Source: Spirosoma profusum
GTDB lineage: Bacteria > Bacteroidota > Bacteroidia > Cytophagales > Spirosomataceae
Assembly (NCBI RefSeq): GCF_014699005.1
Contig: NZ_JACWZY010000005.1
Location: 1 to 64,000, forward strand
Direction of reading: 5' to 3'
Length of the DNA: 64,000 nucleotides
The first letter of the stretch is position 1. Every line of letters begins with the position of its first letter. The notes under the pieces were generated by a model. That model worked only from the letters and a program-made list of their open reading frames with translations. It had not been told where the DNA came from and made no database searches. Shown in pieces: positions 1 to 64,000 of this stretch. Both the position numbers and the translations under genes were made by a program.

Positions 1-214
1 ATACATTGGTGGTTCTTTGTACTTACAAACCTACTGGCTCCTTATTTTATTTAAAATACCATTTTTAGACGGCCTCTTATATCCAGGAATTTTTTATCTT
101 CAAATAAGTGCGTTATTGCGTAAACGCTCACCGACGTAGTGCTTCGACCAACGTAGCAAGTTGGTGTAGTCTAATCGTTCAGCTTTGACATAAACTTTAG
201 TACGTAGAATACTC

Positions 215-1891
215 ATGCCTGTGGCCCAACCCATCGCTTCAGACACGGCCTGGCTTAACGTAGCGACGGATAGTCAGTTCTGGGAAAATCTGGCTCAGAC
301 AGTGCTTCCTGCCTACGTCAATACGTGTCGCTGGTTTGCGGGTAAAGCTCGCCAGCAACAGGGATTTTCCATTCCAACCATCCACACACTTACCCTATCC
401 GATCAGAGTAATGCTTATTTGCTGATTCTGGAAGCCCGTTACGTCGATGGTATTCCAGAAAATTACCTGCTGCCCGTATCGTTCATTTTGCAAAACTCCG
501 ATATACCAGAAGCCATTTCGCAGAGCGATATTCCGGAGAAAGGACGTATCGGCAACGTAGTGCTGAATGACCAGGCGGGCCTACTGATTGACGCCATCTA
601 CGACGAACGCTTTCGGGAAGCCTTATATACAGGCATTTACAAAAATCAGACGGTAGATCAGACGAGAGGTCAATTAACGTTTCATCGTGGGAAAGGGCTG
701 GATGAGGAGGATGATACGTTGCCGTCGCGGGTGCTGCCCGTCGATTCGAGTAATTCGGCCATGACGTTCGGTGATAAATACTTCCTGAAACTTTACCGGA
801 AACTTTTTCAGGAAACTAACCCAGAAGTCGACATGGTGGCGTTTCTGACTGAGGAAAGCGAATTCGCTAACATTCCAGCGTTTGGCGGGAGCATCATCTG
901 GCAACGTAGCAATTTCCCCGACGTAACGCTGGGTATGGTCCAGCGCATGGTTCCAAACGAGAAGGATTCCTGGATGCAGACCGGCGATTACCTCAACGAT
1001 TTCCTGTATGGCGTACCTAATCGGATGTTTGCCATTCGGGAAGACGTTTTCGATAAAGTTGAACTGCTTGGCCGACGTACCGGCGAGTTGCACTGCGCTC
1101 TGTATAAACCTGATGCCGAAGCGGCCTTCGCACCAGAGCCATTCACCGACGAATACCGCCAGTTTCTAATAAAACGATTCGAGGATTTGCTCGACCGACG
1201 GTACGCCTTATTAATTGATAATTACGCCAAACTCGACCCGCAGGCACAGCGGCTGGCCTGGGTATTCATGGAAGCTAAAGAGATGATTGACACATTCATC
1301 GACGACTTCCATAACCGCCCGCTCGATTCGCTACGTATCCGCATTCACGGCGATTATCACCTGGGGCAGGTGCTGGCCGTATCAGGTGCTACGTCGGAAG
1401 GAGGCCAGGGGGATTTTGTGATCATTGATTTTGAGGGCGAACCAGAAAGCAGCATCACCGAGCGTAAAATCAAACATTCGCCCCTGAAGGACGTAGCAGG
1501 CATGATACGTTCGTATCATTACGCTGTTTCGGCCAAGCTGTTCAACTCGGCAGAAACCGAAGGGCTGAACCCTAACCACCTCCAGCGCGTATCGGATCGC
1601 TGGTTTTATTTGATACGTGATACGTTCCTCGATGCATATCTGGATGTATTTGGCGCACCGCATCCGCTGTTCAAAAACAACAGCGAAATCAATTTTCTTC
1701 TGCTGATTTACTTGCTGGAGAAAGCCGTTTATGAACTAGGTTACGAAATCAGCTACCGTCCCGCCTGGGTGAAAATTCCGCTGAAAGGCATCATCGACGT
1801 AGTACGTGAAATCGAGAAAATTCGCCTGAGCGATGGAAACGTAGTACCCGACGTACCGATGCTGCAAACCGGGCTGCTCCAGCCAAAGTAA
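215..1891 (+). CDS. Maltokinase (Mak/Pep2 family), maltose-1-phosphate forming
   Basis: Predicted to phosphorylate maltose with ATP to maltose 1-phosphate, the donor used by GlgE to extend alpha-1,4-glucan. The 558-residue protein has the aminoglycoside-phosphotransferase/maltokinase fold. The N-terminal cap region contains the RWFAGKAR motif near residues 39-46, typical of TreS-associated maltokinases. The catalytic loop is HGDYHLGQ at residues 378-385 (catalytic Asp380) and the metal-binding motif is DFEGEP from residue 405. No signal peptide, so cytoplasmic. It is slightly longer than stand-alone actinobacterial maltokinases. It is followed after 3 bp by a small membrane protein gene and 1 kb later by glgB, which supports a role in glycogen or alpha-glucan synthesis. 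treS and glgE are not in the window and would be expected upstream. Family assignment is strong; the substrate is inferred from motif and context. Confidence 0.88.
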   Translation: MPVAQPIASDTAWLNVATDSQFWENLAQTVLPAYVNTCRWFAGKARQQQGFSIPTIHTLTLSDQSNAYLLILEARYVDGIPENYLLPVSFILQNSDIPEAISQSDIPEKGRIGNVVLNDQAGLLIDAIYDERFREALYTGIYKNQTVDQTRGQLTFHRGKGLDEEDDTLPSRVLPVDSSNSAMTFGDKYFLKLYRKLFQETNPEVDMVAFLTEESEFANIPAFGGSIIWQRSNFPDVTLGMVQRMVPNEKDSWMQTGDYLNDFLYGVPNRMFAIREDVFDKVELLGRRTGELHCALYKPDAEAAFAPEPFTDEYRQFLIKRFEDLLDRRYALLIDNYAKLDPQAQRLAWVFMEAKEMIDTFIDDFHNRPLDSLRIRIHGDYHLGQVLAVSGATSEGGQGDFVIIDFEGEPESSITERKIKHSPLKDVAGMIRSYHYAVSAKLFNSAETEGLNPNHLQRVSDRWFYLIRDTFLDAYLDVFGAPHPLFKNNSEINFLLLIYLLEKAVYELGYEISYRPAWVKIPLKGIIDVVREIEKIRLSDGNVVPDVPMLQTGLLQPK

Positions 1892-1894
1892 GCC

Positions 1895-2410
1895 ATGATT
1901 CTGCTGCCGTATGAAAACATAACGTATCGAACCCAACTGACTGAATCAGAGGCCATCAGGCGACTTATGGATTCGGTGGAACCCAGAAAAGCGATTCGTT
2001 TTGACCTGTTTGGGTCCAGTTCAACAATGCCTTACGAAGGGGAAATTACTGGCAACCGATTTTCCATAAGTAGAATCATCGGCTACCGAAACTCATTTTT
2101 ACCGCAAATCAGCGGTGTCATTCAGGCTGATGTTCAGGGAACAATTGTGCGCGTTAAAATGGGGCTTCACCCGTTGGTAATTGCTTTTCTCTGTGCCTGG
2201 GTTGGTTTTGCAGGTATGCTGCTTCCAGTTTCGATCGCAAGCCTGTTTGGTAGCAGAAATCAATTCGAAAAAATGGACTTGCTTCCTTTAGGCATGCTTG
2301 TGTTTGTCTACGCGCTGACAATGGGCGGTTTTAAATTTGAAAGCAGCCGATCCAGAAATGATTTGCTGGAATTATTTGAAGCTGAAATTATTACTAAAGA
2401 AACCATTTAA
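1895..2410 (+). CDS. Hypothetical membrane protein with two C-terminal helices
   Basis: A 171-residue protein I do not recognise. The N-terminal ~90 residues are soluble and beta-rich in appearance. Two hydrophobic segments follow, around residues 90-117 and 126-145, and a short charged tail ends the protein. There is no signal peptide, so the N-terminal part is probably cytoplasmic. The start ATG lies 3 bp after the maltokinase stop and the next gene starts 5 bp after its own stop, so the three genes are probably co-transcribed. No functional motif is visible. Confidence 0.6.
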   Translation: MILLPYENITYRTQLTESEAIRRLMDSVEPRKAIRFDLFGSSSTMPYEGEITGNRFSISRIIGYRNSFLPQISGVIQADVQGTIVRVKMGLHPLVIAFLCAWVGFAGMLLPVSIASLFGSRNQFEKMDLLPLGMLVFVYALTMGGFKFESSRSRNDLLELFEAEIITKETI

Positions 2411-2415
2411 AAATC

Positions 2416-2757
2416 ATGACATTGCAACAACTACACGATGAACTCAGAAGGCAACTTCTGGACATTGATGGTATGACCAGCCAACCCTATGTTTCTACAA
2501 CGGGCAACACGCCTAAAGGCGGCATTGAAGAATTTAAATTGATTGGGAAGCCCTTTGCCGGACTACGACTGACCGACAAATTCCTTATGCTGTACTTAAT
2601 GCCCTTACACGAGTCGCCTAATCTGGACGCCCAGTACGGCCATCGACTTAAATCTGTTCGAAGCGGAAAGAGCTGCCTGAAGATTACGAAACCCGAAAAG
2701 TTAGATCGGGAAGCTGTTGATGCCATTCTGGACAAGGGTGCCAGACAGTGGTTCTAG
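2416..2757 (+). CDS. DUF1801/YdhG-like small protein
   Basis: A 113-residue soluble protein. The pattern is that of the DUF1801/YdhG group: a central strand pair (LTDKFLMLYLMPL), a GKSCLKI segment near residues 88-94, and a C-terminal helix containing AVDAILDKG. No biochemical function is established for this group. The start lies 5 bp after the preceding stop, which suggests translation from the maltokinase transcript. A 120-bp gap then separates it from glgB. Confidence 0.55.
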   Translation: MTLQQLHDELRRQLLDIDGMTSQPYVSTTGNTPKGGIEEFKLIGKPFAGLRLTDKFLMLYLMPLHESPNLDAQYGHRLKSVRSGKSCLKITKPEKLDREAVDAILDKGARQWF

Positions 2758-2877
2758 TTTATCAGTAATGTTCGAACGATTGTCGGTGAAAAACGATAGT
2801 CACTTTGTCCCTCCCACTTTTTTTCTAACTTTCCGGCCCTGATACGGTTCATTCACTAGAACGCATCTGTCAAATCT

Positions 2878-4926
2878 ATGGCAAAACGCAAAACCACGAC
2901 TTCACCGTCTCCTACACCCGAAATCGAACAACCCGTAGTTACTACGTCCGTGAAACCGGCAACCCGTAAAAAAGCGCAACTAGTTTCCCCTGCGCCTGCT
3001 GAATCCGTGGTGCAGGATGGATCATATTCCCGCTTCACGGATTTCGACGTCCATTTGTTTCGGTCGGGAAAACACCACCGTCTTTACGAGAAATTTGGTT
3101 CACATACTGTTGAACACAATGGCGTTATCGGTACGTATTTCGCCGTTTGGGCTCCTTCAGCGCGTTACGTTGCCGTTATCGGTAATTTCAATGGCTGGGA
3201 TAAGGGCAGCCATTCGATGAGTGTCCGCTGGGATTCGTCGGGTATTTGGGAAGTTTTTATCCCGAATATTGGCCGGGGCGAAGTGTATAAATATTTCATC
3301 GTTCACGAAAGCGGTCGTGAACTGGAAAAGGGCGATCCTTATGCTCACTCCTGGGAAATTCCGCCCAAAACCGCTTCGGTCATCTGGGATACGTATTACG
3401 AATGGCAGGACCAGGAATGGATGACCAATCGGCATACTAAAAACGCGCTCAATGCGCCTGTTTCTGTCTATGAAGTGCATCTAGCATCCTGGCGACGCGA
3501 TCCCAGCGCTCCTGAACGGGAGCTGAGTTACGGCGAAATTGCTGATGCGCTGGTTCCTTACGTGCAGGATATGGGCTTTACACATGTCGAATTCATGCCG
3601 ATAATGCAGTATCCGTATGCGCCTTCCTGGGGCTATCAAATTACGGGTTACTACGCGCCTAGTAGCCGATTTGGTACACCACAGGATTTCATGACGCTTG
3701 TAGAACGGCTGCATCAGGCTGGTATCGGTGTTATTCTGGACTGGGTTCCGTCGCACTTTCCAGGCGATGCGCATGGCCTGTATGAGTTCGACGGGTCGCA
3801 TCTATACGAGCATCCTGATATGCGCAAAGGGTATCATCCCGACTGGAAAAGCTATGTTTTCAACTATACGCGCCCCGAGGTACGTTCGTTCCTGCTGAGT
3901 AATGCGCTGTTCTGGCTCGACCGTTGCCATGCCGACGGTCTGCGGGTCGATGCCGTAGCGTCCATGCTCTATCTCGATTATTCACGTAACGCTGGCGAGT
4001 GGGAACCCAACATGTTTGGTGGCCGCGAAAACCTGGAAACCATTTCATTATTCAAAGAACTGAACGAAGCCATATATAAAGAATTCCCTGATACGCAGAC
4101 GATTGCCGAGGAATCGACTGCCTTTCCAGGCGTATCACGACCGGTATATACAGGGGGACTGGGTTTTGGTATGAAATGGATGATGGGCTGGATGAATGAT
4201 ACGTTACGTTACTTCGAACGCGATCCGACTTTCCGCAAATATCACCAGGACGAGCTAACGTTCAGCACCATTTATGCCTTTACCGAAAACTTCATGCTAC
4301 CTCTTTCGCATGATGAAGTAGTGTATGGCAAGCATTCGCTGCTTTCTAAAATGCCCGGAGATGAATGGCAGCGATTTGCCAATCTACGACTGTTGTTCGC
4401 TTATATGTTTACCCACTCTGGCACCAAATTACTGTTTATGGGTGGTGAATTCGGCCAAACGTCGGAATGGAAATTCGACGCCAGCCTCGACTGGCATCTG
4501 CTGGAGTTTGCTCCGCATAAAGGTATGGCAGCCTGCGTGAAAGCCCTGAATACACTTTACAAGACCGAGCCAGCGCTATACGAACGTAATTTTACGTCCG
4601 ATGGCTTCGAGTGGGTCGACACCACAGACCGCGAAAACAGTATCGTTACGTATCTCCGTAAAGGAAATGACGCTACCGATACGTTACTGATTATCCTGAA
4701 TATGACGCCAGTTCCGCGTACTAATTACCGCATTGGTATTCCGGCCGCCGGTACGTATCGGGAAGTTTTCAACAGCGACGCTACGGAGTTTTACGGCAGC
4801 GGATTCATCAACGGGCAGCCATTGATGAGTGAAGATGAAACGTGGCATGGACGTCCGCAGTCGCTTCAAATCAACGTACCGCCATTGGGCGCCGTGATAC
4901 TAAAAATCGTCAGAACCGGGATTTAG
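2878..4926 (+). CDS. glgB: 1,4-alpha-glucan branching enzyme
   Basis: Introduces alpha-1,6 branches into linear alpha-1,4-glucan; GH13 family, cytoplasmic. The 682 residues comprise a Lys/Thr/Pro-rich extension of about 43 residues that looks disordered, a CBM48 domain (about 60-150), the GH13 barrel and a C-terminal beta domain. Catalytic residues are visible: nucleophile Asp358 in GLRVDAV, acid/base Glu411 in TIAEES, and Asp479 in LSHDEV. With the maltokinase 1 kb upstream it forms part of a maltose-1-phosphate route to branched glucan. The C-terminus is odd: the last few codons and the TAG stop lie inside a perfect 44-bp inverted repeat, so the native end of the gene has probably been replaced by an inserted repeat element. 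The catalytic core is intact. Confidence 0.95.
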   Translation: MAKRKTTTSPSPTPEIEQPVVTTSVKPATRKKAQLVSPAPAESVVQDGSYSRFTDFDVHLFRSGKHHRLYEKFGSHTVEHNGVIGTYFAVWAPSARYVAVIGNFNGWDKGSHSMSVRWDSSGIWEVFIPNIGRGEVYKYFIVHESGRELEKGDPYAHSWEIPPKTASVIWDTYYEWQDQEWMTNRHTKNALNAPVSVYEVHLASWRRDPSAPERELSYGEIADALVPYVQDMGFTHVEFMPIMQYPYAPSWGYQITGYYAPSSRFGTPQDFMTLVERLHQAGIGVILDWVPSHFPGDAHGLYEFDGSHLYEHPDMRKGYHPDWKSYVFNYTRPEVRSFLLSNALFWLDRCHADGLRVDAVASMLYLDYSRNAGEWEPNMFGGRENLETISLFKELNEAIYKEFPDTQTIAEESTAFPGVSRPVYTGGLGFGMKWMMGWMNDTLRYFERDPTFRKYHQDELTFSTIYAFTENFMLPLSHDEVVYGKHSLLSKMPGDEWQRFANLRLLFAYMFTHSGTKLLFMGGEFGQTSEWKFDASLDWHLLEFAPHKGMAACVKALNTLYKTEPALYERNFTSDGFEWVDTTDRENSIVTYLRKGNDATDTLLIILNMTPVPRTNYRIGIPAAGTYREVFNSDATEFYGSGFINGQPLMSEDETWHGRPQSLQINVPPLGAVILKIVRTGI

Positions 4927-5028
4927 CAGATGTAGGGATTTTCAGGATTTTGCTTTCGTTTCTTCGAAGCGCTCAATCAATTAACAAAATCCTGAAAATC
5001 CCTACATCTGCTAAATCCCGGTTCTGAC
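4909..5028. repeat. Perfect 44-bp inverted repeat with 32-nt spacer (palindromic element)
   Basis: Arms 4909-4952 and 4985-5028 are exact reverse complements. The left arm carries the last codons and stop of glgB. The right arm ends 2 bp before a TATCTTTG promoter box. The arms are built of short words around AAATCCTG and AAATCCC, and the spacer holds an 8-nt palindrome (CTTCGAAG). It resembles dispersed REP/MITE-like palindromes of Bacteroidetes; that identity is inferred. As RNA it would form a very stable hairpin and could protect the glgB 3' end or terminate transcription, although no T-run follows. Confidence 0.85.
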
Positions 5029-5030
5029 AC

Positions 5031-5038
5031 TATCTTTG
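5031..5038 (+). promoter_or_regulatory. Bacteroidetes-type -7 box (TATCTTTG) for the downstream membrane protein gene
   Basis: TATCTTTG matches the TAnnTTTG consensus of Bacteroidetes housekeeping promoters and lies 26 bp before the ATG at 5064. No good TTTG -33 element is seen; the -33 region falls inside the right arm of the inverted repeat. Confidence 0.5.
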
Positions 5039-5063
5039 CGCGCACGCAAGCTGAATTGATTGC

Positions 5064-5837
5064 ATGAAGAAAATACTTGTTGCGTTATTAACGTTCGTTT
5101 CTCTTAGCAGTTTCGCACAATCGCCGGTAGCGGCCCGTCTGAGTAGCGGTTACGATGTAGGAATGGCCTACACCCCTCAGCATTACAACCCTTCAATTAC
5201 GTATTATCAGCTTCTGAATACCGGAAATCGCCGACTCTTTGCCCTCGGCTGGACCCTCCGGGCCGGTGCTTTTTACGGCGATAACCTTAATTATTATACA
5301 GCCCCAGCCCGCCTGACGCGCGGCAAAACAGGCTTTGGCGCCTTAGGAGCCCCTTTAATCGATAAAAACATCGATACCATGCGCTACGATTACGTATCGA
5401 TGACATCGATCAGTGCCGGGATTAGGGCGCAGCTTAATCTAGGTATTGTTGAAATTGGGGCCAGTGCCGATTTGATAGGTTTAACGCTGGGCAAGTCACG
5501 TATCGGTCGCTATAAATCATCGACGGGTCAGTATACAGTAAAAAATGCGACTGGAGGTGATTCGCTTACATTGTATTTTCAGGGAGTCAATACGTTTCAG
5601 AAAACATCACCCAGTACATTCAACGTACGTTTGCTGGGCGATAATGATATTGGCACCCTCGCTACCGAAGTCTACGCTCGCGTGTACATAACCCAACGTT
5701 TCGCCGTTAAAGCGGGTTATCAATGGCTAACCACCGAAACCTCAGCCGCTAACCGCGACGTAGTAGCCGACAACAATCGCTTCCGCCACCGGGTTGGGAT
5801 GGGGTATTTGGCACTTACATTTCCGGTTTTCTTCTGA
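5064..5837 (+). CDS. Secreted/outer-membrane beta-barrel-like hypothetical protein
   Basis: A 257-residue protein with a clear Sec signal peptide ending around SSFAQS (residue 19-20). The rest is rich in alternating hydrophobic and polar stretches with aromatic ends, and it finishes in LTFPVFF, as outer-membrane beta-barrel proteins of this phylum often do. I do not recognise a family. It is transcribed alone, from the box at 5031, and convergent with the alpha-E gene. An outer-membrane location is inferred from the leader and the terminal Phe. Confidence 0.65.
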   Translation: MKKILVALLTFVSLSSFAQSPVAARLSSGYDVGMAYTPQHYNPSITYYQLLNTGNRRLFALGWTLRAGAFYGDNLNYYTAPARLTRGKTGFGALGAPLIDKNIDTMRYDYVSMTSISAGIRAQLNLGIVEIGASADLIGLTLGKSRIGRYKSSTGQYTVKNATGGDSLTLYFQGVNTFQKTSPSTFNVRLLGDNDIGTLATEVYARVYITQRFAVKAGYQWLTTETSAANRDVVADNNRFRHRVGMGYLALTFPVFF

Positions 5838-5864
5838 TCACCACGCGGGCGGCCCCGTCAGTCA

Positions 5865-6827
5865 TTAAACTTCGACCGGCTTCAAATCGAAATAGGTTTC
5901 AAAAATGGCCTCACCTGCTTCGTTCGTTCTTGTCTGGAAATTATCCAGATATTGATGCAGCCCGACTTTAAAAATGTCGGCGGTTTCGGTGAATTCGATG
6001 TCGGAACGTAGCTTGGAAAGTGATCGTTCGGCCGAATTACCAAAGCCGCTGGTGATGTTGTTTCCCGAAATTTCGTACAGTGAAAGTTCAGCCTGACGGA
6101 TGCAATGTGAAACCGCCCGAGGAAACATTTTATCCAATATCAGGAACTCGACGATGCTGGAGGGCGTAAGTGACCTGTGCCGCTGACGATGCATGTTATA
6201 GGCGCTCACGGAACGTAGCACGGCCGACCAGATCATTAAATCAATTGTGGTACCTACTGCGCCAACATCGGGAAGCAACGTAAAATATTTTACATCCAAA
6301 AAGCGAGACGTTTTGTCGGCCCGTTCCAGAAATCGGCCTAATCGGCCAAAATGCCAGGCTTCATTCCGGGTGATAGTCGCGTCAATGATTCCGTAAAATA
6401 GTTGCGTACCGTTCCGGATTTCCATAAAGAATTCCTGCGTCTGGCTCTGGCTCCACTCCTGATTCGGAGACGTATCACGCACCATCATGTAAAAGTTATT
6501 AAGATGCTCCCACATCTGTTTCGAAATAACCTCCCGAATGGTCCGGGCATTTTCGCGCGCATAGCTGAGGCAGGAAACAATGGAATTAGGGTTCCGTTTG
6601 TCGAATGTCATAAACTGAATGACATTCTCGCGAGTAGGCTGCTTGTAATATTTATTGAACTTCTGATTATCAGCGGTGGCCGTAAGTAAAGGTTCCCACT
6701 GCTGATTAACATTTGGAGGTAGATCGAGCGCCAGATTAAAATTAACGCTCATAAAACGAGCGTAATTGTCGGCCCGCTCAATGTAGCGATGCATCCAGTA
6801 AACAGAACTCGCGACCCGGCTTAGCAT
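5865..6827 (-). CDS. Alpha-E domain protein (DUF403)
   Basis: A 320-residue all-alpha protein beginning MLSRVASSVYWMHRYIERAD, the signature N-terminus of the alpha-E (DUF403) family. The family commonly travels with a circularly permuted ATP-grasp protein (DUF404/407) and a transglutaminase-like protease, a set suggested to make or process a peptide-like product. None of these partners is adjacent here. Length is normal for the family. No signal peptide. The function remains unknown, but family membership is confident. Confidence 0.85.
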   Translation of the reverse strand: MLSRVASSVYWMHRYIERADNYARFMSVNFNLALDLPPNVNQQWEPLLTATADNQKFNKYYKQPTRENVIQFMTFDKRNPNSIVSCLSYARENARTIREVISKQMWEHLNNFYMMVRDTSPNQEWSQSQTQEFFMEIRNGTQLFYGIIDATITRNEAWHFGRLGRFLERADKTSRFLDVKYFTLLPDVGAVGTTIDLMIWSAVLRSVSAYNMHRQRHRSLTPSSIVEFLILDKMFPRAVSHCIRQAELSLYEISGNNITSGFGNSAERSLSKLRSDIEFTETADIFKVGLHQYLDNFQTRTNEAGEAIFETYFDLKPVEV

Positions 6828-7168
6828 ATTTTATAAAGTTAGGCGAAATAGGTTGTATACCAACAAAAATAACGAGAATGAGCTTTTAGGCAATAAAAAA
6901 GTTTGTGAAACAAAATTTCACGAAATAATAGCCTTATTTCCAAGTATTTAAGCATCCTATAATTTGTAGCTACTAATGACTGCCTGCACAGTAAAAGCCA
7001 CACATTCAACTGAATTGAACAAAAATACCATAAAACCGGCTGACGAACGTAGCAGTTACTCCAGTTACTTCTCCCTACCCTTCACGTTGCCATGCGGATG
7101 CGGATTAGCCATTAAAACAGTTAGAAAATTGGTGATAAACACTTATATCACGAACGTAGCAACTTTAT
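6828..7168. other. Intergenic region between divergent genes
   Basis: 341 bp separating the alpha-E gene (minus) from the NIPSNAP gene (plus). It is AT-rich near the alpha-E start and should hold both promoters, but I find no clean TTTG plus TAnnTTTG pair. A small hairpin (GTGAAA/TTTCAC with a 5-nt loop) lies at 6905-6921. Open frames here have no coding character. Confidence 0.5.
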
Positions 7169-7975
7169 ATGCGAAATCACATGTCTATCAAATTGTCTTT
7201 ACTCACCTTCAGTATGTTATGTGGTACGTTCGCCATGGCCATATCTGATTCGGAAAAAACAGCGTCGACGAAACCAGAAAAAGCGCCAGCGGATTCTAAA
7301 CTCTACGAAGTACGGATTTATCATCCAACACCGGGCAATTATGCCGCTATTGTCGATCGTTTCCGGAAATACACAACCAAAATTTTCGAAAAGCACGGCA
7401 TGGAAAACATCGGTTACTGGATGCCAACCGATACGTCGCGCAAGGAACTTATTTACATTCTGGCCTATCCGAACCGGGAAGCCCGTGATGCATCGTGGAA
7501 AGCTTTCGGCAGCGACCCTGAGTGGAAAGCCGTGGTGGCCAAAACAGAAGCTAACGGAAAAATCGTTGACCACGTCGACCAGATTTTCATGACGGAATCC
7601 GAAATTTCGCCGAAGCTTAATCTGAAGCAGGCCTCTCCCGAACGTACCTTCGAGTTACGTACCTACACCCCTTCGCCCGGCAAATTACCCAACCTGCTGA
7701 ATCGCTTTCGCGATCATACTCTGAAATTATTCACCAAACACGGCATGACGAATGTTGCCTACTGGATAACGCAGGAAAAAGATCCATCCGCACAACCGAA
7801 ACTAGTGTACATTCTGGCGCATCCGAGCGAAGCCGAAGGGAAAGCTCATTTCGATGCTTTCCGGAAAGATCCAGACTGGGTGAAGGCCAAAGCTGAGTCC
7901 GAAAAAGATGGTGCATTGACGACTAAAGTAGAGTCAGTTTACATGAAACCAACTGATTATTCGCCCATCAAATAA
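7169..7975 (+). CDS. Secreted protein with two NIPSNAP domains
   Basis: A 268-residue protein with an N-terminal hydrophobic leader (MSIKLSLLTFSMLCGTFAMA region), so probably periplasmic. Two homologous ferredoxin-like NIPSNAP domains follow, about residues 45-140 and 155-255; each starts with a YEVRIYHPTPG/FELRTYTPSPG type strand and contains KHGM..(I/V)(G/A)YW. Bacterial secreted NIPSNAP proteins often accompany sugar or aromatic catabolism genes but their activity is not defined. An internal ATG at 7181 is an equally plausible start. The oxidoreductase gene follows 88 bp downstream on the same strand. Confidence 0.82.
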   Translation: MRNHMSIKLSLLTFSMLCGTFAMAISDSEKTASTKPEKAPADSKLYEVRIYHPTPGNYAAIVDRFRKYTTKIFEKHGMENIGYWMPTDTSRKELIYILAYPNREARDASWKAFGSDPEWKAVVAKTEANGKIVDHVDQIFMTESEISPKLNLKQASPERTFELRTYTPSPGKLPNLLNRFRDHTLKLFTKHGMTNVAYWITQEKDPSAQPKLVYILAHPSEAEGKAHFDAFRKDPDWVKAKAESEKDGALTTKVESVYMKPTDYSPIK

Positions 7976-8063
7976 ACGGTAAGCCAGCCAATACCTTAGT
8001 TTTCGGGGTCCCGACAAACAACCTCATTTGACAATCGGTTTCAGACGTAAACTCAACTACGTT

Positions 8064-9458
8064 ATGAAACCGATTTCTCGTTTTTTTAATCTACTATCTA
8101 ATTCTTTAGAATCAACTTCTGTATCACGACAGGATTTTCTACAACTCACAGCTCAAGGATTGGCGGCTGGTGCCTTAACCACTACGTTTGTTTCCTGCGA
8201 ACAGAACCCGAACACACAAACTTCTAGTCCTACGTCGAGTGGGGTTTCCAGCGGCTCAGTTCCCAAACTTCCTGCTACGTCTCCCCCCGCCGACGTACCA
8301 GCGGATTCCACAAAACCCATTGAATTAGAGCAAATAAAAGCTAAAACGGAACAGCAGGAAGGGCCAACCCCTACCCCACTGGCTGACGACCAGCGTGTTG
8401 GTTATGCACTGGTTGGGCTCGGTCACCTGACACTGAATCAGATTTTACCAGCCTTTGGTGCATGTAAAAAATCGAAAGTAGTGGCTCTGGTGAGTGGAAG
8501 TCCCGAAAAAATGCAGAAAGTAGCGACTCAGTACGGCATAAAACAAGAATCTTGCTACAGCTACGCCGATTACGACAAACTGCGAGACAACAAAGACGTA
8601 CAAGCCATTTACATCGTATTGCCCAACGGAATGCACGCCGAATACACAATTCGTGGGGCTCAGGCGGGTAAACACATTCTATGCGAGAAACCAATGGCTA
8701 ACACGGTTGCCGAATGTCAGGCGATGATTGATGCCTGCAAAAAAGCCAACCGTAAACTCATGATTGCGTACCGGATTCAGTATGAACCGCACCACCGGAT
8801 GGTACGTGAGATGGTGCAGCAGGAAAAATTCGGCAAGGTAAAATCCATTATGGCTAATAATGGTCAGAATTCTGACAATCCGAAACACTGGCGTTTCAAC
8901 AAAGCGCTGGCTGGTGGCGGTTCGCTTCCAGACGTTGGCCTTTACTGCCTGAATACGATACGTTACCTGCTTGGCGAAGAACCAACGGAAGTCGTTGGTT
9001 ACGTTCATAGCACGCCCAAAGATCCGCGTTTCACGGAAGTTGAGGAACAGGTAAACTGGTTGATGAAATTTCCGAGTGGCGTACAAACCAGTTGTGCTAC
9101 CAGTTACGGCCATCACGATGATAAGAACTATAAAGTGCTGGCCGACAAAGGATGGATCAAGATGGACCCAGCTTTTCCGTATACAGGTCTGGAGTTAGAA
9201 ACTAGTCAGGCGGAAGGCAAGGAAAATCAGGTAATTCAGCACAAAATTGCCGATAAAGACCAGTTTGCGACTGAAATGGACCATTTTTCAGACTGCATAC
9301 TAGCAGATAAAACGCCTTATACACCAGGCGAAGAAGGGCTCCAGGACCAGAAAATCATGGAGGCTATTTATCAATCAGCGAGGGAGGGTCGCCCGATTAA
9401 ATTGATGCCTGTCGATAAAAAGGATGCCTTTCGAGGTTCGGAACCAGAACAGGCTTAA
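8064..9458 (+). CDS. Gfo/Idh/MocA family oxidoreductase, exported
   Basis: An NAD(P)-dependent sugar-type oxidoreductase similar to glucose-fructose oxidoreductases. The leader contains SRQDFLQLTAQGLAAGALTT, a degenerate twin-arginine-like signal (Arg-Gln in place of Arg-Arg) ending at VSC, followed by a Ser/Thr/Pro linker to about residue 105. The Rossmann motif VGLGH is near residue 117 and the conserved CEKP with catalytic Lys209 follows. A His lies in the later SYGHHDDKN region, and the C-terminal beta-sheet domain is complete. I chose ATG 8064; a TTG at 8028 would add 12 residues without a better leader. The substrate is unknown. It converges on the DUF5723 gene with only 8 bp between stops. 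Confidence 0.85.
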   Translation: MKPISRFFNLLSNSLESTSVSRQDFLQLTAQGLAAGALTTTFVSCEQNPNTQTSSPTSSGVSSGSVPKLPATSPPADVPADSTKPIELEQIKAKTEQQEGPTPTPLADDQRVGYALVGLGHLTLNQILPAFGACKKSKVVALVSGSPEKMQKVATQYGIKQESCYSYADYDKLRDNKDVQAIYIVLPNGMHAEYTIRGAQAGKHILCEKPMANTVAECQAMIDACKKANRKLMIAYRIQYEPHHRMVREMVQQEKFGKVKSIMANNGQNSDNPKHWRFNKALAGGGSLPDVGLYCLNTIRYLLGEEPTEVVGYVHSTPKDPRFTEVEEQVNWLMKFPSGVQTSCATSYGHHDDKNYKVLADKGWIKMDPAFPYTGLELETSQAEGKENQVIQHKIADKDQFATEMDHFSDCILADKTPYTPGEEGLQDQKIMEAIYQSAREGRPIKLMPVDKKDAFRGSEPEQA

Positions 9459-9466
9459 TCACTATG

Positions 9467-11569
9467 TTATGGGGCATTGATAATACCCAGTTTGAGCCCT
9501 GTTTTGTAATTGACTGCTACGTTATCCGTAAACTTAAAACGCTCAAGGCTGATCGAGTTCGCGCTCAGTTCTTCTTTGAATAGAGCAAGAATACTAGTTA
9601 CCTGCGCCTGGCTCGATCCCGAAACAACCATGGTAATTATTCGTTTCGGATTGGCTGCCAGATACGATTGAAGAACATTTAGTGATGATATGGTATATTT
9701 TGGACCATGTATCCAACTTGTTCTCAATTGATTGAGCAGAAACTTCTCGGAGACAAACAGGCCGACCGTATCTGTAGGCGCAATATCAGCCAAAGCGCAG
9801 CCGCCAAACTCTTTCAACCCAAATTCGTTCGGGCAGTTGTCTTTTGAGTCGCGTAGACCATCGCCGTCCGAATCCGGGCAACCGTTAAGGTCCTTTCGCC
9901 CGGCAACGGTGGGGCACTCATCCAGGTTATTAGCAATGCCATCGCCATCCGAGTCCGGGCAACCTTTCATATCAGCAGGACCAGCGTCGCGGGGGCAGGC
10001 ATCATCTTTATCAGGAATTCCATCGCCATCCGCATCCGGACAGCCTTTATTTGCAACCAGTCCGGCTTGTTGCGGGCAGTTATCCTCAATGTCCTGAATC
10101 CCATCTTTATCTGCATCCGGGCACCCCTGAAAGGCCTGAATGCCAGCTACGTCAGGGCAAAGATCAAGTTGATCGTTAATGCCATCCCCATCAGAATCTA
10201 AATTCTTTTGCCGTTTGGCAGCAACTGTTTTCGTTGATTTACCACCAAATGGTATAGATACGCCGGCAAACAGGTGCGTAGCCAGGTTATTGTACGAAAA
10301 GAAACCAAACAGATTATCGCTTCCGAGCGTAACGTAGCCGTATCGGACGTGGGTACCAATGGAAACTTTACCCAGGTCCTGCCAGTAGTTCAGCATGGCC
10401 GAATACTCGAGTTTGGCGGTTTCGTATCGTCCGCCAAGCGTTATTAACTCCGAACGATGCTGAGCGCCTGGTACTGTAGTTGATGGTTTCCACCATGTAC
10501 CGCTCAAAAACCAGTTCCTGCCTACATTGGCGTCAAGTTGAACGGATAATGTCTGGGGCAATTTTGCGTATAGTTCGCCTGTTTCGCCCTCAGGCAGCAC
10601 ACCGAGTGTACGGGCAACGGCATCCCGGATCTGGGTTGGGGACTTAGGAGGTTGAATATCTGACTGTTGCAAGAAACTGGTTGTAGGAATTACGCGCCAG
10701 ACACTGGCACTTTTATAACGTATACTGCCCATATCGAGCAGTGATATGCCCAATCGAAATTTATAGAGATTCTGTTTAGTAGGAAACCGTGCCTCGCCCG
10801 TCGTCTCTACCCGATTTTCTATTGTCTGTGGCCGAAATTCGTACGTAAAGCCTAAATCGAATCCATTCCCTGTTCCGGGCACAGTACCCAGAATGGCGTC
10901 GGCAGGCGTTAATCGCGACAGCGTCACCAAATCCGAATAAAATACCTGCATTTGTCGGACAGTGTAATTTAGCCGGTCCGACTGGGCTTCAAAACTTCCT
11001 TCAGCGGCCATGGTTGCCGTCTGCAAACCGCGTACGTGCTTATACGTTCCACCGATTTTAACAAAATGGCCGCCCCGGTCAATAATAGGGGCTGCGTACG
11101 ATAAAGCAATTTCGCCAAATGAATCGGCATTTAATGCAGGAGAACGGTCGGCCAGTAGTAACGGCGTTTTTTCACCCTGAAACCAGCGGATCAGATCGTA
11201 ATCATTCGAGAAATTCAAATCGGCCCGGTAGCGGGTCGAAACGGCTAATGCATGCTTGTTTCGGAATTGAAGCAGAAAAGCTGGCCCTCGCAGATCTGAC
11301 TGTTTCAGAGCCAGTTGTTCACCACCTAGTTTAAGATTAGCCTGCACAAATGGAATAGTTGCAAGTGGTAAACGCGGCTGTGTAGTTGCCTGGAACGATG
11401 CCGTTGCTACGTTGACAAACATCTTCCAGGGCGAATCTGCTATTGACGACGGGTTTATATACAGGCTATTCGTCCCAGCATAATTGCTGAGTTGATAGCC
11501 AGTCATGCGTTGTGCTTGTAAGAAGCCCGGTAATAAGCAAAGAGTCCCGAAAAGGAGACGTTTCGTCAT
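9467..11569 (-). CDS. DUF5723 outer-membrane protein with thrombospondin type 3 repeats
   Basis: About 700 residues. A signal peptide (MTKRLLFGTLCLLPGFLQAQ) is followed by a beta-barrel-like region of about 430 residues that opens with the NYAGTNSLYINPSSIADS pattern of DUF5723 proteins of Bacteroidetes. Residues about 458-590 hold five TSP3 calcium-binding repeats (DSDGDGIND..CP pattern), as in OmpA-type proteins. The final ~100 residues resemble a shortened OmpA-like end without the peptidoglycan-binding motif. Likely sits in the outer membrane with the TSP3 stalk in the periplasm. I start at the internal Met at 11569 because it gives a clean leader; an ATG at 11596 adds nine residues. Confidence 0.75.
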   Translation of the reverse strand: MTKRLLFGTLCLLPGFLQAQRMTGYQLSNYAGTNSLYINPSSIADSPWKMFVNVATASFQATTQPRLPLATIPFVQANLKLGGEQLALKQSDLRGPAFLLQFRNKHALAVSTRYRADLNFSNDYDLIRWFQGEKTPLLLADRSPALNADSFGEIALSYAAPIIDRGGHFVKIGGTYKHVRGLQTATMAAEGSFEAQSDRLNYTVRQMQVFYSDLVTLSRLTPADAILGTVPGTGNGFDLGFTYEFRPQTIENRVETTGEARFPTKQNLYKFRLGISLLDMGSIRYKSASVWRVIPTTSFLQQSDIQPPKSPTQIRDAVARTLGVLPEGETGELYAKLPQTLSVQLDANVGRNWFLSGTWWKPSTTVPGAQHRSELITLGGRYETAKLEYSAMLNYWQDLGKVSIGTHVRYGYVTLGSDNLFGFFSYNNLATHLFAGVSIPFGGKSTKTVAAKRQKNLDSDGDGINDQLDLCPDVAGIQAFQGCPDADKDGIQDIEDNCPQQAGLVANKGCPDADGDGIPDKDDACPRDAGPADMKGCPDSDGDGIANNLDECPTVAGRKDLNGCPDSDGDGLRDSKDNCPNEFGLKEFGGCALADIAPTDTVGLFVSEKFLLNQLRTSWIHGPKYTISSLNVLQSYLAANPKRIITMVVSGSSQAQVTSILALFKEELSANSISLERFKFTDNVAVNYKTGLKLGIINAP

Positions 11570-11701
11570 GCAGCTGTAAAAGAGGAATTTTCGCAAAAAT
11601 GCTAAGTTATCGCTCCCCCTGCAACAAACAGGCCAACGACTTAGCCGACGGTAGGTCTACTACTAAAAATTAGCTAGAGACATCCTTAAATAATCCAGTT
11701 T

Positions 11702-12310
11702 CTAATGGTGAGCCGTTGTCGATCTTGGCGGGTTAATCATAATGTGCGCCCGGTGCGTACCAGGGTCCATGATCCAGGGCATACCTGGAGCTTCCTCCTT
11801 GAGCGGTAAACCTGTACTTTCGGCGGTAGCATACGGAATATAAACAACGTAGCGCAGATAGCCATCTTTAACTTCGCCAGTTGCAGCATTGTAGTTTTCG
11901 TCTTTGGTCGTATAGGAGAACAAAGTCGATGGATGTGAGGGCATCGTGAGTTTTTTATCCTTGGTTTCCTGCTCACGGATCGCCAGAATTTCGTTTGCCT
12001 TTTTTCCTTCTTTCTTCAGAATACGTCCCCGCTCCATAAAAGGGTCCAGATCGCGGTGATAGCACGACACGCTAAGCCCTTTCTGAGCCGGATCATCGGC
12101 CAGGCAAATCATTTCGTTCGTCCCCTTACGTAGCACGACAAATTCATTCTTCTCCGAATAGCCATATACCATAGCTCCATCGCGTTTATCGGCCGGAGCG
12201 GCTAACACGGCGGTTTTAATTTGCATATCGGCTGGAGGAATCGAGGGCGTCTGGGCGAACACCAGCGTTACTCCACCTAGTAAAATGAACGTAGTAAAAA
12301 CGGCTTTCAT
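11702..12310 (-). CDS. Secreted hypothetical protein
   Basis: A 202-residue protein with a standard signal peptide ending FAQ (residues 1-20). The mature part has two Cys (MICLADDP and VSCYHRDLD) that could form a disulfide, and a His-rich end. I do not recognise a family. The repeated mention of a fixed pattern (KGTNEMICLADD, PGMPWIMDPGTHRAHIMI) suggests a compact periplasmic domain. It stands alone, with about 80 bp to the ABC transporter gene upstream on the same strand. Confidence 0.6.
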   Translation of the reverse strand: MKAVFTTFILLGGVTLVFAQTPSIPPADMQIKTAVLAAPADKRDGAMVYGYSEKNEFVVLRKGTNEMICLADDPAQKGLSVSCYHRDLDPFMERGRILKKEGKKANEILAIREQETKDKKLTMPSHPSTLFSYTTKDENYNAATGEVKDGYLRYVVYIPYATAESTGLPLKEEAPGMPWIMDPGTHRAHIMINPPRSTTAHH

Positions 12311-12389
12311 AGTCAGAACGGTTAGTATTTAGTATGGAAAGATAGGGAAATAACTATCCTGAACCTTCGCAAAACCAAAAATAAAACCG

Positions 12390-14258
12390 TTACTGATACC
12401 CCCGCGCCTGCAAACCGAATAGCTCGGCGTAACGACCGCTTTTTTCCAGTAACTCGTAGTGAGAACCAATTTCGAGCAACGTACCGTTTTCCAGCACCAG
12501 AATCCGGTCAGCCATACGTACCGTGCTGAATCGGTGCGAAATGATTACTGACGATTTTCCCTCGGTAAGTTTCGCAAATCGCTGAAACACTTCGTATTCG
12601 GCGCGGGCATCGAGGGCGGCAGTTGGTTCATCCAGAATAATCAATTGGGCATCTCGCATATACGCCCGGGCAAGCGCCACTTTCTGCCACTCACCACCCG
12701 ACAGCTCAACGCCTTTGTTAAACGAGCGACCCAATTGCTGGTCATAGCCACCCGTCAGTTTAGCAATAACCGTATCAGCTAAGCTACGTTGCGCCGATGT
12801 TTCGATACGTGGCTGATTGGTACGTTCATCAATGTCACCGACGGCGATGTTAACACCCGCCGTCATTTTGAACCGTGTATAATCCTGAAAAATAACCCCG
12901 ATGTTACGTCGCAGTTCCATCAGATCGTACTCGCGTAAATCATAGCCATCGAGCAAAATTCGGCCTTCGGCTGGGTCGTACAGACGAGCAAGTAATTTGA
13001 CCAGCGTCGTTTTACCGGCACCGTTTTCGCCGACCAGCGCTAGTTTTTCGCCCGCCTGCAACGTAAACGATAAATTACGTAGCGCCCAGCGTTCAGAGTT
13101 GGTGTATTTAAAGCCAACGCCTTCAAACACAAACCCTTCACGTATCGGTTTTGGGAATGGTCGGCTGGTTTTTGGCGAATGGATAAGCGGTTTGATAGCG
13201 AAATAATCGAACAAATCCTGAAGATAAATCGCTTCCTGCGTGAGGCTGCTAAACTGAAGCAAAATTCCTTCCAGCGAACCCCTGACCTGCCGGAATGAAC
13301 CCGCCAGAAACGTCAGATCGCCCAGCGAAATCTGCCCGCTCACGGCCCGCATTACAATCCAGACATAAGCCCCATAGTAACCCGCTGTACCCAGCGCCGA
13401 CAATAACGTTCCCCAACCAGCGCGACTGATCGCCAACGAACGATTCTTCAGAAAATACTCCCACGACAACGTGCGAAAGCGATCAATCAGGAAATCGGAC
13501 AAGCCGAAAATTTTAACCTCTTTGGCCGTTTCGTCGCTCGCGCCTACGTAGCGTAGGTAGTCGAGTTCGCGCCGTTCGGGCGTCCAGGATCGGGAAAGCG
13601 AGTAGCTACGTTGGTTGAAGTAATTATCGCCGATAAACGAGGGCGTAACGGCCAGCAGAATAAGCAGCAAAAGCCACGGATTATACACCGCCAGACCAGC
13701 CGCCAGAAATCCCACCGAAATCAATTCCTGCACCTGCCCAAAAACACCTGATAACAGCACCGTCCTACCGGTAGTCTGGCGTCGAGCGCGTTCGAGTTTG
13801 TCATAGAACGTAGCATCTTCAAACTGTTCCAGATCGAGCGAGGCCGCGTGTTCCATCAAACGGACCGACGTCCGATTGGCGAACAGATCACCCAGCAAAC
13901 TATCCATCAGCGATACCGCCCGTCCCAATGCTGTTGAAAGAATAGCTAATCCAAATTCGGCACCAACCAACCACCAGAGGTATTCCGTATCACCTTGTCC
14001 ACCGGTTTTCGACAACGTAACAACATGATCGATAATCAGTTTACCAACGTAGAGCGTAGCCGCCGGGATAGCCGCCCGAACAAGACGTAACGCGGCATTC
14101 CCCAGAAACAACGCCGGAGACACCTCCCAGACCAGCCGGAAAAACGCCGGCAAATTGCCGAGGGCCGCGAAGCGTTCCCGCCAGCTCACCTGATCTTTCG
14201 GGTCGGTAGGAACAACGCCGTTTGGCGGTCCACCCGCGTGTGCAGTTACTTTAGCCAT
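12390..14258 (-). CDS. ABC transporter, fused permease and ATPase (exporter type)
   Basis: A half-transporter of about 622 residues: a six-helix ABC-exporter membrane domain (about residues 30-330) and an ATPase domain (about 370-610). The Walker A motif GENGAGKTT lies near residue 412, the signature is LSGGEW, Walker B is LIILDEPTAALD and the switch His is in ISHRFS. It probably works as a homodimer in the inner membrane; the substrate cannot be told. Two in-frame ATGs (14273, 14258) are possible; the second gives the more usual MAKV start. It lies 60 bp downstream of the glycoside hydrolase-like gene on the same strand. Confidence 0.88.
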   Translation of the reverse strand: MAKVTAHAGGPPNGVVPTDPKDQVSWRERFAALGNLPAFFRLVWEVSPALFLGNAALRLVRAAIPAATLYVGKLIIDHVVTLSKTGGQGDTEYLWWLVGAEFGLAILSTALGRAVSLMDSLLGDLFANRTSVRLMEHAASLDLEQFEDATFYDKLERARRQTTGRTVLLSGVFGQVQELISVGFLAAGLAVYNPWLLLLILLAVTPSFIGDNYFNQRSYSLSRSWTPERRELDYLRYVGASDETAKEVKIFGLSDFLIDRFRTLSWEYFLKNRSLAISRAGWGTLLSALGTAGYYGAYVWIVMRAVSGQISLGDLTFLAGSFRQVRGSLEGILLQFSSLTQEAIYLQDLFDYFAIKPLIHSPKTSRPFPKPIREGFVFEGVGFKYTNSERWALRNLSFTLQAGEKLALVGENGAGKTTLVKLLARLYDPAEGRILLDGYDLREYDLMELRRNIGVIFQDYTRFKMTAGVNIAVGDIDERTNQPRIETSAQRSLADTVIAKLTGGYDQQLGRSFNKGVELSGGEWQKVALARAYMRDAQLIILDEPTAALDARAEYEVFQRFAKLTEGKSSVIISHRFSTVRMADRILVLENGTLLEIGSHYELLEKSGRYAELFGLQARGYQ

Positions 14259-14321
14259 ACACAAAACAGACAAGCCAGCAGACGGATTAGTTCACCCAGG
14301 TTTGACGGTCTGGACAGGCTT

Positions 14322-15278
14322 TCAGCACGTTAGTTCGGCAATCAATTTTTTAAAAACAGTGTAGGCCGGTTTTGGCGAATAATCATCCCGCATTATCCCG
14401 AACTGATAAAATATATTTTCCTGAGAACTGTCAGCGTCGCGCAGATCAAACAGCTCATACAACGTAATATTGAACGTAGCACGATGCGCATACACCGCCC
14501 GAATAATGGCCTCCAGCGTTTCAGCTTGTCGTTCATAGGTTCGTGTTGAATTGGTGGGCCATCCGTTTTCGCCAATGTGAATCGGTACCGTGGCTGGAAT
14601 ACCCGCCTGCGGCAAATTCACCTGCCGAAACTGCTCCAGCACGACACGTACCGCGTCCCATAACGTAACATTTGGAGGTAAGGGCGTAAAAACGTCGGGG
14701 AAGAAATCGAGTGCTACGTAGTCGAGTGCATCCACAAAAGACTGTCCGCCAAGCTGATACAGTTCCCGCCAGAAATCATCAGCCGGATTAAAATTGATGG
14801 TCGCGCTGAAGCCGACTTCGATTGATACGTTCAGCCGCTGAATTTCTGCTTTTGCTGCCAGTATGCCCGCCACTAAAGCTGCCCGAATATTCGGTGTAAT
14901 GCCATCGCCACCCGGTCCGGTTGAGTTTGCTTCTTCCGTTATTTGCAACGTAGCAAGATGCGGAGCGTATTGCTGTAACATAGTCCGAATAAAATCAGTC
15001 CAGCACTCAAATGGGTCATCAACAGCACGATAACATAGTACTAAATCGAGTTTTCGATTCGGAGCAACGTATTGCGTAAAGTCGGTGGGCGTTGTATGCT
15101 CAATCTGCCCGTTACCTGCATATCCCACATACACCCGAACCCGAAACGATTTATCAGTTGGTTGCAGGTCATCGAGTGCATCTCTGATACGTTCAGGAAT
15201 ATCGGCAGGGCCATTTACTAACCCACTCTCGGCACCCGTTGCGCTTCCCGGATATAGTCCAAATGCAAATTCAGCCAT
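14322..15278 (-). CDS. Glycoside hydrolase-like TIM-barrel protein (clan A type)
   Basis: A 318-residue protein with no signal peptide. It has the pattern of clan-A glycoside hydrolases: a possible acid/base Glu in LQITEEAN (about residue 115), a possible nucleophile in HIGENGWPT (about 228), and a C-terminal YELFDLRD...FGIMRDDYSPKPAY segment like those of GH5/GH39/GH53-type barrels, where the last strand leads to 'as above, now with altered ending' product-side residues. The specific family cannot be named. Absence of a leader suggests intracellular action on small glycosides, or a misplaced start. Divergent from the AraC gene. Confidence 0.6.
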   Translation of the reverse strand: MAEFAFGLYPGSATGAESGLVNGPADIPERIRDALDDLQPTDKSFRVRVYVGYAGNGQIEHTTPTDFTQYVAPNRKLDLVLCYRAVDDPFECWTDFIRTMLQQYAPHLATLQITEEANSTGPGGDGITPNIRAALVAGILAAKAEIQRLNVSIEVGFSATINFNPADDFWRELYQLGGQSFVDALDYVALDFFPDVFTPLPPNVTLWDAVRVVLEQFRQVNLPQAGIPATVPIHIGENGWPTNSTRTYERQAETLEAIIRAVYAHRATFNITLYELFDLRDADSSQENIFYQFGIMRDDYSPKPAYTVFKKLIAELTC

Positions 15279-15457
15279 CTTTTATGTCGATTAATTCGAC
15301 CGCGAACTTACTACGTTGGCTACGCCTGATGGCCACGCGAAACGGATCGATGATCCCGCGAAACGGATTACTTTCTCCATCGACCTGATACGTTTGCCAG
15401 CTAGTCGGCCTGAGTTCACCATTTTGCCAAATCAGACGTTCTGCGTAGCTTCGTTTT

Positions 15458-16450
15458 ATGCAAATCATTTCGCGCAACTACGGGCATTATTTCAACGAAT
15501 ATTCCCGCAGTTACCCCACCGAGTTCCATGAAGCCGCTGGTTACTCAGAAACGCACGTGCAATTGGCCGACGAAGTATCGCAGGGTGAATTAGGTGAATT
15601 TTGTTTTCAGGGTGTGCGTATCCACTACGGCCAATTTCAAACCCTGAAAGCCGATACCATTTGCTCGACAGAAGATTTTTCGTCGGTCGAGATGATGTTT
15701 CTCCTGCAAGGCCACATCTCGCATGAATCGTCGCTACGCACCCGATTCGCATCTCAGCAGCACAATTTGAGTTATCGACCTTATGGCGATGTCCGAAGCT
15801 TATTCGAAACCGGTGATTATCAGTACGTTGGCGTGCAGCTTACAGAAACGTTTTTCAGTCAGTTTGCCGACGACACGGCTCCGCTTCTGAATCAATTGAT
15901 GAACCACATGGCCCGACGCGAAACCGTTACGTTGTCAGATCGGAATCTACCGATTACGCCCGCCTTACAAAAACAACTGATTGATGTAATGCAGACCAAT
16001 CGTCCGCAGCCCCTCAAGCGCCTGTATCTGGAAATGACCGTGCTCGATTTGCTACGTCAGCAACTGGAACAGGCCGAAATTTCACAATCTTCCAAAATCA
16101 CTACGTTGAAAACGAGCGACGTAGAAAAAATCATAGCGGTCAAAAATCGGCTCGATAGCCGTCCGTTCGATACGTATTCCCTCCTGCAACTGTCGCGCTA
16201 CGTTGGCCTGAATGATTACAAACTCAAAAAGGGATTTCGCGAACTGCTTGGCACGACTGTATTCGGCTACCTAAGCTCTATACGAATGGATTATGCTCAT
16301 CAATTGCTACGTAGCACGAATCAGACCATTGGCGAAATCGCGCTGACACTTGGCTACAGTGAGTCGCATCATTTTTCGACGGCCTTCCAGCGCAAATTTG
16401 GTTATTTACCCAGCCAGCTACGTAGCGGTACTACGTCGTCCGATCTATGA
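15458..16450 (+). CDS. AraC family transcriptional regulator
   Basis: A 330-residue regulator. Residues 1-210 form a poorly conserved sensing region; residues about 225-328 carry the double helix-turn-helix of the AraC/XylS family, with LSRYVGLNDYKLKKGFR and the second-helix signature IGEIALTLGYSESHHFSTAF. This is the PchR-like group common in Bacteroidetes, often linked to iron or siderophore uptake, but no siderophore gene is nearby. Its stop overlaps the start of the thioredoxin-like gene (ATGA), so the two are translationally coupled. Divergent from the glycoside hydrolase-like gene, 179 bp away. Confidence 0.87.
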   Translation: MQIISRNYGHYFNEYSRSYPTEFHEAAGYSETHVQLADEVSQGELGEFCFQGVRIHYGQFQTLKADTICSTEDFSSVEMMFLLQGHISHESSLRTRFASQQHNLSYRPYGDVRSLFETGDYQYVGVQLTETFFSQFADDTAPLLNQLMNHMARRETVTLSDRNLPITPALQKQLIDVMQTNRPQPLKRLYLEMTVLDLLRQQLEQAEISQSSKITTLKTSDVEKIIAVKNRLDSRPFDTYSLLQLSRYVGLNDYKLKKGFRELLGTTVFGYLSSIRMDYAHQLLRSTNQTIGEIALTLGYSESHHFSTAFQRKFGYLPSQLRSGTTSSDL

Positions 16451-16974
16451 AACACCGTGCTCTTCTCGTTACGTTAATCAGTTTATTTTTGTTCAGTAGC
16501 CAGGTAGAAGAGCCCGTCGGTGTCCGCTTTTTTACTGGCTCGTGGCCGGATGTGCAGGCTGAATCCAAACGGCTGAATCGCCCCATTTTCGTCGATTTCT
16601 ATACGAGTTGGTGCCCACCCTGCAAGCGCATGGCCCGCGAAGCGTTTCCGAACGCGAACGTAGGGGCTAAATTCAACGAGAATTTTATCAATTACCAGTT
16701 GGATGCTGAAGTGGGCGAAGGCGTCCAACTGGCGAAACAATTTGCCGTAGCGAGCTACCCGACGGCCTTATATTTTATTCCATCGGGCGACGTAGTACAT
16801 AGAGCCGTCGGGTACGGCGGTGTGAATGCCATGATTAAACAGGCCGATCTGGTGCTTTCGATGTCTAAAGTACGGCAGGCCCGACGTAGGCGAGTACCTC
16901 AGCCAAATTCAGTTGTACCAACGTATCAAAAAAATCCCTCCGATTCGACAAAAGCAGATACGTTTCTTCATTAA
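16447..16974 (+). CDS. Thioredoxin-fold secreted protein (CPPC active site)
   Basis: A 175-residue protein with an N-terminal hydrophobic leader (about residues 4-18) and a thioredoxin-like domain (about 28-145). The redox motif is WCPPC (Cys56, Cys59). The cis-Pro strand is SYPTALYF. The layout is that of the thioredoxin_7/DsbD-gamma-like group acting in the periplasm on protein thiols. The basic tail (QARRRRVPQ) is unusual. It overlaps the AraC gene by 4 bp, so the two are coexpressed. Confidence 0.82.
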   Translation: MKHRALLVTLISLFLFSSQVEEPVGVRFFTGSWPDVQAESKRLNRPIFVDFYTSWCPPCKRMAREAFPNANVGAKFNENFINYQLDAEVGEGVQLAKQFAVASYPTALYFIPSGDVVHRAVGYGGVNAMIKQADLVLSMSKVRQARRRRVPQPNSVVPTYQKNPSDSTKADTFLH

Positions 16975-17042
16975 TTGATTTTAATCTCACAAACGTAACG
17001 CCGTACAGTTAATAGAGAAATTTCACCATTCTCCCTAATGAC

Positions 17043-17552
17043 ATGGATACAAATAAATCCGGTAATTTCTTTGAGCGGTTTGCATCTAAATCAACGGAAG
17101 TTACCGGCTCGTCGACGGCTTTTCTTATCGCCTTACTGACCATTATTATCTGGGTTATCACCGGCCCAATATTTGGTTTTTCCGATACGTGGCAATTAAT
17201 CATCAATACTGGTACTACCATCATTACATTCCTGATGGTTTTCCTAATCCAGAAATCACAGAATAAAGATTCGCTGGCGATGCAGATCAAGCTCAACGAA
17301 TTGATTGCCGTCAACCGGAAAGCCAGTAATCGCCTGCTCAACGTAGAAGATCTGACCGAAGAAGAACTCAGAGAATTACACCGCTTTTTTGGTGAACTGG
17401 CCGAACGCGCTAAAACAGAAGCCAAACTATCTTTGTCTCACTCCATTGAGGAAGCCGAAGACATTCACGAAGATAAAGTTCAGGAATTGAATGAACGGGA
17501 ATCTGTGCGCCATCAGAAGAAAACAACGCCCAAAAAACCAGCAAAGTCCTGA
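17043..17552 (+). CDS. Low-affinity iron permease-like small membrane protein
   Basis: A 169-residue protein of the low-affinity iron permease (Fet4-like) bacterial group. Two transmembrane helices are visible (residues about 24-46 and 55-75), with the family's F.RFA...G...F sequence at the N-terminus and IIWVITGPIFGFSDTWQLIINTG between and around them. The C-terminal 90 residues are helical and highly charged, ending in a Lys/Pro-rich tail. Metal transport is inferred from family naming only. Its stop lies 3 bp from the stop of the convergent AAA gene. Confidence 0.7.
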   Translation: MDTNKSGNFFERFASKSTEVTGSSTAFLIALLTIIIWVITGPIFGFSDTWQLIINTGTTIITFLMVFLIQKSQNKDSLAMQIKLNELIAVNRKASNRLLNVEDLTEEELRELHRFFGELAERAKTEAKLSLSHSIEEAEDIHEDKVQELNERESVRHQKKTTPKKPAKS

Positions 17553-17555
17553 CCT

Positions 17556-18719
17556 CTAGAAACCCATTTTCACTTCGTGCCGCTCGCCCGAAACCGTCTG
17601 TTCTTCCAGATTGAAAATGTCGGCCAGGGTCATGGATTCTTTGGTGCGAAAATCTGTGCCGAGATGCGTTAATAAATGGTTGGCTTTGGCCGGTGTCAGT
17701 TTGCCAAATGCATAATCAACCATCAGGCGTCCTTTACGTAGCAATGCCTTGTCAAGAAGATGTTTACTGGCGTTGAACGTAGCAATTACCTGTATATGCA
17801 TGCAATCGGCCAGCAGACCATCGGTAAGATTCAGGATATTCGATACGCTGTTAGTGTCGCCCCCGGCTTCACGCGACTGAAGAATACGTTCGGCATCCTC
17901 AATAATCAATACCGAATCTTTATTATCGAGCAGAAACGGAATTATCTCGGGCGACGTCAGGTAATTGGTCATGTAGGGCGGCAAAATGAGCATGTCTTTC
18001 CTGACCAGCGAACTGAGGTATTTGATATAGGTCGTTTTACCCGTGCCCGGTTCACCGTGTAATAGAATCAGCCCTTTACTTTTCGGTTGTGCTAATAAGT
18101 TTACCAGCCGCTCGTGAACAGGCGGAAAATCGTCGTTGTAGTGTAAATCCAGATCAATTTCCGGCGGATTGATTTCGACACGCTCGGTATGCAGACCGCC
18201 CAAACCACTCTGAATCAGATAAATATGTGTCTGATTTTCTTCATGAACGTATTTATGTTCATGAAAACCATTCAGCAATAGTTTTGCCGAACTCTCTTCG
18301 CGATAGTAGCCGTAGAGCCGAAAAAATCGCTCACCCACGAACTCGGCTTTCAGGATAAGGCCATCGTCATGCTGATAGATTCGCTCGATAATCTGCCAGC
18401 CTTCATCCGTTACGCGGGTCGAGTGATTGATCAGTTTAAACCCTCGTTCGTCTAACAACTGCCGCGCTGATGGCCTGAAATCATCGTTGAAATGCAGATA
18501 GTTCGGGTAGCTGCCAAATGTCTGGACAAAATGAGGTGCCAGCGGAAACTCTCGGTCAAGATCGCTAGGAATATATAGGTTCTGGATGACAGCTTGGGTG
18601 GGCATACTACTTTCGGCCGCTAGGTATCGAAGCATATTAGCCCCAGAAATCTCGTTTTCGTAAGGTTTCAACCGGGCGTTTGGTTTTTGGTGTCGTATTA
18701 ATAAGGTGTCGTTATTCAA
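17556..18719 (-). CDS. AAA family ATPase, BCS1-like core
   Basis: A 387-residue protein. The first 190 residues are a domain I do not recognise. The AAA module follows: Walker A GEPGTGKTT near residues 221-229, Walker B VLIIEDAE near 270, sensor-1 VIATFNAS near 315, and the arginine-finger region LLRKGRLMVDYAF near 335, a pattern shared with BCS1/CDC48-type ATPases. No membrane helix is present, unlike mitochondrial BCS1. It is likely a substrate remodelling ATPase of unknown target. The gene stands between the iron-permease-like gene and the T9SS cluster, with about 25 bp to the PorP/SprF gene upstream. Confidence 0.78.
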   Translation of the reverse strand: MNNDTLLIRHQKPNARLKPYENEISGANMLRYLAAESSMPTQAVIQNLYIPSDLDREFPLAPHFVQTFGSYPNYLHFNDDFRPSARQLLDERGFKLINHSTRVTDEGWQIIERIYQHDDGLILKAEFVGERFFRLYGYYREESSAKLLLNGFHEHKYVHEENQTHIYLIQSGLGGLHTERVEINPPEIDLDLHYNDDFPPVHERLVNLLAQPKSKGLILLHGEPGTGKTTYIKYLSSLVRKDMLILPPYMTNYLTSPEIIPFLLDNKDSVLIIEDAERILQSREAGGDTNSVSNILNLTDGLLADCMHIQVIATFNASKHLLDKALLRKGRLMVDYAFGKLTPAKANHLLTHLGTDFRTKESMTLADIFNLEEQTVSGERHEVKMGF

Positions 18720-18744
18720 ACGTAGCAGATGTTCTTATCAGATA

Positions 18745-19662
18745 TCAATACGTAAATTTTAATACGTTGGGCGCAAAACGTAGCATGACCTCATGAACAC
18801 TTTCCTGAAAATACAAGCCAGCATTCGGATTTTCGGGTGTTTTTGAATAAAAAATATAGCCTAGCCGAATCGATTTTGTGAGTTGATACTCAGCCGAAGC
18901 CTGTAAATAATTGGTCTGTATCAACCCCGGACTATTCTGTCGGTACGATGCGCCTATGCCAATCTGCTCATTAAACCAGGCTTTCAGGTTCACATCGAAT
19001 CCAAGTGGCCTATCTTCTATTTTCGATACCATCACCGACGGAATCAGAACTGTATTTTCGCCAGCGCTCAGATTCAACCCCAGTTGCGCCATCACCGGCC
19101 GAACACTTTTGTACAGATAGCGTCCCGACAAATCCAGTGCCTGACCCGTCATTTCGGGGGCCGAGATACCACCAAACCAACGATCAGATTGATAATAGAT
19201 ACCAACCCCAAAACTCGCAATGGCCCGGTTCAGGCTCGATGCACTGGCAAAGTCGTAAATCGGCAATACGTTGATACCACCCTGAATGCCAATCGACAAC
19301 TTGGCTAATGCCGGTAAGTTGAATCGGTACGCTACGCTTCCGTAGGCTCCTGTAGCTGCAAAAAGTCCCATACGGTCGTTTTGCGCCTGGAATCCTAAAC
19401 CTATTTTCCCGTTCGCAATAGCCCCGTCCACCGACACTGTCTGCGTAACAGGCGCAACACGAACGCTAATCCATTTGCGACGTAGTGAAGCCGTCAGATG
19501 AAGCGACTCCCGGCTACCGGCATAAGCCGGATTGATGCTCAAGGGTGTAGCAAGGTATTGCGAATATAAAACCTCTTTCTGAGCCTGGGCACGCTCATAC
19601 GAAAGCAGTAACAAACAAACCAGCGATCCCCACGTAACGAAATTCTGAAATGCCAAGCGCAT
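18745..19662 (-). CDS. PorP/SprF family T9SS membrane protein (second copy)
   Basis: A PorP/SprF family outer-membrane barrel, about 305 residues, with a leader ending AQAQ and the family opening SQYLATPLSINPAYAGSRE. Repeated beta-strand hallmarks follow, such as GIGASYRQNSPGLIQ and RLGYIFYSKTP. In Flavobacterium johnsoniae, SprF is needed to secrete the SprB adhesin, and C-terminal domains of type-B cargo are recognised by individual PorP/SprF proteins. This copy lies 85 bp after the PorE-like gene. ATG 19662 is preferred over 19686 because it starts directly at the leader. Confidence 0.87.
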   Translation of the reverse strand: MRLAFQNFVTWGSLVCLLLLSYERAQAQKEVLYSQYLATPLSINPAYAGSRESLHLTASLRRKWISVRVAPVTQTVSVDGAIANGKIGLGFQAQNDRMGLFAATGAYGSVAYRFNLPALAKLSIGIQGGINVLPIYDFASASSLNRAIASFGVGIYYQSDRWFGGISAPEMTGQALDLSGRYLYKSVRPVMAQLGLNLSAGENTVLIPSVMVSKIEDRPLGFDVNLKAWFNEQIGIGASYRQNSPGLIQTNYLQASAEYQLTKSIRLGYIFYSKTPENPNAGLYFQESVHEVMLRFAPNVLKFTY

Positions 19663-19771
19663 AAAATCTGTCGAAATAGGGACCAAGTTCCGAGGTTTTT
19701 GTCTGAAAACCTACTACGTTCCTGGGATGCCTGTATCTGGTTTATTTGTTAACCTGTTACGTATCTGATGC

Positions 19772-22234
19772 TCACCGTCTACGTTTTCTGGATTTCTGCT
19801 TTGACTTTTTGACAGACGGTTTTGACCTAGTAGTCAGTTTTGATTTTTCGCTAACGGATGCCGATTCTATGTTCAGAATTTTAATCTCAGTACGTCGGTT
19901 CAACTGGTACTCTTCTTCTGTACAGTTCACGCCGTCTTTACACTTATTCAAGGGTAAACTTTCGCCATACCCCCTAGCTACCATGCGCGGGGAGGCTATC
20001 CCCTTCGATTTCAGGTATGTAACAGCCGCTCTGGCCCGGTTACTTGACAGCGTTTTGTTGTATTTGGCTGAAGACCGACTATCCGTATGCGACCGCATTT
20101 CGATGCTCATAGCGGGGTATTTATTGAGCAGCTCCACCACTTTATCGAGTTCGACAGCGGCATCAGGACGTATTGCGGCTTTGTTTAAATCATAGTAGAT
20201 GTTATCAATTTTAATAACGTCTCCTTTCTTAAACATAGTTAAGTCGGTGGTACCCGTTCCTTCTTTCGAGATACGGCTACCGACGGTGCCCATATTATCT
20301 TTCATCGCTTCAAGCCGATATTCGTTGCCAGCTTTCACCACAAATTCATAACTGCCATCAGCCCCTGTGAGTGTATCCTGCATGGTACCGTCTGTCTCGT
20401 TGATGAGGACCACTTTCACTCCTGAAATTGGCTTCTGACCCGTTTGTGTCGTTACACGGCCCCGAATGGTTGTGGTGGCTGGCTTTGCTGGAGCTAGTTT
20501 CGTGAGTGGAATTTCCAAACGCGAAGGCTGATCATCGGACATGCCTTTGGTCGAAAAACCCAGCTTATTATCCAGATAGCCCTCTTTTGTGGCCTGGAAC
20601 TTTACTTCACTGTCGGCATCAATACAGACACGTATCAGCCCTTCAGCATCAGTCTGGAGTTGTTTCTGCCCATCACTCGCTGCATTATCCAGTGCTACAG
20701 ACGTATTGGCAAGCGGTTCTCTCGACTCAGCATCGAATACGCTTAGTGTTAACTGACGACAGGGATAGAGCGATCCTTCGCGGGCGAACCGATACACATC
20801 ATCATCAGCACCACCGTTTTTCCGATTACTACTGAAGAAGCCACTTTTGCGATCGCCATCAGTCACAATTCCGAAATCATCCTTAGGCGAATTAAGTGGT
20901 TCGCCTAGGTTACGTACCATTTTACCTTCTTTTCCATCAGACACAATCTGAGCATAAAACATATCCAGATCACCCAACCCCGGATGCCCGTCTGAAGAAA
21001 AATACAGGTTTCCTTTTTCGTCTATATACGGAAATAGCTCGTTTCCTTTAGTATTAACTTCTTTACCCAGGTTGATGGGTGTGCTCCATTTGCCATCGGC
21101 CCAACGTGATACGTATAGATCAGTACCGCCATAGCCACCTGGCATGTCGGACGCAAAGTAAAGGAGTTGATCGTCTTTGGAGAGAGCTGGATGCCCGGTT
21201 GAAAACTCATTACTATTAAAAGGAAGCTCTTCAGCTTTGCCCCAATATCCGTTTGTTTGGGTAGCGGTGTAGAGTTTGAGTTTGTTGATGCCATCCAGGC
21301 TCTTCCGAAAATGGCCTTCATTGAAGTTGTTACGTGTGAATATTACCCGCAAACCATCCTTGCTAAACGTAAGTGGCCCTTCGTGATATTTGGTATTTAA
21401 GTTGCGACTAAACTGATCCGATTCACTAATCGGGGTGTCCTCGTAACCCATTGTCATGTTATAGTCGCCGTAAAAGCCCACAGTTTTAGTGTCGTTAGAC
21501 GTGGCAGCCGTGTAATCATCACTACCTAACGGCCGGATGAGCCGAGTGCGCTTATGTTTGGTTGTCGATACGCTACCACCCAGGCTGGAAGCTTTGTCGA
21601 CACGTATATTGCTCAGATCAGGCAAATAATAGAGGTCCAGAAACGGCGAATTGTTCCATTTAAATACCCGTTTAACGCCGTTACCACCATGTCCAGTAGA
21701 TACGAAAACTAACCCATCCCGGTAAAACATCGGGCTAAATTCGGCCTTCTTGGTATTCATCTTCAGGAATTCGACTTTATAACTGCCCGCATTACGTGTC
21801 AACGCACTAACGTCTTTATAAAGCTTTGAAAATGAAGGGCTTCTTTTGTCCGATTCCTGAAGTTTACCATATTTTTCGTAAGCTACCTGTGCTTCACGAT
21901 ATTTTCCGTTACTGGCCAGCACCTGCGCATAATACAGATAGCATTTGGCGTAATCGTTTGGCATATCGCCATTTCCCATTAAATCGCGGTAAACCCGTTC
22001 GGCATTCTGCGTATCGCGTAATTGCTGATAACTATAGCCGAGTTTAGCTCTGGCATCTCTACGTTCACCCTCGTTGATTTTTTCAGGGCTGGTCAGCGCT
22101 TTTTCGTAGAGTTCAACAGCTTTGGCATAGGCTAACTGATCGAATTGACGGTCGCCTTGCTTGACGAGCGACTGCGCGAATACCTGGCTAGTCAATAGCC
22201 AAAGCATCCCGATTAGCAAAACGGAACGTATCAT
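19772..22234 (-). CDS. PorE-like T9SS protein: TPR, beta-propeller, carboxypeptidase-regulatory and OmpA domains
   Basis: An 820-residue protein with the PorE order. Signal peptide 1-20; TPR-like helices about 25-150; a PD40/WD40-like propeller about 160-470 with the SKDGLRVIF, LSKDDQLLYFASDMPGG and LYFSSDGHPG blades; two carboxypeptidase-regulatory-like domains about 495-580 and 590-660; an OmpA C-terminal domain about 675-790 with the peptidoglycan-binding SHTDSRSS..YN..LS..RA signature. PorE of Porphyromonas anchors the T9SS to peptidoglycan through this domain. The last ~30 residues are Lys/Arg-rich. Because it lies among a giant cargo adhesin and two PorP/SprF genes, a role in that adhesin's export or anchoring is likely. 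Several PorE/SprF-type paralogues usually exist per genome. Confidence 0.82.
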   Translation of the reverse strand: MIRSVLLIGMLWLLTSQVFAQSLVKQGDRQFDQLAYAKAVELYEKALTSPEKINEGERRDARAKLGYSYQQLRDTQNAERVYRDLMGNGDMPNDYAKCYLYYAQVLASNGKYREAQVAYEKYGKLQESDKRSPSFSKLYKDVSALTRNAGSYKVEFLKMNTKKAEFSPMFYRDGLVFVSTGHGGNGVKRVFKWNNSPFLDLYYLPDLSNIRVDKASSLGGSVSTTKHKRTRLIRPLGSDDYTAATSNDTKTVGFYGDYNMTMGYEDTPISESDQFSRNLNTKYHEGPLTFSKDGLRVIFTRNNFNEGHFRKSLDGINKLKLYTATQTNGYWGKAEELPFNSNEFSTGHPALSKDDQLLYFASDMPGGYGGTDLYVSRWADGKWSTPINLGKEVNTKGNELFPYIDEKGNLYFSSDGHPGLGDLDMFYAQIVSDGKEGKMVRNLGEPLNSPKDDFGIVTDGDRKSGFFSSNRKNGGADDDVYRFAREGSLYPCRQLTLSVFDAESREPLANTSVALDNAASDGQKQLQTDAEGLIRVCIDADSEVKFQATKEGYLDNKLGFSTKGMSDDQPSRLEIPLTKLAPAKPATTTIRGRVTTQTGQKPISGVKVVLINETDGTMQDTLTGADGSYEFVVKAGNEYRLEAMKDNMGTVGSRISKEGTGTTDLTMFKKGDVIKIDNIYYDLNKAAIRPDAAVELDKVVELLNKYPAMSIEMRSHTDSRSSAKYNKTLSSNRARAAVTYLKSKGIASPRMVARGYGESLPLNKCKDGVNCTEEEYQLNRRTEIKILNIESASVSEKSKLTTRSKPSVKKSKQKSRKRRR

Positions 22235-22340
22235 AAATCTTAAGAGTTGGAAAGCAAAATGGGATGCTTGTGTAATCAGGTTTTATCCTGAAAACGTACT
22301 GTTAGTTACTGAAAAATTCCAATAAATGGAAGCACTGAGT

Positions 22341-22398
22341 TAAAAAAAAAGCGAAAGAGTAAAACCTCTTTTACCAGGTTTTTCAGTCTTTCGCTTTT
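22341..22398 (-). terminator. Intrinsic terminator after the adhesin-PorP/SprF unit
   Basis: Read on the minus strand: a 12-bp stem (22347-22358 with 22387-22398) with an inner 7-bp stem (22361-22367 with 22376-22382), followed by a run of U from the A-tract at 22342-22350. It lies just after the PorP/SprF stop (22421) and before the PorE-like start (22234), so the adhesin and this PorP/SprF form one unit and the PorE-like gene is probably transcribed separately. Confidence 0.75.
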
Positions 22399-22420
22399 AT
22401 ACGTTTTAATCCTTCCCCGC

Positions 22421-23401
22421 TTAGAAATAACGCGGAGTCAGAATGCGGTTTTTACCAAATCCAAATTCGTAACGGATCATGATCTCGTGCGAACTCGGTG
22501 CTACACTCTGAAAATTGTTCATCGTGCGGTCATAAGAGTAGCCGAACCGGAACTGATCCGTCAACTGAACTTCCACCATGCCCACTACTGCATCCGTGCT
22601 GTACTGAGTCCACGACGAAAATTGGTTCCGACGTATCGAAGCCCCAATCGCAATGCGGTCGGCAAACCAGAAGTTGATGTTGCCATCAAAACCAAGTGGC
22701 GCTCCTTCGGCATATTTAGCCAAAAACGAAGGCTTCATCTTGATTCCCGGACTCAGGCCTACTACAAAACCAGCAGCCACATAGGCGTGGCGACGTTGCA
22801 CCGACCGATAATCCCCCGAGTTGTACTCACTCAGCTTGTTCTTGATCAGCCGAGGCACCGAGATGCTCAGATACGACCGGTCGTTGCTCAGATAGATACC
22901 TGTACCGAAGTTGGGCAGCACCTTCGAAATGTTGCTGGCAAAAGCAGGATCTACCTGACCTGTGCCATCCGGACTTGTTTGTACGTTAGCGAGGTTCCAC
23001 TGGAAACTCGATGCACCGCCTTGCAAGCCTAGTGCCAGTGTCGATTTAGCGCCAACTTTAATGCGGAAAGCATAGGAGGCAAACGCACCAGCTTCCTGCA
23101 TTTCACCGAACTTATCTCCATATAGTTGCAGACCAACACCGACCCGCTCCTGATTCAGGGGCATGTCCATTGTGAACGTCGCCGTCTGGGGAGCTCCCTG
23201 AACTCCCGTCCACTGATTGCGGTATAGGGCCGACATACTCAATACATCACGACTACCCGCATACGCCGGGTTCAACGCCAGCATGTTGAACATGTACTGG
23301 GAGAACATCTTGTCCTGTTGAGCCCGCACTTGGCTGCTGGTGATCCCCAGGATCACCAGCAGCGCTCCTGCCCACTGTTTCATTTTTAACTGAGTTACCA
23401 T
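22421..23401 (-). CDS. PorP/SprF family T9SS membrane protein (partner of the giant adhesin)
   Basis: A 326-residue PorP/SprF family outer-membrane protein. Signal peptide to about residue 28 (ends RAQ), then the family start QYMFNMLALNPAYAGSRD and strand motifs such as IAIGASIRRNQFSSW and FRFGYSYDRTMNN. The start codon lies 5 bp after the adhesin stop, so translation is coupled to the adhesin; a second ATG at 23383 also fits. SprF-type proteins are believed to escort type-B sorting domains, so this is the natural export partner of the adhesin. An unusual perfect 14-bp hairpin lies over its signal-peptide codons. Confidence 0.9.
   Translation of the reverse strand: MVTQLKMKQWAGALLVILGITSSQVRAQQDKMFSQYMFNMLALNPAYAGSRDVLSMSALYRNQWTGVQGAPQTATFTMDMPLNQERVGVGLQLYGDKFGEMQEAGAFASYAFRIKVGAKSTLALGLQGGASSFQWNLANVQTSPDGTGQVDPAFASNISKVLPNFGTGIYLSNDRSYLSISVPRLIKNKLSEYNSGDYRSVQRRHAYVAAGFVVGLSPGIKMKPSFLAKYAEGAPLGFDGNINFWFADRIAIGASIRRNQFSSWTQYSTDAVVGMVEVQLTDQFRFGYSYDRTMNNFQSVAPSSHEIMIRYEFGFGKNRILTPRYF
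23333..23363 (-). promoter_or_regulatory. Perfect 14-bp hairpin inside the PorP/SprF signal-peptide codons
   Basis: Arms 23333-23346 and 23350-23363 are exact reverse complements with a 3-nt loop; the stem is GC-rich. It lies about 20-70 nt downstream of the PorP/SprF start codons on the messenger, within codons for the hydrophobic leader. It could slow ribosomes, set the ratio of adhesin to its partner, or protect the RNA. That it reflects selection and not chance is inferred from perfect pairing within coding sequence. Confidence 0.6.
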
Positions 23402-23406
23402 CTTTA

Positions 23407-26400
23407 TTAGCGGTTAATCGTCATGTAGCGGACAAACTTGCGGCCGTCGCTCAACGTAATAATGTAGTAGTACGTGCCGTCGGGCAAGCCGTTCGGATCC
23501 GAACTGATGGCGATACCGTTGTTAGGCTTACCATCCCAGTCGTTTTTGTAATCGTTGTTCTGGTAAACCATGTGGCCCCAGCGGTTGTAGACTTCCATGC
23601 TTACCTGCATACCCGCTGTCCCTCGAATCACGAACAGATCGTTGATACCATCTCCGTTTGGCGAGAAGCCTTGTGGTATGAAGACCGTCGTGTTAGTCGC
23701 TGGCAGGTTCAACGGAGTAGCCTCCCGCTCGTTCGAATCGGTCGGGTTTTGGTTGTCGTTGAGGTCTGGGTTCAAGCCGTTGGTTGACACATCACTCACT
23801 TGACCCGCTTTGGACATTGCCTGGGCGTAAGCCGAGTTGAGGAATGTAGTTGTCGTACCATTGGTTGCTACGTTAACCACCACCAGGATCGTATCAGCCT
23901 GACCCACACCCAGCGTACTGGTGCTGTCACCCAGCACAATTACCGGATCGGAATCTCCATTGAAGCTTGGGTTGAGTTTCAGTGCGCTACCTGTTGAGGT
24001 AATAACTGGTGCGCCCACGAGGGTGTAGGTCGCTCCCGTTTGCAGACTGAACACTTTAGCCAGCGAATCGGTCACCGTTACGTTTTTCAGTGAGTCCGGA
24101 CCGTAGTTTTTCACCACGATCTGATACGTTACGTTGAACGTACCGTCGGCCTGCCGTACCGTATCCCGAACCGCCATAGCTACTCCGATGAACGAAGAGT
24201 TGGAGAGCGCATTCAGGGCCACCGGAGTTGGCTGGTTGTTGTTACGTGGATCCAGGTCATAATCGGGATCGTCGTTGGTACCCGCCGTTGATACGTCCTC
24301 CACAATCGTGCCCGTACTGTCGAGCGCGATGGCAGTGGCCTTCGCCGTATTGTAGAAGGTCAGCGTATCAGCATTCTTCACATCGACACGTACCACAAAG
24401 TTCAGCGAGGCTTTCGCACCTACGTCCAGCGTACTCAAGGAGTCTACCAGCAGGTTGGTGATCATGCCCTGACCCGAGTACATCGTGTCGACGGCAACTG
24501 AACCTGTGCTAGTCACCGGAATGCGGTTGCTGACAATCAGCGCTCCGCTACCGAAGGTTTCTGACAGTTTATCTTCCACCTGAACCTTAGTCAGCGCCAC
24601 CGTTCCCAGGTTCGACAGGGTGATGATGTACGGGATGTCGTAGACACCATCTTCCACTAGCGTAGGCGTACCCACCGATTTGGCTACCCCAAGCAGTGCT
24701 TTGGGCAGATCGAAACGTACCGTCGTCGGTGCAGAACCGGCCGCCACCGGATCAAGTCCCACGTTGGAGACATCCTTGACGGTCTGAGTTGAATCCGGTG
24801 TGTGACCAGTCGCTGTAGCATTGGAGTAGAACGGTCCATTGTTACCATTGGTCTTCACGTTCACCGTGATCAGTACTGTATCCTGCGCACCGGCCGCCAG
24901 TTCGCTGGCACCCGTCAACAGGTCAGGCTGGGTATTTCCATCGAAGCCCGAGTTGGCTATCAGCGTGCTACCTGCACCGACTACTGGGGCACCCACCACC
25001 GAATAGGAGGCTGGAGCGGTGAAGGCGCGGATCAGACTGTCTGTCACACTAACACCTTTCAGAGCGACGTCGCCATTGTTCTTAATGGTCACTTTGTATG
25101 TGACGTTGTACGAACTATCGGGTTGCTGTTCCACCTTGACGACGGCTAGTGCCACGCCAATGCTTGGTCCAAACGGCTGCTGACTACCCAATGTGAAGCT
25201 AGACGCGCTCGTGTTATTACCAGGGTTGCCATCCGCATCTGGATCTGGATCACCACCATTGACGGACGCATCGGATACGCTCGTCAGACTGTTCAATGCC
25301 GTGATCGTAGCCACGTTATTGAACGTATTGGTCGTATCGCCAGCCGTACGTTGCACCAGCACATCCAGCACGAACAGTTGCGATTTACCCGGAGCAATGT
25401 AGCTCGTAGAATCGAATAGGTTCGCATTGCTACCCGTACCCGTGAAGGCCAGATTTGGCTGCAGTGTTACGTTCGTCCCCGAAGCAGTCAGTGTGGTCGA
25501 AACCACGGTGTTGGGCGCAAAGACGGTGCTTAAGTCGTCCACCACCTGCACATTCCGCAACGTATCGTCGCCAAAGTTGGTCGCTACGAAGCTGTAGGAC
25601 ACTCTGATGAGTGAGTCACCAACTGTTGTGGGCGTTCCCATCACAGCTTTAGCCAGACCTACCAGACTTGCTTTGTGAGCACTGGTGTCTTTCACTGTTA
25701 CACTGGATGTGTTATTAACCAGATTAGCATCTTTATTATCCAGATACGTAATCTCTGCCTTATTGACGATTTCAACGCCTTTCTTCACGATACGTGCCGC
25801 AAAGACGATTGATTCCGACTGGCCCACATTCAGACTATCAATCCGCTTGGTGATAATACCGTTCGATACCGTATAGCTCGTCGGGCCAGCATTCACTAGC
25901 TCCAGGCCGACTGGCAGTACGTCGCGCACATCGATATTCTTGGCCGTATGCGGACCAGCGTTGCTAACCGTCAAGGTGTACGTAACAGGAGTTCCGTTTT
26001 GCACGAAGGCGGTGCTGGCCAGTTTAGCGATACTTACATCGGCCTGCAACGTATCAGATGCGCAGTCGAAGACTTTCACCACCACCTTGGCTGGTGCACT
26101 CCGGCAACCGGCTGCGTTCCGTTCCACAATCCAGTACGTGCCTTCGCACACCGAATCCGGGCGAGCAATAATATTTGACGTGACACACGCGCATATCTGA
26201 TAGACGTAGGTGCTACCCACATTTGTCGTCGAGAGCGCCTTAGTCAGATCCACAATTTTCGACGGACACTCGTTACGTAGATTATGCACTAATGGAGGCA
26301 TGACCGGATCCGATACATGTACCACTACGTTATCCGACTTCACTGAGCTACAGCCATTGGCATCCAGCAGTTGCACACTGTACACTCCACTAACTTTCAC

Positions 26401-29400
26401 CACGATATCCTGCGTTCTTGCGTTGTTGCTCCACAGGTAACCAGCGGCACCAGCAGGAGCTTTCAAGATTACCGAATCACCATAGCAAAGGCTGGTAGCG
26501 CCTACTATCGTTACTACTGGTACCGATCGACTACCGTTAATGGTCAGCACCATATCATCAGTAGCCACAGGGCAAGCTGCGTTGTTAGTGCTCACCGATA
26601 GAGTCAGCGTTACCCGGCCTGACAGTACATCTTCCGCGCTGGCCGTGTAGACCGCGTTCAGAGCAAAGGCATTGTCAAATGTACCCGTTCCACTGGTCGT
26701 CCAGTGAGCGGTGGAACCCGCACCACCCATTACACCAGCCAGTTGATACGTCTTGGCTGCACAGATGCTGGCATCTGGACCGGCACTAGCCGTGGCTGGA
26801 TTGGTTGTGCTACAAGGCGTCTGCTCCTGGCAGGTGGTAATCTGCACATGGATAGCCACCGGCAAGCTCATGCAACCGTTGACGGTACGTTCAACCACGT
26901 AGTACGTTCCAGTACCCACAGCGGCAGGATTCGCCACTTTCGAAGCTACGCTCAGCGAAGCATCGGTGTAGAATTCGAACACGCCACCAGCGGTAGTTAC
27001 GCTACTGCTAACTGCCGTACTTAGATCTACCGTATTGAACGGACACGTATTGGTTTTGTCAACGACCGTTGGTTGGTTCACTTTCGGCGTTACGATTACC
27101 TCTACTACGTTTGACGGATCACTCTTACAGAGCGTCGAGTTGCAGCACGCGGCTGAGAACGTAGCACTGCTGGCCAGCGAGACAGTGATCGAGGTACCCA
27201 CCTGGTTATTCGACCAGGTTACATAGCTATTCGGTCCACAACCTTCGGCCGTCAGCGTTACTGGTGCACCGAAGCATGCAGTAGTGCTGTTACCCGTTAC
27301 CCCTACAATCGAAATCGTTGGAGCGGCTGGTTTACCTACTTCGATGGTATTAGTAGCCGACCAATCGCTGACGCAATCGCCGATGGCGCACTTGACGCGG
27401 TAGCTAACATCAGCACTAGCGGTGAAAGAGATCACAGCACCAGTTTGTCCATCACTCCAGGTGTAGGCACCGCCGGTGCAACCTGTTGCTGTCAGCGAGA
27501 CTACTTCTCCAACGCAGGCTACCGGTTTGTCAGTTACAATCACTGGAATGGTCGAGTTACCGAGAACGATATTAACTCGCTCAGACATTGGGCTTGTGCA
27601 ACCATTGATGGTGCAGGTAGCCGTCAGCCAGGTGTTGCTATATATCGTTTTCTGAATCGTGGCGCCTACTGAGTTGTCAGACCAGGTTACTGTACCACCT
27701 ACACAACCCGTAGCCGTTAGTGACACGACGCCACCCGAGCAGACTGTAATCGACGGACCAGCCGAGAGGACAGGAGCCGGAATACTGCTCACAACCACTG
27801 GCGCACCAGTCGTATCGAGAGCTGCGCACTTGTTGCGAATCAGCGACAACAGATCGCTGGCCGTTGTAACATTCGGTTGCACTACTGACAGATCTACGTA
27901 GTTCGGGTTCGTCGGATCGCCGTTGTATACCAACGTATGGATGATATACGAAGCAGCCGTTGACGGCACCGTGAACTGTGGCAGAGCACTAATCTGTTGA
28001 ACAATGCCTGACTGTGTCAGCGCATATACTACCGAGTAGCTGGCTGGCTGTATCAGACCACCATTTGGCGTAGCTCCGATCACCACCGTGCTGTCGGCCC
28101 CACTGCAAACTGTTCCACTAACCGGCACCAGAGCACCAGCTCGTACGGCGCAGTCGCCAGGGTTAATAATAATCGTGTTCGATGGCTCACTCAGACATAC
28201 ACGGAATTTACAACGAGCGTAGTAGGTCTGTGTGCCATTGGGTTGCACCACGATTGACGTACCCATATCATTTCCGTTGATGTCGTTAGCCGACCAGATC
28301 ACCGTACCGTTGCAACCCGAAGCCGTCAGTGTTACCGAGCCACCTGGCGATACAGACGTTGCCGATGCCGTAATGGTTGGAATCGTTACTGGAACCACGG
28401 TGATTGTGTACGTTTCGGAGACAGGGCTCACACAAACGCCATCCTGACAGTAAACGGTATATCCAGTCGTTACTGTTGGCGAGACGAAAATCGTAGTCGT
28501 TGTTTCGCCGGTGCTCCAGTGCGGAGTGCCCTGGCAGTTTTTCACCGACAATTCGACTTCTTCGCCAGCGCAAACCGTATCGGCGCTGCAAATGCAACGT
28601 ACAATAGTTGGTTTCGGCGTGGTCGTGATGTTGATGTTGATCACATTCGAACGACCTGTGCCACAAGCGGTACCTACTTTGCAAAGTGCATAGTATGAGC
28701 TGTTGCCAACCGTCGGCGTTACCGAAACAACTGAGCCCATCTGACCATCTGACCAGACCACCGTACCACTCGTGCAACCTGTCGCAGTCAGCGATACTAG
28801 GCCACCGCTACAGATTGACGTTGCCGAAGCAGCGATAGTTGGTGCTGGTGCCGTTGACGTATTCACAGTTACACGAACCGATGTCGATCGGTCGCTTTCG
28901 CAAGCGCCCACCTTACAGGTCGCATAGTATTCGGTAGTTTGAGTCGGGTAGATCTCGATGCTGGCGCCCAGCCGGTCGATACCATACCATTTCACCGTAC
29001 CCAGGCAGCCTGTAGCCGTCAGAACTACTTTCTCACCGCTACATACGATTGACTTATCAGCCGTAATTTCTGGAGTCGGCAGTGAAAGCACAACAACATC
29101 TACAGTATTCGATGGCGCACTCACGCAGGTACGGAACTTACATTCAGCGTAGTAGCTAATGTTTGCATTCGGATTCACCGTGATGCTGCTTACGCCCGTT
29201 ACCCCGTTCGACCATTGAATTGTACCATTGCAGCCTGTCGCGGTAAGCACGACTGAGCTACCTGAACAGATTGTATCAGCACTAGCTGTAACCGTTGGTA
29301 TTCTTGGCGATACCACACTGACGCTGTACACTTGCGACGAAGCGCTGGTGCAGGCATCATTCTTACAGTATACCGAGTAGCTATTATTGGTAGCGGTTGG

Positions 29401-32400
29401 TATCACAGTAATGCTGGCGGTGGTAGCCGTGGTGCTGTTCCAGACAGGTGTACCCACACAGTTCTCAACGGTGAGTGTTACTGTTTCGCCTGGACAAACT
29501 ACTGACGAGCTGGCCACGATGGTCGGTCTTGGAATATCAGTGGCGATATCAATCGTTTTGATTGCTGGATTGCTCAAGCAACCTGCCACTTGACACTGAG
29601 CCGTATAGGTCGTTTTGCTATTGACTATCACCACAATAGATGTTCCTGTCTGAGCTCTATCCGACCAGACTACTGTACCACTGGTGCAGCCCGAAGCCGT
29701 CAGCGTTACAGACGTACCTGGGCAAACCTGATCAGCACTAGCAGTAATCACTGGAGCCTGCGGATCAACGACGGTAATGGTCACCGAGTTTGACGCCGTA
29801 CTGGTGCAGTTACCCACTACGCAGCTTGCTGTGTAAGTTGTCGTAACAGTTGGAGCAACGAATATGATCTTGCCGGTTTTACCGTCCGACCAGATTGCAT
29901 TACCGCCTTCACAACCTATCGCTTTCAGCGTTGTTGTTCCGCCACGGCAAATTTCGGTGATAGCGCAGTCAATAATCGGGGCCTGAGCTACACAAGGATT
30001 GATCGGAATCACTACTCGGGACGTATCGTTCAGCGGATATTTCGGATCGTTGTTCGTACCACCAATGATAGCCGTGTTGTTAACCGACGTAGCACTGGTG
30101 CCGCCCGTAATTGTAGCTTCAATCAATAGATTCCGGTTCGAACCTGCAGTCAACGTACCGATGTTCCATACACCCGTTGCTGGGCTGTATTGACCCGCAG
30201 GTGTTGAACTAACGAAGGTTAACGATGGCGAAAGTATATCAATTACCCGAACATCGGTAGCCGTAACAGGGCCATTGTTCGAAGCTGTCAGCGAATACGT
30301 TATTTTCTGACCAACCGTGTAAGGTCCTGGCGTAACAATCCCTTTTACAATTTCCAGATCTGCAAGGCACTGACCAACCGTGATCGTCAGTGATGTGCGG
30401 TCACTTACGCAACCTTCTGGGCTAACTGCTTCAGCTGTATAAATCACCTGACCTGTTGTAGCTGGCGTTACTACCAGTTTACCACCGCTAACCGTTGTAC
30501 CGATCAGTTGACCAGCCTGATTATACCAGTTGATCCGGCCATTTGGCGCAAAGCCCACCAGTTTGGTGCTGCTGCCCTGGCAAACCAACGTATCGTCGCA
30601 GGCTACCCCAACAGGAGCGTCGGGTTTCGGAGTGATACGTACTATCAGCGAACTGGTGGCTGCCTGGCAAACACCACCTGGTCCATCTGGGTCGTTGGTT
30701 GTGGCCGTCAGCAATACTGTACCAGCGGCAATATCAGCAACCGATGGCAAATAGGTTGTTGTCAGACTGTTTGGACTAGCAAATCCGCCCGTACCATTCG
30801 TCGACCAGATTACTGCCGTTGCCGAACCAGAAAGCGTAGCGCGAACTGGAACGGTTCCGCCCGAACAGATCGTTACGCTGCCACTTACCGTGACACCTGC
30901 TACGTTCTGACAGTTGCAATTGTCGATCTGAACCGTTAGAACGGCTGGGCTGCTGTAGCAATTACCCGATTTCGCGAATAGATAGTACTGACCAGCACCT
31001 ACAGCTGTCAGGTTCGTAACCAGCGTAGCCTGAGAGGTCGTTGCACTCGTATGCCATTCGTAGATCACACCCGCAGTTTGGTTCTGAATCTGAACGCTGC
31101 TCAAATTAGCTGTAGTTGCCGGACATGTATTACGCAGATTACCAGCAATCACCGGCGTAGCTACCGTGATAACCGTTACACTAACCGGTTCGCGAGGACT
31201 TACGCAGCCACTTGTGGTGAATGCTTCTGCATAATAAATAGTATTGGCGGCTGTCGGGCTCACTATTAAAGCTTCTCCACTCGCCGTCGTATCGAATGCT
31301 ACTCCATCGGTTGGTGTCATAAACCAATGAATTTGAGCGCCACTTGCTGTAGTTGTTGCCGTTAAAGAAACCGTCTCACCTGTGCAGATGCTCAAGTCAT
31401 TCGACGCAAGCAGACCAAAATTCGTTGGACAGGTTGGAGTTGTATAGAAACCGGCATCAATGGTATTGTTATTCTGACCAGCCGTCAGAGTTACCGGATC
31501 TGTGATTCCACCCACTGGATCAGAATCACTACCATCTGGACCCTGATTGGCTACCGTTGCCGTATAACCCGCCGGAGCCGTGAAGCTTACTGAGTATGGC
31601 ACACCAGGCGTCAGACCCGTGAAACTATAGGCGCCCGATCCGTCCGTGATCATGGTAGCTACCACTGAGTTGTTGCTCACCAGCGTCACCGTCACACTCG
31701 CCAGACCCGTTTCATTGCCGTCCTGCTGACCATCCTGATCTGTATCCACCCACACGTAGTCACCCAACGTAGCATACTGACCCAACGGCACCGTTACCGT
31801 CGCCGTATTGTTGTTCGGATTACTGTCTATGGCAGGAGTGCCCGTAATGTCAGTTGTCGAGGTATACCGACTCACCACACCTACGTTCACTACGTTGCTC
31901 AGCGAATAAGCGTTGCTCACCGCAACCGTCAGAGTCAGACTAGCCGTACCTCCATTGGCCGCCAGCGGACCAGCAACCAAGGCACTTACTGAGCTAGCTC
32001 CCGAGATACTGAAACCAGTTCCGCTTGCAAAGCTCACCCCAGCAGGCAGAATATCATCTATACGTACGTTATATACAGGTACTATCGAGTTATTGGTAAC
32101 CGTCAGTTGATATTGGATCGAGCTACCGGGGAAATACGGACCTGCACTAACTACCGACTTGGCAATACCCACATCATAGATTGGGGTGAAGCCCGCGTCG
32201 ATGGTGGTGTTGACCTGCCCAGCCGTCAGGGTGACCGGATCAGTGATACCACCCACTGGGTCAGAATCGCTAGCATCGGGGCCTTGATTAGCTGCTGTTA
32301 CCGAGTAGCCGGTCGGAGCCGTGAAGCTCACTGAGTAGGGTACACCGGGTATGATAGTAAAGCTATACGCACCACCGACATCAGTTGTGGTTGTAGCCAC

Positions 32401-34821
32401 CACTGTACCGTTATTAATTAACGTAACGGTCACACCCGACAATGGTGGTTCGCCCACCTGCTGCTGTCCATCGCCGTTTAGGTCTACCCACACATAGTCA
32501 CCCAACGTAGCAACTGCAATTGGCGAAGTTGGCGGAGTATAACCGGCATCAATATCATTGTTCGTTTGTCCAGGAGCTAACGTAACACTACGTGTTAATC
32601 CTGTAATAGGATTAGCATCACTATCTGTAGCATCAGTACCTCCTGCCTGCATTGCCGTAGCCGTGTAGCCAGTTGGAGCCGTGAAGCTCACTGAGTACGG
32701 CACGCCCGGTGTCAGCCCAGTGAAGCTGTATTCACCACTGAGGTTAGTGGTCGTCGTAGCGACTACTGTACCGTTGCTTATCAACGTAACAGTCACCCCG
32801 GAGATGGGTATATCACCTGCATCCTGAATGCCATTGCTGTTATTGTCGGCGAAGACGAGGTTGCCCAACGTAGCAGGAATAAAGTAGAAGCCTGCATCAA
32901 GCGACAGATTATTTTCACCTGCTGTTAAGGTCACCGGATCTGTAGTGCCGCCTATAGGATCAGAATCGGAATCATCGCTACCTTGATTAGCCAGCGTGGC
33001 CGTCATACCTACCGGCGTGGTGAAGCTTACTGAGTAAGGTATGCCCGGTGTTAAACCCGTGAAGCTGTATAAGCCGCTAGCATTAGTGGTCGTAGTAGCT
33101 ACCACAGTACCATTGCTGACCAACGTAACGGTCACACCTTGGATACCTACCTCACCACTATCCAGTTGACCATCCCGGTCAACATCCAGCCAGACGTAGT
33201 CACCCAACGTAGCAGTGGGGAAATAGAAGCCCGCGTCTATGCTTAGGTTATTTTCACCAACAGTTAAGGTCACTGGATCGGTGATTCCAGCCACTGGATC
33301 AGAATCAGTACCATCAGGACCCGTATTAGCCAGCGTGGCCGTCATACCTACCGGTGTAGTAAAGCTTACTGAGTACGGTACACCTGGTGTGAGCCCTGTG
33401 AAGCTATACAGGCCGCTACCGTCGGTAGTCGTAGTGGCTACTACGGTGCCATTGCTGACCAACGTAACAGTTACACCTGGGATACCATCTTCACCGCTAT
33501 CCTGCTGTCCATCATGATTGGCATCGAGCCAAACATAGTCACCCAACGTAGCAGTGGGCAGGTAGAAACCAGCATCAACTGTAAGATTGTTCCGAGCCGT
33601 GCTTGACTCAGGCTGACTTGTATCAATAGTATATATACCCGTGACACCACTACCATCGGCGTCACTGTCCAAGTCGTCGAGACCTACGTTAGCACTTGTC
33701 GAGCTATATCCAGATGGGGCAATAAACCGCACGATATAGCTACCGTCGGTTAGGCTATCAAATAGATATTTACCACCACCTGCTGTTAGCGTTGAGTCTA
33801 ATTTTACGGTTCCTGACTGGTCGTATAAATAAACAAGTACACCATCAATACCTGGTTCGGAGGCTGTTGGACCCTGAATACCATCATTGTTGGCATCTAC
33901 CCAAACATAGTCACCCAAGCTACCATAGGGTCCCTGAATTACCTTAATGTCGCAGCAGTTTGTCGATGGGCAACTACCCTGATACGTAACAAAACGATAT
34001 GTGCCAGGGCTCTTGATCGTCAGAGACCCGTCGTTGTTGACCTGAGCCAGCGATGTCGATACTGCCGACGCACTAATGGGTACGTCATCGCGGAACCACA
34101 CAATCTGGTTATAACCCGATGGTATGGTTACCGTGTACTCGTCGCCAACGTACCAGAGAATTGGTACGGAAAAACAAACAGCGTCGTAATCATCTTCCGT
34201 TAGGTTCTGATTGTCTGGAACCGAATTGATATCCTGCGGAGAAGATGCGGCAATCTCAGCCGTATTAAACCAGACTCCTCGTTCGATTACCGTCGCCTGT
34301 AAAACCAGCACAACCGAATCGTTGGGAGCAATAGACGCAATAGACCAAGTCCCTGTTCCGACAGAAGCCGAAGCAGGGGGAGTAAAGGTTGCCGTGCCAC
34401 GTAGTGCGCTGGCTGAACCTGGCAGGTAAGTTACACCACCAACGGGTAGCTCATCCTTTACCAAAATACCAGTTGCCGTAGTTGTTGAGCTGGCACTATT
34501 GACAACCGTAATCGTATACGTAACAACACTACCAATGGCAGGTGCCTGGTTGTCAATTTTTTTATGCAGAACTAAATCAACAGTTGGTGCTTGCGCATGC
34601 GCCGGTGCCACTGCCACCCAGCTCAGCAAAAACATCAGGAACGAGCAAGCTCCTTTCAGAGCAGGCGTAGAAGCCCACCGTGTATAGCCCGCCAACGACG
34701 ACAGCAGCCTGTTCAAGCTGCCCGTCCCCGATGACTCTACTAATCGGGGTCTTTTCCCTGTAGCTTTTGCCAGTCGGGAATCGTGGTGAGGTGACTTGTT
34801 TAGTAAAAATTGCTCATTCAT
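23407..34821 (-). CDS. Giant T9SS cargo adhesin with SdrD-B-like, DUF11 and Ig-like repeats and type-B C-terminal domain
   Basis: A protein of about 3,804 residues, SprB-like in layout. A long leader ends AHAQA near residue 77 (with an extended N-region of about 55 residues). A DUF11 domain follows, then six Cna-B/SdrD-like domains (about residues 299-1124; start pattern ATLGDYVWVDxxxDGxQ) split by a DUF11, then about fifteen Cys-containing Ig-like repeats with the CSGxxVTLTATGC...W pattern and one DUF11 (about 1130-2920), then five DUF11 domains (2927-3707). The last ~95 residues are a gliding-motility-type C-terminal domain (VFIPQGFSPNGDGINDLF...YNRWG...GTYYYIITL), the type-B T9SS signal. 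It is thus exported to the cell surface. I start at ATG 34821; upstream ATGs to 35175 are in frame but the added 118 residues look non-coding. PorP/SprF follows after 5 bp. Confidence 0.85.
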   Translation of the reverse strand: MNEQFLLNKSPHHDSRLAKATGKRPRLVESSGTGSLNRLLSSLAGYTRWASTPALKGACSFLMFLLSWVAVAPAHAQAPTVDLVLHKKIDNQAPAIGSVVTYTITVVNSASSTTTATGILVKDELPVGGVTYLPGSASALRGTATFTPPASASVGTGTWSIASIAPNDSVVLVLQATVIERGVWFNTAEIAASSPQDINSVPDNQNLTEDDYDAVCFSVPILWYVGDEYTVTIPSGYNQIVWFRDDVPISASAVSTSLAQVNNDGSLTIKSPGTYRFVTYQGSCPSTNCCDIKVIQGPYGSLGDYVWVDANNDGIQGPTASEPGIDGVLVYLYDQSGTVKLDSTLTAGGGKYLFDSLTDGSYIVRFIAPSGYSSTSANVGLDDLDSDADGSGVTGIYTIDTSQPESSTARNNLTVDAGFYLPTATLGDYVWLDANHDGQQDSGEDGIPGVTVTLVSNGTVVATTTTDGSGLYSFTGLTPGVPYSVSFTTPVGMTATLANTGPDGTDSDPVAGITDPVTLTVGENNLSIDAGFYFPTATLGDYVWLDVDRDGQLDSGEVGIQGVTVTLVSNGTVVATTTTNASGLYSFTGLTPGIPYSVSFTTPVGMTATLANQGSDDSDSDPIGGTTDPVTLTAGENNLSLDAGFYFIPATLGNLVFADNNSNGIQDAGDIPISGVTVTLISNGTVVATTTTNLSGEYSFTGLTPGVPYSVSFTAPTGYTATAMQAGGTDATDSDANPITGLTRSVTLAPGQTNNDIDAGYTPPTSPIAVATLGDYVWVDLNGDGQQQVGEPPLSGVTVTLINNGTVVATTTTDVGGAYSFTIIPGVPYSVSFTAPTGYSVTAANQGPDASDSDPVGGITDPVTLTAGQVNTTIDAGFTPIYDVGIAKSVVSAGPYFPGSSIQYQLTVTNNSIVPVYNVRIDDILPAGVSFASGTGFSISGASSVSALVAGPLAANGGTASLTLTVAVSNAYSLSNVVNVGVVSRYTSTTDITGTPAIDSNPNNNTATVTVPLGQYATLGDYVWVDTDQDGQQDGNETGLASVTVTLVSNNSVVATMITDGSGAYSFTGLTPGVPYSVSFTAPAGYTATVANQGPDGSDSDPVGGITDPVTLTAGQNNNTIDAGFYTTPTCPTNFGLLASNDLSICTGETVSLTATTTASGAQIHWFMTPTDGVAFDTTASGEALIVSPTAANTIYYAEAFTTSGCVSPREPVSVTVITVATPVIAGNLRNTCPATTANLSSVQIQNQTAGVIYEWHTSATTSQATLVTNLTAVGAGQYYLFAKSGNCYSSPAVLTVQIDNCNCQNVAGVTVSGSVTICSGGTVPVRATLSGSATAVIWSTNGTGGFASPNSLTTTYLPSVADIAAGTVLLTATTNDPDGPGGVCQAATSSLIVRITPKPDAPVGVACDDTLVCQGSSTKLVGFAPNGRINWYNQAGQLIGTTVSGGKLVVTPATTGQVIYTAEAVSPEGCVSDRTSLTITVGQCLADLEIVKGIVTPGPYTVGQKITYSLTASNNGPVTATDVRVIDILSPSLTFVSSTPAGQYSPATGVWNIGTLTAGSNRNLLIEATITGGTSATSVNNTAIIGGTNNDPKYPLNDTSRVVIPINPCVAQAPIIDCAITEICRGGTTTLKAIGCEGGNAIWSDGKTGKIIFVAPTVTTTYTASCVVGNCTSTASNSVTITVVDPQAPVITASADQVCPGTSVTLTASGCTSGTVVWSDRAQTGTSIVVIVNSKTTYTAQCQVAGCLSNPAIKTIDIATDIPRPTIVASSSVVCPGETVTLTVENCVGTPVWNSTTATTASITVIPTATNNSYSVYCKNDACTSASSQVYSVSVVSPRIPTVTASADTICSGSSVVLTATGCNGTIQWSNGVTGVSSITVNPNANISYYAECKFRTCVSAPSNTVDVVVLSLPTPEITADKSIVCSGEKVVLTATGCLGTVKWYGIDRLGASIEIYPTQTTEYYATCKVGACESDRSTSVRVTVNTSTAPAPTIAASATSICSGGLVSLTATGCTSGTVVWSDGQMGSVVSVTPTVGNSSYYALCKVGTACGTGRSNVININITTTPKPTIVRCICSADTVCAGEEVELSVKNCQGTPHWSTGETTTTIFVSPTVTTGYTVYCQDGVCVSPVSETYTITVVPVTIPTITASATSVSPGGSVTLTASGCNGTVIWSANDINGNDMGTSIVVQPNGTQTYYARCKFRVCLSEPSNTIIINPGDCAVRAGALVPVSGTVCSGADSTVVIGATPNGGLIQPASYSVVYALTQSGIVQQISALPQFTVPSTAASYIIHTLVYNGDPTNPNYVDLSVVQPNVTTASDLLSLIRNKCAALDTTGAPVVVSSIPAPVLSAGPSITVCSGGVVSLTATGCVGGTVTWSDNSVGATIQKTIYSNTWLTATCTINGCTSPMSERVNIVLGNSTIPVIVTDKPVACVGEVVSLTATGCTGGAYTWSDGQTGAVISFTASADVSYRVKCAIGDCVSDWSATNTIEVGKPAAPTISIVGVTGNSTTACFGAPVTLTAEGCGPNSYVTWSNNQVGTSITVSLASSATFSAACCNSTLCKSDPSNVVEVIVTPKVNQPTVVDKTNTCPFNTVDLSTAVSSSVTTAGGVFEFYTDASLSVASKVANPAAVGTGTYYVVERTVNGCMSLPVAIHVQITTCQEQTPCSTTNPATASAGPDASICAAKTYQLAGVMGGAGSTAHWTTSGTGTFDNAFALNAVYTASAEDVLSGRVTLTLSVSTNNAACPVATDDMVLTINGSRSVPVVTIVGATSLCYGDSVILKAPAGAAGYLWSNNARTQDIVVKVSGVYSVQLLDANGCSSVKSDNVVVHVSDPVMPPLVHNLRNECPSKIVDLTKALSTTNVGSTYVYQICACVTSNIIARPDSVCEGTYWIVERNAAGCRSAPAKVVVKVFDCASDTLQADVSIAKLASTAFVQNGTPVTYTLTVSNAGPHTAKNIDVRDVLPVGLELVNAGPTSYTVSNGIITKRIDSLNVGQSESIVFAARIVKKGVEIVNKAEITYLDNKDANLVNNTSSVTVKDTSAHKASLVGLAKAVMGTPTTVGDSLIRVSYSFVATNFGDDTLRNVQVVDDLSTVFAPNTVVSTTLTASGTNVTLQPNLAFTGTGSNANLFDSTSYIAPGKSQLFVLDVLVQRTAGDTTNTFNNVATITALNSLTSVSDASVNGGDPDPDADGNPGNNTSASSFTLGSQQPFGPSIGVALAVVKVEQQPDSSYNVTYKVTIKNNGDVALKGVSVTDSLIRAFTAPASYSVVGAPVVGAGSTLIANSGFDGNTQPDLLTGASELAAGAQDTVLITVNVKTNGNNGPFYSNATATGHTPDSTQTVKDVSNVGLDPVAAGSAPTTVRFDLPKALLGVAKSVGTPTLVEDGVYDIPYIITLSNLGTVALTKVQVEDKLSETFGSGALIVSNRIPVTSTGSVAVDTMYSGQGMITNLLVDSLSTLDVGAKASLNFVVRVDVKNADTLTFYNTAKATAIALDSTGTIVEDVSTAGTNDDPDYDLDPRNNNQPTPVALNALSNSSFIGVAMAVRDTVRQADGTFNVTYQIVVKNYGPDSLKNVTVTDSLAKVFSLQTGATYTLVGAPVITSTGSALKLNPSFNGDSDPVIVLGDSTSTLGVGQADTILVVVNVATNGTTTTFLNSAYAQAMSKAGQVSDVSTNGLNPDLNDNQNPTDSNEREATPLNLPATNTTVFIPQGFSPNGDGINDLFVIRGTAGMQVSMEVYNRWGHMVYQNNDYKNDWDGKPNNGIAISSDPNGLPDGTYYYIITLSDGRKFVRYMTINR
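26050..31430 (-). repeat. Cys-rich Ig-like repeat array of the adhesin
   Basis: Around fifteen units of about 70-80 codons encode the pattern VTITAS..VC.G..VTLTATGC.GTV.WS.G..G.SI.V.P...TYYA.C....C.S..SN. Each unit has three or more Cys, plausibly forming disulfides after export. One DUF11 segment (about 30,010-30,360) interrupts the array. The units have diverged from each other at DNA level more than the SdrD-like block. Confidence 0.7.
31440..33930 (-). repeat. SdrD-B-like repeat block of the adhesin
   Basis: Six copies of a 110-115 codon unit, each beginning with the CACCCAACGTAGC-type junction on the plus strand (about 33,547, 33,207, 32,868, 32,506, 31,766 and a divergent one near 33,915). 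Neighbouring copies are highly similar in DNA over hundreds of bases, for example 32,880-33,220 and 33,230-33,560. Such arrays can gain or lose units by recombination. Each domain has the DGxQD calcium-binding-like loop. Confidence 0.75.
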
Positions 34822-35663
34822 TGGATAAGGCACTATGAGATTAAAATCTGTTTGTTGAGTAAGAGACGAAGTATCAGGAGGCCCTGAATCGTGTATATCA
34901 GGAGGTTCCCGGTAAGATCTGGGCACCTCCTGACAAGCAGAGGCCCTTCCTTCCGATAAAGGCAGCTTATAAATGGCAATATGTCTGGTAAAAGGAAATA
35001 AGCTAATTACCGAAGATGGTAATTGTTTACTATGCATCAATTCCAGAAAGAATTGAATCAACCGTCCTGTAATACGAGCGATTTTACCTGGTTGATACGT
35101 ACCGATCCGATTGGAACGATTGATCAAAGGTTTAAGACGTTGTGTGTGTAGCGTAGACATTTCTTCCATCTGCAACTTAGTTTGGACGGTCTTATACGAA
35201 CAAATTATCTCGTAACGGGAACCAGCTATTCAGACAAACAGAAGTACAGTTCGTCACTTTATATCTTAATTGGCACCCAAAGACCTTTTTGCTCACTACA
35301 AAATCAACTAAAACTATGCCAAATAGCGGCCTCGTTCGTCTTCATCACGTACCTGAATCTTTAAAAAGCTCTTTTCTAGAGAGTTATTCAGGGTTGTTAG
35401 TTACAATATAAACAGATATGGGTGATTAGCAAGCCTATAACTACTCTTTCATAGCCATTCTGTGCGACGGAGGCCGTTTAGCGAAAACTATGCCAATTGC
35501 ATTTTTCTCCAAGTAATCTTAGCCAACATTAGCTAACGCACAGTTTTTTTATCAGGCTATCTATGAAATAGTTACGTTTTAAAAGGCTTTTGAAATGAAG
35601 TACATACTCAGCTTATACAAACTCATCTGCTGAAATATGTTGGTAGCGCACTTATGGGGTAGA

Positions 35664-35671
35664 CAAAGATA
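35664..35671 (-). promoter_or_regulatory. Possible -7 box for the adhesin operon
   Basis: CAAAGATA on the plus strand reads TATCTTTG on the minus strand, an exact match to the TAnnTTTG box. It points toward the adhesin. There is no TTTG at the -33 distance, and a random match in about 1 kb is possible. Confidence 0.35.
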
Positions 35672-35724
35672 ATATCCAGGTTCGTAGTTCCCTATAGATT
35701 TACTTTCCGGCATTCTTTTAAATG

Positions 35725-35755
35725 AAAAAACCGCTCCTTAATGAAGCGGTTTTTT
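35725..35755 (-). terminator. Intrinsic terminator after the TolB/BamA-like gene
   Basis: An 11-bp stem (35725-35735 with 35745-35755) with a 9-nt loop, made of AAAAAACCGCT and its complement, so a U-run follows on either strand. It lies 20 bp beyond the stop of the minus-strand gene at 35775. Confidence 0.85.
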
Positions 35756-35774
35756 AATGTTAGTATATGGTTGT

Positions 35775-38700
35775 CTAAAAATCGTAGCCAAGGGTTAGGT
35801 AAGCAATCGGTTTGGTCACCAACTTATCTTCAAGACCCCAGCCGTAGTCGAACTTAACAAAGTACCCGAAAATCATGGTTCGTATGCCAGCGCCGTAGCC
35901 AATCAGGAATGGATTTTTGAAGTTGGTAACAGTGGCCCGGAATGGAATTTTATCACCCCCAATTATTTCTGTGTTCAAGCTATTAGCCCGGTTGAATGGC
36001 CCACTTCCCGACCAGGCTGTGCCAATGTCCGTAAAAGCGATTAGTTGAAGGTTCCGCAGGAAGTTCGACGTTACGTTGCCACGATATAAATACCTTACCA
36101 ACGGCAGGCGAAACTCGGCGTTGAAAAGCATATAGCTATTCCCGGTAAGTTTCCCCTGTCGGAAGCCACGTAGCGGAGCCGCAAAATCCAAGAAAAACAC
36201 ATTTCGGTAATCATACATTTCGGTGCGAAGCGGATTGGGAACCAGCAGTGGATTCGATTGTGCGCTTTCTCGCTGATTGGCCCCATAGCCAATCCAGTTT
36301 TCCATGCCACCCAAAGTACTTTGTTTAGGCGATGGCCCACCTGATTGACTGAACGCAAAACGAGTCGCCAGAACGATGTCGCGATGAATGCGCTGGTAGT
36401 GTCGTAAATCGAGCGAAAGGCGTCGCCAGCTTTCGGATGCCGAACGTAGACCGGAGTATTCTTCATACCGAAGCTTTAGCCGGGTACCTACCACCATGTT
36501 CATGCCGTTGACTTTGGTGTTGTCGAATACAAACTCCCCGCGCAATCCCAGATAATCCGAAACGCGGTCAGGTTCAGCAAACGGGGGCGTTATATCAATC
36601 AACCGCGTCATGGCGTAGAAAGGCGATAACGTAAAGCGACTGTTTACTGATAACGGATATGAAGCTGATACGGCAAAGCGATTGTATCGATTTTTCTGAT
36701 TAATGCCCGGCTGGTCGATAAATAGCGTCTGTCGGTCGAAACGTGCGCCAAAATCAACGCGGTGAGTTGAGTTAGTATACTCGGCAAATAAATCACTGTT
36801 ATGCAGCGCGTTCGTCAGGCTGATAAAGCCACCGGCACGTAACGTATGATTTTCCAGTAAGTCGGTTAGTGTTACCTCCTGGGCATAACCGAATCCACGA
36901 ATAGGGTCGATTCGCCAGTTCGAGGGGGCTTCGTTCACACCAAATAAACCCTGGTACGGGAACGGCCCACGAATGGTGATGTTTTCCCGACGCCGGTTAC
37001 GTAACGATGTAGCCGACGTAACGATAGACGAGGTATTAATTCCTGAACGACGCTGCCGGTTTTCGGTTGCTTTCAGTACGTCGGGATCGAACTTATAATT
37101 ATCAGTATCTACTTCACCTGCTTCAAGCGCCAGCGGTGCAACTGTAGTAGCCTGCACAGGAGTGGATTGAGCACGTACCGTTGAATCAGTGGGAGACGTA
37201 GTAGTACGGGCCGACGTATCGGTTTTAACCTGAGCTGCGCGAGCAGGTGCTGCCGGACGGGCGCTGGCGATACGTTGGGTAGGTGGCGTTTGTACGCTCT
37301 GGGTCAGATTTAATTGGGATTTGAAGCCAATATACACTTCGCCGTTCTTCAGACTACTATACACGAATCCGCCATTATTTGGCAGTACGTCATAAAGCTG
37401 AATACTTTGCGGAAAAGCCGTCACTTGCTGTACGGATTTGCTCTCGGTACTGAGTCGATAGAGGTTACGGATGCCACCAACATCGTTCAGGAAATAAATA
37501 GTCGATTCGTTAGCCGGAATCGGCTGCGTTGCGTGTCCCAGCGAATCGGTCAGGCGGGTAACTGAGAGGTTGCGGGAACTTCCTTCGTGCGAGAACAGAC
37601 TTAAATAATCACGTACTGTTCTATAGGAGCCTTTATCAACACCCATCGTATCGTCTTTCCGATTCGAGCTGAAAACCACCTGCTGTGCGGTACGTCCAAT
37701 AAACGATGGGTATAAATCGTCGTATAAGTCGTTGGTAATCTGCTGATACGTTCCCCGGTTGATGCTATACAAAAATAAGTCGTTTTGCCCTTTATGGTCA
37801 GCACTTATAATTAAACTACCCCCGTCTTCCGAAGCGTCCATCCAAACAACCTGCGACAGATTATTGACCTCACGCTTAAACTCACGCTTCGGTTTCTTCT
37901 CGAAACTGTACTTATATAGGTTTGTCTGCCCCGATTCGTCGCTGATAACCAGCAGGTTATTGTCGCGTTGCCATGCAACTAGTGGTGTACTGGTTCGGGA
38001 AGTTTGCCCGTCGAGTCGGTAGCCGCCCGTTAAAATGGTCGTCTTTTTCTTATTCGAAGTATTTACTACGTTCACCTGAAAACGACCGTCGTGTAAGACA
38101 GTATAGGCAATAAACTGTTTATCAGGGCTTAGTTTCAGGCTTATCAGCGACGTTTTATCGTTCACCGAACTTACTTTAATCCGGAAATCATCGGTACTGC
38201 TGGCGTACGACTGCGCTACGTTGGTAGCCATACCGGTATAATAGTCTTTCCACTCACGCAGGAAACGGTTGTATGGAATGCCTAACGTACTGGAAATACT
38301 GTTCTGCTCATTCCGAATGATACGTGTCAGGTTCAGGATGTTCGAGATATTATCGCGACCGTAGCGCTGCACAATGTAATTCCAGATGGAGTGGCCCACA
38401 CGCTCGGCATCGGCTCCTGACAGTAGCGACGGTTTACGTACCGGACGCGTAATCGATACGTCACGCATATAATCGTCCAGTTCCAGACTGTTACCCTCGG
38501 CAATGTAGGAAGCAATTCCCGGCATGAACCAATCGGGCAGGGTCAGCAGCAGCGAACTCTGGAGAGCGTCTTTAAGACTGCCGCCGTAAAGCATATCGTA
38601 CACGAACAGCATCGCTACGTCGTGGATGATTTGCTTCCGGAAACTGACCTGATCGCCCGTGAACGCTAGTTCGATACGTGATTTAGAGAGGTCTTGCTCC

Positions 38701-39044
38701 TGGCTGCTGAGGCCACCCTGTGCGTTGAGGCCGATGTTGCTCTGAGCCAACTCTTCGGGCGAGTTGAAGAGGAAAATTTTAACGCGGTTGTAAGGCGTGT
38801 ACCCAAGTAATTCAGTTATCCTATCGAACTCTGATTCAGCATATTGAGCTGTCAGGTTGGCAATCTGCGTACCATCCTGATAGTAGTAAATCTCAAAATT
38901 CGACGTGCGGATAATTTTCCAGTCAAAACTGCGATACTGGATGCGATTTTTCCCAAATCGCTCCATCGACGGATAGTTTTGTGCCATGGCTGAGCTCATG
39001 CCAACCAGCCATAGGCTCAACAGCAAAATGTATTGATTTCGCAT
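35775..39044 (-). CDS. TolB-like propeller and BamA-like barrel protein with a degenerate peptidase domain
   Basis: A 1,089-residue protein with a leader ending MAQN (residue ~22). Residues about 30-290 resemble a gluzincin/peptidase-MA domain with PDWFMPGIASYIAEG, but the expected HExxH is IIHDVAML, so catalysis is probably lost. Residues about 295-560 form a TolB-like beta-propeller. A linker of about 120 residues rich in Ala, Pro and Thr follows, and residues about 690-1089 form a BamA/D15-like surface-antigen barrel ending in ...LTLGYDF with a terminal Phe. Outer-membrane location is inferred. The protein family is widespread in Bacteroidetes but its function is not settled. It is 87 bp downstream of the FAD oxidoreductase gene. 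Confidence 0.82.
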   Translation of the reverse strand: MRNQYILLLSLWLVGMSSAMAQNYPSMERFGKNRIQYRSFDWKIIRTSNFEIYYYQDGTQIANLTAQYAESEFDRITELLGYTPYNRVKIFLFNSPEELAQSNIGLNAQGGLSSQEQDLSKSRIELAFTGDQVSFRKQIIHDVAMLFVYDMLYGGSLKDALQSSLLLTLPDWFMPGIASYIAEGNSLELDDYMRDVSITRPVRKPSLLSGADAERVGHSIWNYIVQRYGRDNISNILNLTRIIRNEQNSISSTLGIPYNRFLREWKDYYTGMATNVAQSYASSTDDFRIKVSSVNDKTSLISLKLSPDKQFIAYTVLHDGRFQVNVVNTSNKKKTTILTGGYRLDGQTSRTSTPLVAWQRDNNLLVISDESGQTNLYKYSFEKKPKREFKREVNNLSQVVWMDASEDGGSLIISADHKGQNDLFLYSINRGTYQQITNDLYDDLYPSFIGRTAQQVVFSSNRKDDTMGVDKGSYRTVRDYLSLFSHEGSSRNLSVTRLTDSLGHATQPIPANESTIYFLNDVGGIRNLYRLSTESKSVQQVTAFPQSIQLYDVLPNNGGFVYSSLKNGEVYIGFKSQLNLTQSVQTPPTQRIASARPAAPARAAQVKTDTSARTTTSPTDSTVRAQSTPVQATTVAPLALEAGEVDTDNYKFDPDVLKATENRQRRSGINTSSIVTSATSLRNRRRENITIRGPFPYQGLFGVNEAPSNWRIDPIRGFGYAQEVTLTDLLENHTLRAGGFISLTNALHNSDLFAEYTNSTHRVDFGARFDRQTLFIDQPGINQKNRYNRFAVSASYPLSVNSRFTLSPFYAMTRLIDITPPFAEPDRVSDYLGLRGEFVFDNTKVNGMNMVVGTRLKLRYEEYSGLRSASESWRRLSLDLRHYQRIHRDIVLATRFAFSQSGGPSPKQSTLGGMENWIGYGANQRESAQSNPLLVPNPLRTEMYDYRNVFFLDFAAPLRGFRQGKLTGNSYMLFNAEFRLPLVRYLYRGNVTSNFLRNLQLIAFTDIGTAWSGSGPFNRANSLNTEIIGGDKIPFRATVTNFKNPFLIGYGAGIRTMIFGYFVKFDYGWGLEDKLVTKPIAYLTLGYDF

Positions 39045-39131
39045 ACGAGTAATAGTCAGAAGCGAGGAGCGAACTAGCAGAAAAGAATCTTTTGTCAGCG
39101 CATGACATACGTATTTTATTCTTGCTTCCGG

Positions 39132-40205
39132 CTATGCATTCCTAGCTCCTTCTAATAACGATATATACCGACTAATATTCACTTCTGGATTTAATTCTTC
39201 TCCATCAAGCAGGTGGCGGGCAAATTGTTCGGCCAGATAAGGGGCCAACGAAACGCCTTTGGTACCCATCCCACCAAAAATACCAACAGCCGGATGCTCG
39301 GGATGCAAACCAATAAACGGACGACGATCTTTCGTTGATGGGCGTATACCCGCCTGTTGCCCAACTACTTCATACGGTACTTTCAGCACGGCCCGAACTT
39401 TCGACTCTAAAAACGCGCGACCGTCATCAGTTGTTTGCCAATCTAAATCGTGCCAGCTATACGTAGCACCTAGCTTCACCAACCCTTTCCGGACAGGCAA
39501 GATAAAAATTCCCTGATTAACTATATTACTAATAGAGTAATTATCAACAAGAGCTGTTAGAATCTGTCCTTTCACGGGATTGTAGGGCAACCACGCTAAC
39601 AGCGGATTCTCACGCGCTAGAACACCGTCTGAAAATAGAACTTTACCAATTTCAATACCTTTCCATTCTATTCTAGAGTCACTGATTTCTAAGTCTTTAT
39701 TCTTAACTACGCCTTCGTAATATTGATTTTTTTTAATGAAATAGCCTTTGATAATTCTGACGAACTCAACTAAATCCAACCACCCCGCCTGAGTGACTTC
39801 TATTCCGCCAAAAGGGTTGTCAATATAATCACTATACTTTTGATTATCAATCTCTTGGGATACATATTGACGTACATCTTCAGCCTCAGCCAGAGCCTGA
39901 TACGTTGTTTTTTCGATGTCAGACCGGAAAGGGCGGTAAATATTTTTGGATTGAAAGAAATGAACGCCGAGTTGGTCTTCGATGTCGGTATAGAATTGGT
40001 GCAGGAACGGAAAGAGTTCGTTGGCTTTCCAGGTACGAACGAGCTTACGGCCCGTCAGCGGATTCACGATGCCAGCTGCCACCGCAGACGCGGAAGGTAA
40101 CGTTGGCGCGTCGGCCAGAATAACGGAGCAACCCCGTTGGTCGAGAGTCCAGGCCAGCACCGAGCCAGCTACTCCCTGGCCTACAATCAAAAAATCGGCT
40201 TTCAT
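39132..40205 (-). CDS. FAD-dependent oxidoreductase (DAO family)
   Basis: A 357-residue flavoprotein of the D-amino-acid-oxidase-like group. The dinucleotide-binding motif GQGVAGSVLAWTL lies at residues 8-20, and the second conserved segment is GAVAAGIVNPLTGRKL-like (residues about 40-52: AAGIVNPLTGRK). The C-terminal FAD site is IFGGMGTKGVSLAPYLA (about 315-331). The AAGIVNP signature resembles the oxidase half of MnmC-type and related enzymes, but there is no methyltransferase half, so the substrate is open. Cytoplasmic. It is 15 bp after cmk on the same strand. Confidence 0.82.
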   Translation of the reverse strand: MKADFLIVGQGVAGSVLAWTLDQRGCSVILADAPTLPSASAVAAGIVNPLTGRKLVRTWKANELFPFLHQFYTDIEDQLGVHFFQSKNIYRPFRSDIEKTTYQALAEAEDVRQYVSQEIDNQKYSDYIDNPFGGIEVTQAGWLDLVEFVRIIKGYFIKKNQYYEGVVKNKDLEISDSRIEWKGIEIGKVLFSDGVLARENPLLAWLPYNPVKGQILTALVDNYSISNIVNQGIFILPVRKGLVKLGATYSWHDLDWQTTDDGRAFLESKVRAVLKVPYEVVGQQAGIRPSTKDRRPFIGLHPEHPAVGIFGGMGTKGVSLAPYLAEQFARHLLDGEELNPEVNISRYISLLEGARNA

Positions 40206-40220
40206 GGAGACAGTTCGCGG

Positions 40221-40934
40221 TTAGGTCATTACCTTTCCGTTACGTTCGCGGTGCAGTTCGGCCAGTTTTCGGTCGGCCAGTTCTAAAACCCATTCCACTT
40301 GCTCTTCAATAGTCATGTACGACGTATCGAGCAGTTCGGCATCGGGTGCCTGTATGAGTGGACTTTCGGCGCGGGTTGTATCAATGAGGTCACGCTTTTC
40401 GAGGTTGCGGATAATCTCTTCCAGATTAACCATCTCACCTTTGGCCAGCAATTCCTGCTGCCGTCGTCGGGCACGTGTATACGTATCGGCCGTCATGAAC
40501 ACCTTCACTTCAGCATCAGGAAACACTTTGGTACCAATGTCGCGGCCATCCATCACCACACCCCGGCGACGACCCATCTTCTGCTGCTGGGCTACCATGG
40601 CCCACCGAACTTCGGGAATGGCACTTACTTCGCTGACAATGTTGGAGATGTACATCTTGCGAATCTCTTCCTCTACATTCAGACCGTTGAGGCAGGTTTC
40701 GTTTTTACCCGTGCGGGGGTTGTGTTTAAAAGCGATGTGGATGTTTTCCAACGCCAGCATTACGTCCCGATGGCTGGTGAGCAACACACGTTCCTGAATA
40801 AAATACAGGCTAACAGCGCGGTACATGGCGCCGGTGTCAATGTATCCGTAACCCATGCGGGCGGCTACGGCTTTTGCGGTCGTGCTTTTTCCGCAGCTTG
40901 AATATCCATCAATGGCGATGACTATTTTCGGCAT
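40221..40934 (-). CDS. cmk: Cytidylate kinase
   Basis: Phosphorylates CMP and dCMP with ATP; cytoplasmic. The P-loop GYSSCGKST lies at residues 10-18, and the CMP-binding YIDTGAMYRAV motif at about 32-42. The segment GRDIGTKVFPDAEVKVFM is typical of bacterial Cmk, as is the ARRRQQEL lid region. The length of 237 residues is normal. It heads a minus-strand group with the FAD oxidoreductase and, after it, the TolB/BamA-like gene. Confidence 0.95.
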   Translation of the reverse strand: MPKIVIAIDGYSSCGKSTTAKAVAARMGYGYIDTGAMYRAVSLYFIQERVLLTSHRDVMLALENIHIAFKHNPRTGKNETCLNGLNVEEEIRKMYISNIVSEVSAIPEVRWAMVAQQQKMGRRRGVVMDGRDIGTKVFPDAEVKVFMTADTYTRARRRQQELLAKGEMVNLEEIIRNLEKRDLIDTTRAESPLIQAPDAELLDTSYMTIEEQVEWVLELADRKLAELHRERNGKVMT

Positions 40935-41053
40935 CTATAGTGGGCCCGCCGAAGCGGTAGTGATACAACAAAGTAACTCAAAAAACGGCGTATAGTTAAG
41001 CAAGTTTACAGGCAATTATACTACGTTCATCGCGCTTATCCATACTCCGGCAT

Positions 41054-41650
41054 CTAACGTCCATATGCTGAATGGGTTACGTTTTCATACTCACTACGTA
41101 GTAAGGCAAAGATGTGTTCGTCGAGGTATTGATTGTTCTTGATAGCTGCCTTCCGATGAATGGCTTCGTGTCGATAACATGCTCGTTCAAGTACGCTCAT
41201 TGAACCGATATTGCCCTCCAGCACGCAGGCAAAAATACGATTTACCTGAAAATTCTGATAGATATAATTGGTCATAATGGGCAAGGCTTCAGTCAGGATA
41301 CCACGTCCCCAGAAATCTTCGCTCAGCCAGTAACCAATTTCGGCGTTGTACCGATAAATATCGTCTTTCACCGTAAAGCCAATATTGCCAACAGCCTGAC
41401 CATCAATATCGATGGCGAGGTTATTGGGCTGTTGATACGACTTGTTCGAGCGCACCCATGAGGTGGCATCCCGCGGGGTGTAGGGATAGGGAAAAAAGTC
41501 CCGCACATTGTTCCAGATGTTCCGATTATTGGCGTGGCGCACCAGCGATTCTTCGTCACCCTCCCGCCAGGGACGTAACTGACCGATAGATAGAGGAAAA
41601 TTGATCAAAGTAGTAGTCAAATCAGGCCTTCTTAAGTAAGTCAGTAACAA
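41054..41650 (-). CDS. GNAT family N-acetyltransferase (RimJ/RimL type)
   Basis: A 198-residue protein of the RimJ/RimL-type acetyltransferase group. It shows LRPWREGDEESLVRHANN near the start, EIGYWLSEDFWGRGILTEAL around residues 105-124 (acetyl-CoA pyrophosphate loop), and the C-terminal NIGSMSVLERACYRHEA. It probably transfers acetyl groups to an amine acceptor that cannot be told from sequence. An in-frame Met downstream could be the true start; the first ~18 residues are outside the family core. Confidence 0.82.
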   Translation of the reverse strand: MLLTYLRRPDLTTTLINFPLSIGQLRPWREGDEESLVRHANNRNIWNNVRDFFPYPYTPRDATSWVRSNKSYQQPNNLAIDIDGQAVGNIGFTVKDDIYRYNAEIGYWLSEDFWGRGILTEALPIMTNYIYQNFQVNRIFACVLEGNIGSMSVLERACYRHEAIHRKAAIKNNQYLDEHIFALLRSEYENVTHSAYGR

Positions 41651-41984
41651 TACGTTCAGGCAAATGTTAGCCTAATCGGGCAGTTAGTGAGTCATTACGT
41701 CACCAATACTACGAATAACTTCATCTCCCTCCTACCCTAATTCACTCCTTGCTTTTGAGTATTCGTCGGAAAATATAATTGGTCGCCGTTGGAAGTACCT
41801 AGTTTTGGTCATCCAATTAGTAATCAGACCGCCAACGTACTGAAAAGTCATGAAACTTGCTTATTTCCGCTTCCTGATTTTAAGCACTACGTTAAAGCAA
41901 TTATCATTAGCCTATAAAAAACCCACCATTACTACGTCTGTACGTACTGAATAACAACGTATTACACAGAAAAATCTTTCAGAA
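41651..41984. other. Intergenic region between divergent genes
   Basis: 334 bp with no supported gene, hairpin or clean -7 box. It holds several TACGT/ACGTA words (for example near 41,834 and 41,930-41,950). It must contain promoters for the divergent acetyltransferase and SnoaL-like genes, but I cannot place them. Confidence 0.45.
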
Positions 41985-42446
41985 ATGCCAAAGGAACTAA
42001 CCAAAACGAACGAGGAAGCTATTATCCAGCAGGTTTTCGATAAACTGGCCGTAGCCTGGAACGCTGGTGATGCGGAGGCATTTGGTCAATGTTTAACCGA
42101 CGACTGTGACTACGTAACTTTTGCCGGTCAACACATAAAAGGTCAGCAAGAGAACGTGAAAATCCATAATGAGTTGTTTCATTCGTGGGCGCTACGTGGT
42201 TCGACCATGCACACAGGTTCGTCTGCACCGACCATTGCATTTTTGAGTGATACAGTTGCTCTGATGCACTCAACTGGAACTATTAAGCTGCGCTTCCAAA
42301 AAAAACCGCCTTTAGATCGGCTTTCGATTCAGACGACCGTACTGATCAAAGAAAATGGTACGTGGAAAATCAGGGCATTTCACAATTGCCGGATTCAGAA
42401 ACCGGGTTTATTTCAGCGGATTATGATGGCGCTCTCGAAAAAATAA
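41985..42446 (+). CDS. SnoaL-like/DUF4440 family protein
   Basis: A 153-residue protein with the cone-shaped NTF2-like fold of the SnoaL/SgcJ group. It begins with an alpha-helix (QVFDKLAVAWNAGDAEAFGQCLTDDCDYV) and continues with the pattern of the family's curved sheet, ending RIQKPGLF. Such proteins bind small hydrophobic ligands or act as isomerases; no specific function can be given. It stands alone between the intergenic region and the histidine kinase. The start is chosen at ATG 41985. Confidence 0.75.
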   Translation: MPKELTKTNEEAIIQQVFDKLAVAWNAGDAEAFGQCLTDDCDYVTFAGQHIKGQQENVKIHNELFHSWALRGSTMHTGSSAPTIAFLSDTVALMHSTGTIKLRFQKKPPLDRLSIQTTVLIKENGTWKIRAFHNCRIQKPGLFQRIMMALSKK

Positions 42447-42668
42447 TTACCTGCAAGCCAGTTAAATACATTGAAGATGGTTCTTATTCCAAGCATTACG
42501 TTAGCAGCAGGCGGTGGTTCGCTCCATCACGAAAAAGGTCGTAGAAAAATTTCTTACATTTAAACTGGCCAACTCTATAATAGGCACAAGTCATCAGTCA
42601 ATAGAGACGTAGTACTAACTAATTAGTGGCTGACTATTAAAGACTTACGACTCCCGACTTATACGTTT

Positions 42669-44144
42669 ATGACGCGCGAACAACTCATTGGTACCATTGG
42701 CAAAAACGGTCGTCGTCTGAACATGATGGGCTCCGACCTGTCCAATTTTGATTTCAGCGGCCTCGACCTGTCGCACGCCGACTTTCGCTTTTCCAATCTG
42801 GAACGAGCTAATTTTCAGAAGGCGATTCTTCGCGGGGCCGATCTTAGTTTTTCGAACCTTGAAGGCGCTTCATTTACCGACGCCGATCTGTTCGAAGCGA
42901 ACCTGAATTTCTGCGGCCTGGAAGATATAGACCTAACAGGTGCCAATGTAGAGGGCGCTACGTTCAACTTTTCCGGACGTAGCAAATACCGCCCCCCCAC
43001 CGCCGACCGGCCAGAGCCAATAACCCTGACGAACCTCCTGCAAAAACCAGGCTTAGGTACGTTAATCGGGGCATTATTAGGCGCTCTGCTCATTTACGGA
43101 AGCAATGCAGTCATTTACTTTACAAACCTGATTATCACGGCAAAAGATCCGTTACTGGCAGGTGTGTACCAGTTTCTGATTGTACAAAACCTAATGGATG
43201 GCGTCGTTGTCTTCTTACTAACCTGGGCATTATCGGGCTGGCTTACACGCCAGTTTCGAGCCATTTGGGTACGCCATCTCATTATTAGTCTTTTTGTAGT
43301 AGCTAGTTTCGGGGTAATAAATACGGGATTGTATATGCTTCTGGCAAAGCCATACATTGAAGCACTGGCAAAGATGCCTGGCGCTATTGAAGAAACTGCC
43401 CCGTGGTACATTTATGTTCTGGGTGATTTACTAATTGCCAATTTCTTCCTGTATATACTTCAGCAAGGCCGTCAGTTAACCCGCAAATTATCGGAGCAGG
43501 AGTTTCAGCTTTTAAATCTGGAAAAGCTGAAAACCCGCGCCGAGCTGGACGCGCTTCAGGCGAAAATCAATCCCCATTTTCTGTACAATTCGCTCAATAG
43601 CATCGCCAGTCTGGTTCACGATGACCCCGACAAAGCCGAAGAAATGACGCTTCTCCTGTCTAAATTATTCCGTTACTCAACCGGGCGCAACGGCGAACTA
43701 TTTGCTACGTTAGCCGACGAGTTAGAGATGGTTCAGACGTATTTACAGGTTGAGCAGGTACGATTCGGGAAACGCCTTACGTTCAGCGTCGAAGTGTCAG
43801 ATCCTGCACTGAATGAACTGAGATTACCGCAATTTTTGCTACAACCTATCGTCGAAAATGCTATCAAACACGGCATCGCCAAACGCGCCGATACGGGACG
43901 TATTGATGTCAGAATTTATGAGAAAAATGGTGAATTGAATCTTTGCGTCCACGACAACGGTCCAGCTTTTCCCGACAACATGGATGGCGGATATGGGCTA
44001 CGTAGCATTCAGGATAAACTCAAGTTGCTTTATGGCGATAGTGCCCGCGTTGAACTTCAGAATTGGCCACTCAAGCAGGTGGTTTTATCCATCAGCATGA
44101 ATAAAATCAAGACTGCCGATACGTCTATTTTACCAAATACTTAA
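42669..44144 (+). CDS. Pentapeptide-repeat LytS/YehU-type sensor histidine kinase
   Basis: A 491-residue membrane kinase. Residues about 17-105 are pentapeptide repeats (A(D/N)LxF pattern, e.g. DFRFSNLERANFQKAILRGA), forming a right-handed beta-helix that here replaces the usual sensor region. Four transmembrane helices follow (about 137-160, 165-192, 198-228, 241-268), then the His_kinase domain with the phosphoacceptor His303 in KINPHFLYNSLN, and an HATPase_c end with DNGPAFPDNMDGGYGLRSI. It lies just upstream of the LytTR response regulator, its probable partner. A cytoplasmic N-terminal pentapeptide sensor is inferred from the absence of a leader. Confidence 0.9.
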   Translation: MTREQLIGTIGKNGRRLNMMGSDLSNFDFSGLDLSHADFRFSNLERANFQKAILRGADLSFSNLEGASFTDADLFEANLNFCGLEDIDLTGANVEGATFNFSGRSKYRPPTADRPEPITLTNLLQKPGLGTLIGALLGALLIYGSNAVIYFTNLIITAKDPLLAGVYQFLIVQNLMDGVVVFLLTWALSGWLTRQFRAIWVRHLIISLFVVASFGVINTGLYMLLAKPYIEALAKMPGAIEETAPWYIYVLGDLLIANFFLYILQQGRQLTRKLSEQEFQLLNLEKLKTRAELDALQAKINPHFLYNSLNSIASLVHDDPDKAEEMTLLLSKLFRYSTGRNGELFATLADELEMVQTYLQVEQVRFGKRLTFSVEVSDPALNELRLPQFLLQPIVENAIKHGIAKRADTGRIDVRIYEKNGELNLCVHDNGPAFPDNMDGGYGLRSIQDKLKLLYGDSARVELQNWPLKQVVLSISMNKIKTADTSILPNT

Positions 44145-44156
44145 TTTCAACACCGT

Positions 44157-44939
44157 ATGCAATTCCCTTTAAGAACCCTCCTAATTGACGACGAGCCACT
44201 GGCTATCAGCCGATTGAAGCGTTTGTTAGGTAAGCACAATGATACGTTCGAAGTTATTGGTGAAGCGTCGAATGGTGCTGAAGGGCTGACGCTTATTGAA
44301 GCTGAGGAGCCGGATGTCATTTTTCTGGACATCGAAATGCCGCTCCTGAATGGTTTCGAGATGCTGTCCAAAGTGACCCATATGCCCATGGTTATTTTTG
44401 CGACAGCTTTCAATCAGTACGCGATTCGGGCTTTCGAAGAAAACTCGGTGGATTATCTGATGAAACCCATCGAAGCTGAACGTCTGGCACGTACCGCCCA
44501 GAAAATCAGGTCGCTGGCCGAACGTAACGAATCAGCTCAAACAGTCAGTAACCCCATGACAGAGAGCGTAATGCGGCTTCTGGAACAGATGCAGCCCAAG
44601 AAAGAAGTGTACTCGATTTCGGTAAAAACAGGCGAAAAAATCATTCTGGTACCCCTTTCGGACATTGCCTTTTTTGAAGCTGAAGACAAATACGTCTTTC
44701 TGGCAACCGTCGATGGACAGAAGTATCTGACGAGTTACACACTGACAACACTTAACGAAAAACTGCCTGATACGTTCGTGCGCGTAAGCCGGTCGGTAAT
44801 GGTGAATCGGCATAAAATCGGGGAAGTACACCGCCATTTCGACGGCAAATTTGTGCTGGCTATGAATGATAAAAAAGGCACCAAATTAACCACCGGCAGT
44901 ACGTACGGCGAGGCCGTTCGGCAGTTGATGGAACTCTGA
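44157..44939 (+). CDS. LytTR family response regulator
   Basis: A 260-residue two-component regulator. The receiver domain (about 1-120) has Asp58 in the phosphoacceptor motif DVIFLDIEMP, with Lys in YLMKPI. The LytTR DNA-binding domain spans about 155-255 (ISVKTGEKIILVPLSDIAFFEAEDKY, FVRVSRSVMVN). It belongs with the histidine kinase 12 bp upstream. LytTR regulators bind paired imperfect direct repeats near promoters; I cannot point to its target in this window. Confidence 0.93.
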   Translation: MQFPLRTLLIDDEPLAISRLKRLLGKHNDTFEVIGEASNGAEGLTLIEAEEPDVIFLDIEMPLLNGFEMLSKVTHMPMVIFATAFNQYAIRAFEENSVDYLMKPIEAERLARTAQKIRSLAERNESAQTVSNPMTESVMRLLEQMQPKKEVYSISVKTGEKIILVPLSDIAFFEAEDKYVFLATVDGQKYLTSYTLTTLNEKLPDTFVRVSRSVMVNRHKIGEVHRHFDGKFVLAMNDKKGTKLTTGSTYGEAVRQLMEL

Positions 44940-44945
44940 CAACCT

Positions 44946-45188
44946 ATGAAAACAGCAACCGAACGTAAGATTATTCGCTGGTTCCACATTCTGGCCAGCA
45001 TTCCGATTCTGGGTTATATTTATGGGCCAGTGGCTTCGCTGCCGGAGCCCGCTTTTGCCGTTCGCGTAGTGATATTGCCAGCCGTTATTTTATCGGGTTT
45101 CTGGCTTTGGCTAGGTCACTACGTTAAGAAATGGTTCCGTAGTGGACAGGGACGAACCCAAAAACGGGTTAATTTCGCCCGCAAATAA
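44946..45188 (+). CDS. Small membrane protein, two helices
   Basis: An 80-residue protein with two predicted helices (about 13-30 and 37-58), the second rich in Trp, and a basic tail. I do not recognise it with certainty. It starts 6 bp after the response-regulator stop and lies in the same transcription unit, so it may be a membrane partner of the kinase or just a passenger. Confidence 0.55.
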   Translation: MKTATERKIIRWFHILASIPILGYIYGPVASLPEPAFAVRVVILPAVILSGFWLWLGHYVKKWFRSGQGRTQKRVNFARK

Positions 45189-45195
45189 GCGTTTT

Positions 45196-45531
45196 ATGAG
45201 TAAGAAAAACCGCTCCGGCATCATTTATTCAACCAACCCGGATTTTGACTATCAGTCCGACGAACAACCCGAAACTGATACGTTGCCGCCAGCCCAGCAG
45301 AATCTCAAAATCTGGCTGGTGAAATTAGGCGGCAATAAAGTCGTGACATCGATACGTGGGTTTATTGGCGCCAGCGCCGATTTAGCAGACTTGGGCAAAC
45401 AATTAAAAACCGCCTGTGGGTCAGGCGGTTCAGTGAAAGATGACGAGATTCTAATTCAGGGCGACCACCGCGATAAAGTACTGACGTGGCTCACCGGAAA
45501 AGGTTATAAAGCGAAGAAAGCAGGAGGATGA
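45196..45531 (+). CDS. SUI1/YciH-type translation initiation factor-like protein
   Basis: A 111-residue protein with the eIF1/SUI1-like fold in its second half: IRGFIGASADLADLGKQLKTACGSGGSVKDDEILIQGDHRDKV, the core of the YciH family. YciH of E. coli represses translation initiation from non-canonical sites. I start at ATG 45196; an upstream ATG at 45142 lies inside the previous gene. The gene follows the small membrane protein closely, and its stop begins a 28-bp imperfect inverted repeat region. Confidence 0.87.
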   Translation: MSKKNRSGIIYSTNPDFDYQSDEQPETDTLPPAQQNLKIWLVKLGGNKVVTSIRGFIGASADLADLGKQLKTACGSGGSVKDDEILIQGDHRDKVLTWLTGKGYKAKKAGG

Positions 45532-45535
45532 GTGT

Positions 45536-45608
45536 GATGTATGAAGTAATATTTATGATATATTCTTGAGCAACTACATCATATCTCATACATCATACTT
45601 CATATATC
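45536..45608. repeat. Imperfect 28-bp inverted repeat between convergent genes
   Basis: Arms 45536-45563 and 45581-45608 pair at 23 of 28 positions by eye, with a 17-nt spacer. They consist of ATGTATGAAGTA-like words and their complements. It lies exactly between two convergent genes and may act as a bidirectional terminator or be a dispersed repeat. Confidence 0.55.
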
Positions 45609-47119
45609 TACTCGATTCCGCCCATCCAGCGTTTTAGTGGTTTAACAAAAATCAGCATCAACACGCCAAATCCTAAGCCGAAATACGCAACGCTCTGGAA
45701 TAATTCGGGCATTTGCTGAACATTCTCTTCATCGAAACCACCCGCAAACAAACCAGCGATCAGATTACCAAGCGATGAACCAATAAACCATAGCCCCATT
45801 AACTGACTGCTGTAACGTTTGGGTGATAATTTCGAGAAGGCACTCAACCCTACCGGACTCAAAAACAGCTCGGCGAGGGTAAAAAACAGGTACGTAGCGG
45901 TTAAATAAAGAGACGATGTACGAACACCGGTTAGCGCTACTTTAGCAGCAAATACCATCACTACGTAAGCAACTCCCAGCAACAACAGCGAAACAGCAAA
46001 CTTGGCTGGTACCGGAAAACTAATTTTTCGATTATCCAGAAATAGCCAGAGGGCGGCCAAAACAGGGGAGAAAATCAGGATAAAGGCGGGATTCAGGTTT
46101 TGGAACCAACTCGATGGAATTTCCCAACCGAAAAATACCAGGTTAGTGTAACGGTCGGCGAAAATCTGGAGCGACGATCCTTGTTGCTCATTACCAGCCC
46201 AATACGCTGCCGAAGCCAGGAAGAAAATAAACAAGACAGTCACTCGCTTTTTCTCAACCGTATCTAAGCCTCCTGCTATCATAAGAAAGGCAAAATATCC
46301 CAGCGCTACCGCCGAGATAATAGTACCCATTCCTTTCGCCAGTCCCTGCGCCGTGGTCAGATCAAGAACTCCTGTAAATTGCAGAATGGCCATTAAGACC
46401 ACTAAAGCAACCACGAACACTAGTATAGACCGACTACCCGTCGAGGAAGTGCCTGTTTCGGATGATAGTTGTTTCGCAGTGAAATTACCCAGATTTCCTA
46501 GGTATCGCTTGCCAAGGGTTTGAAAGGTAATCAGGCCGAGTGCCATCGCGATAGCAGCCGCACCAAATCCATAATGCCAGCCCACTTTTTGCCCCAAATA
46601 GCCAACCACAGAAATACCCAACAGCGAGCCAGTATTGATACCCATGTAGAAAATCGAGAAAGCTGAGTCCTTACGGGCGCCCCCCTCCGGATATAATTCG
46701 CCAACAATGGTGCTGATGTTAGGTTTGAGCATACCGGTTCCGACAGCTACGGTGCACAGACCAGCATAAAATATACCCGGTCCGGCTGGAAAAGCCAGAA
46801 TAATATGGCCCAGCATAATGATTATACCACCAATTACAATCGATTTACGTTGCCCTAGCAGATTGTCGGCAATCCAGCCGCCGGGTAATGAAAGCAAATA
46901 AACCGAAGCCGTGTAAATCCCGTAGATGGCAGCCCCATCTCCTTCGGTCAGACCCATTCCGCCCTTAACATTATCAATCAGAAACAACAGCAAAATGGCC
47001 CGCATCCCGTAGTAGCTGAATCGCTCCCACATTTCGGTAAGAAAGAGCACGAAAAGGCCTATTGGATGACCAAATAAGGTGGGTGTGTTACGTGTAGGCT
47101 TGTCAAGAGTGGCTTCCAT
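45608..47119 (-). CDS. Proton-dependent oligopeptide transporter (POT/PTR2 family)
   Basis: A 503-residue multi-pass inner-membrane protein. The POT signature EMWERFSYYGMRA lies near residues 29-41, with Gly-rich helices throughout and the second signature FYMGINTGSLLG. It is predicted to import di- and tripeptides with protons. Around 12-14 helices are visible. It stands alone in the minus orientation and converges on the SUI1-like gene. Confidence 0.92.
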   Translation of the reverse strand: MEATLDKPTRNTPTLFGHPIGLFVLFLTEMWERFSYYGMRAILLLFLIDNVKGGMGLTEGDGAAIYGIYTASVYLLSLPGGWIADNLLGQRKSIVIGGIIIMLGHIILAFPAGPGIFYAGLCTVAVGTGMLKPNISTIVGELYPEGGARKDSAFSIFYMGINTGSLLGISVVGYLGQKVGWHYGFGAAAIAMALGLITFQTLGKRYLGNLGNFTAKQLSSETGTSSTGSRSILVFVVALVVLMAILQFTGVLDLTTAQGLAKGMGTIISAVALGYFAFLMIAGGLDTVEKKRVTVLFIFFLASAAYWAGNEQQGSSLQIFADRYTNLVFFGWEIPSSWFQNLNPAFILIFSPVLAALWLFLDNRKISFPVPAKFAVSLLLLGVAYVVMVFAAKVALTGVRTSSLYLTATYLFFTLAELFLSPVGLSAFSKLSPKRYSSQLMGLWFIGSSLGNLIAGLFAGGFDEENVQQMPELFQSVAYFGLGFGVLMLIFVKPLKRWMGGIE

Positions 47120-47239
47120 TCGGTTGGGTAAATTGATTAGTTTGCCAAAGATTCTGTGTAAATAACGAACAAAATAGCTGTAAATATACCGTTGTCACCC
47201 AACATTGACAACTAACTTGCGTCGTCAATCTGCTGCTGT

Positions 47240-47887
47240 ATGCTTCTCCCTTTTAATTTCCAGAACGATACGTACCTGGTTCTCGATTTCTCGGCCACCA
47301 ATCCAGATCTGGCTACGCTTGATCTGACTGATACGTCTGTCTTTACGAAATACGTCTTTGAAAAATTAAAAGCGGCCGGAGTTCGCGTGGGCGTCGGTGG
47401 TTACAACGAACACCGGGTCATTTACCGACGTAGCGCCCATTTTAATACGGATGAAGATCCGCGCGAAATTCATTTAGGCATCGACTTCTGGGCCGAAGCA
47501 GGAACGCCCGTTTTTGCGCCATTAGCCGGTATCGTGCACAGCTTTCGGGATAACGCCAACTTCGGCGATTACGGCCCAACCATTATCCTGGAACACCAAG
47601 ACAACGTAGCACAAAAGCCGCATTACTCGCTCTATGGCCATTTGACACGAACATCACTGGAAGGTCTTTACGAAGGTAAATCGTTTAAAAAAGGGGAAAA
47701 GTTAGGCGAAATTGGTCCCTACCCCGAAAACGGCGACTGGCCTCCTCACCTACATTTTCAACGAATGACTGATATGCTTGGTCTGAAAGGCGATTTCCCC
47801 GGTGTCTGCTCGCTACGTGACCGGGCGAAATTTCTGACGATCTGCCCCAATCCAAATGATTGGCTGGGGATCGAGGGGCTTCCTTAA
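47240..47887 (+). CDS. M23 family metallopeptidase-like protein
   Basis: A 215-residue protein with a complete M23 zinc core: His78 and Asp82 in HLGIDFW, and the HxH pair His170/His172 in PHLHFQ, with the intervening SLYGHLTR. The family cleaves peptidoglycan cross-links. Unusually, there is no signal peptide or lipobox in the first 40 residues (MLLPFNFQNDTYLVLD), so either the protein acts in the cytoplasm, it is exported by another route, or it has another substrate. Single gene. Confidence 0.85.
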   Translation: MLLPFNFQNDTYLVLDFSATNPDLATLDLTDTSVFTKYVFEKLKAAGVRVGVGGYNEHRVIYRRSAHFNTDEDPREIHLGIDFWAEAGTPVFAPLAGIVHSFRDNANFGDYGPTIILEHQDNVAQKPHYSLYGHLTRTSLEGLYEGKSFKKGEKLGEIGPYPENGDWPPHLHFQRMTDMLGLKGDFPGVCSLRDRAKFLTICPNPNDWLGIEGLP

Positions 47888-47892
47888 CGCAT

Positions 47893-47927
47893 TACGTATG
47901 CCATTCCGCGCAGGAATGGCATACGTA
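47893..47927. terminator. 15-bp hairpin between convergent genes
   Basis: A perfect 15-bp stem (47893-47907 with 47913-47927) with a 5-nt loop, containing ACGTA words. There is no clear U-run on either side, so termination is uncertain. It lies between the M23 gene and the convergent hydrolase gene. Confidence 0.5.
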
Positions 47928-47939
47928 GTAAATGCTACG

Positions 47940-48734
47940 TTAGTTTTTCAGGAAATCGACCACTGCTTTGGCAAATTCCGGCGTCCGCATGGCTCCACCA
48001 TGATTTCCGGGTACGATAACTAGCCGCGAACCGGGAATGGCATCTACCAGCGTTTGTGGGTCGCCGTTGTCTTTGTCCTGATCGCCATTCACCACGAGTA
48101 CAGGAATCTTGATTTTCGCAAGTTCGGCTTTACTGGTCACGGGCTGAAATTCCTGTAAACGAGCCAGCACAACCGTATCGGCTCCTGATTTTTTGGCGTT
48201 ATCGACGGCGGGTTGCAATTCAGGATGACTACCAGGTTTAGTTAAAGCTTCGAAGAAACTCCGGCGACGTATCCAGTTGGGATCTGAAAAATCGACACTG
48301 ATACCACCCATCACCGCCCGACGAACCTGTTTGTCCATAGTCAATAATTTTGCCGTCAGGATAGCCCCGCGCGAATAGCCTACTACGTCGTAATTACTGA
48401 GATTCAGGTGTTTCATCAAGGCCATTACGTCCTTTAATTCCGTGTTGTCCCGGTACGCTTCGGCGGCATGAGGTCTGTCCGATAAACCATTTCCGCGTAA
48501 ATCGAGCGTAACGACTTTGAAACCAGCATCGGCCAACGCCTGACGAACCGCTGACCGTTTCCAGCTCTCACTGTTGCTGATGAACCCATGCAACAGCACA
48601 ACAGGCTTCCCTTCACCGATAATGTCGTAGTGAATTTTTGTCCCGTCGAACGATGTAAAAAGTGGCTCGCGAGACGTTTGTCCATTTGCCCCAAGGGTTA
48701 TTAGCAAGCACGTAACGAATAAATAAACTTTCAT
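47940..48734 (-). CDS. Alpha/beta hydrolase, secreted
   Basis: About 264 residues with a signal peptide (leader to about residue 20). The alpha/beta-hydrolase core shows the oxyanion strand VVLLHGF, nucleophile Ser in VGYSRGA (about residue 121), Asp in NGDQDKD and His in PGNHGG. The substrate is not predictable; the family includes lipases, esterases and dienelactone hydrolases. ATG 48734 (fourth codon of the longest frame) is preferred for the leader. Confidence 0.83.
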   Translation of the reverse strand: MKVYLFVTCLLITLGANGQTSREPLFTSFDGTKIHYDIIGEGKPVVLLHGFISNSESWKRSAVRQALADAGFKVVTLDLRGNGLSDRPHAAEAYRDNTELKDVMALMKHLNLSNYDVVGYSRGAILTAKLLTMDKQVRRAVMGGISVDFSDPNWIRRRSFFEALTKPGSHPELQPAVDNAKKSGADTVVLARLQEFQPVTSKAELAKIKIPVLVVNGDQDKDNGDPQTLVDAIPGSRLVIVPGNHGGAMRTPEFAKAVVDFLKN

Positions 48735-48841
48735 TGGATGCATGGATTTGACTAATCAGCGTAAAAATCATTTGGTTAACGTAGTTAAGTCTAACCTTTC
48801 GCCATTCTACCGGGTTATCCTATCTATCACCTATTTACGCA

Positions 48842-49108
48842 ATGATTATGACTGCTTTTCAAGATGACGAAACAGCAACTGCTACGTCTCAAACGGGTTC
48901 GTGGGAGGACCGGATGGCGCCCGACCCGTTCAGAAACCAGAGTGGAGCCGCTATGGAAGATGATGAGGATGAAGTTGATGACAACGTAGCAGACGAAGAA
49001 GAATACGACGAGCCGCTCGACGAAGACGGTGACCCAACTGGCGAACACGACCATCATCAGGACGACAATTATTCTTTGGGAGGACACGTAACCCGATCAA
49101 GCAGTTAA
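48842..49108 (+). CDS. Small acidic disordered protein
   Basis: An 88-residue protein rich in Asp and Glu (blocks EDDEDEVDD and EEEYDEP) with a His-containing HDHHQDDN segment. No fold is evident and it is likely disordered. The next gene is a similar acidic protein starting 12 bp downstream of its stop. The function is unknown; metal buffering or stress response would be guesses. A second ATG two codons in is also possible. Confidence 0.5.
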   Translation: MIMTAFQDDETATATSQTGSWEDRMAPDPFRNQSGAAMEDDEDEVDDNVADEEEYDEPLDEDGDPTGEHDHHQDDNYSLGGHVTRSSS

Positions 49109-49120
49109 CAACGTAGCACT

Positions 49121-49357
49121 ATGAACACAACTGATAATCAGACCTATGATCCTGCGGAAGACGACAATCAGGGCGTTGTGCAGCTATTGGCTCAGGGCGA
49201 AACGGCAAAACCAGGAGCGGCTCAGGTGAAGCAAATGAGCCCGGAATCGGCTATGGGAGCAGATGATAAAAAAGATAGTGATTCACCTGAAGTTGAACGT
49301 AACAACGACGACGTACTGGCCGAAGACGTACCCGAATCTGGTGAGCAACTCACGTAA
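49121..49357 (+). CDS. Small acidic hypothetical protein
   Basis: A 78-residue acidic, probably disordered protein (DPAEDDNQGVVQLL, MGADDKKDSDSPEVERNND). It forms a tandem pair with the previous acidic gene. No family is recognised. Confidence 0.5.
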   Translation: MNTTDNQTYDPAEDDNQGVVQLLAQGETAKPGAAQVKQMSPESAMGADDKKDSDSPEVERNNDDVLAEDVPESGEQLT

Positions 49358-49411
49358 AGCGAATAAGCATTCGTTTAGTAGTTTTTAGACCATCTTTATC
49401 CAACGTAATAG

Positions 49412-49801
49412 ATGAACGCCAATCAGTTAGCTCAACTGGTGATACGTATTGGACTGGGTATCAATATGCTGATGCACGGTCTGGTACGTATTCCAAAACT
49501 TCACGCGTTTGTTGCGAAAACAGAACCTGGTTTTGCCCAAACCATTTTACCACCCTTACTAACCAAAGGATTTCTCTACACACTTCCTTTTCTTGAGTTA
49601 AGCTGCGGCCTTCTGATTCTAATCGGCGGGCAATTCAGCAAATGGGGGTATTTACTCGGCGGATTAATTATCAGTGCATTGCTGTTCGGAACAACACTCA
49701 AGGAAAATTGGGACGGCGCTGGTAATCAGTTAATTTATATCATTGCATTCTATCTGGCGTTACGTGGTCTGAACGATTCTGGGCGGGGGCGATTCCGATA
49801 A
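49412..49801 (+). CDS. DoxX-like small membrane protein
   Basis: A 129-residue protein with four predicted helices, matching the DoxX/TQO small-subunit group: RIGLGINMLMHGLVRIPKL at the start, then LLILIGGQFSKWGYLLGG and an NWDGAGNQLIYIIAFYLAL helix. DoxX-type proteins associate with quinone oxidoreductases or serve in thiol homeostasis, but the family is heterogeneous. It is on the same strand as the two acidic proteins and the lipoprotein that follows. Confidence 0.78.
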   Translation: MNANQLAQLVIRIGLGINMLMHGLVRIPKLHAFVAKTEPGFAQTILPPLLTKGFLYTLPFLELSCGLLILIGGQFSKWGYLLGGLIISALLFGTTLKENWDGAGNQLIYIIAFYLALRGLNDSGRGRFR

Positions 49802-49868
49802 TTTTTAACAAGTTTTACAACGGTTGGCAACGAGGATGAGTCCGTATAGGAAACCATCTACGTTTAAA

Positions 49869-50573
49869 ATGAAATCAACGTTGTTGTTAACATCAATTTT
49901 AGCAGTCAGTTTATTTAGTATCTCAGCTTGCAAACAGGACGACGTACCGACACAGGCTGGTCTCCCCTACCAATCCTCTTTTCAGCGCGACACCGATGGC
50001 TGGACAGCCGACATCACCGACTACGGTACAGCGCAGGAAAACATTATGGAATTTAAATCGGCACGGGCTGGTTTGCCTGCTCCCCTTGATTCCAGTCGCA
50101 AGTCGTTAATGATCGAAAGCATGAACCGTAGTGACGACGCCTTCATGTTCCTGAAAAAGAAAGTAACAGGTTTACAGCCAAATACCGATTATAAACTGGT
50201 TTTCGACATAGAACTAGCGTCGAAATATCCCGAAAATTCGATTGGTATTGGCGGATCGCCGGGAAGCAGCGTCTGGCTGAAAGTAGGGGCTTCGCCTGTA
50301 GAACCGGTAAAAGAGCTGAAAGACGGTTTTTATTCGCTTAATCTCGATAAGGGCGCTCAGAATAACGATGGAAAAGATGCGATACGTCTGGGAAACATTG
50401 CCAGCAGCGATGATACCGAAAAGTATACGCTCATCAAACGTAGCAATACTGAAAAACCGTTCGTCGCCAGATCGAACGAGAAAGGCGAACTCTGGCTGCT
50501 GGTCGGTACTGATTCCGGTTTCGAAGGACTAACGACGCTTTACTACAGCCGTATCAATGTGACACTCAATTAA
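49869..50573 (+). CDS. Lipoprotein of unknown function
   Basis: A 234-residue predicted lipoprotein. The leader MKSTLLLTSILAVSLFSISAC ends in a lipobox with Cys21, so the mature protein begins CKQDD. The mature domain has a jelly-roll-like pattern (YQSSFQRDTDGW.., a beta-sandwich often seen in secreted Bacteroidetes proteins). I start at ATG 49869; an upstream TTG at 49824 would put a charged stretch before the leader. Terminated by the palindromic terminator at 50596. Confidence 0.72.
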   Translation: MKSTLLLTSILAVSLFSISACKQDDVPTQAGLPYQSSFQRDTDGWTADITDYGTAQENIMEFKSARAGLPAPLDSSRKSLMIESMNRSDDAFMFLKKKVTGLQPNTDYKLVFDIELASKYPENSIGIGGSPGSSVWLKVGASPVEPVKELKDGFYSLNLDKGAQNNDGKDAIRLGNIASSDDTEKYTLIKRSNTEKPFVARSNEKGELWLLVGTDSGFEGLTTLYYSRINVTLN

Positions 50574-50595
50574 TTTCTGATTTACTCAACTTCCC

Positions 50596-50625
50596 GAATG
50601 CCACTACGTAGTGGCATTCTTTTTT
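50596..50625. terminator. Bidirectional terminator between convergent genes
   Basis: A perfect 24-nt palindrome (50596-50619) with an ACGT core and a T-run (50620-50625) on the plus side. It serves the lipoprotein gene (plus) and possibly the gene on the minus strand. Confidence 0.85.
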
Positions 50626-51277
50626 ATGGCTCAGGGCAATTGGCGAGTTCTGTTACGTTGTTTTTGTTATGTACGTGAGTCAGTTGCCAGCAATTGTCAT
50701 AGACATCGCTGTAGAAAATTTTGATTTGATACGTACTATCAGCCATCAAGTCCTGCAATTTGTCTAAAAAAGGCCCGCTCACATTACCTTTTTTGCGCCA
50801 TTGATAAATGGTCATCAGGTCGCCTTCCTTAATAGCAGTTCCCGATTCAACAACATCTTCAGCCTTGCTGGCTGCCCACCAATCATACCACACCGTCAGC
50901 AATGAATCTTTCTTGATTTCTTTCATCATTGCCTCATCCGTTATCTTAGGCCTATTGCTTAACTCATTAAACCGAAGCTCGCCTGCACCTAATTCCTTAC
51001 TTATAAAATTGACATAATCGGTAGACTCATTTTTGCCGTGACCAATGAGAATTTGACGAATAAAGGCAGGGCCAACTCCTTTATTTTCCAGCATGATATG
51101 TACCGAATTATCCTGTATCTGGTGGCGAACCTGTAAGTAAGGCAATACTGATTTCTGTTGCTGCTCACGCGCAATCTTTGTCTGAAAAATAGAAACAACT
51201 AAAGCAGCTAAACTTAGGAACGTAGCGGAAAGGCTGAGATGGAGTTCAATATTGATACGTTTCTTCGGTGCAGGCAT
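50624..51277 (-). CDS. Hypothetical protein with one N-terminal membrane helix
   Basis: A 217-residue protein with a basic start (MPAPKKRINIE), one hydrophobic helix (about 11-31) and then a soluble domain of about 180 residues, presumably on the periplasmic or cytoplasmic side. I do not recognise a family. Its end overlaps the terminator palindrome of the convergent gene. Confidence 0.6.
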   Translation of the reverse strand: MPAPKKRINIELHLSLSATFLSLAALVVSIFQTKIAREQQQKSVLPYLQVRHQIQDNSVHIMLENKGVGPAFIRQILIGHGKNESTDYVNFISKELGAGELRFNELSNRPKITDEAMMKEIKKDSLLTVWYDWWAASKAEDVVESGTAIKEGDLMTIYQWRKKGNVSGPFLDKLQDLMADSTYQIKIFYSDVYDNCWQLTHVHNKNNVTELANCPEP

Positions 51278-51420
51278 AAGTAGATAGACTATACACGTTG
51301 AGATGCCCGAAATAACGGAAAGTTTCCGATATTTGTCCAGCCTGCCCGGAACGTACCCGTTCAGCTAATTGTTAAAAATAAAGCACAACGGTGCAAAAAG
51401 GCACGTCATTAACCTAGACT

Positions 51421-52908
51421 ATGAGCAAGGACGCTGACATTTTAGAAAGCATAACCAACGCTGAATATAAATACGGATTCGAGACGCTGATTGAAGCCGA
51501 TGAGGCTCCCGTTGGCCTCGATGAGAGCATTATTCGTTTTATTTCTGCTAAGAAAAATGAGCCTGAGTGGTTACTCGAAAATCGATTGAAAGCCTTCCAG
51601 ATGTGGCAAGGCATGACCGAACCAAAATGGCCCAACGTTACGTATCCAAAGATTGATTATCAGGCCATTAAGTATTACTCAGCGCCCAAACAGAAGAAAA
51701 CTGTCAATTCGCTCGACGAAATCGATCCTGAGTTACTCGATACGTTCAACCGGCTTGGTATCTCGCTCAGCGAGCAAAAACGACTGGCTGGTGTGGTTGA
51801 TACAACAGATACCAATCCGAACGACCGCCCCCGTGTAGCTGTCGATGCCGTGATGGACTCGGTTTCGGTAGCCACTACGTTCAAGAAAGACCTCGCTGAA
51901 CGGGGTATTATTTTCTGTTCCATTACGGAAGCTGTTCACGAACATCCTGAGTTAGTTAAGAAGTATTTGGGTTCGGTGGTACCGGCAAAAGACAATTACT
52001 ACGCTGCCCTCAACGCGGCTGTCTTCACCGACGGGTCGTTTTGTTACATTCCAAAAGGCGTTCGCTGTCCAATGGAATTGTCGACCTATTTCCGTATCAA
52101 TGCCGCTGGAACAGGTCAGTTCGAACGTACACTGATTATCGCCGACGAAGGTTCGTACGTGAGTTATCTGGAAGGATGCACAGCCCCGATGCGCGACGAA
52201 AATCAGCTTCATGCAGCCGTAGTCGAACTGATTGCCCGCGCTGATGCTGAAATCAAATATTCGACGGTACAGAACTGGTATCCAGGTGATAAGGATGGCA
52301 AAGGTGGTATTTACAACTTTGTTACCAAACGCGGCATCTGCGACGGCCCGAACGCAAAAATCTCCTGGACACAAGTAGAAACAGGGTCGGCCATTACGTG
52401 GAAGTACCCGTCTGTAATTCTGAAAGGCGATAACTCGATTGGTGAGTTCTATTCGGTGGCCGTTACGAACAACATGCAGCAGGCCGATACGGGTACCAAA
52501 ATGATTCACATCGGCAAAAACACCAAAAGTCGGATTGTTTCAAAAGGTATTTCGGCGGGCAAAAGCCAGAATTCTTACCGGGGTCTGGTGCAGGTGCTGA
52601 AACGTGCCGAAAATGCCCGTAATCACTCTCAATGCGACTCGTTGCTGCTGGGCGATAAATGTGGCGCCCATACGTTCCCGTATCTGGAAGTCAATAATTC
52701 ATCGGCTACCGTCGAACACGAAGCTACTACGTCGAAAATCGGCGAAGACCAGTTATTCTACTGCAACCAGCGCGGCATTCCGAATGAGCAGGCTGTTGCC
52801 CTGATTATCAACGGTTACGCAAAAGAAGTTCTAAACCAACTACCAATGGAATTCGCCGTGGAAGCACAGAAACTGCTGGCGATTAGCCTGGAAGGTAGTG
52901 TAGGGTAA
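51421..52908 (+). CDS. sufB: Fe-S cluster assembly scaffold SufB
   Basis: SufB of the SUF iron-sulfur assembly system; works with SufC (ATPase) and SufD as a scaffold in the cytoplasm. The 495 residues carry the family core with [20 protein letters not shown] and the segment [19 protein letters not shown]; Cys414 corresponds to the conserved scaffold Cys. The length is normal. In most Bacteroidetes sufB is followed by sufC, sufD and sufS; here it is followed by a terminator and a convergent acetyltransferase, so its partners must lie elsewhere. The start ATG 51421 agrees with the family. Confidence 0.96.
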
Positions 52909-52935
52909 TTATCCCAGAAATATTTATGTGATTGG

Positions 52936-52964
52936 AGCCTCTGCGGAAACGTAGAGGCTTTTTT
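52936..52964 (+). terminator. Intrinsic terminator after sufB
   Basis: A 10-bp stem with one G-U pair (52936-52945 with 52950-52959), loop GAAA, followed by a T-run. It lies 28 bp after the sufB stop and confirms that sufB ends its transcription unit here. Confidence 0.85.
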
Positions 52965-53000
52965 GCTACGTTGCTGTGTATGTGCCAAAAGCTAATACAA

Positions 53001-53588
53001 TCAATCACCCAAAGGCAGATACATATCGTAGTTCAGCACATCGTTCGTGAATTGGCCTGCATTGATAAATCCATACTTTTGATAGTAATGCATGGCCCGC
53101 TGATTTCGATCCTGTATGCCACCCCATAAAATAATTCGTTGTTTGCCCATCGTTCGGGCAATAGCCAGCGACTTTTTCATCAGGTGATTCCCTAAGCCAC
53201 GACTTTGATAGTCATCAGCAATGGAAGGTGCAATCGAATAATCAGTTGCTGTATGTATGGGCATTCCCAGAGCCTGAAAACGAGCCGTATCCGAAGGCGT
53301 AGCTCCCGACAACAAGAGAAAATAGGCAATGATTTTTCCCGTGGCCGACGAAACAGCTACCAGCCGTACCACCTCCTCAGGATTTAGCGTCTTACAGATA
53401 TGTTCTACCGTTTCTACAATGAACGAGTGCGGAGCAAAATAACTTTTTGTCTGCTCAGATAAGCCACCGAAATAAGCCGTTAATTTAGCCGAATCGGACG
53501 ATTCCAGCAGCCGAATCGTGATTTGTTCGTCAAGTGATAAGCTGATCGTTTCGGGCGTAAACGGTGCTACAGTGAAAAGTGGGTTCAT
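53001..53588 (-). CDS. GNAT family N-acetyltransferase
   Basis: A 195-residue acetyltransferase of the GNAT superfamily. Its core includes YSIAPSIADDYQSRGLGNHLM (about 140-160, with the acetyl-CoA-binding RGLG loop) and the C-terminal NQRAMHYYQKYGFINAG strand-helix. The target is unknown. It is convergent with sufB and divergent from uvrB, 107 bp apart. Confidence 0.85.
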   Translation of the reverse strand: MNPLFTVAPFTPETISLSLDEQITIRLLESSDSAKLTAYFGGLSEQTKSYFAPHSFIVETVEHICKTLNPEEVVRLVAVSSATGKIIAYFLLLSGATPSDTARFQALGMPIHTATDYSIAPSIADDYQSRGLGNHLMKKSLAIARTMGKQRIILWGGIQDRNQRAMHYYQKYGFINAGQFTNDVLNYDMYLPLGD

Positions 53589-53694
53589 CGTTTTTAGTAA
53601 AGGGAAGGTACGGATTCACAACGTAGCAATTTAAAAACTCTCCTTGGAATCCAACTCAAAAATTCGTAAATTAGCCAGATTCTAAACGGCGCTA

Positions 53695-55713
53695 ATGAAC
53701 TTCGAATTAACCTCTGAATTTCAGCCTACCGGCGATCAGCCGAAGGCTATCGAACAACTCGTCAAAGGGCTCAACGAAGGCGAACAATCTCAGGTTTTGC
53801 TGGGTGTAACGGGCAGCGGAAAAACGTTCACCGTGGCCAACGTAATCGCTCAAACCAACCGCCCAACACTCGTACTCAGCCATAATAAAACGCTGGCGGC
53901 CCAGCTCTACGGCGAATTCAAACAGTTTTTTCCGAACAATGCGGTTGAGTATTTCATCAGCTACTACGACTACTACCAGCCGGAAGCGTATATAGCCACT
54001 ACCAATACATACATCGAGAAAGACCTCGCAATCAACGAAGAAATCGACAAACTACGGCTCTCTGCTACGTCGGCGCTGATGAGCGGTCGGCGCGATGTGA
54101 TTGTGGTGGCGTCGGTATCATGCATTTACGGCATGGGCAACCCCGATGAATTCAAACGTAACGTAGTGCCGATTGAGGTCGGAGCGCGATTGAGTCGAAA
54201 TCAGTTTCTGCATCAGCTCGTCAGCATTTTGTACAGCCGCACCGAAGGCGAATTTGGGCGGGGAACATTCCGCGTGAAGGGAGATACAGTCGACCTCTAC
54301 GTTGCGTATGCTGATTTTGCCTATCGGGTTATCTTCTTTGGCGATGAAATCGAAACCATCCAACGTATCGATCCATCGACAGGCCGAAAGATTTCAGACG
54401 AGCGTTACGTTACTATTTTCCCGGCTAACCTATTCGTTACCAGTAGCGAGACCATGCAGAGCGCTATTCATCAAATTCAGGACGATATGGTGACGCAGAT
54501 ACGTTATTTCGAATCCGACTTTCGTGAAATGGAAGCTACGCGGATTCGGGAACGTACTGAATTTGATCTCGAAATGATGCGTGAACTGGGCTATTGTTCT
54601 GGTATCGAAAACTACTCCCGTTACTTCGACCGCCGTATGCCCGGTCAGCGACCTTTCTGCCTGCTCGATTATTTTCCAGATGATTTCCTGTTGGTCGTTG
54701 ACGAAAGTCACGTAACGATTCCGCAGATACGAGCCATGTGGGGTGGCGACCGTTCTCGTAAAACGGCACTGGTCGATTATGGTTTCCGGCTTCCATCGGC
54801 AATGGACAACCGACCACTGACATTTCAGGAATTTGAAGATTTGTCGGGACAGTCAATCTTCGTGTCAGCTACCCCATCCGACTATGAATTACGACGTAGT
54901 GAAGGCGTTGTGATTGAGCAGCTTATTCGGCCAACTGGCCTTCTCGATCCAGAAATTGAAGTACGTCCCAGCCTGAACCAGATTGACGACCTGCTTGAAT
55001 CCATCGACAGTCGGGTAAAAAGTCACGAACGGGTATTGGTCACTACGTTGACCAAACGGATGGCCGAAGAACTGACCAAATACCTTGACCGAGTCGGCAT
55101 TAAAACGCGCTACATTCACTCCGAAGTCAAAACGCTGGACCGGGTTGAAATTCTGCGGGATTTGCGCCTGGGTAATTTTGACGTATTGGTCGGTGTGAAC
55201 CTGCTACGTGAAGGTCTTGACCTTCCTGAAGTATCTCTGGTAGCCATTATGGACGCTGACAAAGAAGGTTTTCTGCGGGATATCCGTTCGCTGATTCAGA
55301 CCATCGGCCGGGCCGCCCGTAATGCTAACGGCAAGGTGATTATGTATGCCGATACCATCACCGGTTCTATGCAGAAAGCCATTGATGAAACGAACCGTCG
55401 TCGGGCGATTCAGATGGAATACAATGCTGATAATGGTATCACACCGACGACAGTATTAAAATCCCGAGAAGCTATATTGGGTCAAACCAAAGTGGCCGAC
55501 TCGAAGGTGAAGCACGTTTATATTGAACCTGAAGAGATTCGCATTGCGGCCGATCCGGTGGTACGGTACATGGGTAAAAGTGATCTGGAAAAATTAATTA
55601 CTGAAACACAATCGAAAATGGAACGAGCCGCCAAAGACCTCGACTTTCTGGAAGCCGCCCGACTTCGGGATGAGTTGTTTCAGTTACGCGATAAGCTGAA
55701 GCAGGAAGCATAA
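53695..55713 (+). CDS. uvrB: Excinuclease ABC subunit B
   Basis: DNA repair helicase-like subunit of the UvrABC nucleotide-excision repair system. The 672 residues show Walker [10 protein letters not shown] (Lys43), the beta-hairpin [13 protein letters not shown], helicase motifs ([32 protein letters not shown]) and a C-terminal UVR domain for UvrC binding ([20 protein letters not shown]). The length is normal. Single gene in its own unit. Confidence 0.98.
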
Positions 55714-55728
55714 GTATCGGGCTTACCA

Positions 55729-55761
55729 TTTGTTTGGCTGCAAAAGCGAAGGATATCTTTG
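55729..55761 (+). promoter_or_regulatory. Bacteroidetes-type promoter downstream of uvrB
   Basis: The -33-like TTTG occurs at 55729-55732 (and again at 55733-55736), and an exact TATCTTTG -7 box at 55754-55761. The spacing is 21 (or 17) bp, close to the typical 19-21. This is the best promoter match in the window. It is not near a protein start and points to the hairpin unit that follows. Confidence 0.65.
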
Positions 55762-55767
55762 CAATGG

Positions 55768-55850
55768 CTGGGGAGAGATCCTCGACCGTTATTTGAGGTA
55801 ATACGTCCGGTCCCGGCGGGGCACCGCGGATAGTATTACCTCATTGTATT
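55768..55850 (+). ncRNA. Candidate small structured RNA or 5' leader hairpin
   Basis: Transcription from the promoter at 55754 would start near 55768. The transcript folds into a perfect 11-bp stem (55794-55804 with 55833-55843), capped by a GC-rich inner hairpin (55805-55832), and then meets a T-rich stretch (about 55844-55851), as a short RNA of about 80 nt with a terminator would. An alternative pairing of CCTC at 55780-55783 with GAGG at 55795-55798 would compete with the long stem, as in an attenuator. It does not match tmRNA, SRP RNA or 6S features that I can recall. It could equally be the leader of the DUF2911 gene. Confidence 0.35.
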
Positions 55851-55996
55851 TTACAGCCTACAAACAAGGATGAGCAAAATAAGTTGATAGTTATGGGAAC
55901 CGAACGCTAATACGTAGGTAGCAATGCTACGTCGGTAGAGCAAATAACGAATTATTCCTACCTTGCAGTCTGTCCGGTTAAAACCCTCTCACTTCC

Positions 55997-56524
55997 ATGA
56001 AACGTATTTTTACTATCCTCGGCATCATCGCTGCTGTCATACTGATTGGCCTGTTTTCACTACGTAGCTGGACCAAATCCAGTAGCCCAGAAGCCATTAC
56101 AGAAGTCGATCAGAACGGCCTGAAAATTAAAGTGACCTATTGCCGACCTTATAAAAAAGGGCGGGAGATTTTCGGCGGTTTGGTACCTTACGGAAAGGTC
56201 TGGCGAACAGGAGCAAACGAAGCGACTGTCATTGAATTAGGTCAGGACGTAACGGTTGCCGGCCAGCCTTTAAAAGCGGGCAATTATTCATTCTGGACTA
56301 TTCCTTCACAGCAAGGCTGGATTGCTATTTTCAACAGCGAAACCGGTCAGTGGGGTACCAATTACGATCAATCCAAAGACGTATTGCGCGTGCCAGTTGT
56401 ATCCCGCCAGCACACGCCTATGGCCGAGCAATTCACCATCAATCTGATACCAGCCACTAATGGTGCGGACATGATGCTGATCTGGGACACAACCGAAGCA
56501 ACGGTGCCGTTTCAGCGACGATAA
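55997..56524 (+). CDS. DUF2911 domain protein, membrane-anchored
   Basis: A 175-residue protein with one N-terminal membrane helix (about 5-22), followed by a DUF2911 domain with the motifs VTYCRPYKKGREIFGGLVPYGKVWRTGANEAT and AGNYSFWTIPSQQGW. The function is unknown for the family; similar genes are common and secreted in Bacteroidetes. It is convergent with the esterase gene (12 bp between stops) and follows the candidate RNA region. Confidence 0.85.
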   Translation: MKRIFTILGIIAAVILIGLFSLRSWTKSSSPEAITEVDQNGLKIKVTYCRPYKKGREIFGGLVPYGKVWRTGANEATVIELGQDVTVAGQPLKAGNYSFWTIPSQQGWIAIFNSETGQWGTNYDQSKDVLRVPVVSRQHTPMAEQFTINLIPATNGADMMLIWDTTEATVPFQRR

Positions 56525-56536
56525 TCAATTTTGTCG

Positions 56537-57484
56537 TTAATGGTGGAAACCTGTCCCAATAAATTTCAACGCTTCAGGCAGACCAGTACGCCAGTACGTC
56601 CATGTGTGCGCGCCATCGCGGGCACGGTATTCGTGCGGAATTTTCCGCTCCAGCAAAGACACATGCAGGGCCGCATTACCAACCGTCAAGACGTCGTCAT
56701 CGCCACAGTCGAGGTACCAGCGTACGCGAGTTAAATCGCCTTCTGGTGCCGATTTGGCCAGATTTATGGGACTGTTACGTTTCCAGGTAAGACTGAGCCG
56801 GTCATCGCCTTTGACTGGCCCACTAAAAATAGGTGCGAAAACCGTATTAAATCGCTCATCTGGAATACTTTTAAAGCTTTCATCGGTACGGACAGCAGCA
56901 CTCAAGGCAGCGCATGAACTGAACAGGTCAGGATGGTGCATTGCCAGCATGAGCGACCCAAAACCACCCATCGACAGTCCTGAAAGCGCCCTGTATTCAC
57001 GCTGAGTACGCGTTCGGAACATCGAATCGATGTGCGGAATCAACTCCTGCACAAACATGTCTTCGTAACGCACTTTATTCTGATAATCATTTACATACCA
57101 CGTAACGCCCGCGTTAGGCATCACAATAATCATTGGCGGTACGTCGCCCGATCGAATACTGGCATCGGCAATACGGTCGGCTTCTCCAAACTGAATCCAG
57201 CCCGTTTCGTCATCGCCCAGTCCGTGCAGCAGATATACTACTGGATAGCGACGATTCGAAACGTAGTAATCAGGAGGTAAATACACTGAAAACTTCACCG
57301 CCTGATTCATCAAAGAACTGTTCATAACCAGGCTTTCGAGCAGACGCGTTTGGGGAGCCGCAACTACTGGCACGGGTCCATTACTTTGAGGAGTAGTTAA
57401 TTGGTCACGTCGACGTGATTGAGCTATCGACGTTACGTGGAGTAAGATCAGTAGTGAACAGAAAACCAGATTACGTATACGCAT
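56537..57484 (-). CDS. Secreted esterase (esterase D/CE1-like)
   Basis: A 315-residue secreted alpha/beta hydrolase. The leader ends SIAQS (residue ~23). Motifs: PVVYLLHGLGDDETGW, nucleophile Ser in GLSMGGFGS (about residue 170), Asp in DCGDDD and His in DGAHTWTYW near the C-terminus. This esterase D/CE1-like family includes feruloyl and acetyl-xylan esterases. It stands divergent from the beta-galactosidase gene, which suggests a shared carbohydrate-degradation role, as inference. Confidence 0.87.
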   Translation of the reverse strand: MRIRNLVFCSLLILLHVTSIAQSRRRDQLTTPQSNGPVPVVAAPQTRLLESLVMNSSLMNQAVKFSVYLPPDYYVSNRRYPVVYLLHGLGDDETGWIQFGEADRIADASIRSGDVPPMIIVMPNAGVTWYVNDYQNKVRYEDMFVQELIPHIDSMFRTRTQREYRALSGLSMGGFGSLMLAMHHPDLFSSCAALSAAVRTDESFKSIPDERFNTVFAPIFSGPVKGDDRLSLTWKRNSPINLAKSAPEGDLTRVRWYLDCGDDDVLTVGNAALHVSLLERKIPHEYRARDGAHTWTYWRTGLPEALKFIGTGFHH

Positions 57485-57556
57485 TACGTCTGATGGGTTA
57501 ATGGCGGTAAAAATTATGCGTAATTTACGCTGTTTTGCAGTAAGGCTCGTGAATAG

Positions 57557-60901
<3,345 letters not shown>

Positions 60902-60925
60902 CCAGTAACCACCAAAGGATTTTAG

Positions 60926-60933
60926 TAAATTTG
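60926..60933 (+). promoter_or_regulatory. Possible -7 box upstream of the sigma-54 regulator
   Basis: TAAATTTG matches the TAnnTTTG box, 186 bp before the next start. No -33 partner is clear. It may drive the response regulator. Confidence 0.35.
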
Positions 60934-60992
60934 CCCTGTGGTTCATCGGATGCGGTATAAATTTCCTATTTTCGGGCTTATACGACTAAGAA

Positions 60993-61077
60993 TTGACAAT
61001 GAATAATGAATAATGAACAATTACCGGTCTGGTAATCAGGAAAAAAGGTATTGTGCATTTTACATTATACATTCATC
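60993..61077. repeat. AT-rich word repeats with partial inverted symmetry
   Basis: The stretch 60993-61023 has repeated ATGAATAATGAA words, and 61051-61077 carries their loosely complementary counterpart (ATTGTGCATTTTACATTATACATTCAT-like, cut here). With one gap the arms pair imperfectly. It resembles the short AT-rich repeats seen between Bacteroidetes genes. No function is assigned. Confidence 0.45.
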
Positions 61078-61119
61078 CAGAATCTGATCTAATTTTATTT
61101 TTAAAAAATATCCAGTTCT

Positions 61120-62271
61120 ATGGCCAAACTGATTATCGTAGATGATGAGTGGAAAATCCGGGCAGCCCTACGCGATATCCTGGAGTATGAAGGCTACGAG
61201 GTCGATGAAGCAAAAGATGGTGAAGAGGGGCTGGAGATGATCTTGCGCAATAACTACGACGTAGCGTTGTGCGACGTTAGAATGCCCAAACTGACTGGCA
61301 TGGAAGTTCTTCTGAAAGTCACCGAAGCCAGTAAAGCCACTCAACTCATCATGATTTCGGCACACGGCACTGTCGAAACTGCCGTTGAAGCCACGAAGCA
61401 GGGAGCTTATGATTTCATCATGAAACCTCCTGATCTGAACCGCCTGTTGATAACAGTACGCAACGCCATCGAGCGGGCCAAGCTGTTGCAGGAAACAAAG
61501 ACCCTCAAGAAACGTATCTACAAACTGAACGAAATTGTCGGCGAATCGGAGCCGATTAAGAAAGTCAAAGATACGATCAACCGGGTGGCCGCTACCGAAG
61601 CCAGAGTGCTGGTTACAGGAGCCAACGGGTCGGGGAAAGAGATGGTAGCCAAGCAGATTCACGAAAAAGGAAGCCGGGCCAACCAACCTCTAATCGAAGT
61701 TAACTGCGCTGCCATACCCAGCGAACTCATTGAGAGCGAATTGTTTGGCCACGAAAAAGGGGCCTTCACCGGAGCCGCAATCCGGCGGGTTGGCAAGTTT
61801 GAACAGGCCGATGGTGGTACGTTATTTCTCGACGAGATCGGCGACATGAGTCTGTCGGCTCAGGCTAAAGTGCTACGTGCGTTGCAGGAAAACAAAATTA
61901 CCCGCGTAGGTGGCGATAAAGAAATCAAGGTAAACGTTCGGGTCATTGCGGCCACGAACAAAGACCTTCGGCAGGAAATTGTAAATGGCAATTTCCGGGA
62001 GGATTTATTTCACCGGCTCAGTGTAATTATGATTCACGTACCGCCCCTGGCCGAACGACGTGTCGATATTCCGCTGCTGGCTGACAAATTCCTTCACGAC
62101 ATTGCCACCGAATACGGCGCTCCCCCAAAGGAACTCTCAAACGATGCAATTGCCTACCTGCAATCGCTCCCCTGGACCGGTAACGTACGCGAACTACGTA
62201 ACGTCATCGAGCGTCTGGTCATCATGTGTGGCGAAGAGATATCGCTGGAAGACGTGAAAGCGTACGCGTAA
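61120..62271 (+). CDS. Sigma-54-dependent response regulator without DNA-binding domain
   Basis: A 383-residue protein. Receiver domain (about 1-120) with phosphoacceptor Asp52 in CDVRMPK; AAA+ domain (about 140-370) with the Walker A-like GANGSGKE, the sigma-54-contact loop GAFTGA (214-219) and the [15 protein letters not shown] motif. It ends just after the AAA+ domain; the Fis-type helix-turn-helix usual in NtrC (~440-480 residues) is absent. Such HTH-less forms act from solution on sigma-54 promoters in some Cytophagales and other phyla. No histidine kinase is adjacent. It lies 218 bp after the beta-galactosidase gene. Confidence 0.9.
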
Positions 62272-62339
62272 TACAATTTTGAAAGAGCGAAAGAGCGAAT
62301 TTCCAGCAAGTGCGCTCTTTCACTCTTTCACAATTGTAT
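62271..62339. terminator. 27-bp imperfect inverted repeat between convergent genes
   Basis: Arms 62271-62297 and 62313-62339 pair at 25 of 27 positions. The left arm includes a GAAAGAGCGAAAGAGCG tandem word and the last base of the regulator's stop codon; the right arm overlaps the 3' end of the convergent LuxE-like gene. It is a probable bidirectional terminator or mobile-repeat relic. Confidence 0.65.
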
Positions 62340-63482
62340 CATCAAATTGCACCCCCTAACATCCGAGTTATCGAAGCGGCCGATGACGCGAAAATTGCCT
62401 TCATTACCAACGTATTGGCCAAGATCCTGAGTCTCAATAAATGAGCAGGAATCCAGATTGGCTAAATCCACTACGTTGACACCGCCCGAACGGGAAAAAT
62501 CATTTGGATACAGGTGAAACGGATCGTTTATGTCACGCAGTAATACACGTAGCGTCGGACTTGGCCGGAACACGCCCTCTCCTGTTGAATATGCCTGCGA
62601 CAGAAGTTCAGTCATTCCGTACTCAGAATGAATCGCCTGTACGCCCAGCCGATCTTTCAGAAGTGTATGCACTTCTTCACGCAGCAACTCTCGCCGACGG
62701 CCTTTCATACCGCCCGTTTCCATAATAATCAGGCTGGATAGGTTACCCAGAAACGACAGGTCTGGTGACGATTCGGCCCAATCGAGCAGGGCGAATGTTA
62801 CGCCAATCAGGAGAATCTTTTTCTGAACGTTACGTTGGCTCAGCGAACGTAGCTGACTGGTCAGTTCGTCGTAGTTGTTAAGGAAAAAGCCACTCGTTGG
62901 TTCAGGCGTTACGTTCATTCCAACCGAAACACGTTTACTTCGGTCTATAAATCGCTGAACCATATACACCAGCGAGGAGTTATTTCGTTCAAGGTAAGAA
63001 GGCAGGAGCGCCAAGACATTCACATTCTGAAGCGGCCCATAAAGTTGCTCAAAAATCTGGACGCTGATGGCTTCGTAAAGTGCCGAATCCGGAACGTAAT
63101 GTCGGCTGGTCTGGTCTCCGGTGGTACCACTACTGGCGAACATCAACGTATCAGGAGGCAACGTAGTGAATTGATTACTGATGCCCGTCTGCACGGTATG
63201 TCTTTTAAAAAAACCGATGGGTAGAAAAGGTATTTGGCGGACTTCCGTGACTTGTTCCGGACGTACATTCAGATACTTCAGGTAGTCACGATACAGCGGA
63301 TTGTAGGTTGATTGATAATGAAAGACAGACAAGGCCAATTCGTCAAATTGAGCAACATCGGGCGACTGGCTGCTTATTGCCAGAATTTTCCGCCGGAGTG
63401 CCTGTCGAATCGGTTCGGCCTCGGTTGAGCGAATAAGTGGAAAAGACAATAGATTTAAGCGTTTATTGGGTAACAAGTACAA
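62328..63482 (-). CDS. LuxE/PaaK-type acyl-protein synthetase family protein
   Basis: A 384-residue protein of the LuxE acyl-protein synthetase/adenylate-forming group. Motifs: FASSGTTGDQTSRH (phosphate-binding loop, about residue 115), ETGGMKGRRRELLREEVH (about 255) and HSEYGMTELLSQAY (about 285-298). In luminous bacteria LuxE activates fatty acids; elsewhere family members occur in surface-polysaccharide clusters. No lux or polysaccharide gene is adjacent, so the substrate is open. Its start lies 4 bp from the divergent lipoprotein start. Confidence 0.82.
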   Translation of the reverse strand: MYLLPNKRLNLLSFPLIRSTEAEPIRQALRRKILAISSQSPDVAQFDELALSVFHYQSTYNPLYRDYLKYLNVRPEQVTEVRQIPFLPIGFFKRHTVQTGISNQFTTLPPDTLMFASSGTTGDQTSRHYVPDSALYEAISVQIFEQLYGPLQNVNVLALLPSYLERNNSSLVYMVQRFIDRSKRVSVGMNVTPEPTSGFFLNNYDELTSQLRSLSQRNVQKKILLIGVTFALLDWAESSPDLSFLGNLSSLIIMETGGMKGRRRELLREEVHTLLKDRLGVQAIHSEYGMTELLSQAYSTGEGVFRPSPTLRVLLRDINDPFHLYPNDFSRSGGVNVVDLANLDSCSFIETQDLGQYVGNEGNFRVIGRFDNSDVRGCNLMIQL

Positions 63483-63486
63483 CAGT

Positions 63487-64000
63487 ATGCGACGGCAACA
63501 AATTCACCCGTATCTCTTCATTATTGGAGCTGCCTGGCTCCTTTCGTCCTGTTTCAACGAACCAAATTATTCGAACACGCCCGAAATCGACTTCAAAGGG
63601 ATATTTAAATATCCTATTGCGCCGGGTAAAGGGGTCGGCCAATCGAAACGCGATTCGGTCGTGATTACCATTGGCTTCCGCGATGGCGATGGTAACCTGG
63701 GTAACTCATTGCCACCATCCAAAGCCGATTCGACAAAATACGCTTCGAATGGAAAGTGGGGTAATTACCAGATTCGCACGTTTCGACTAATCAATAAGAA
63801 ATTTGAAGAGCTTCCTCTATCCGTTAACACAACGCTTATTTTCCCGGAATTCACTCCCGGCAAACCCAAAGGCGCCATTGAAGGGACGCTGGATTTTAAC
63901 CAGACGTTTCAATACGGAACTAGTTTTACACTCTACCCAACTAAATTCCAGATTAAAATCCGGGATCGCGACCTCAACGAAAGCAACGTCATCGAAACCG
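63487..64000 (+). CDS. Lipoprotein, truncated by the window end
   Basis: An open frame from ATG 63487 to the window end, at least 171 residues, with no stop. The leader MRRQQIHPYLFIIGAAWLLS ends in the lipobox SSC (Cys22). The mature part begins FNEPNYSNTP and carries GFRDGDGNLG, an Asp/Gly loop frequent in secreted Bacteroidetes lipoproteins. The function is unknown. Divergent from the LuxE-like gene with 4 bp between starts, so the two promoters must lie in each other's coding region. Confidence 0.72.
   Translation, partial: MRRQQIHPYLFIIGAAWLLSSCFNEPNYSNTPEIDFKGIFKYPIAPGKGVGQSKRDSVVITIGFRDGDGNLGNSLPPSKADSTKYASNGKWGNYQIRTFRLINKKFEELPLSVNTTLIFPEFTPGKPKGAIEGTLDFNQTFQYGTSFTLYPTKFQIKIRDRDLNESNVIET

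Follow-up and report, generated by a model that had tools for sequence, protein, structure and literature searches.

Several bacterial systems in which a palindrome lies at the end of a gene have been described. The termini of GTAG REPs are reported to give often a TAG stop codon to the flanking open reading frames, and the supply of stop codons by palindromic repeats is already known in this respect (PMC3733652). The REPs of E. coli located within 15 nt of a stop codon reduce translation, according to earlier work cited in PMC12306157. Stem-loops are known to favour 3' ends in bacteria at large (PMC1590033), and template switching has been described as the process that makes and keeps stems, with multi-base compensatory changes as a result (PMC8794818). 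The palindrome studied here lies at the end of glgB and belongs to a family that we call F1. In the open-licence literature searched, no paper on such a repeat was found; what seems to be new is the combination of long, mirrored arms with the ending of genes on either side, in a family whose sites are occupied by other hairpins in many relatives.

The palindrome at the end of glgB

The gene glgB was identified as that of the 1,4-alpha-glucan branching enzyme from its naming in an earlier note and from its relatives, and its nearest named counterpart is GlgB of Arsenicibacter rosenii (75%). It lies in the window, i.e., the whole stretch of 64,000 nucleotides of Spirosoma profusum DNA that was analysed, with the following features around its end:

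2878..4926, + strand: glgB, 682 aa; stop codon TAG at 4924-4926, within the left arm
4909..4952, + strand: F1 left arm; glgB ends in the first 18 nt of it (last five codons plus TAG)
4953..4984, + strand: loop of 32 nt, holding an inner 6-bp hairpin (4957-4962 with 4966-4971); the orientation of the element is set by the loop
4985..5028, + strand: F1 right arm, reverse-complementary to the left arm at every position
5031..5038, + strand: TATCTTTG box, starting 2 nt past the right arm
5064..5837, + strand: next gene after the palindrome, 257 aa; its start resembles a signal peptide (by eye)

The earlier note had claimed a perfect 44-bp inverted repeat at this place, and the repeat is indeed exact, since all 44/44 pairs are formed between 4909-4952 and 4985-5028 (100% complementary) around the 32-nt loop. 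With its 44-nt arms it is the longest among the nine inverted repeats detected in the window at arm distances up to 300. The last codons of glgB and its TAG fall within the left arm, just as had been claimed; the 3' end of the gene reads GTC AGA ACC GGG ATT TAG (VRTGI*), and the arm encodes all six codons. It was also correctly noted that the right arm, which ends at 5028, stops 2 bp ahead of TATCTTTG at 5031-5038. We take this box, by its consensus, to be the Bacteroidota-type -7 element of a putative promoter of the next gene; given this spacing, the arm would contain the upstream part of that promoter (the -33 region).

The predicted RNA fold of positions 4900-5040 has an energy of -83.9 kcal/mol, while 200 dinucleotide shuffles gave a mean of -24.9 (z = -17.9) and none of them was as low (0/200). 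Thus glgB has the stable hairpin that is looked for after the stop codon in an intrinsic terminator, with the stop sitting inside the stem here. A U-run after the glgB-strand stem is absent and ACTATCTTTGCG comes next; a scan of 4700-5300 for intrinsic terminators, which permits loops of 3-8 nt only, found none. When the window was compared with 4227 Rfam families, no match scored above the gathering score.

A dispersed family beside gene 3' ends

It is nearly certain that the glgB-end palindrome is a member of a dispersed family. F1 has the architecture TCTGAACCGGGATTTAGCAGATTTAGGGATTTTCAGGATTTTG, loop, reverse complement, and the consensus of 28 aligned copies is of approx. 120 nt with the ends TCTGAACC..GGTTCAGA. 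Using the 120 bases as a BLAST query against the own genome (8.73 Mb in 81 contigs), 40 full-length places and five short flanking pieces were found, and a covariance model made from the 28 copies gave 116 strand-matches that represent at least 59 distinct places, a lower bound because 150 of 5829 candidates were scored. The lack of any other copy of the arm, which the earlier note had set against its own idea of an inserted element, is therefore not what the genome shows. The core CTGAACCRGGATTT occurs 62 + 79 times with at most one mismatch, versus 2 + 3 times for the reversed control. Outside the 59 places, four more diverged palindromes were seen, and the 22 arm matches there in the loci read were checked for hairpins and neighbouring genes; no gene was noticed between two arms. 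Matches to F1 by DNA similarity are present in 16 of 59 genomes including the own one, i.e., in 14 of the 35 other genomes of the genus and in one from another family. A search of the 194 genomes of the order with the model (E <= 1e-8 and stricter filters) gave a match in 18, from 12 of 93 genera; the weaker model matches may be unrelated palindromes.

The best sign of recent copying is a pair of F1 copies located 1.9 kb apart, in which the element is identical and the flanks are not. Over the family, no clear excess of target-site duplications was found when six boundary offsets were compared with shuffled pairs of flanks; the junctions may be eroded. Y1-transposase matches were detected at four places, and the F1 arm core AACCnGGATT is absent from the flanks read of these genes (up to 1.5 kb, less at contig ends); no RAYT partner for F1 was seen there. 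The plasmid and phage collections held no F1 copy, and thus point to no vehicle for the family. Because neither target-site duplication, nor an arm flanking a Y1 gene, nor a plasmid or phage copy was found, the movement of F1 rests on the copy number and on the identical pair. From these two lines, movement by insertion is likely, with no enzyme or clean empty site found and with F1-like elements long resident at some sites. Of the 118 F1 flanks of the own genome, 14 have a further arm of like orientation and one has a further arm of opposite orientation, with scores above every shuffled flank; the weakest of these matches may be due to chance. Insertion of new palindromes at the apex of old ones would be expected to leave further arms of like orientation. 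Signatures of group II introns were also seen in the own genome (contig C11, approx. 205-207 kb; L216, 5093-6926).

With genes called by a home-made dicodon script instead of a published caller, the 59 places are distributed in 42 tandem, 15 convergent and 2 divergent gaps, none is within a gene body, and 57 are beside a gene 3' end. The F1 copies of three relatives (G034, G020 and G013) look similar in placement, with 12/16 tandem and 4/16 convergent. In total, 72 gene 3' ends face an F1 element; the stop codon is wholly inside the element in 32 cases and shares its first base with it in 11 more (43/72), and 60/72 stops are inside or no more than 10 nt ahead of it. For 12 of the 15 convergent pairs both stops are inside or within 5 nt of the element, so that the gap there is almost entirely palindrome. 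A separate count gave 12/15 stop codons overlapping and the other three adjacent. The orientation of the loop agrees with that of the tandem genes in 20 cases and is opposite in 22; F1 therefore has no preferred strand, and a strand-specific RNA element was discarded. Ten neighbouring genes that were named, or for which a name was tried, are of many kinds and show no sign of a regulon.

All the genes that read into F1 by at least 3 nt stop within 22 nt (32/32). In frame one the stop is the TGA at arm positions 4-6, or the TAG at 16-18 where that TGA has been lost, as is the case of glgB. Unless an earlier stop occurs in the first 7 nt, frame two needs a T-to-G change that gives TGA at 15-17, and frame three an A-to-T change that gives TGA at 20-22. 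The TGA 15-17 allele is present in five of the six arms entered in the matching frame versus five of 112 others (p = 8e-6). The sixth arm uses an earlier TAG instead, and three of the five alleles found in arms that do not need them are in the mirror arm of one that does. The TGA 20-22 allele, which is common anyway, showed no link with the frame (4/8 versus 27/110, p = 0.20).

The abundance of other hairpins was evaluated in a 464-kb sample of the own genome, made up of the window plus three blocks picked arbitrarily. It holds 82 hairpins of at least 14 pairs versus 2 in a first-order Markov replica (a single replicate); long hairpins are thus far above chance, and the glgB site is not unique. 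By location, 48 are tandem, 25 convergent, one divergent and eight in called genes, which by density means 25 in 54 convergent gaps (6.5 kb in total) versus one in 53 divergent gaps (12.8 kb). By family, 20 belong to F2 (GTCATnCTGA..GAAGnATCTT), 10 to F3 (CTTCGACAGGCTCAG/TTGCTGACGC), 14 have periodic arms with units of 7-9 nt, one is F1 and 37 are others. F2 and F3 are located mostly 11-100 nt past the stop (29/39 ends) rather than overlapping it; stop overlap is 43/72 for F1 versus 1/39 for F2 and F3 together (Fisher p = 5e-10), the borders being taken from the model for F1 and from the palindrome for F2 and F3.

The units of the periodic-arm hairpins are of the type GAGTGAAA or GTTATAGG, with a best period of 8 nt in 10 of the 14; units of 7 or 8 nt that contain TGA or TAG would present a stop in each of the three frames. 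In the window, a hairpin with GAAAGAGC-type repeat arms lies between convergent genes at 62271-62339; the stop of one gene, at 62271, shares the first base of the hairpin, and that of the other, at 62328, is inside the right arm. Here a different sequence family has the gene-end habit of F1. Another inverted repeat of the window, at 45531-45608, has ATGTATGAAGTAATATTT-like arms that are 76-82% complementary. Two general rules were also rejected for these hairpins. Purine-rich 5' arms, which would weaken the RNA-DNA hybrid, are seen in the periodic-arm family (mean purine fraction 0.70, n = 14), are weakly so in the others (0.55, n = 37, p = 0.04) and are absent in F2 (0.50, n = 20) and F3 (0.50, n = 10); and T-tails do not rise with stem length.

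The same gene ends in related genomes

The ends of four genes were compared among orthologues: glgB, SplB (spore-photoproduct-lyase family), SucB (dihydrolipoyl-acyltransferase-like) and ACAD (acyl-CoA-dehydrogenase-like). For each of them 30 loci of the genus, own included, were taken from 33, 32, 36 and 34 matching genomes, respectively, and one SucB locus without a readable stop was dropped. Hairpins of at least 11 pairs are present in 24/30 (glgB), 22/30 (SplB), 17/29 (SucB) and 29/30 (ACAD) of these ends, i.e., in 92/119 with the four own sites included, versus 0/119 coding stretches of equal length and 3/595 Markov shuffles. When grouped by arm similarity, the 24 glgB hairpins form 14 clusters, those of SplB 14, the 17 of SucB five and the 29 of ACAD 20, and the cluster that contains the own F1 copy has 6, 7, 12 and 3 members, respectively. 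Therefore, the hairpin is widely kept and its sequence often is not. In G008, the genome closest at SplB (93%), each of the four ends bears another hairpin, with a weak likeness to F1 at SucB only.

A diverged F1-like arm that scores above every shuffled control is present at 5/29 glgB, 8/29 SplB, 17/28 SucB and 8/29 ACAD ends of the relatives. This total of 38/115 sites rules out that the hairpins of the relatives are all unrelated to F1, and it implies that certain copies may have long been in place instead of being newcomers. In G004, G010, G020, G027 and G034, the SucB C-terminus KPGF(S/M/N)* is encoded by an F1-like arm, and the own SucB end can be read as the remnant of an older copy, followed by a new copy and then by the right arm of the older one.

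At glgB, the own protein ends in ..LKIVRTGI* versus ..LKIVK*, ..LKALK* or ..LKIG* in relatives, i.e., the arm writes the end of GlgB. The earlier note had reasoned that the same palindrome at this place in all relatives would make it a conserved terminator; this is not the case, since 24/29 glgB ends of the genus have no F1-like arm above the shuffled controls and 5/29 have a diverged one (G022, G018, G001, G016 and G031). Given these five, the glgB copy may derive from an older element that was already there; in G016 the F1-like arm AACCAGGATTAG encodes the last glgB codons and the TAG in another frame. The proposal of a palindrome inserted at the end of glgB thus holds in that the arm writes the C-terminus, whereas a fresh insertion is no more than a possibility, as no target-site duplication was found over the family and five relatives have diverged arms. 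Likewise, the strong RNA hairpin attributed to the element is borne out by the predicted fold, but the element did not introduce it at an end that lacked one, since 26/29 relatives have a hairpin of at least 10 pairs there (23/29 with at least 11), some of them T-tailed terminators. By eye, a T-run follows a short stem at the glgB end of 7/29 relatives (G020, G027, G004, G035, G025, G026 and G023). As a whole, the interpretation of the earlier note is partly supported.

F1 could be a purely selfish palindromic repeat, for which gene ends are the least harmful insertion sites and whose hairpin has no useful role. The REP-like copy number (at least 59 places), the T-run missing after the glgB-strand stem and the nested copies (a further arm of like orientation in 14 flanks versus one of opposite orientation in a single flank) fit this explanation, which we nevertheless regard as unlikely: divergent gaps are also non-coding (12.8 of the 55.9 kb of gaps in the sample) yet hold 2/59 copies, and a selfish repeat alone does not predict that most relatives have hairpins at these ends regardless of the hairpin sequence (92/119, own included). 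The placement of F1 and the T-tailed terminators found in its place make it quite probable that F1 works as a gene-end module, made of a stop codon and a 3' hairpin. A wider scenario, which we put forward only tentatively, is that gene ends of the genus are held by palindromes in continuous turnover: new ones would land in or near the apex of old hairpins, old arms would later be shed and arms would be rewritten from each other, so that the hairpin would persist while sequence, stop codon and C-terminus would be replaced repeatedly.

Mirrored arms and comparison with known systems

Among the 28 aligned copies, 57 double changes were counted versus 23.5 in shuffles, with 0/500 shuffles as high, and slid structures used as a control gave 4 to 13. 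The ungapped arm statistics include 49 of the 59 copies, ten being dropped; in these, 111 arm deviations are mirrored versus 38 expected from column make-up, about threefold. Transversions, which cannot pass through G-U pairs, account for 80 of the 111. The 187 unmirrored positions (26 G-U, 38 A-C and 123 other) bear no mark of G-U tolerance. The arms of F1 can also carry a mini-hairpin insert of approx. 15 nt, known in two versions. The own copy C11:358193 has the first version in both arms, and the own copy C4:116563 has it in a single arm; the second is in both arms of a 58/58-pair hairpin at the ACAD end of G029 (L304) and, slightly changed, in a single arm of the own copy C45:14041. An indel of this size would be hard to mirror through point mutation. 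Palindromes corrected through template switching are recognised by changes of several bases, or indels, that appear in either arm alike, and F1 has such changes. Since one arm is constrained by the frame, as it must give the stop, and the other is free, the mirrored stop allele is a natural experiment. On the other side, arm identity is only moderately higher within a copy (0.898) than between copies (0.834), the own mate is a nearest arm for 49/118 arms and not for 69/118, and together with the 187 unmirrored positions this suggests that the mirrored changes could be subfamilies inherited whole.

Covariation above the shuffles and placement at 3' ends would also be produced by an ordinary terminator under RNA-level selection, in which selection acts against mismatches and second mutations restore the pairing, and the diverged F1-like arms in relatives could be the same element drifting. 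We consider this less probable than the selfish repeat: the sequence of the sites is mostly not conserved (14 clusters among 24 hairpins at glgB and 20 among 29 at ACAD, but 5 among 17 at SucB), the mirrored changes are mostly transversions without G-U excess, the insert of approx. 15 nt is mirrored, and stems reach 58/58 pairs. A stem of 58 pairs exceeds the known need of an intrinsic terminator. Least probable of all is a REP-type translation brake, in which a hairpin at the stop codon would stall the ribosome and lower the output of GlgB by analogy with the E. coli REPs that lower translation from 15 nt or less (earlier work cited in PMC12306157); 60/72 stops inside F1 or within 10 nt ahead of it would suit such a brake, but the ten neighbouring genes are diverse and do not look like a regulon.

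Thus we favour, as the probable reading, that F1 is a REP/MITE-like palindrome serving as a gene-end module (stop plus 3' hairpin), with arms that stay alike via arm-to-arm DNA copying; its function and movement are judged from sequence. A gene that runs into an F1 arm would meet a stop codon there, and the transcript would then fold into a very stable hairpin that may end or protect the 3' end of the message, by ending transcription or by blocking 3' exonucleases. Between convergent genes, the hairpin would serve both directions. Copying at the DNA level from one arm to the other, by template switching or gene conversion, is a good candidate for what keeps them alike, to judge from the mirrored changes. 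At glgB, the arm would supply the last residues of the protein, and the copy would be either a recent arrival or the descendant of an older F1-like element. Through such a module, repeats would have a simple way to change the C-termini of proteins and the signals at gene ends; caution is also called for, since the glgB end in this genome is repeat DNA. Hairpins that keep their position and often change their sequence would allow a test of whether RNA stems persist by selection or by arm-to-arm DNA copying.

Compared with known systems, F1 resembles REPs and REPINs in being a dispersed intergenic palindrome with many copies near 3' ends that supplies stop codons; it differs in its size (approx. 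120 nt with 44-nt arms versus 20-40 bp for REPs), in a consensus without the GTAG or CGTC tag, in the absence of F1 arms from the flanks read of Y1 genes, and in that both of its ends supply stops. Like MITEs, it is short, non-coding and multicopy, with long terminal inverted repeats (the 44-nt arms), but a target-site duplication was not detected and a transposase with the same ends was not noticed in the loci read. With bidirectional intrinsic terminators F1 shares a strong hairpin just past the stop that fills convergent gaps, and T-tailed terminators occupy its place at glgB in some relatives; in contrast, the F1 stem is very long, has no T-run on the glgB strand and belongs to a dispersed repeat. 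Finally, in the template-switching account (PMC8794818), hairpins subject to quasipalindrome correction have, as F1 appears to have, arms made identical by copying and multi-base compensatory changes; F1 is distinguished from them as a dispersed repeat of gene ends, in which a coding constraint on one arm, the stop codon, is visible on the other.
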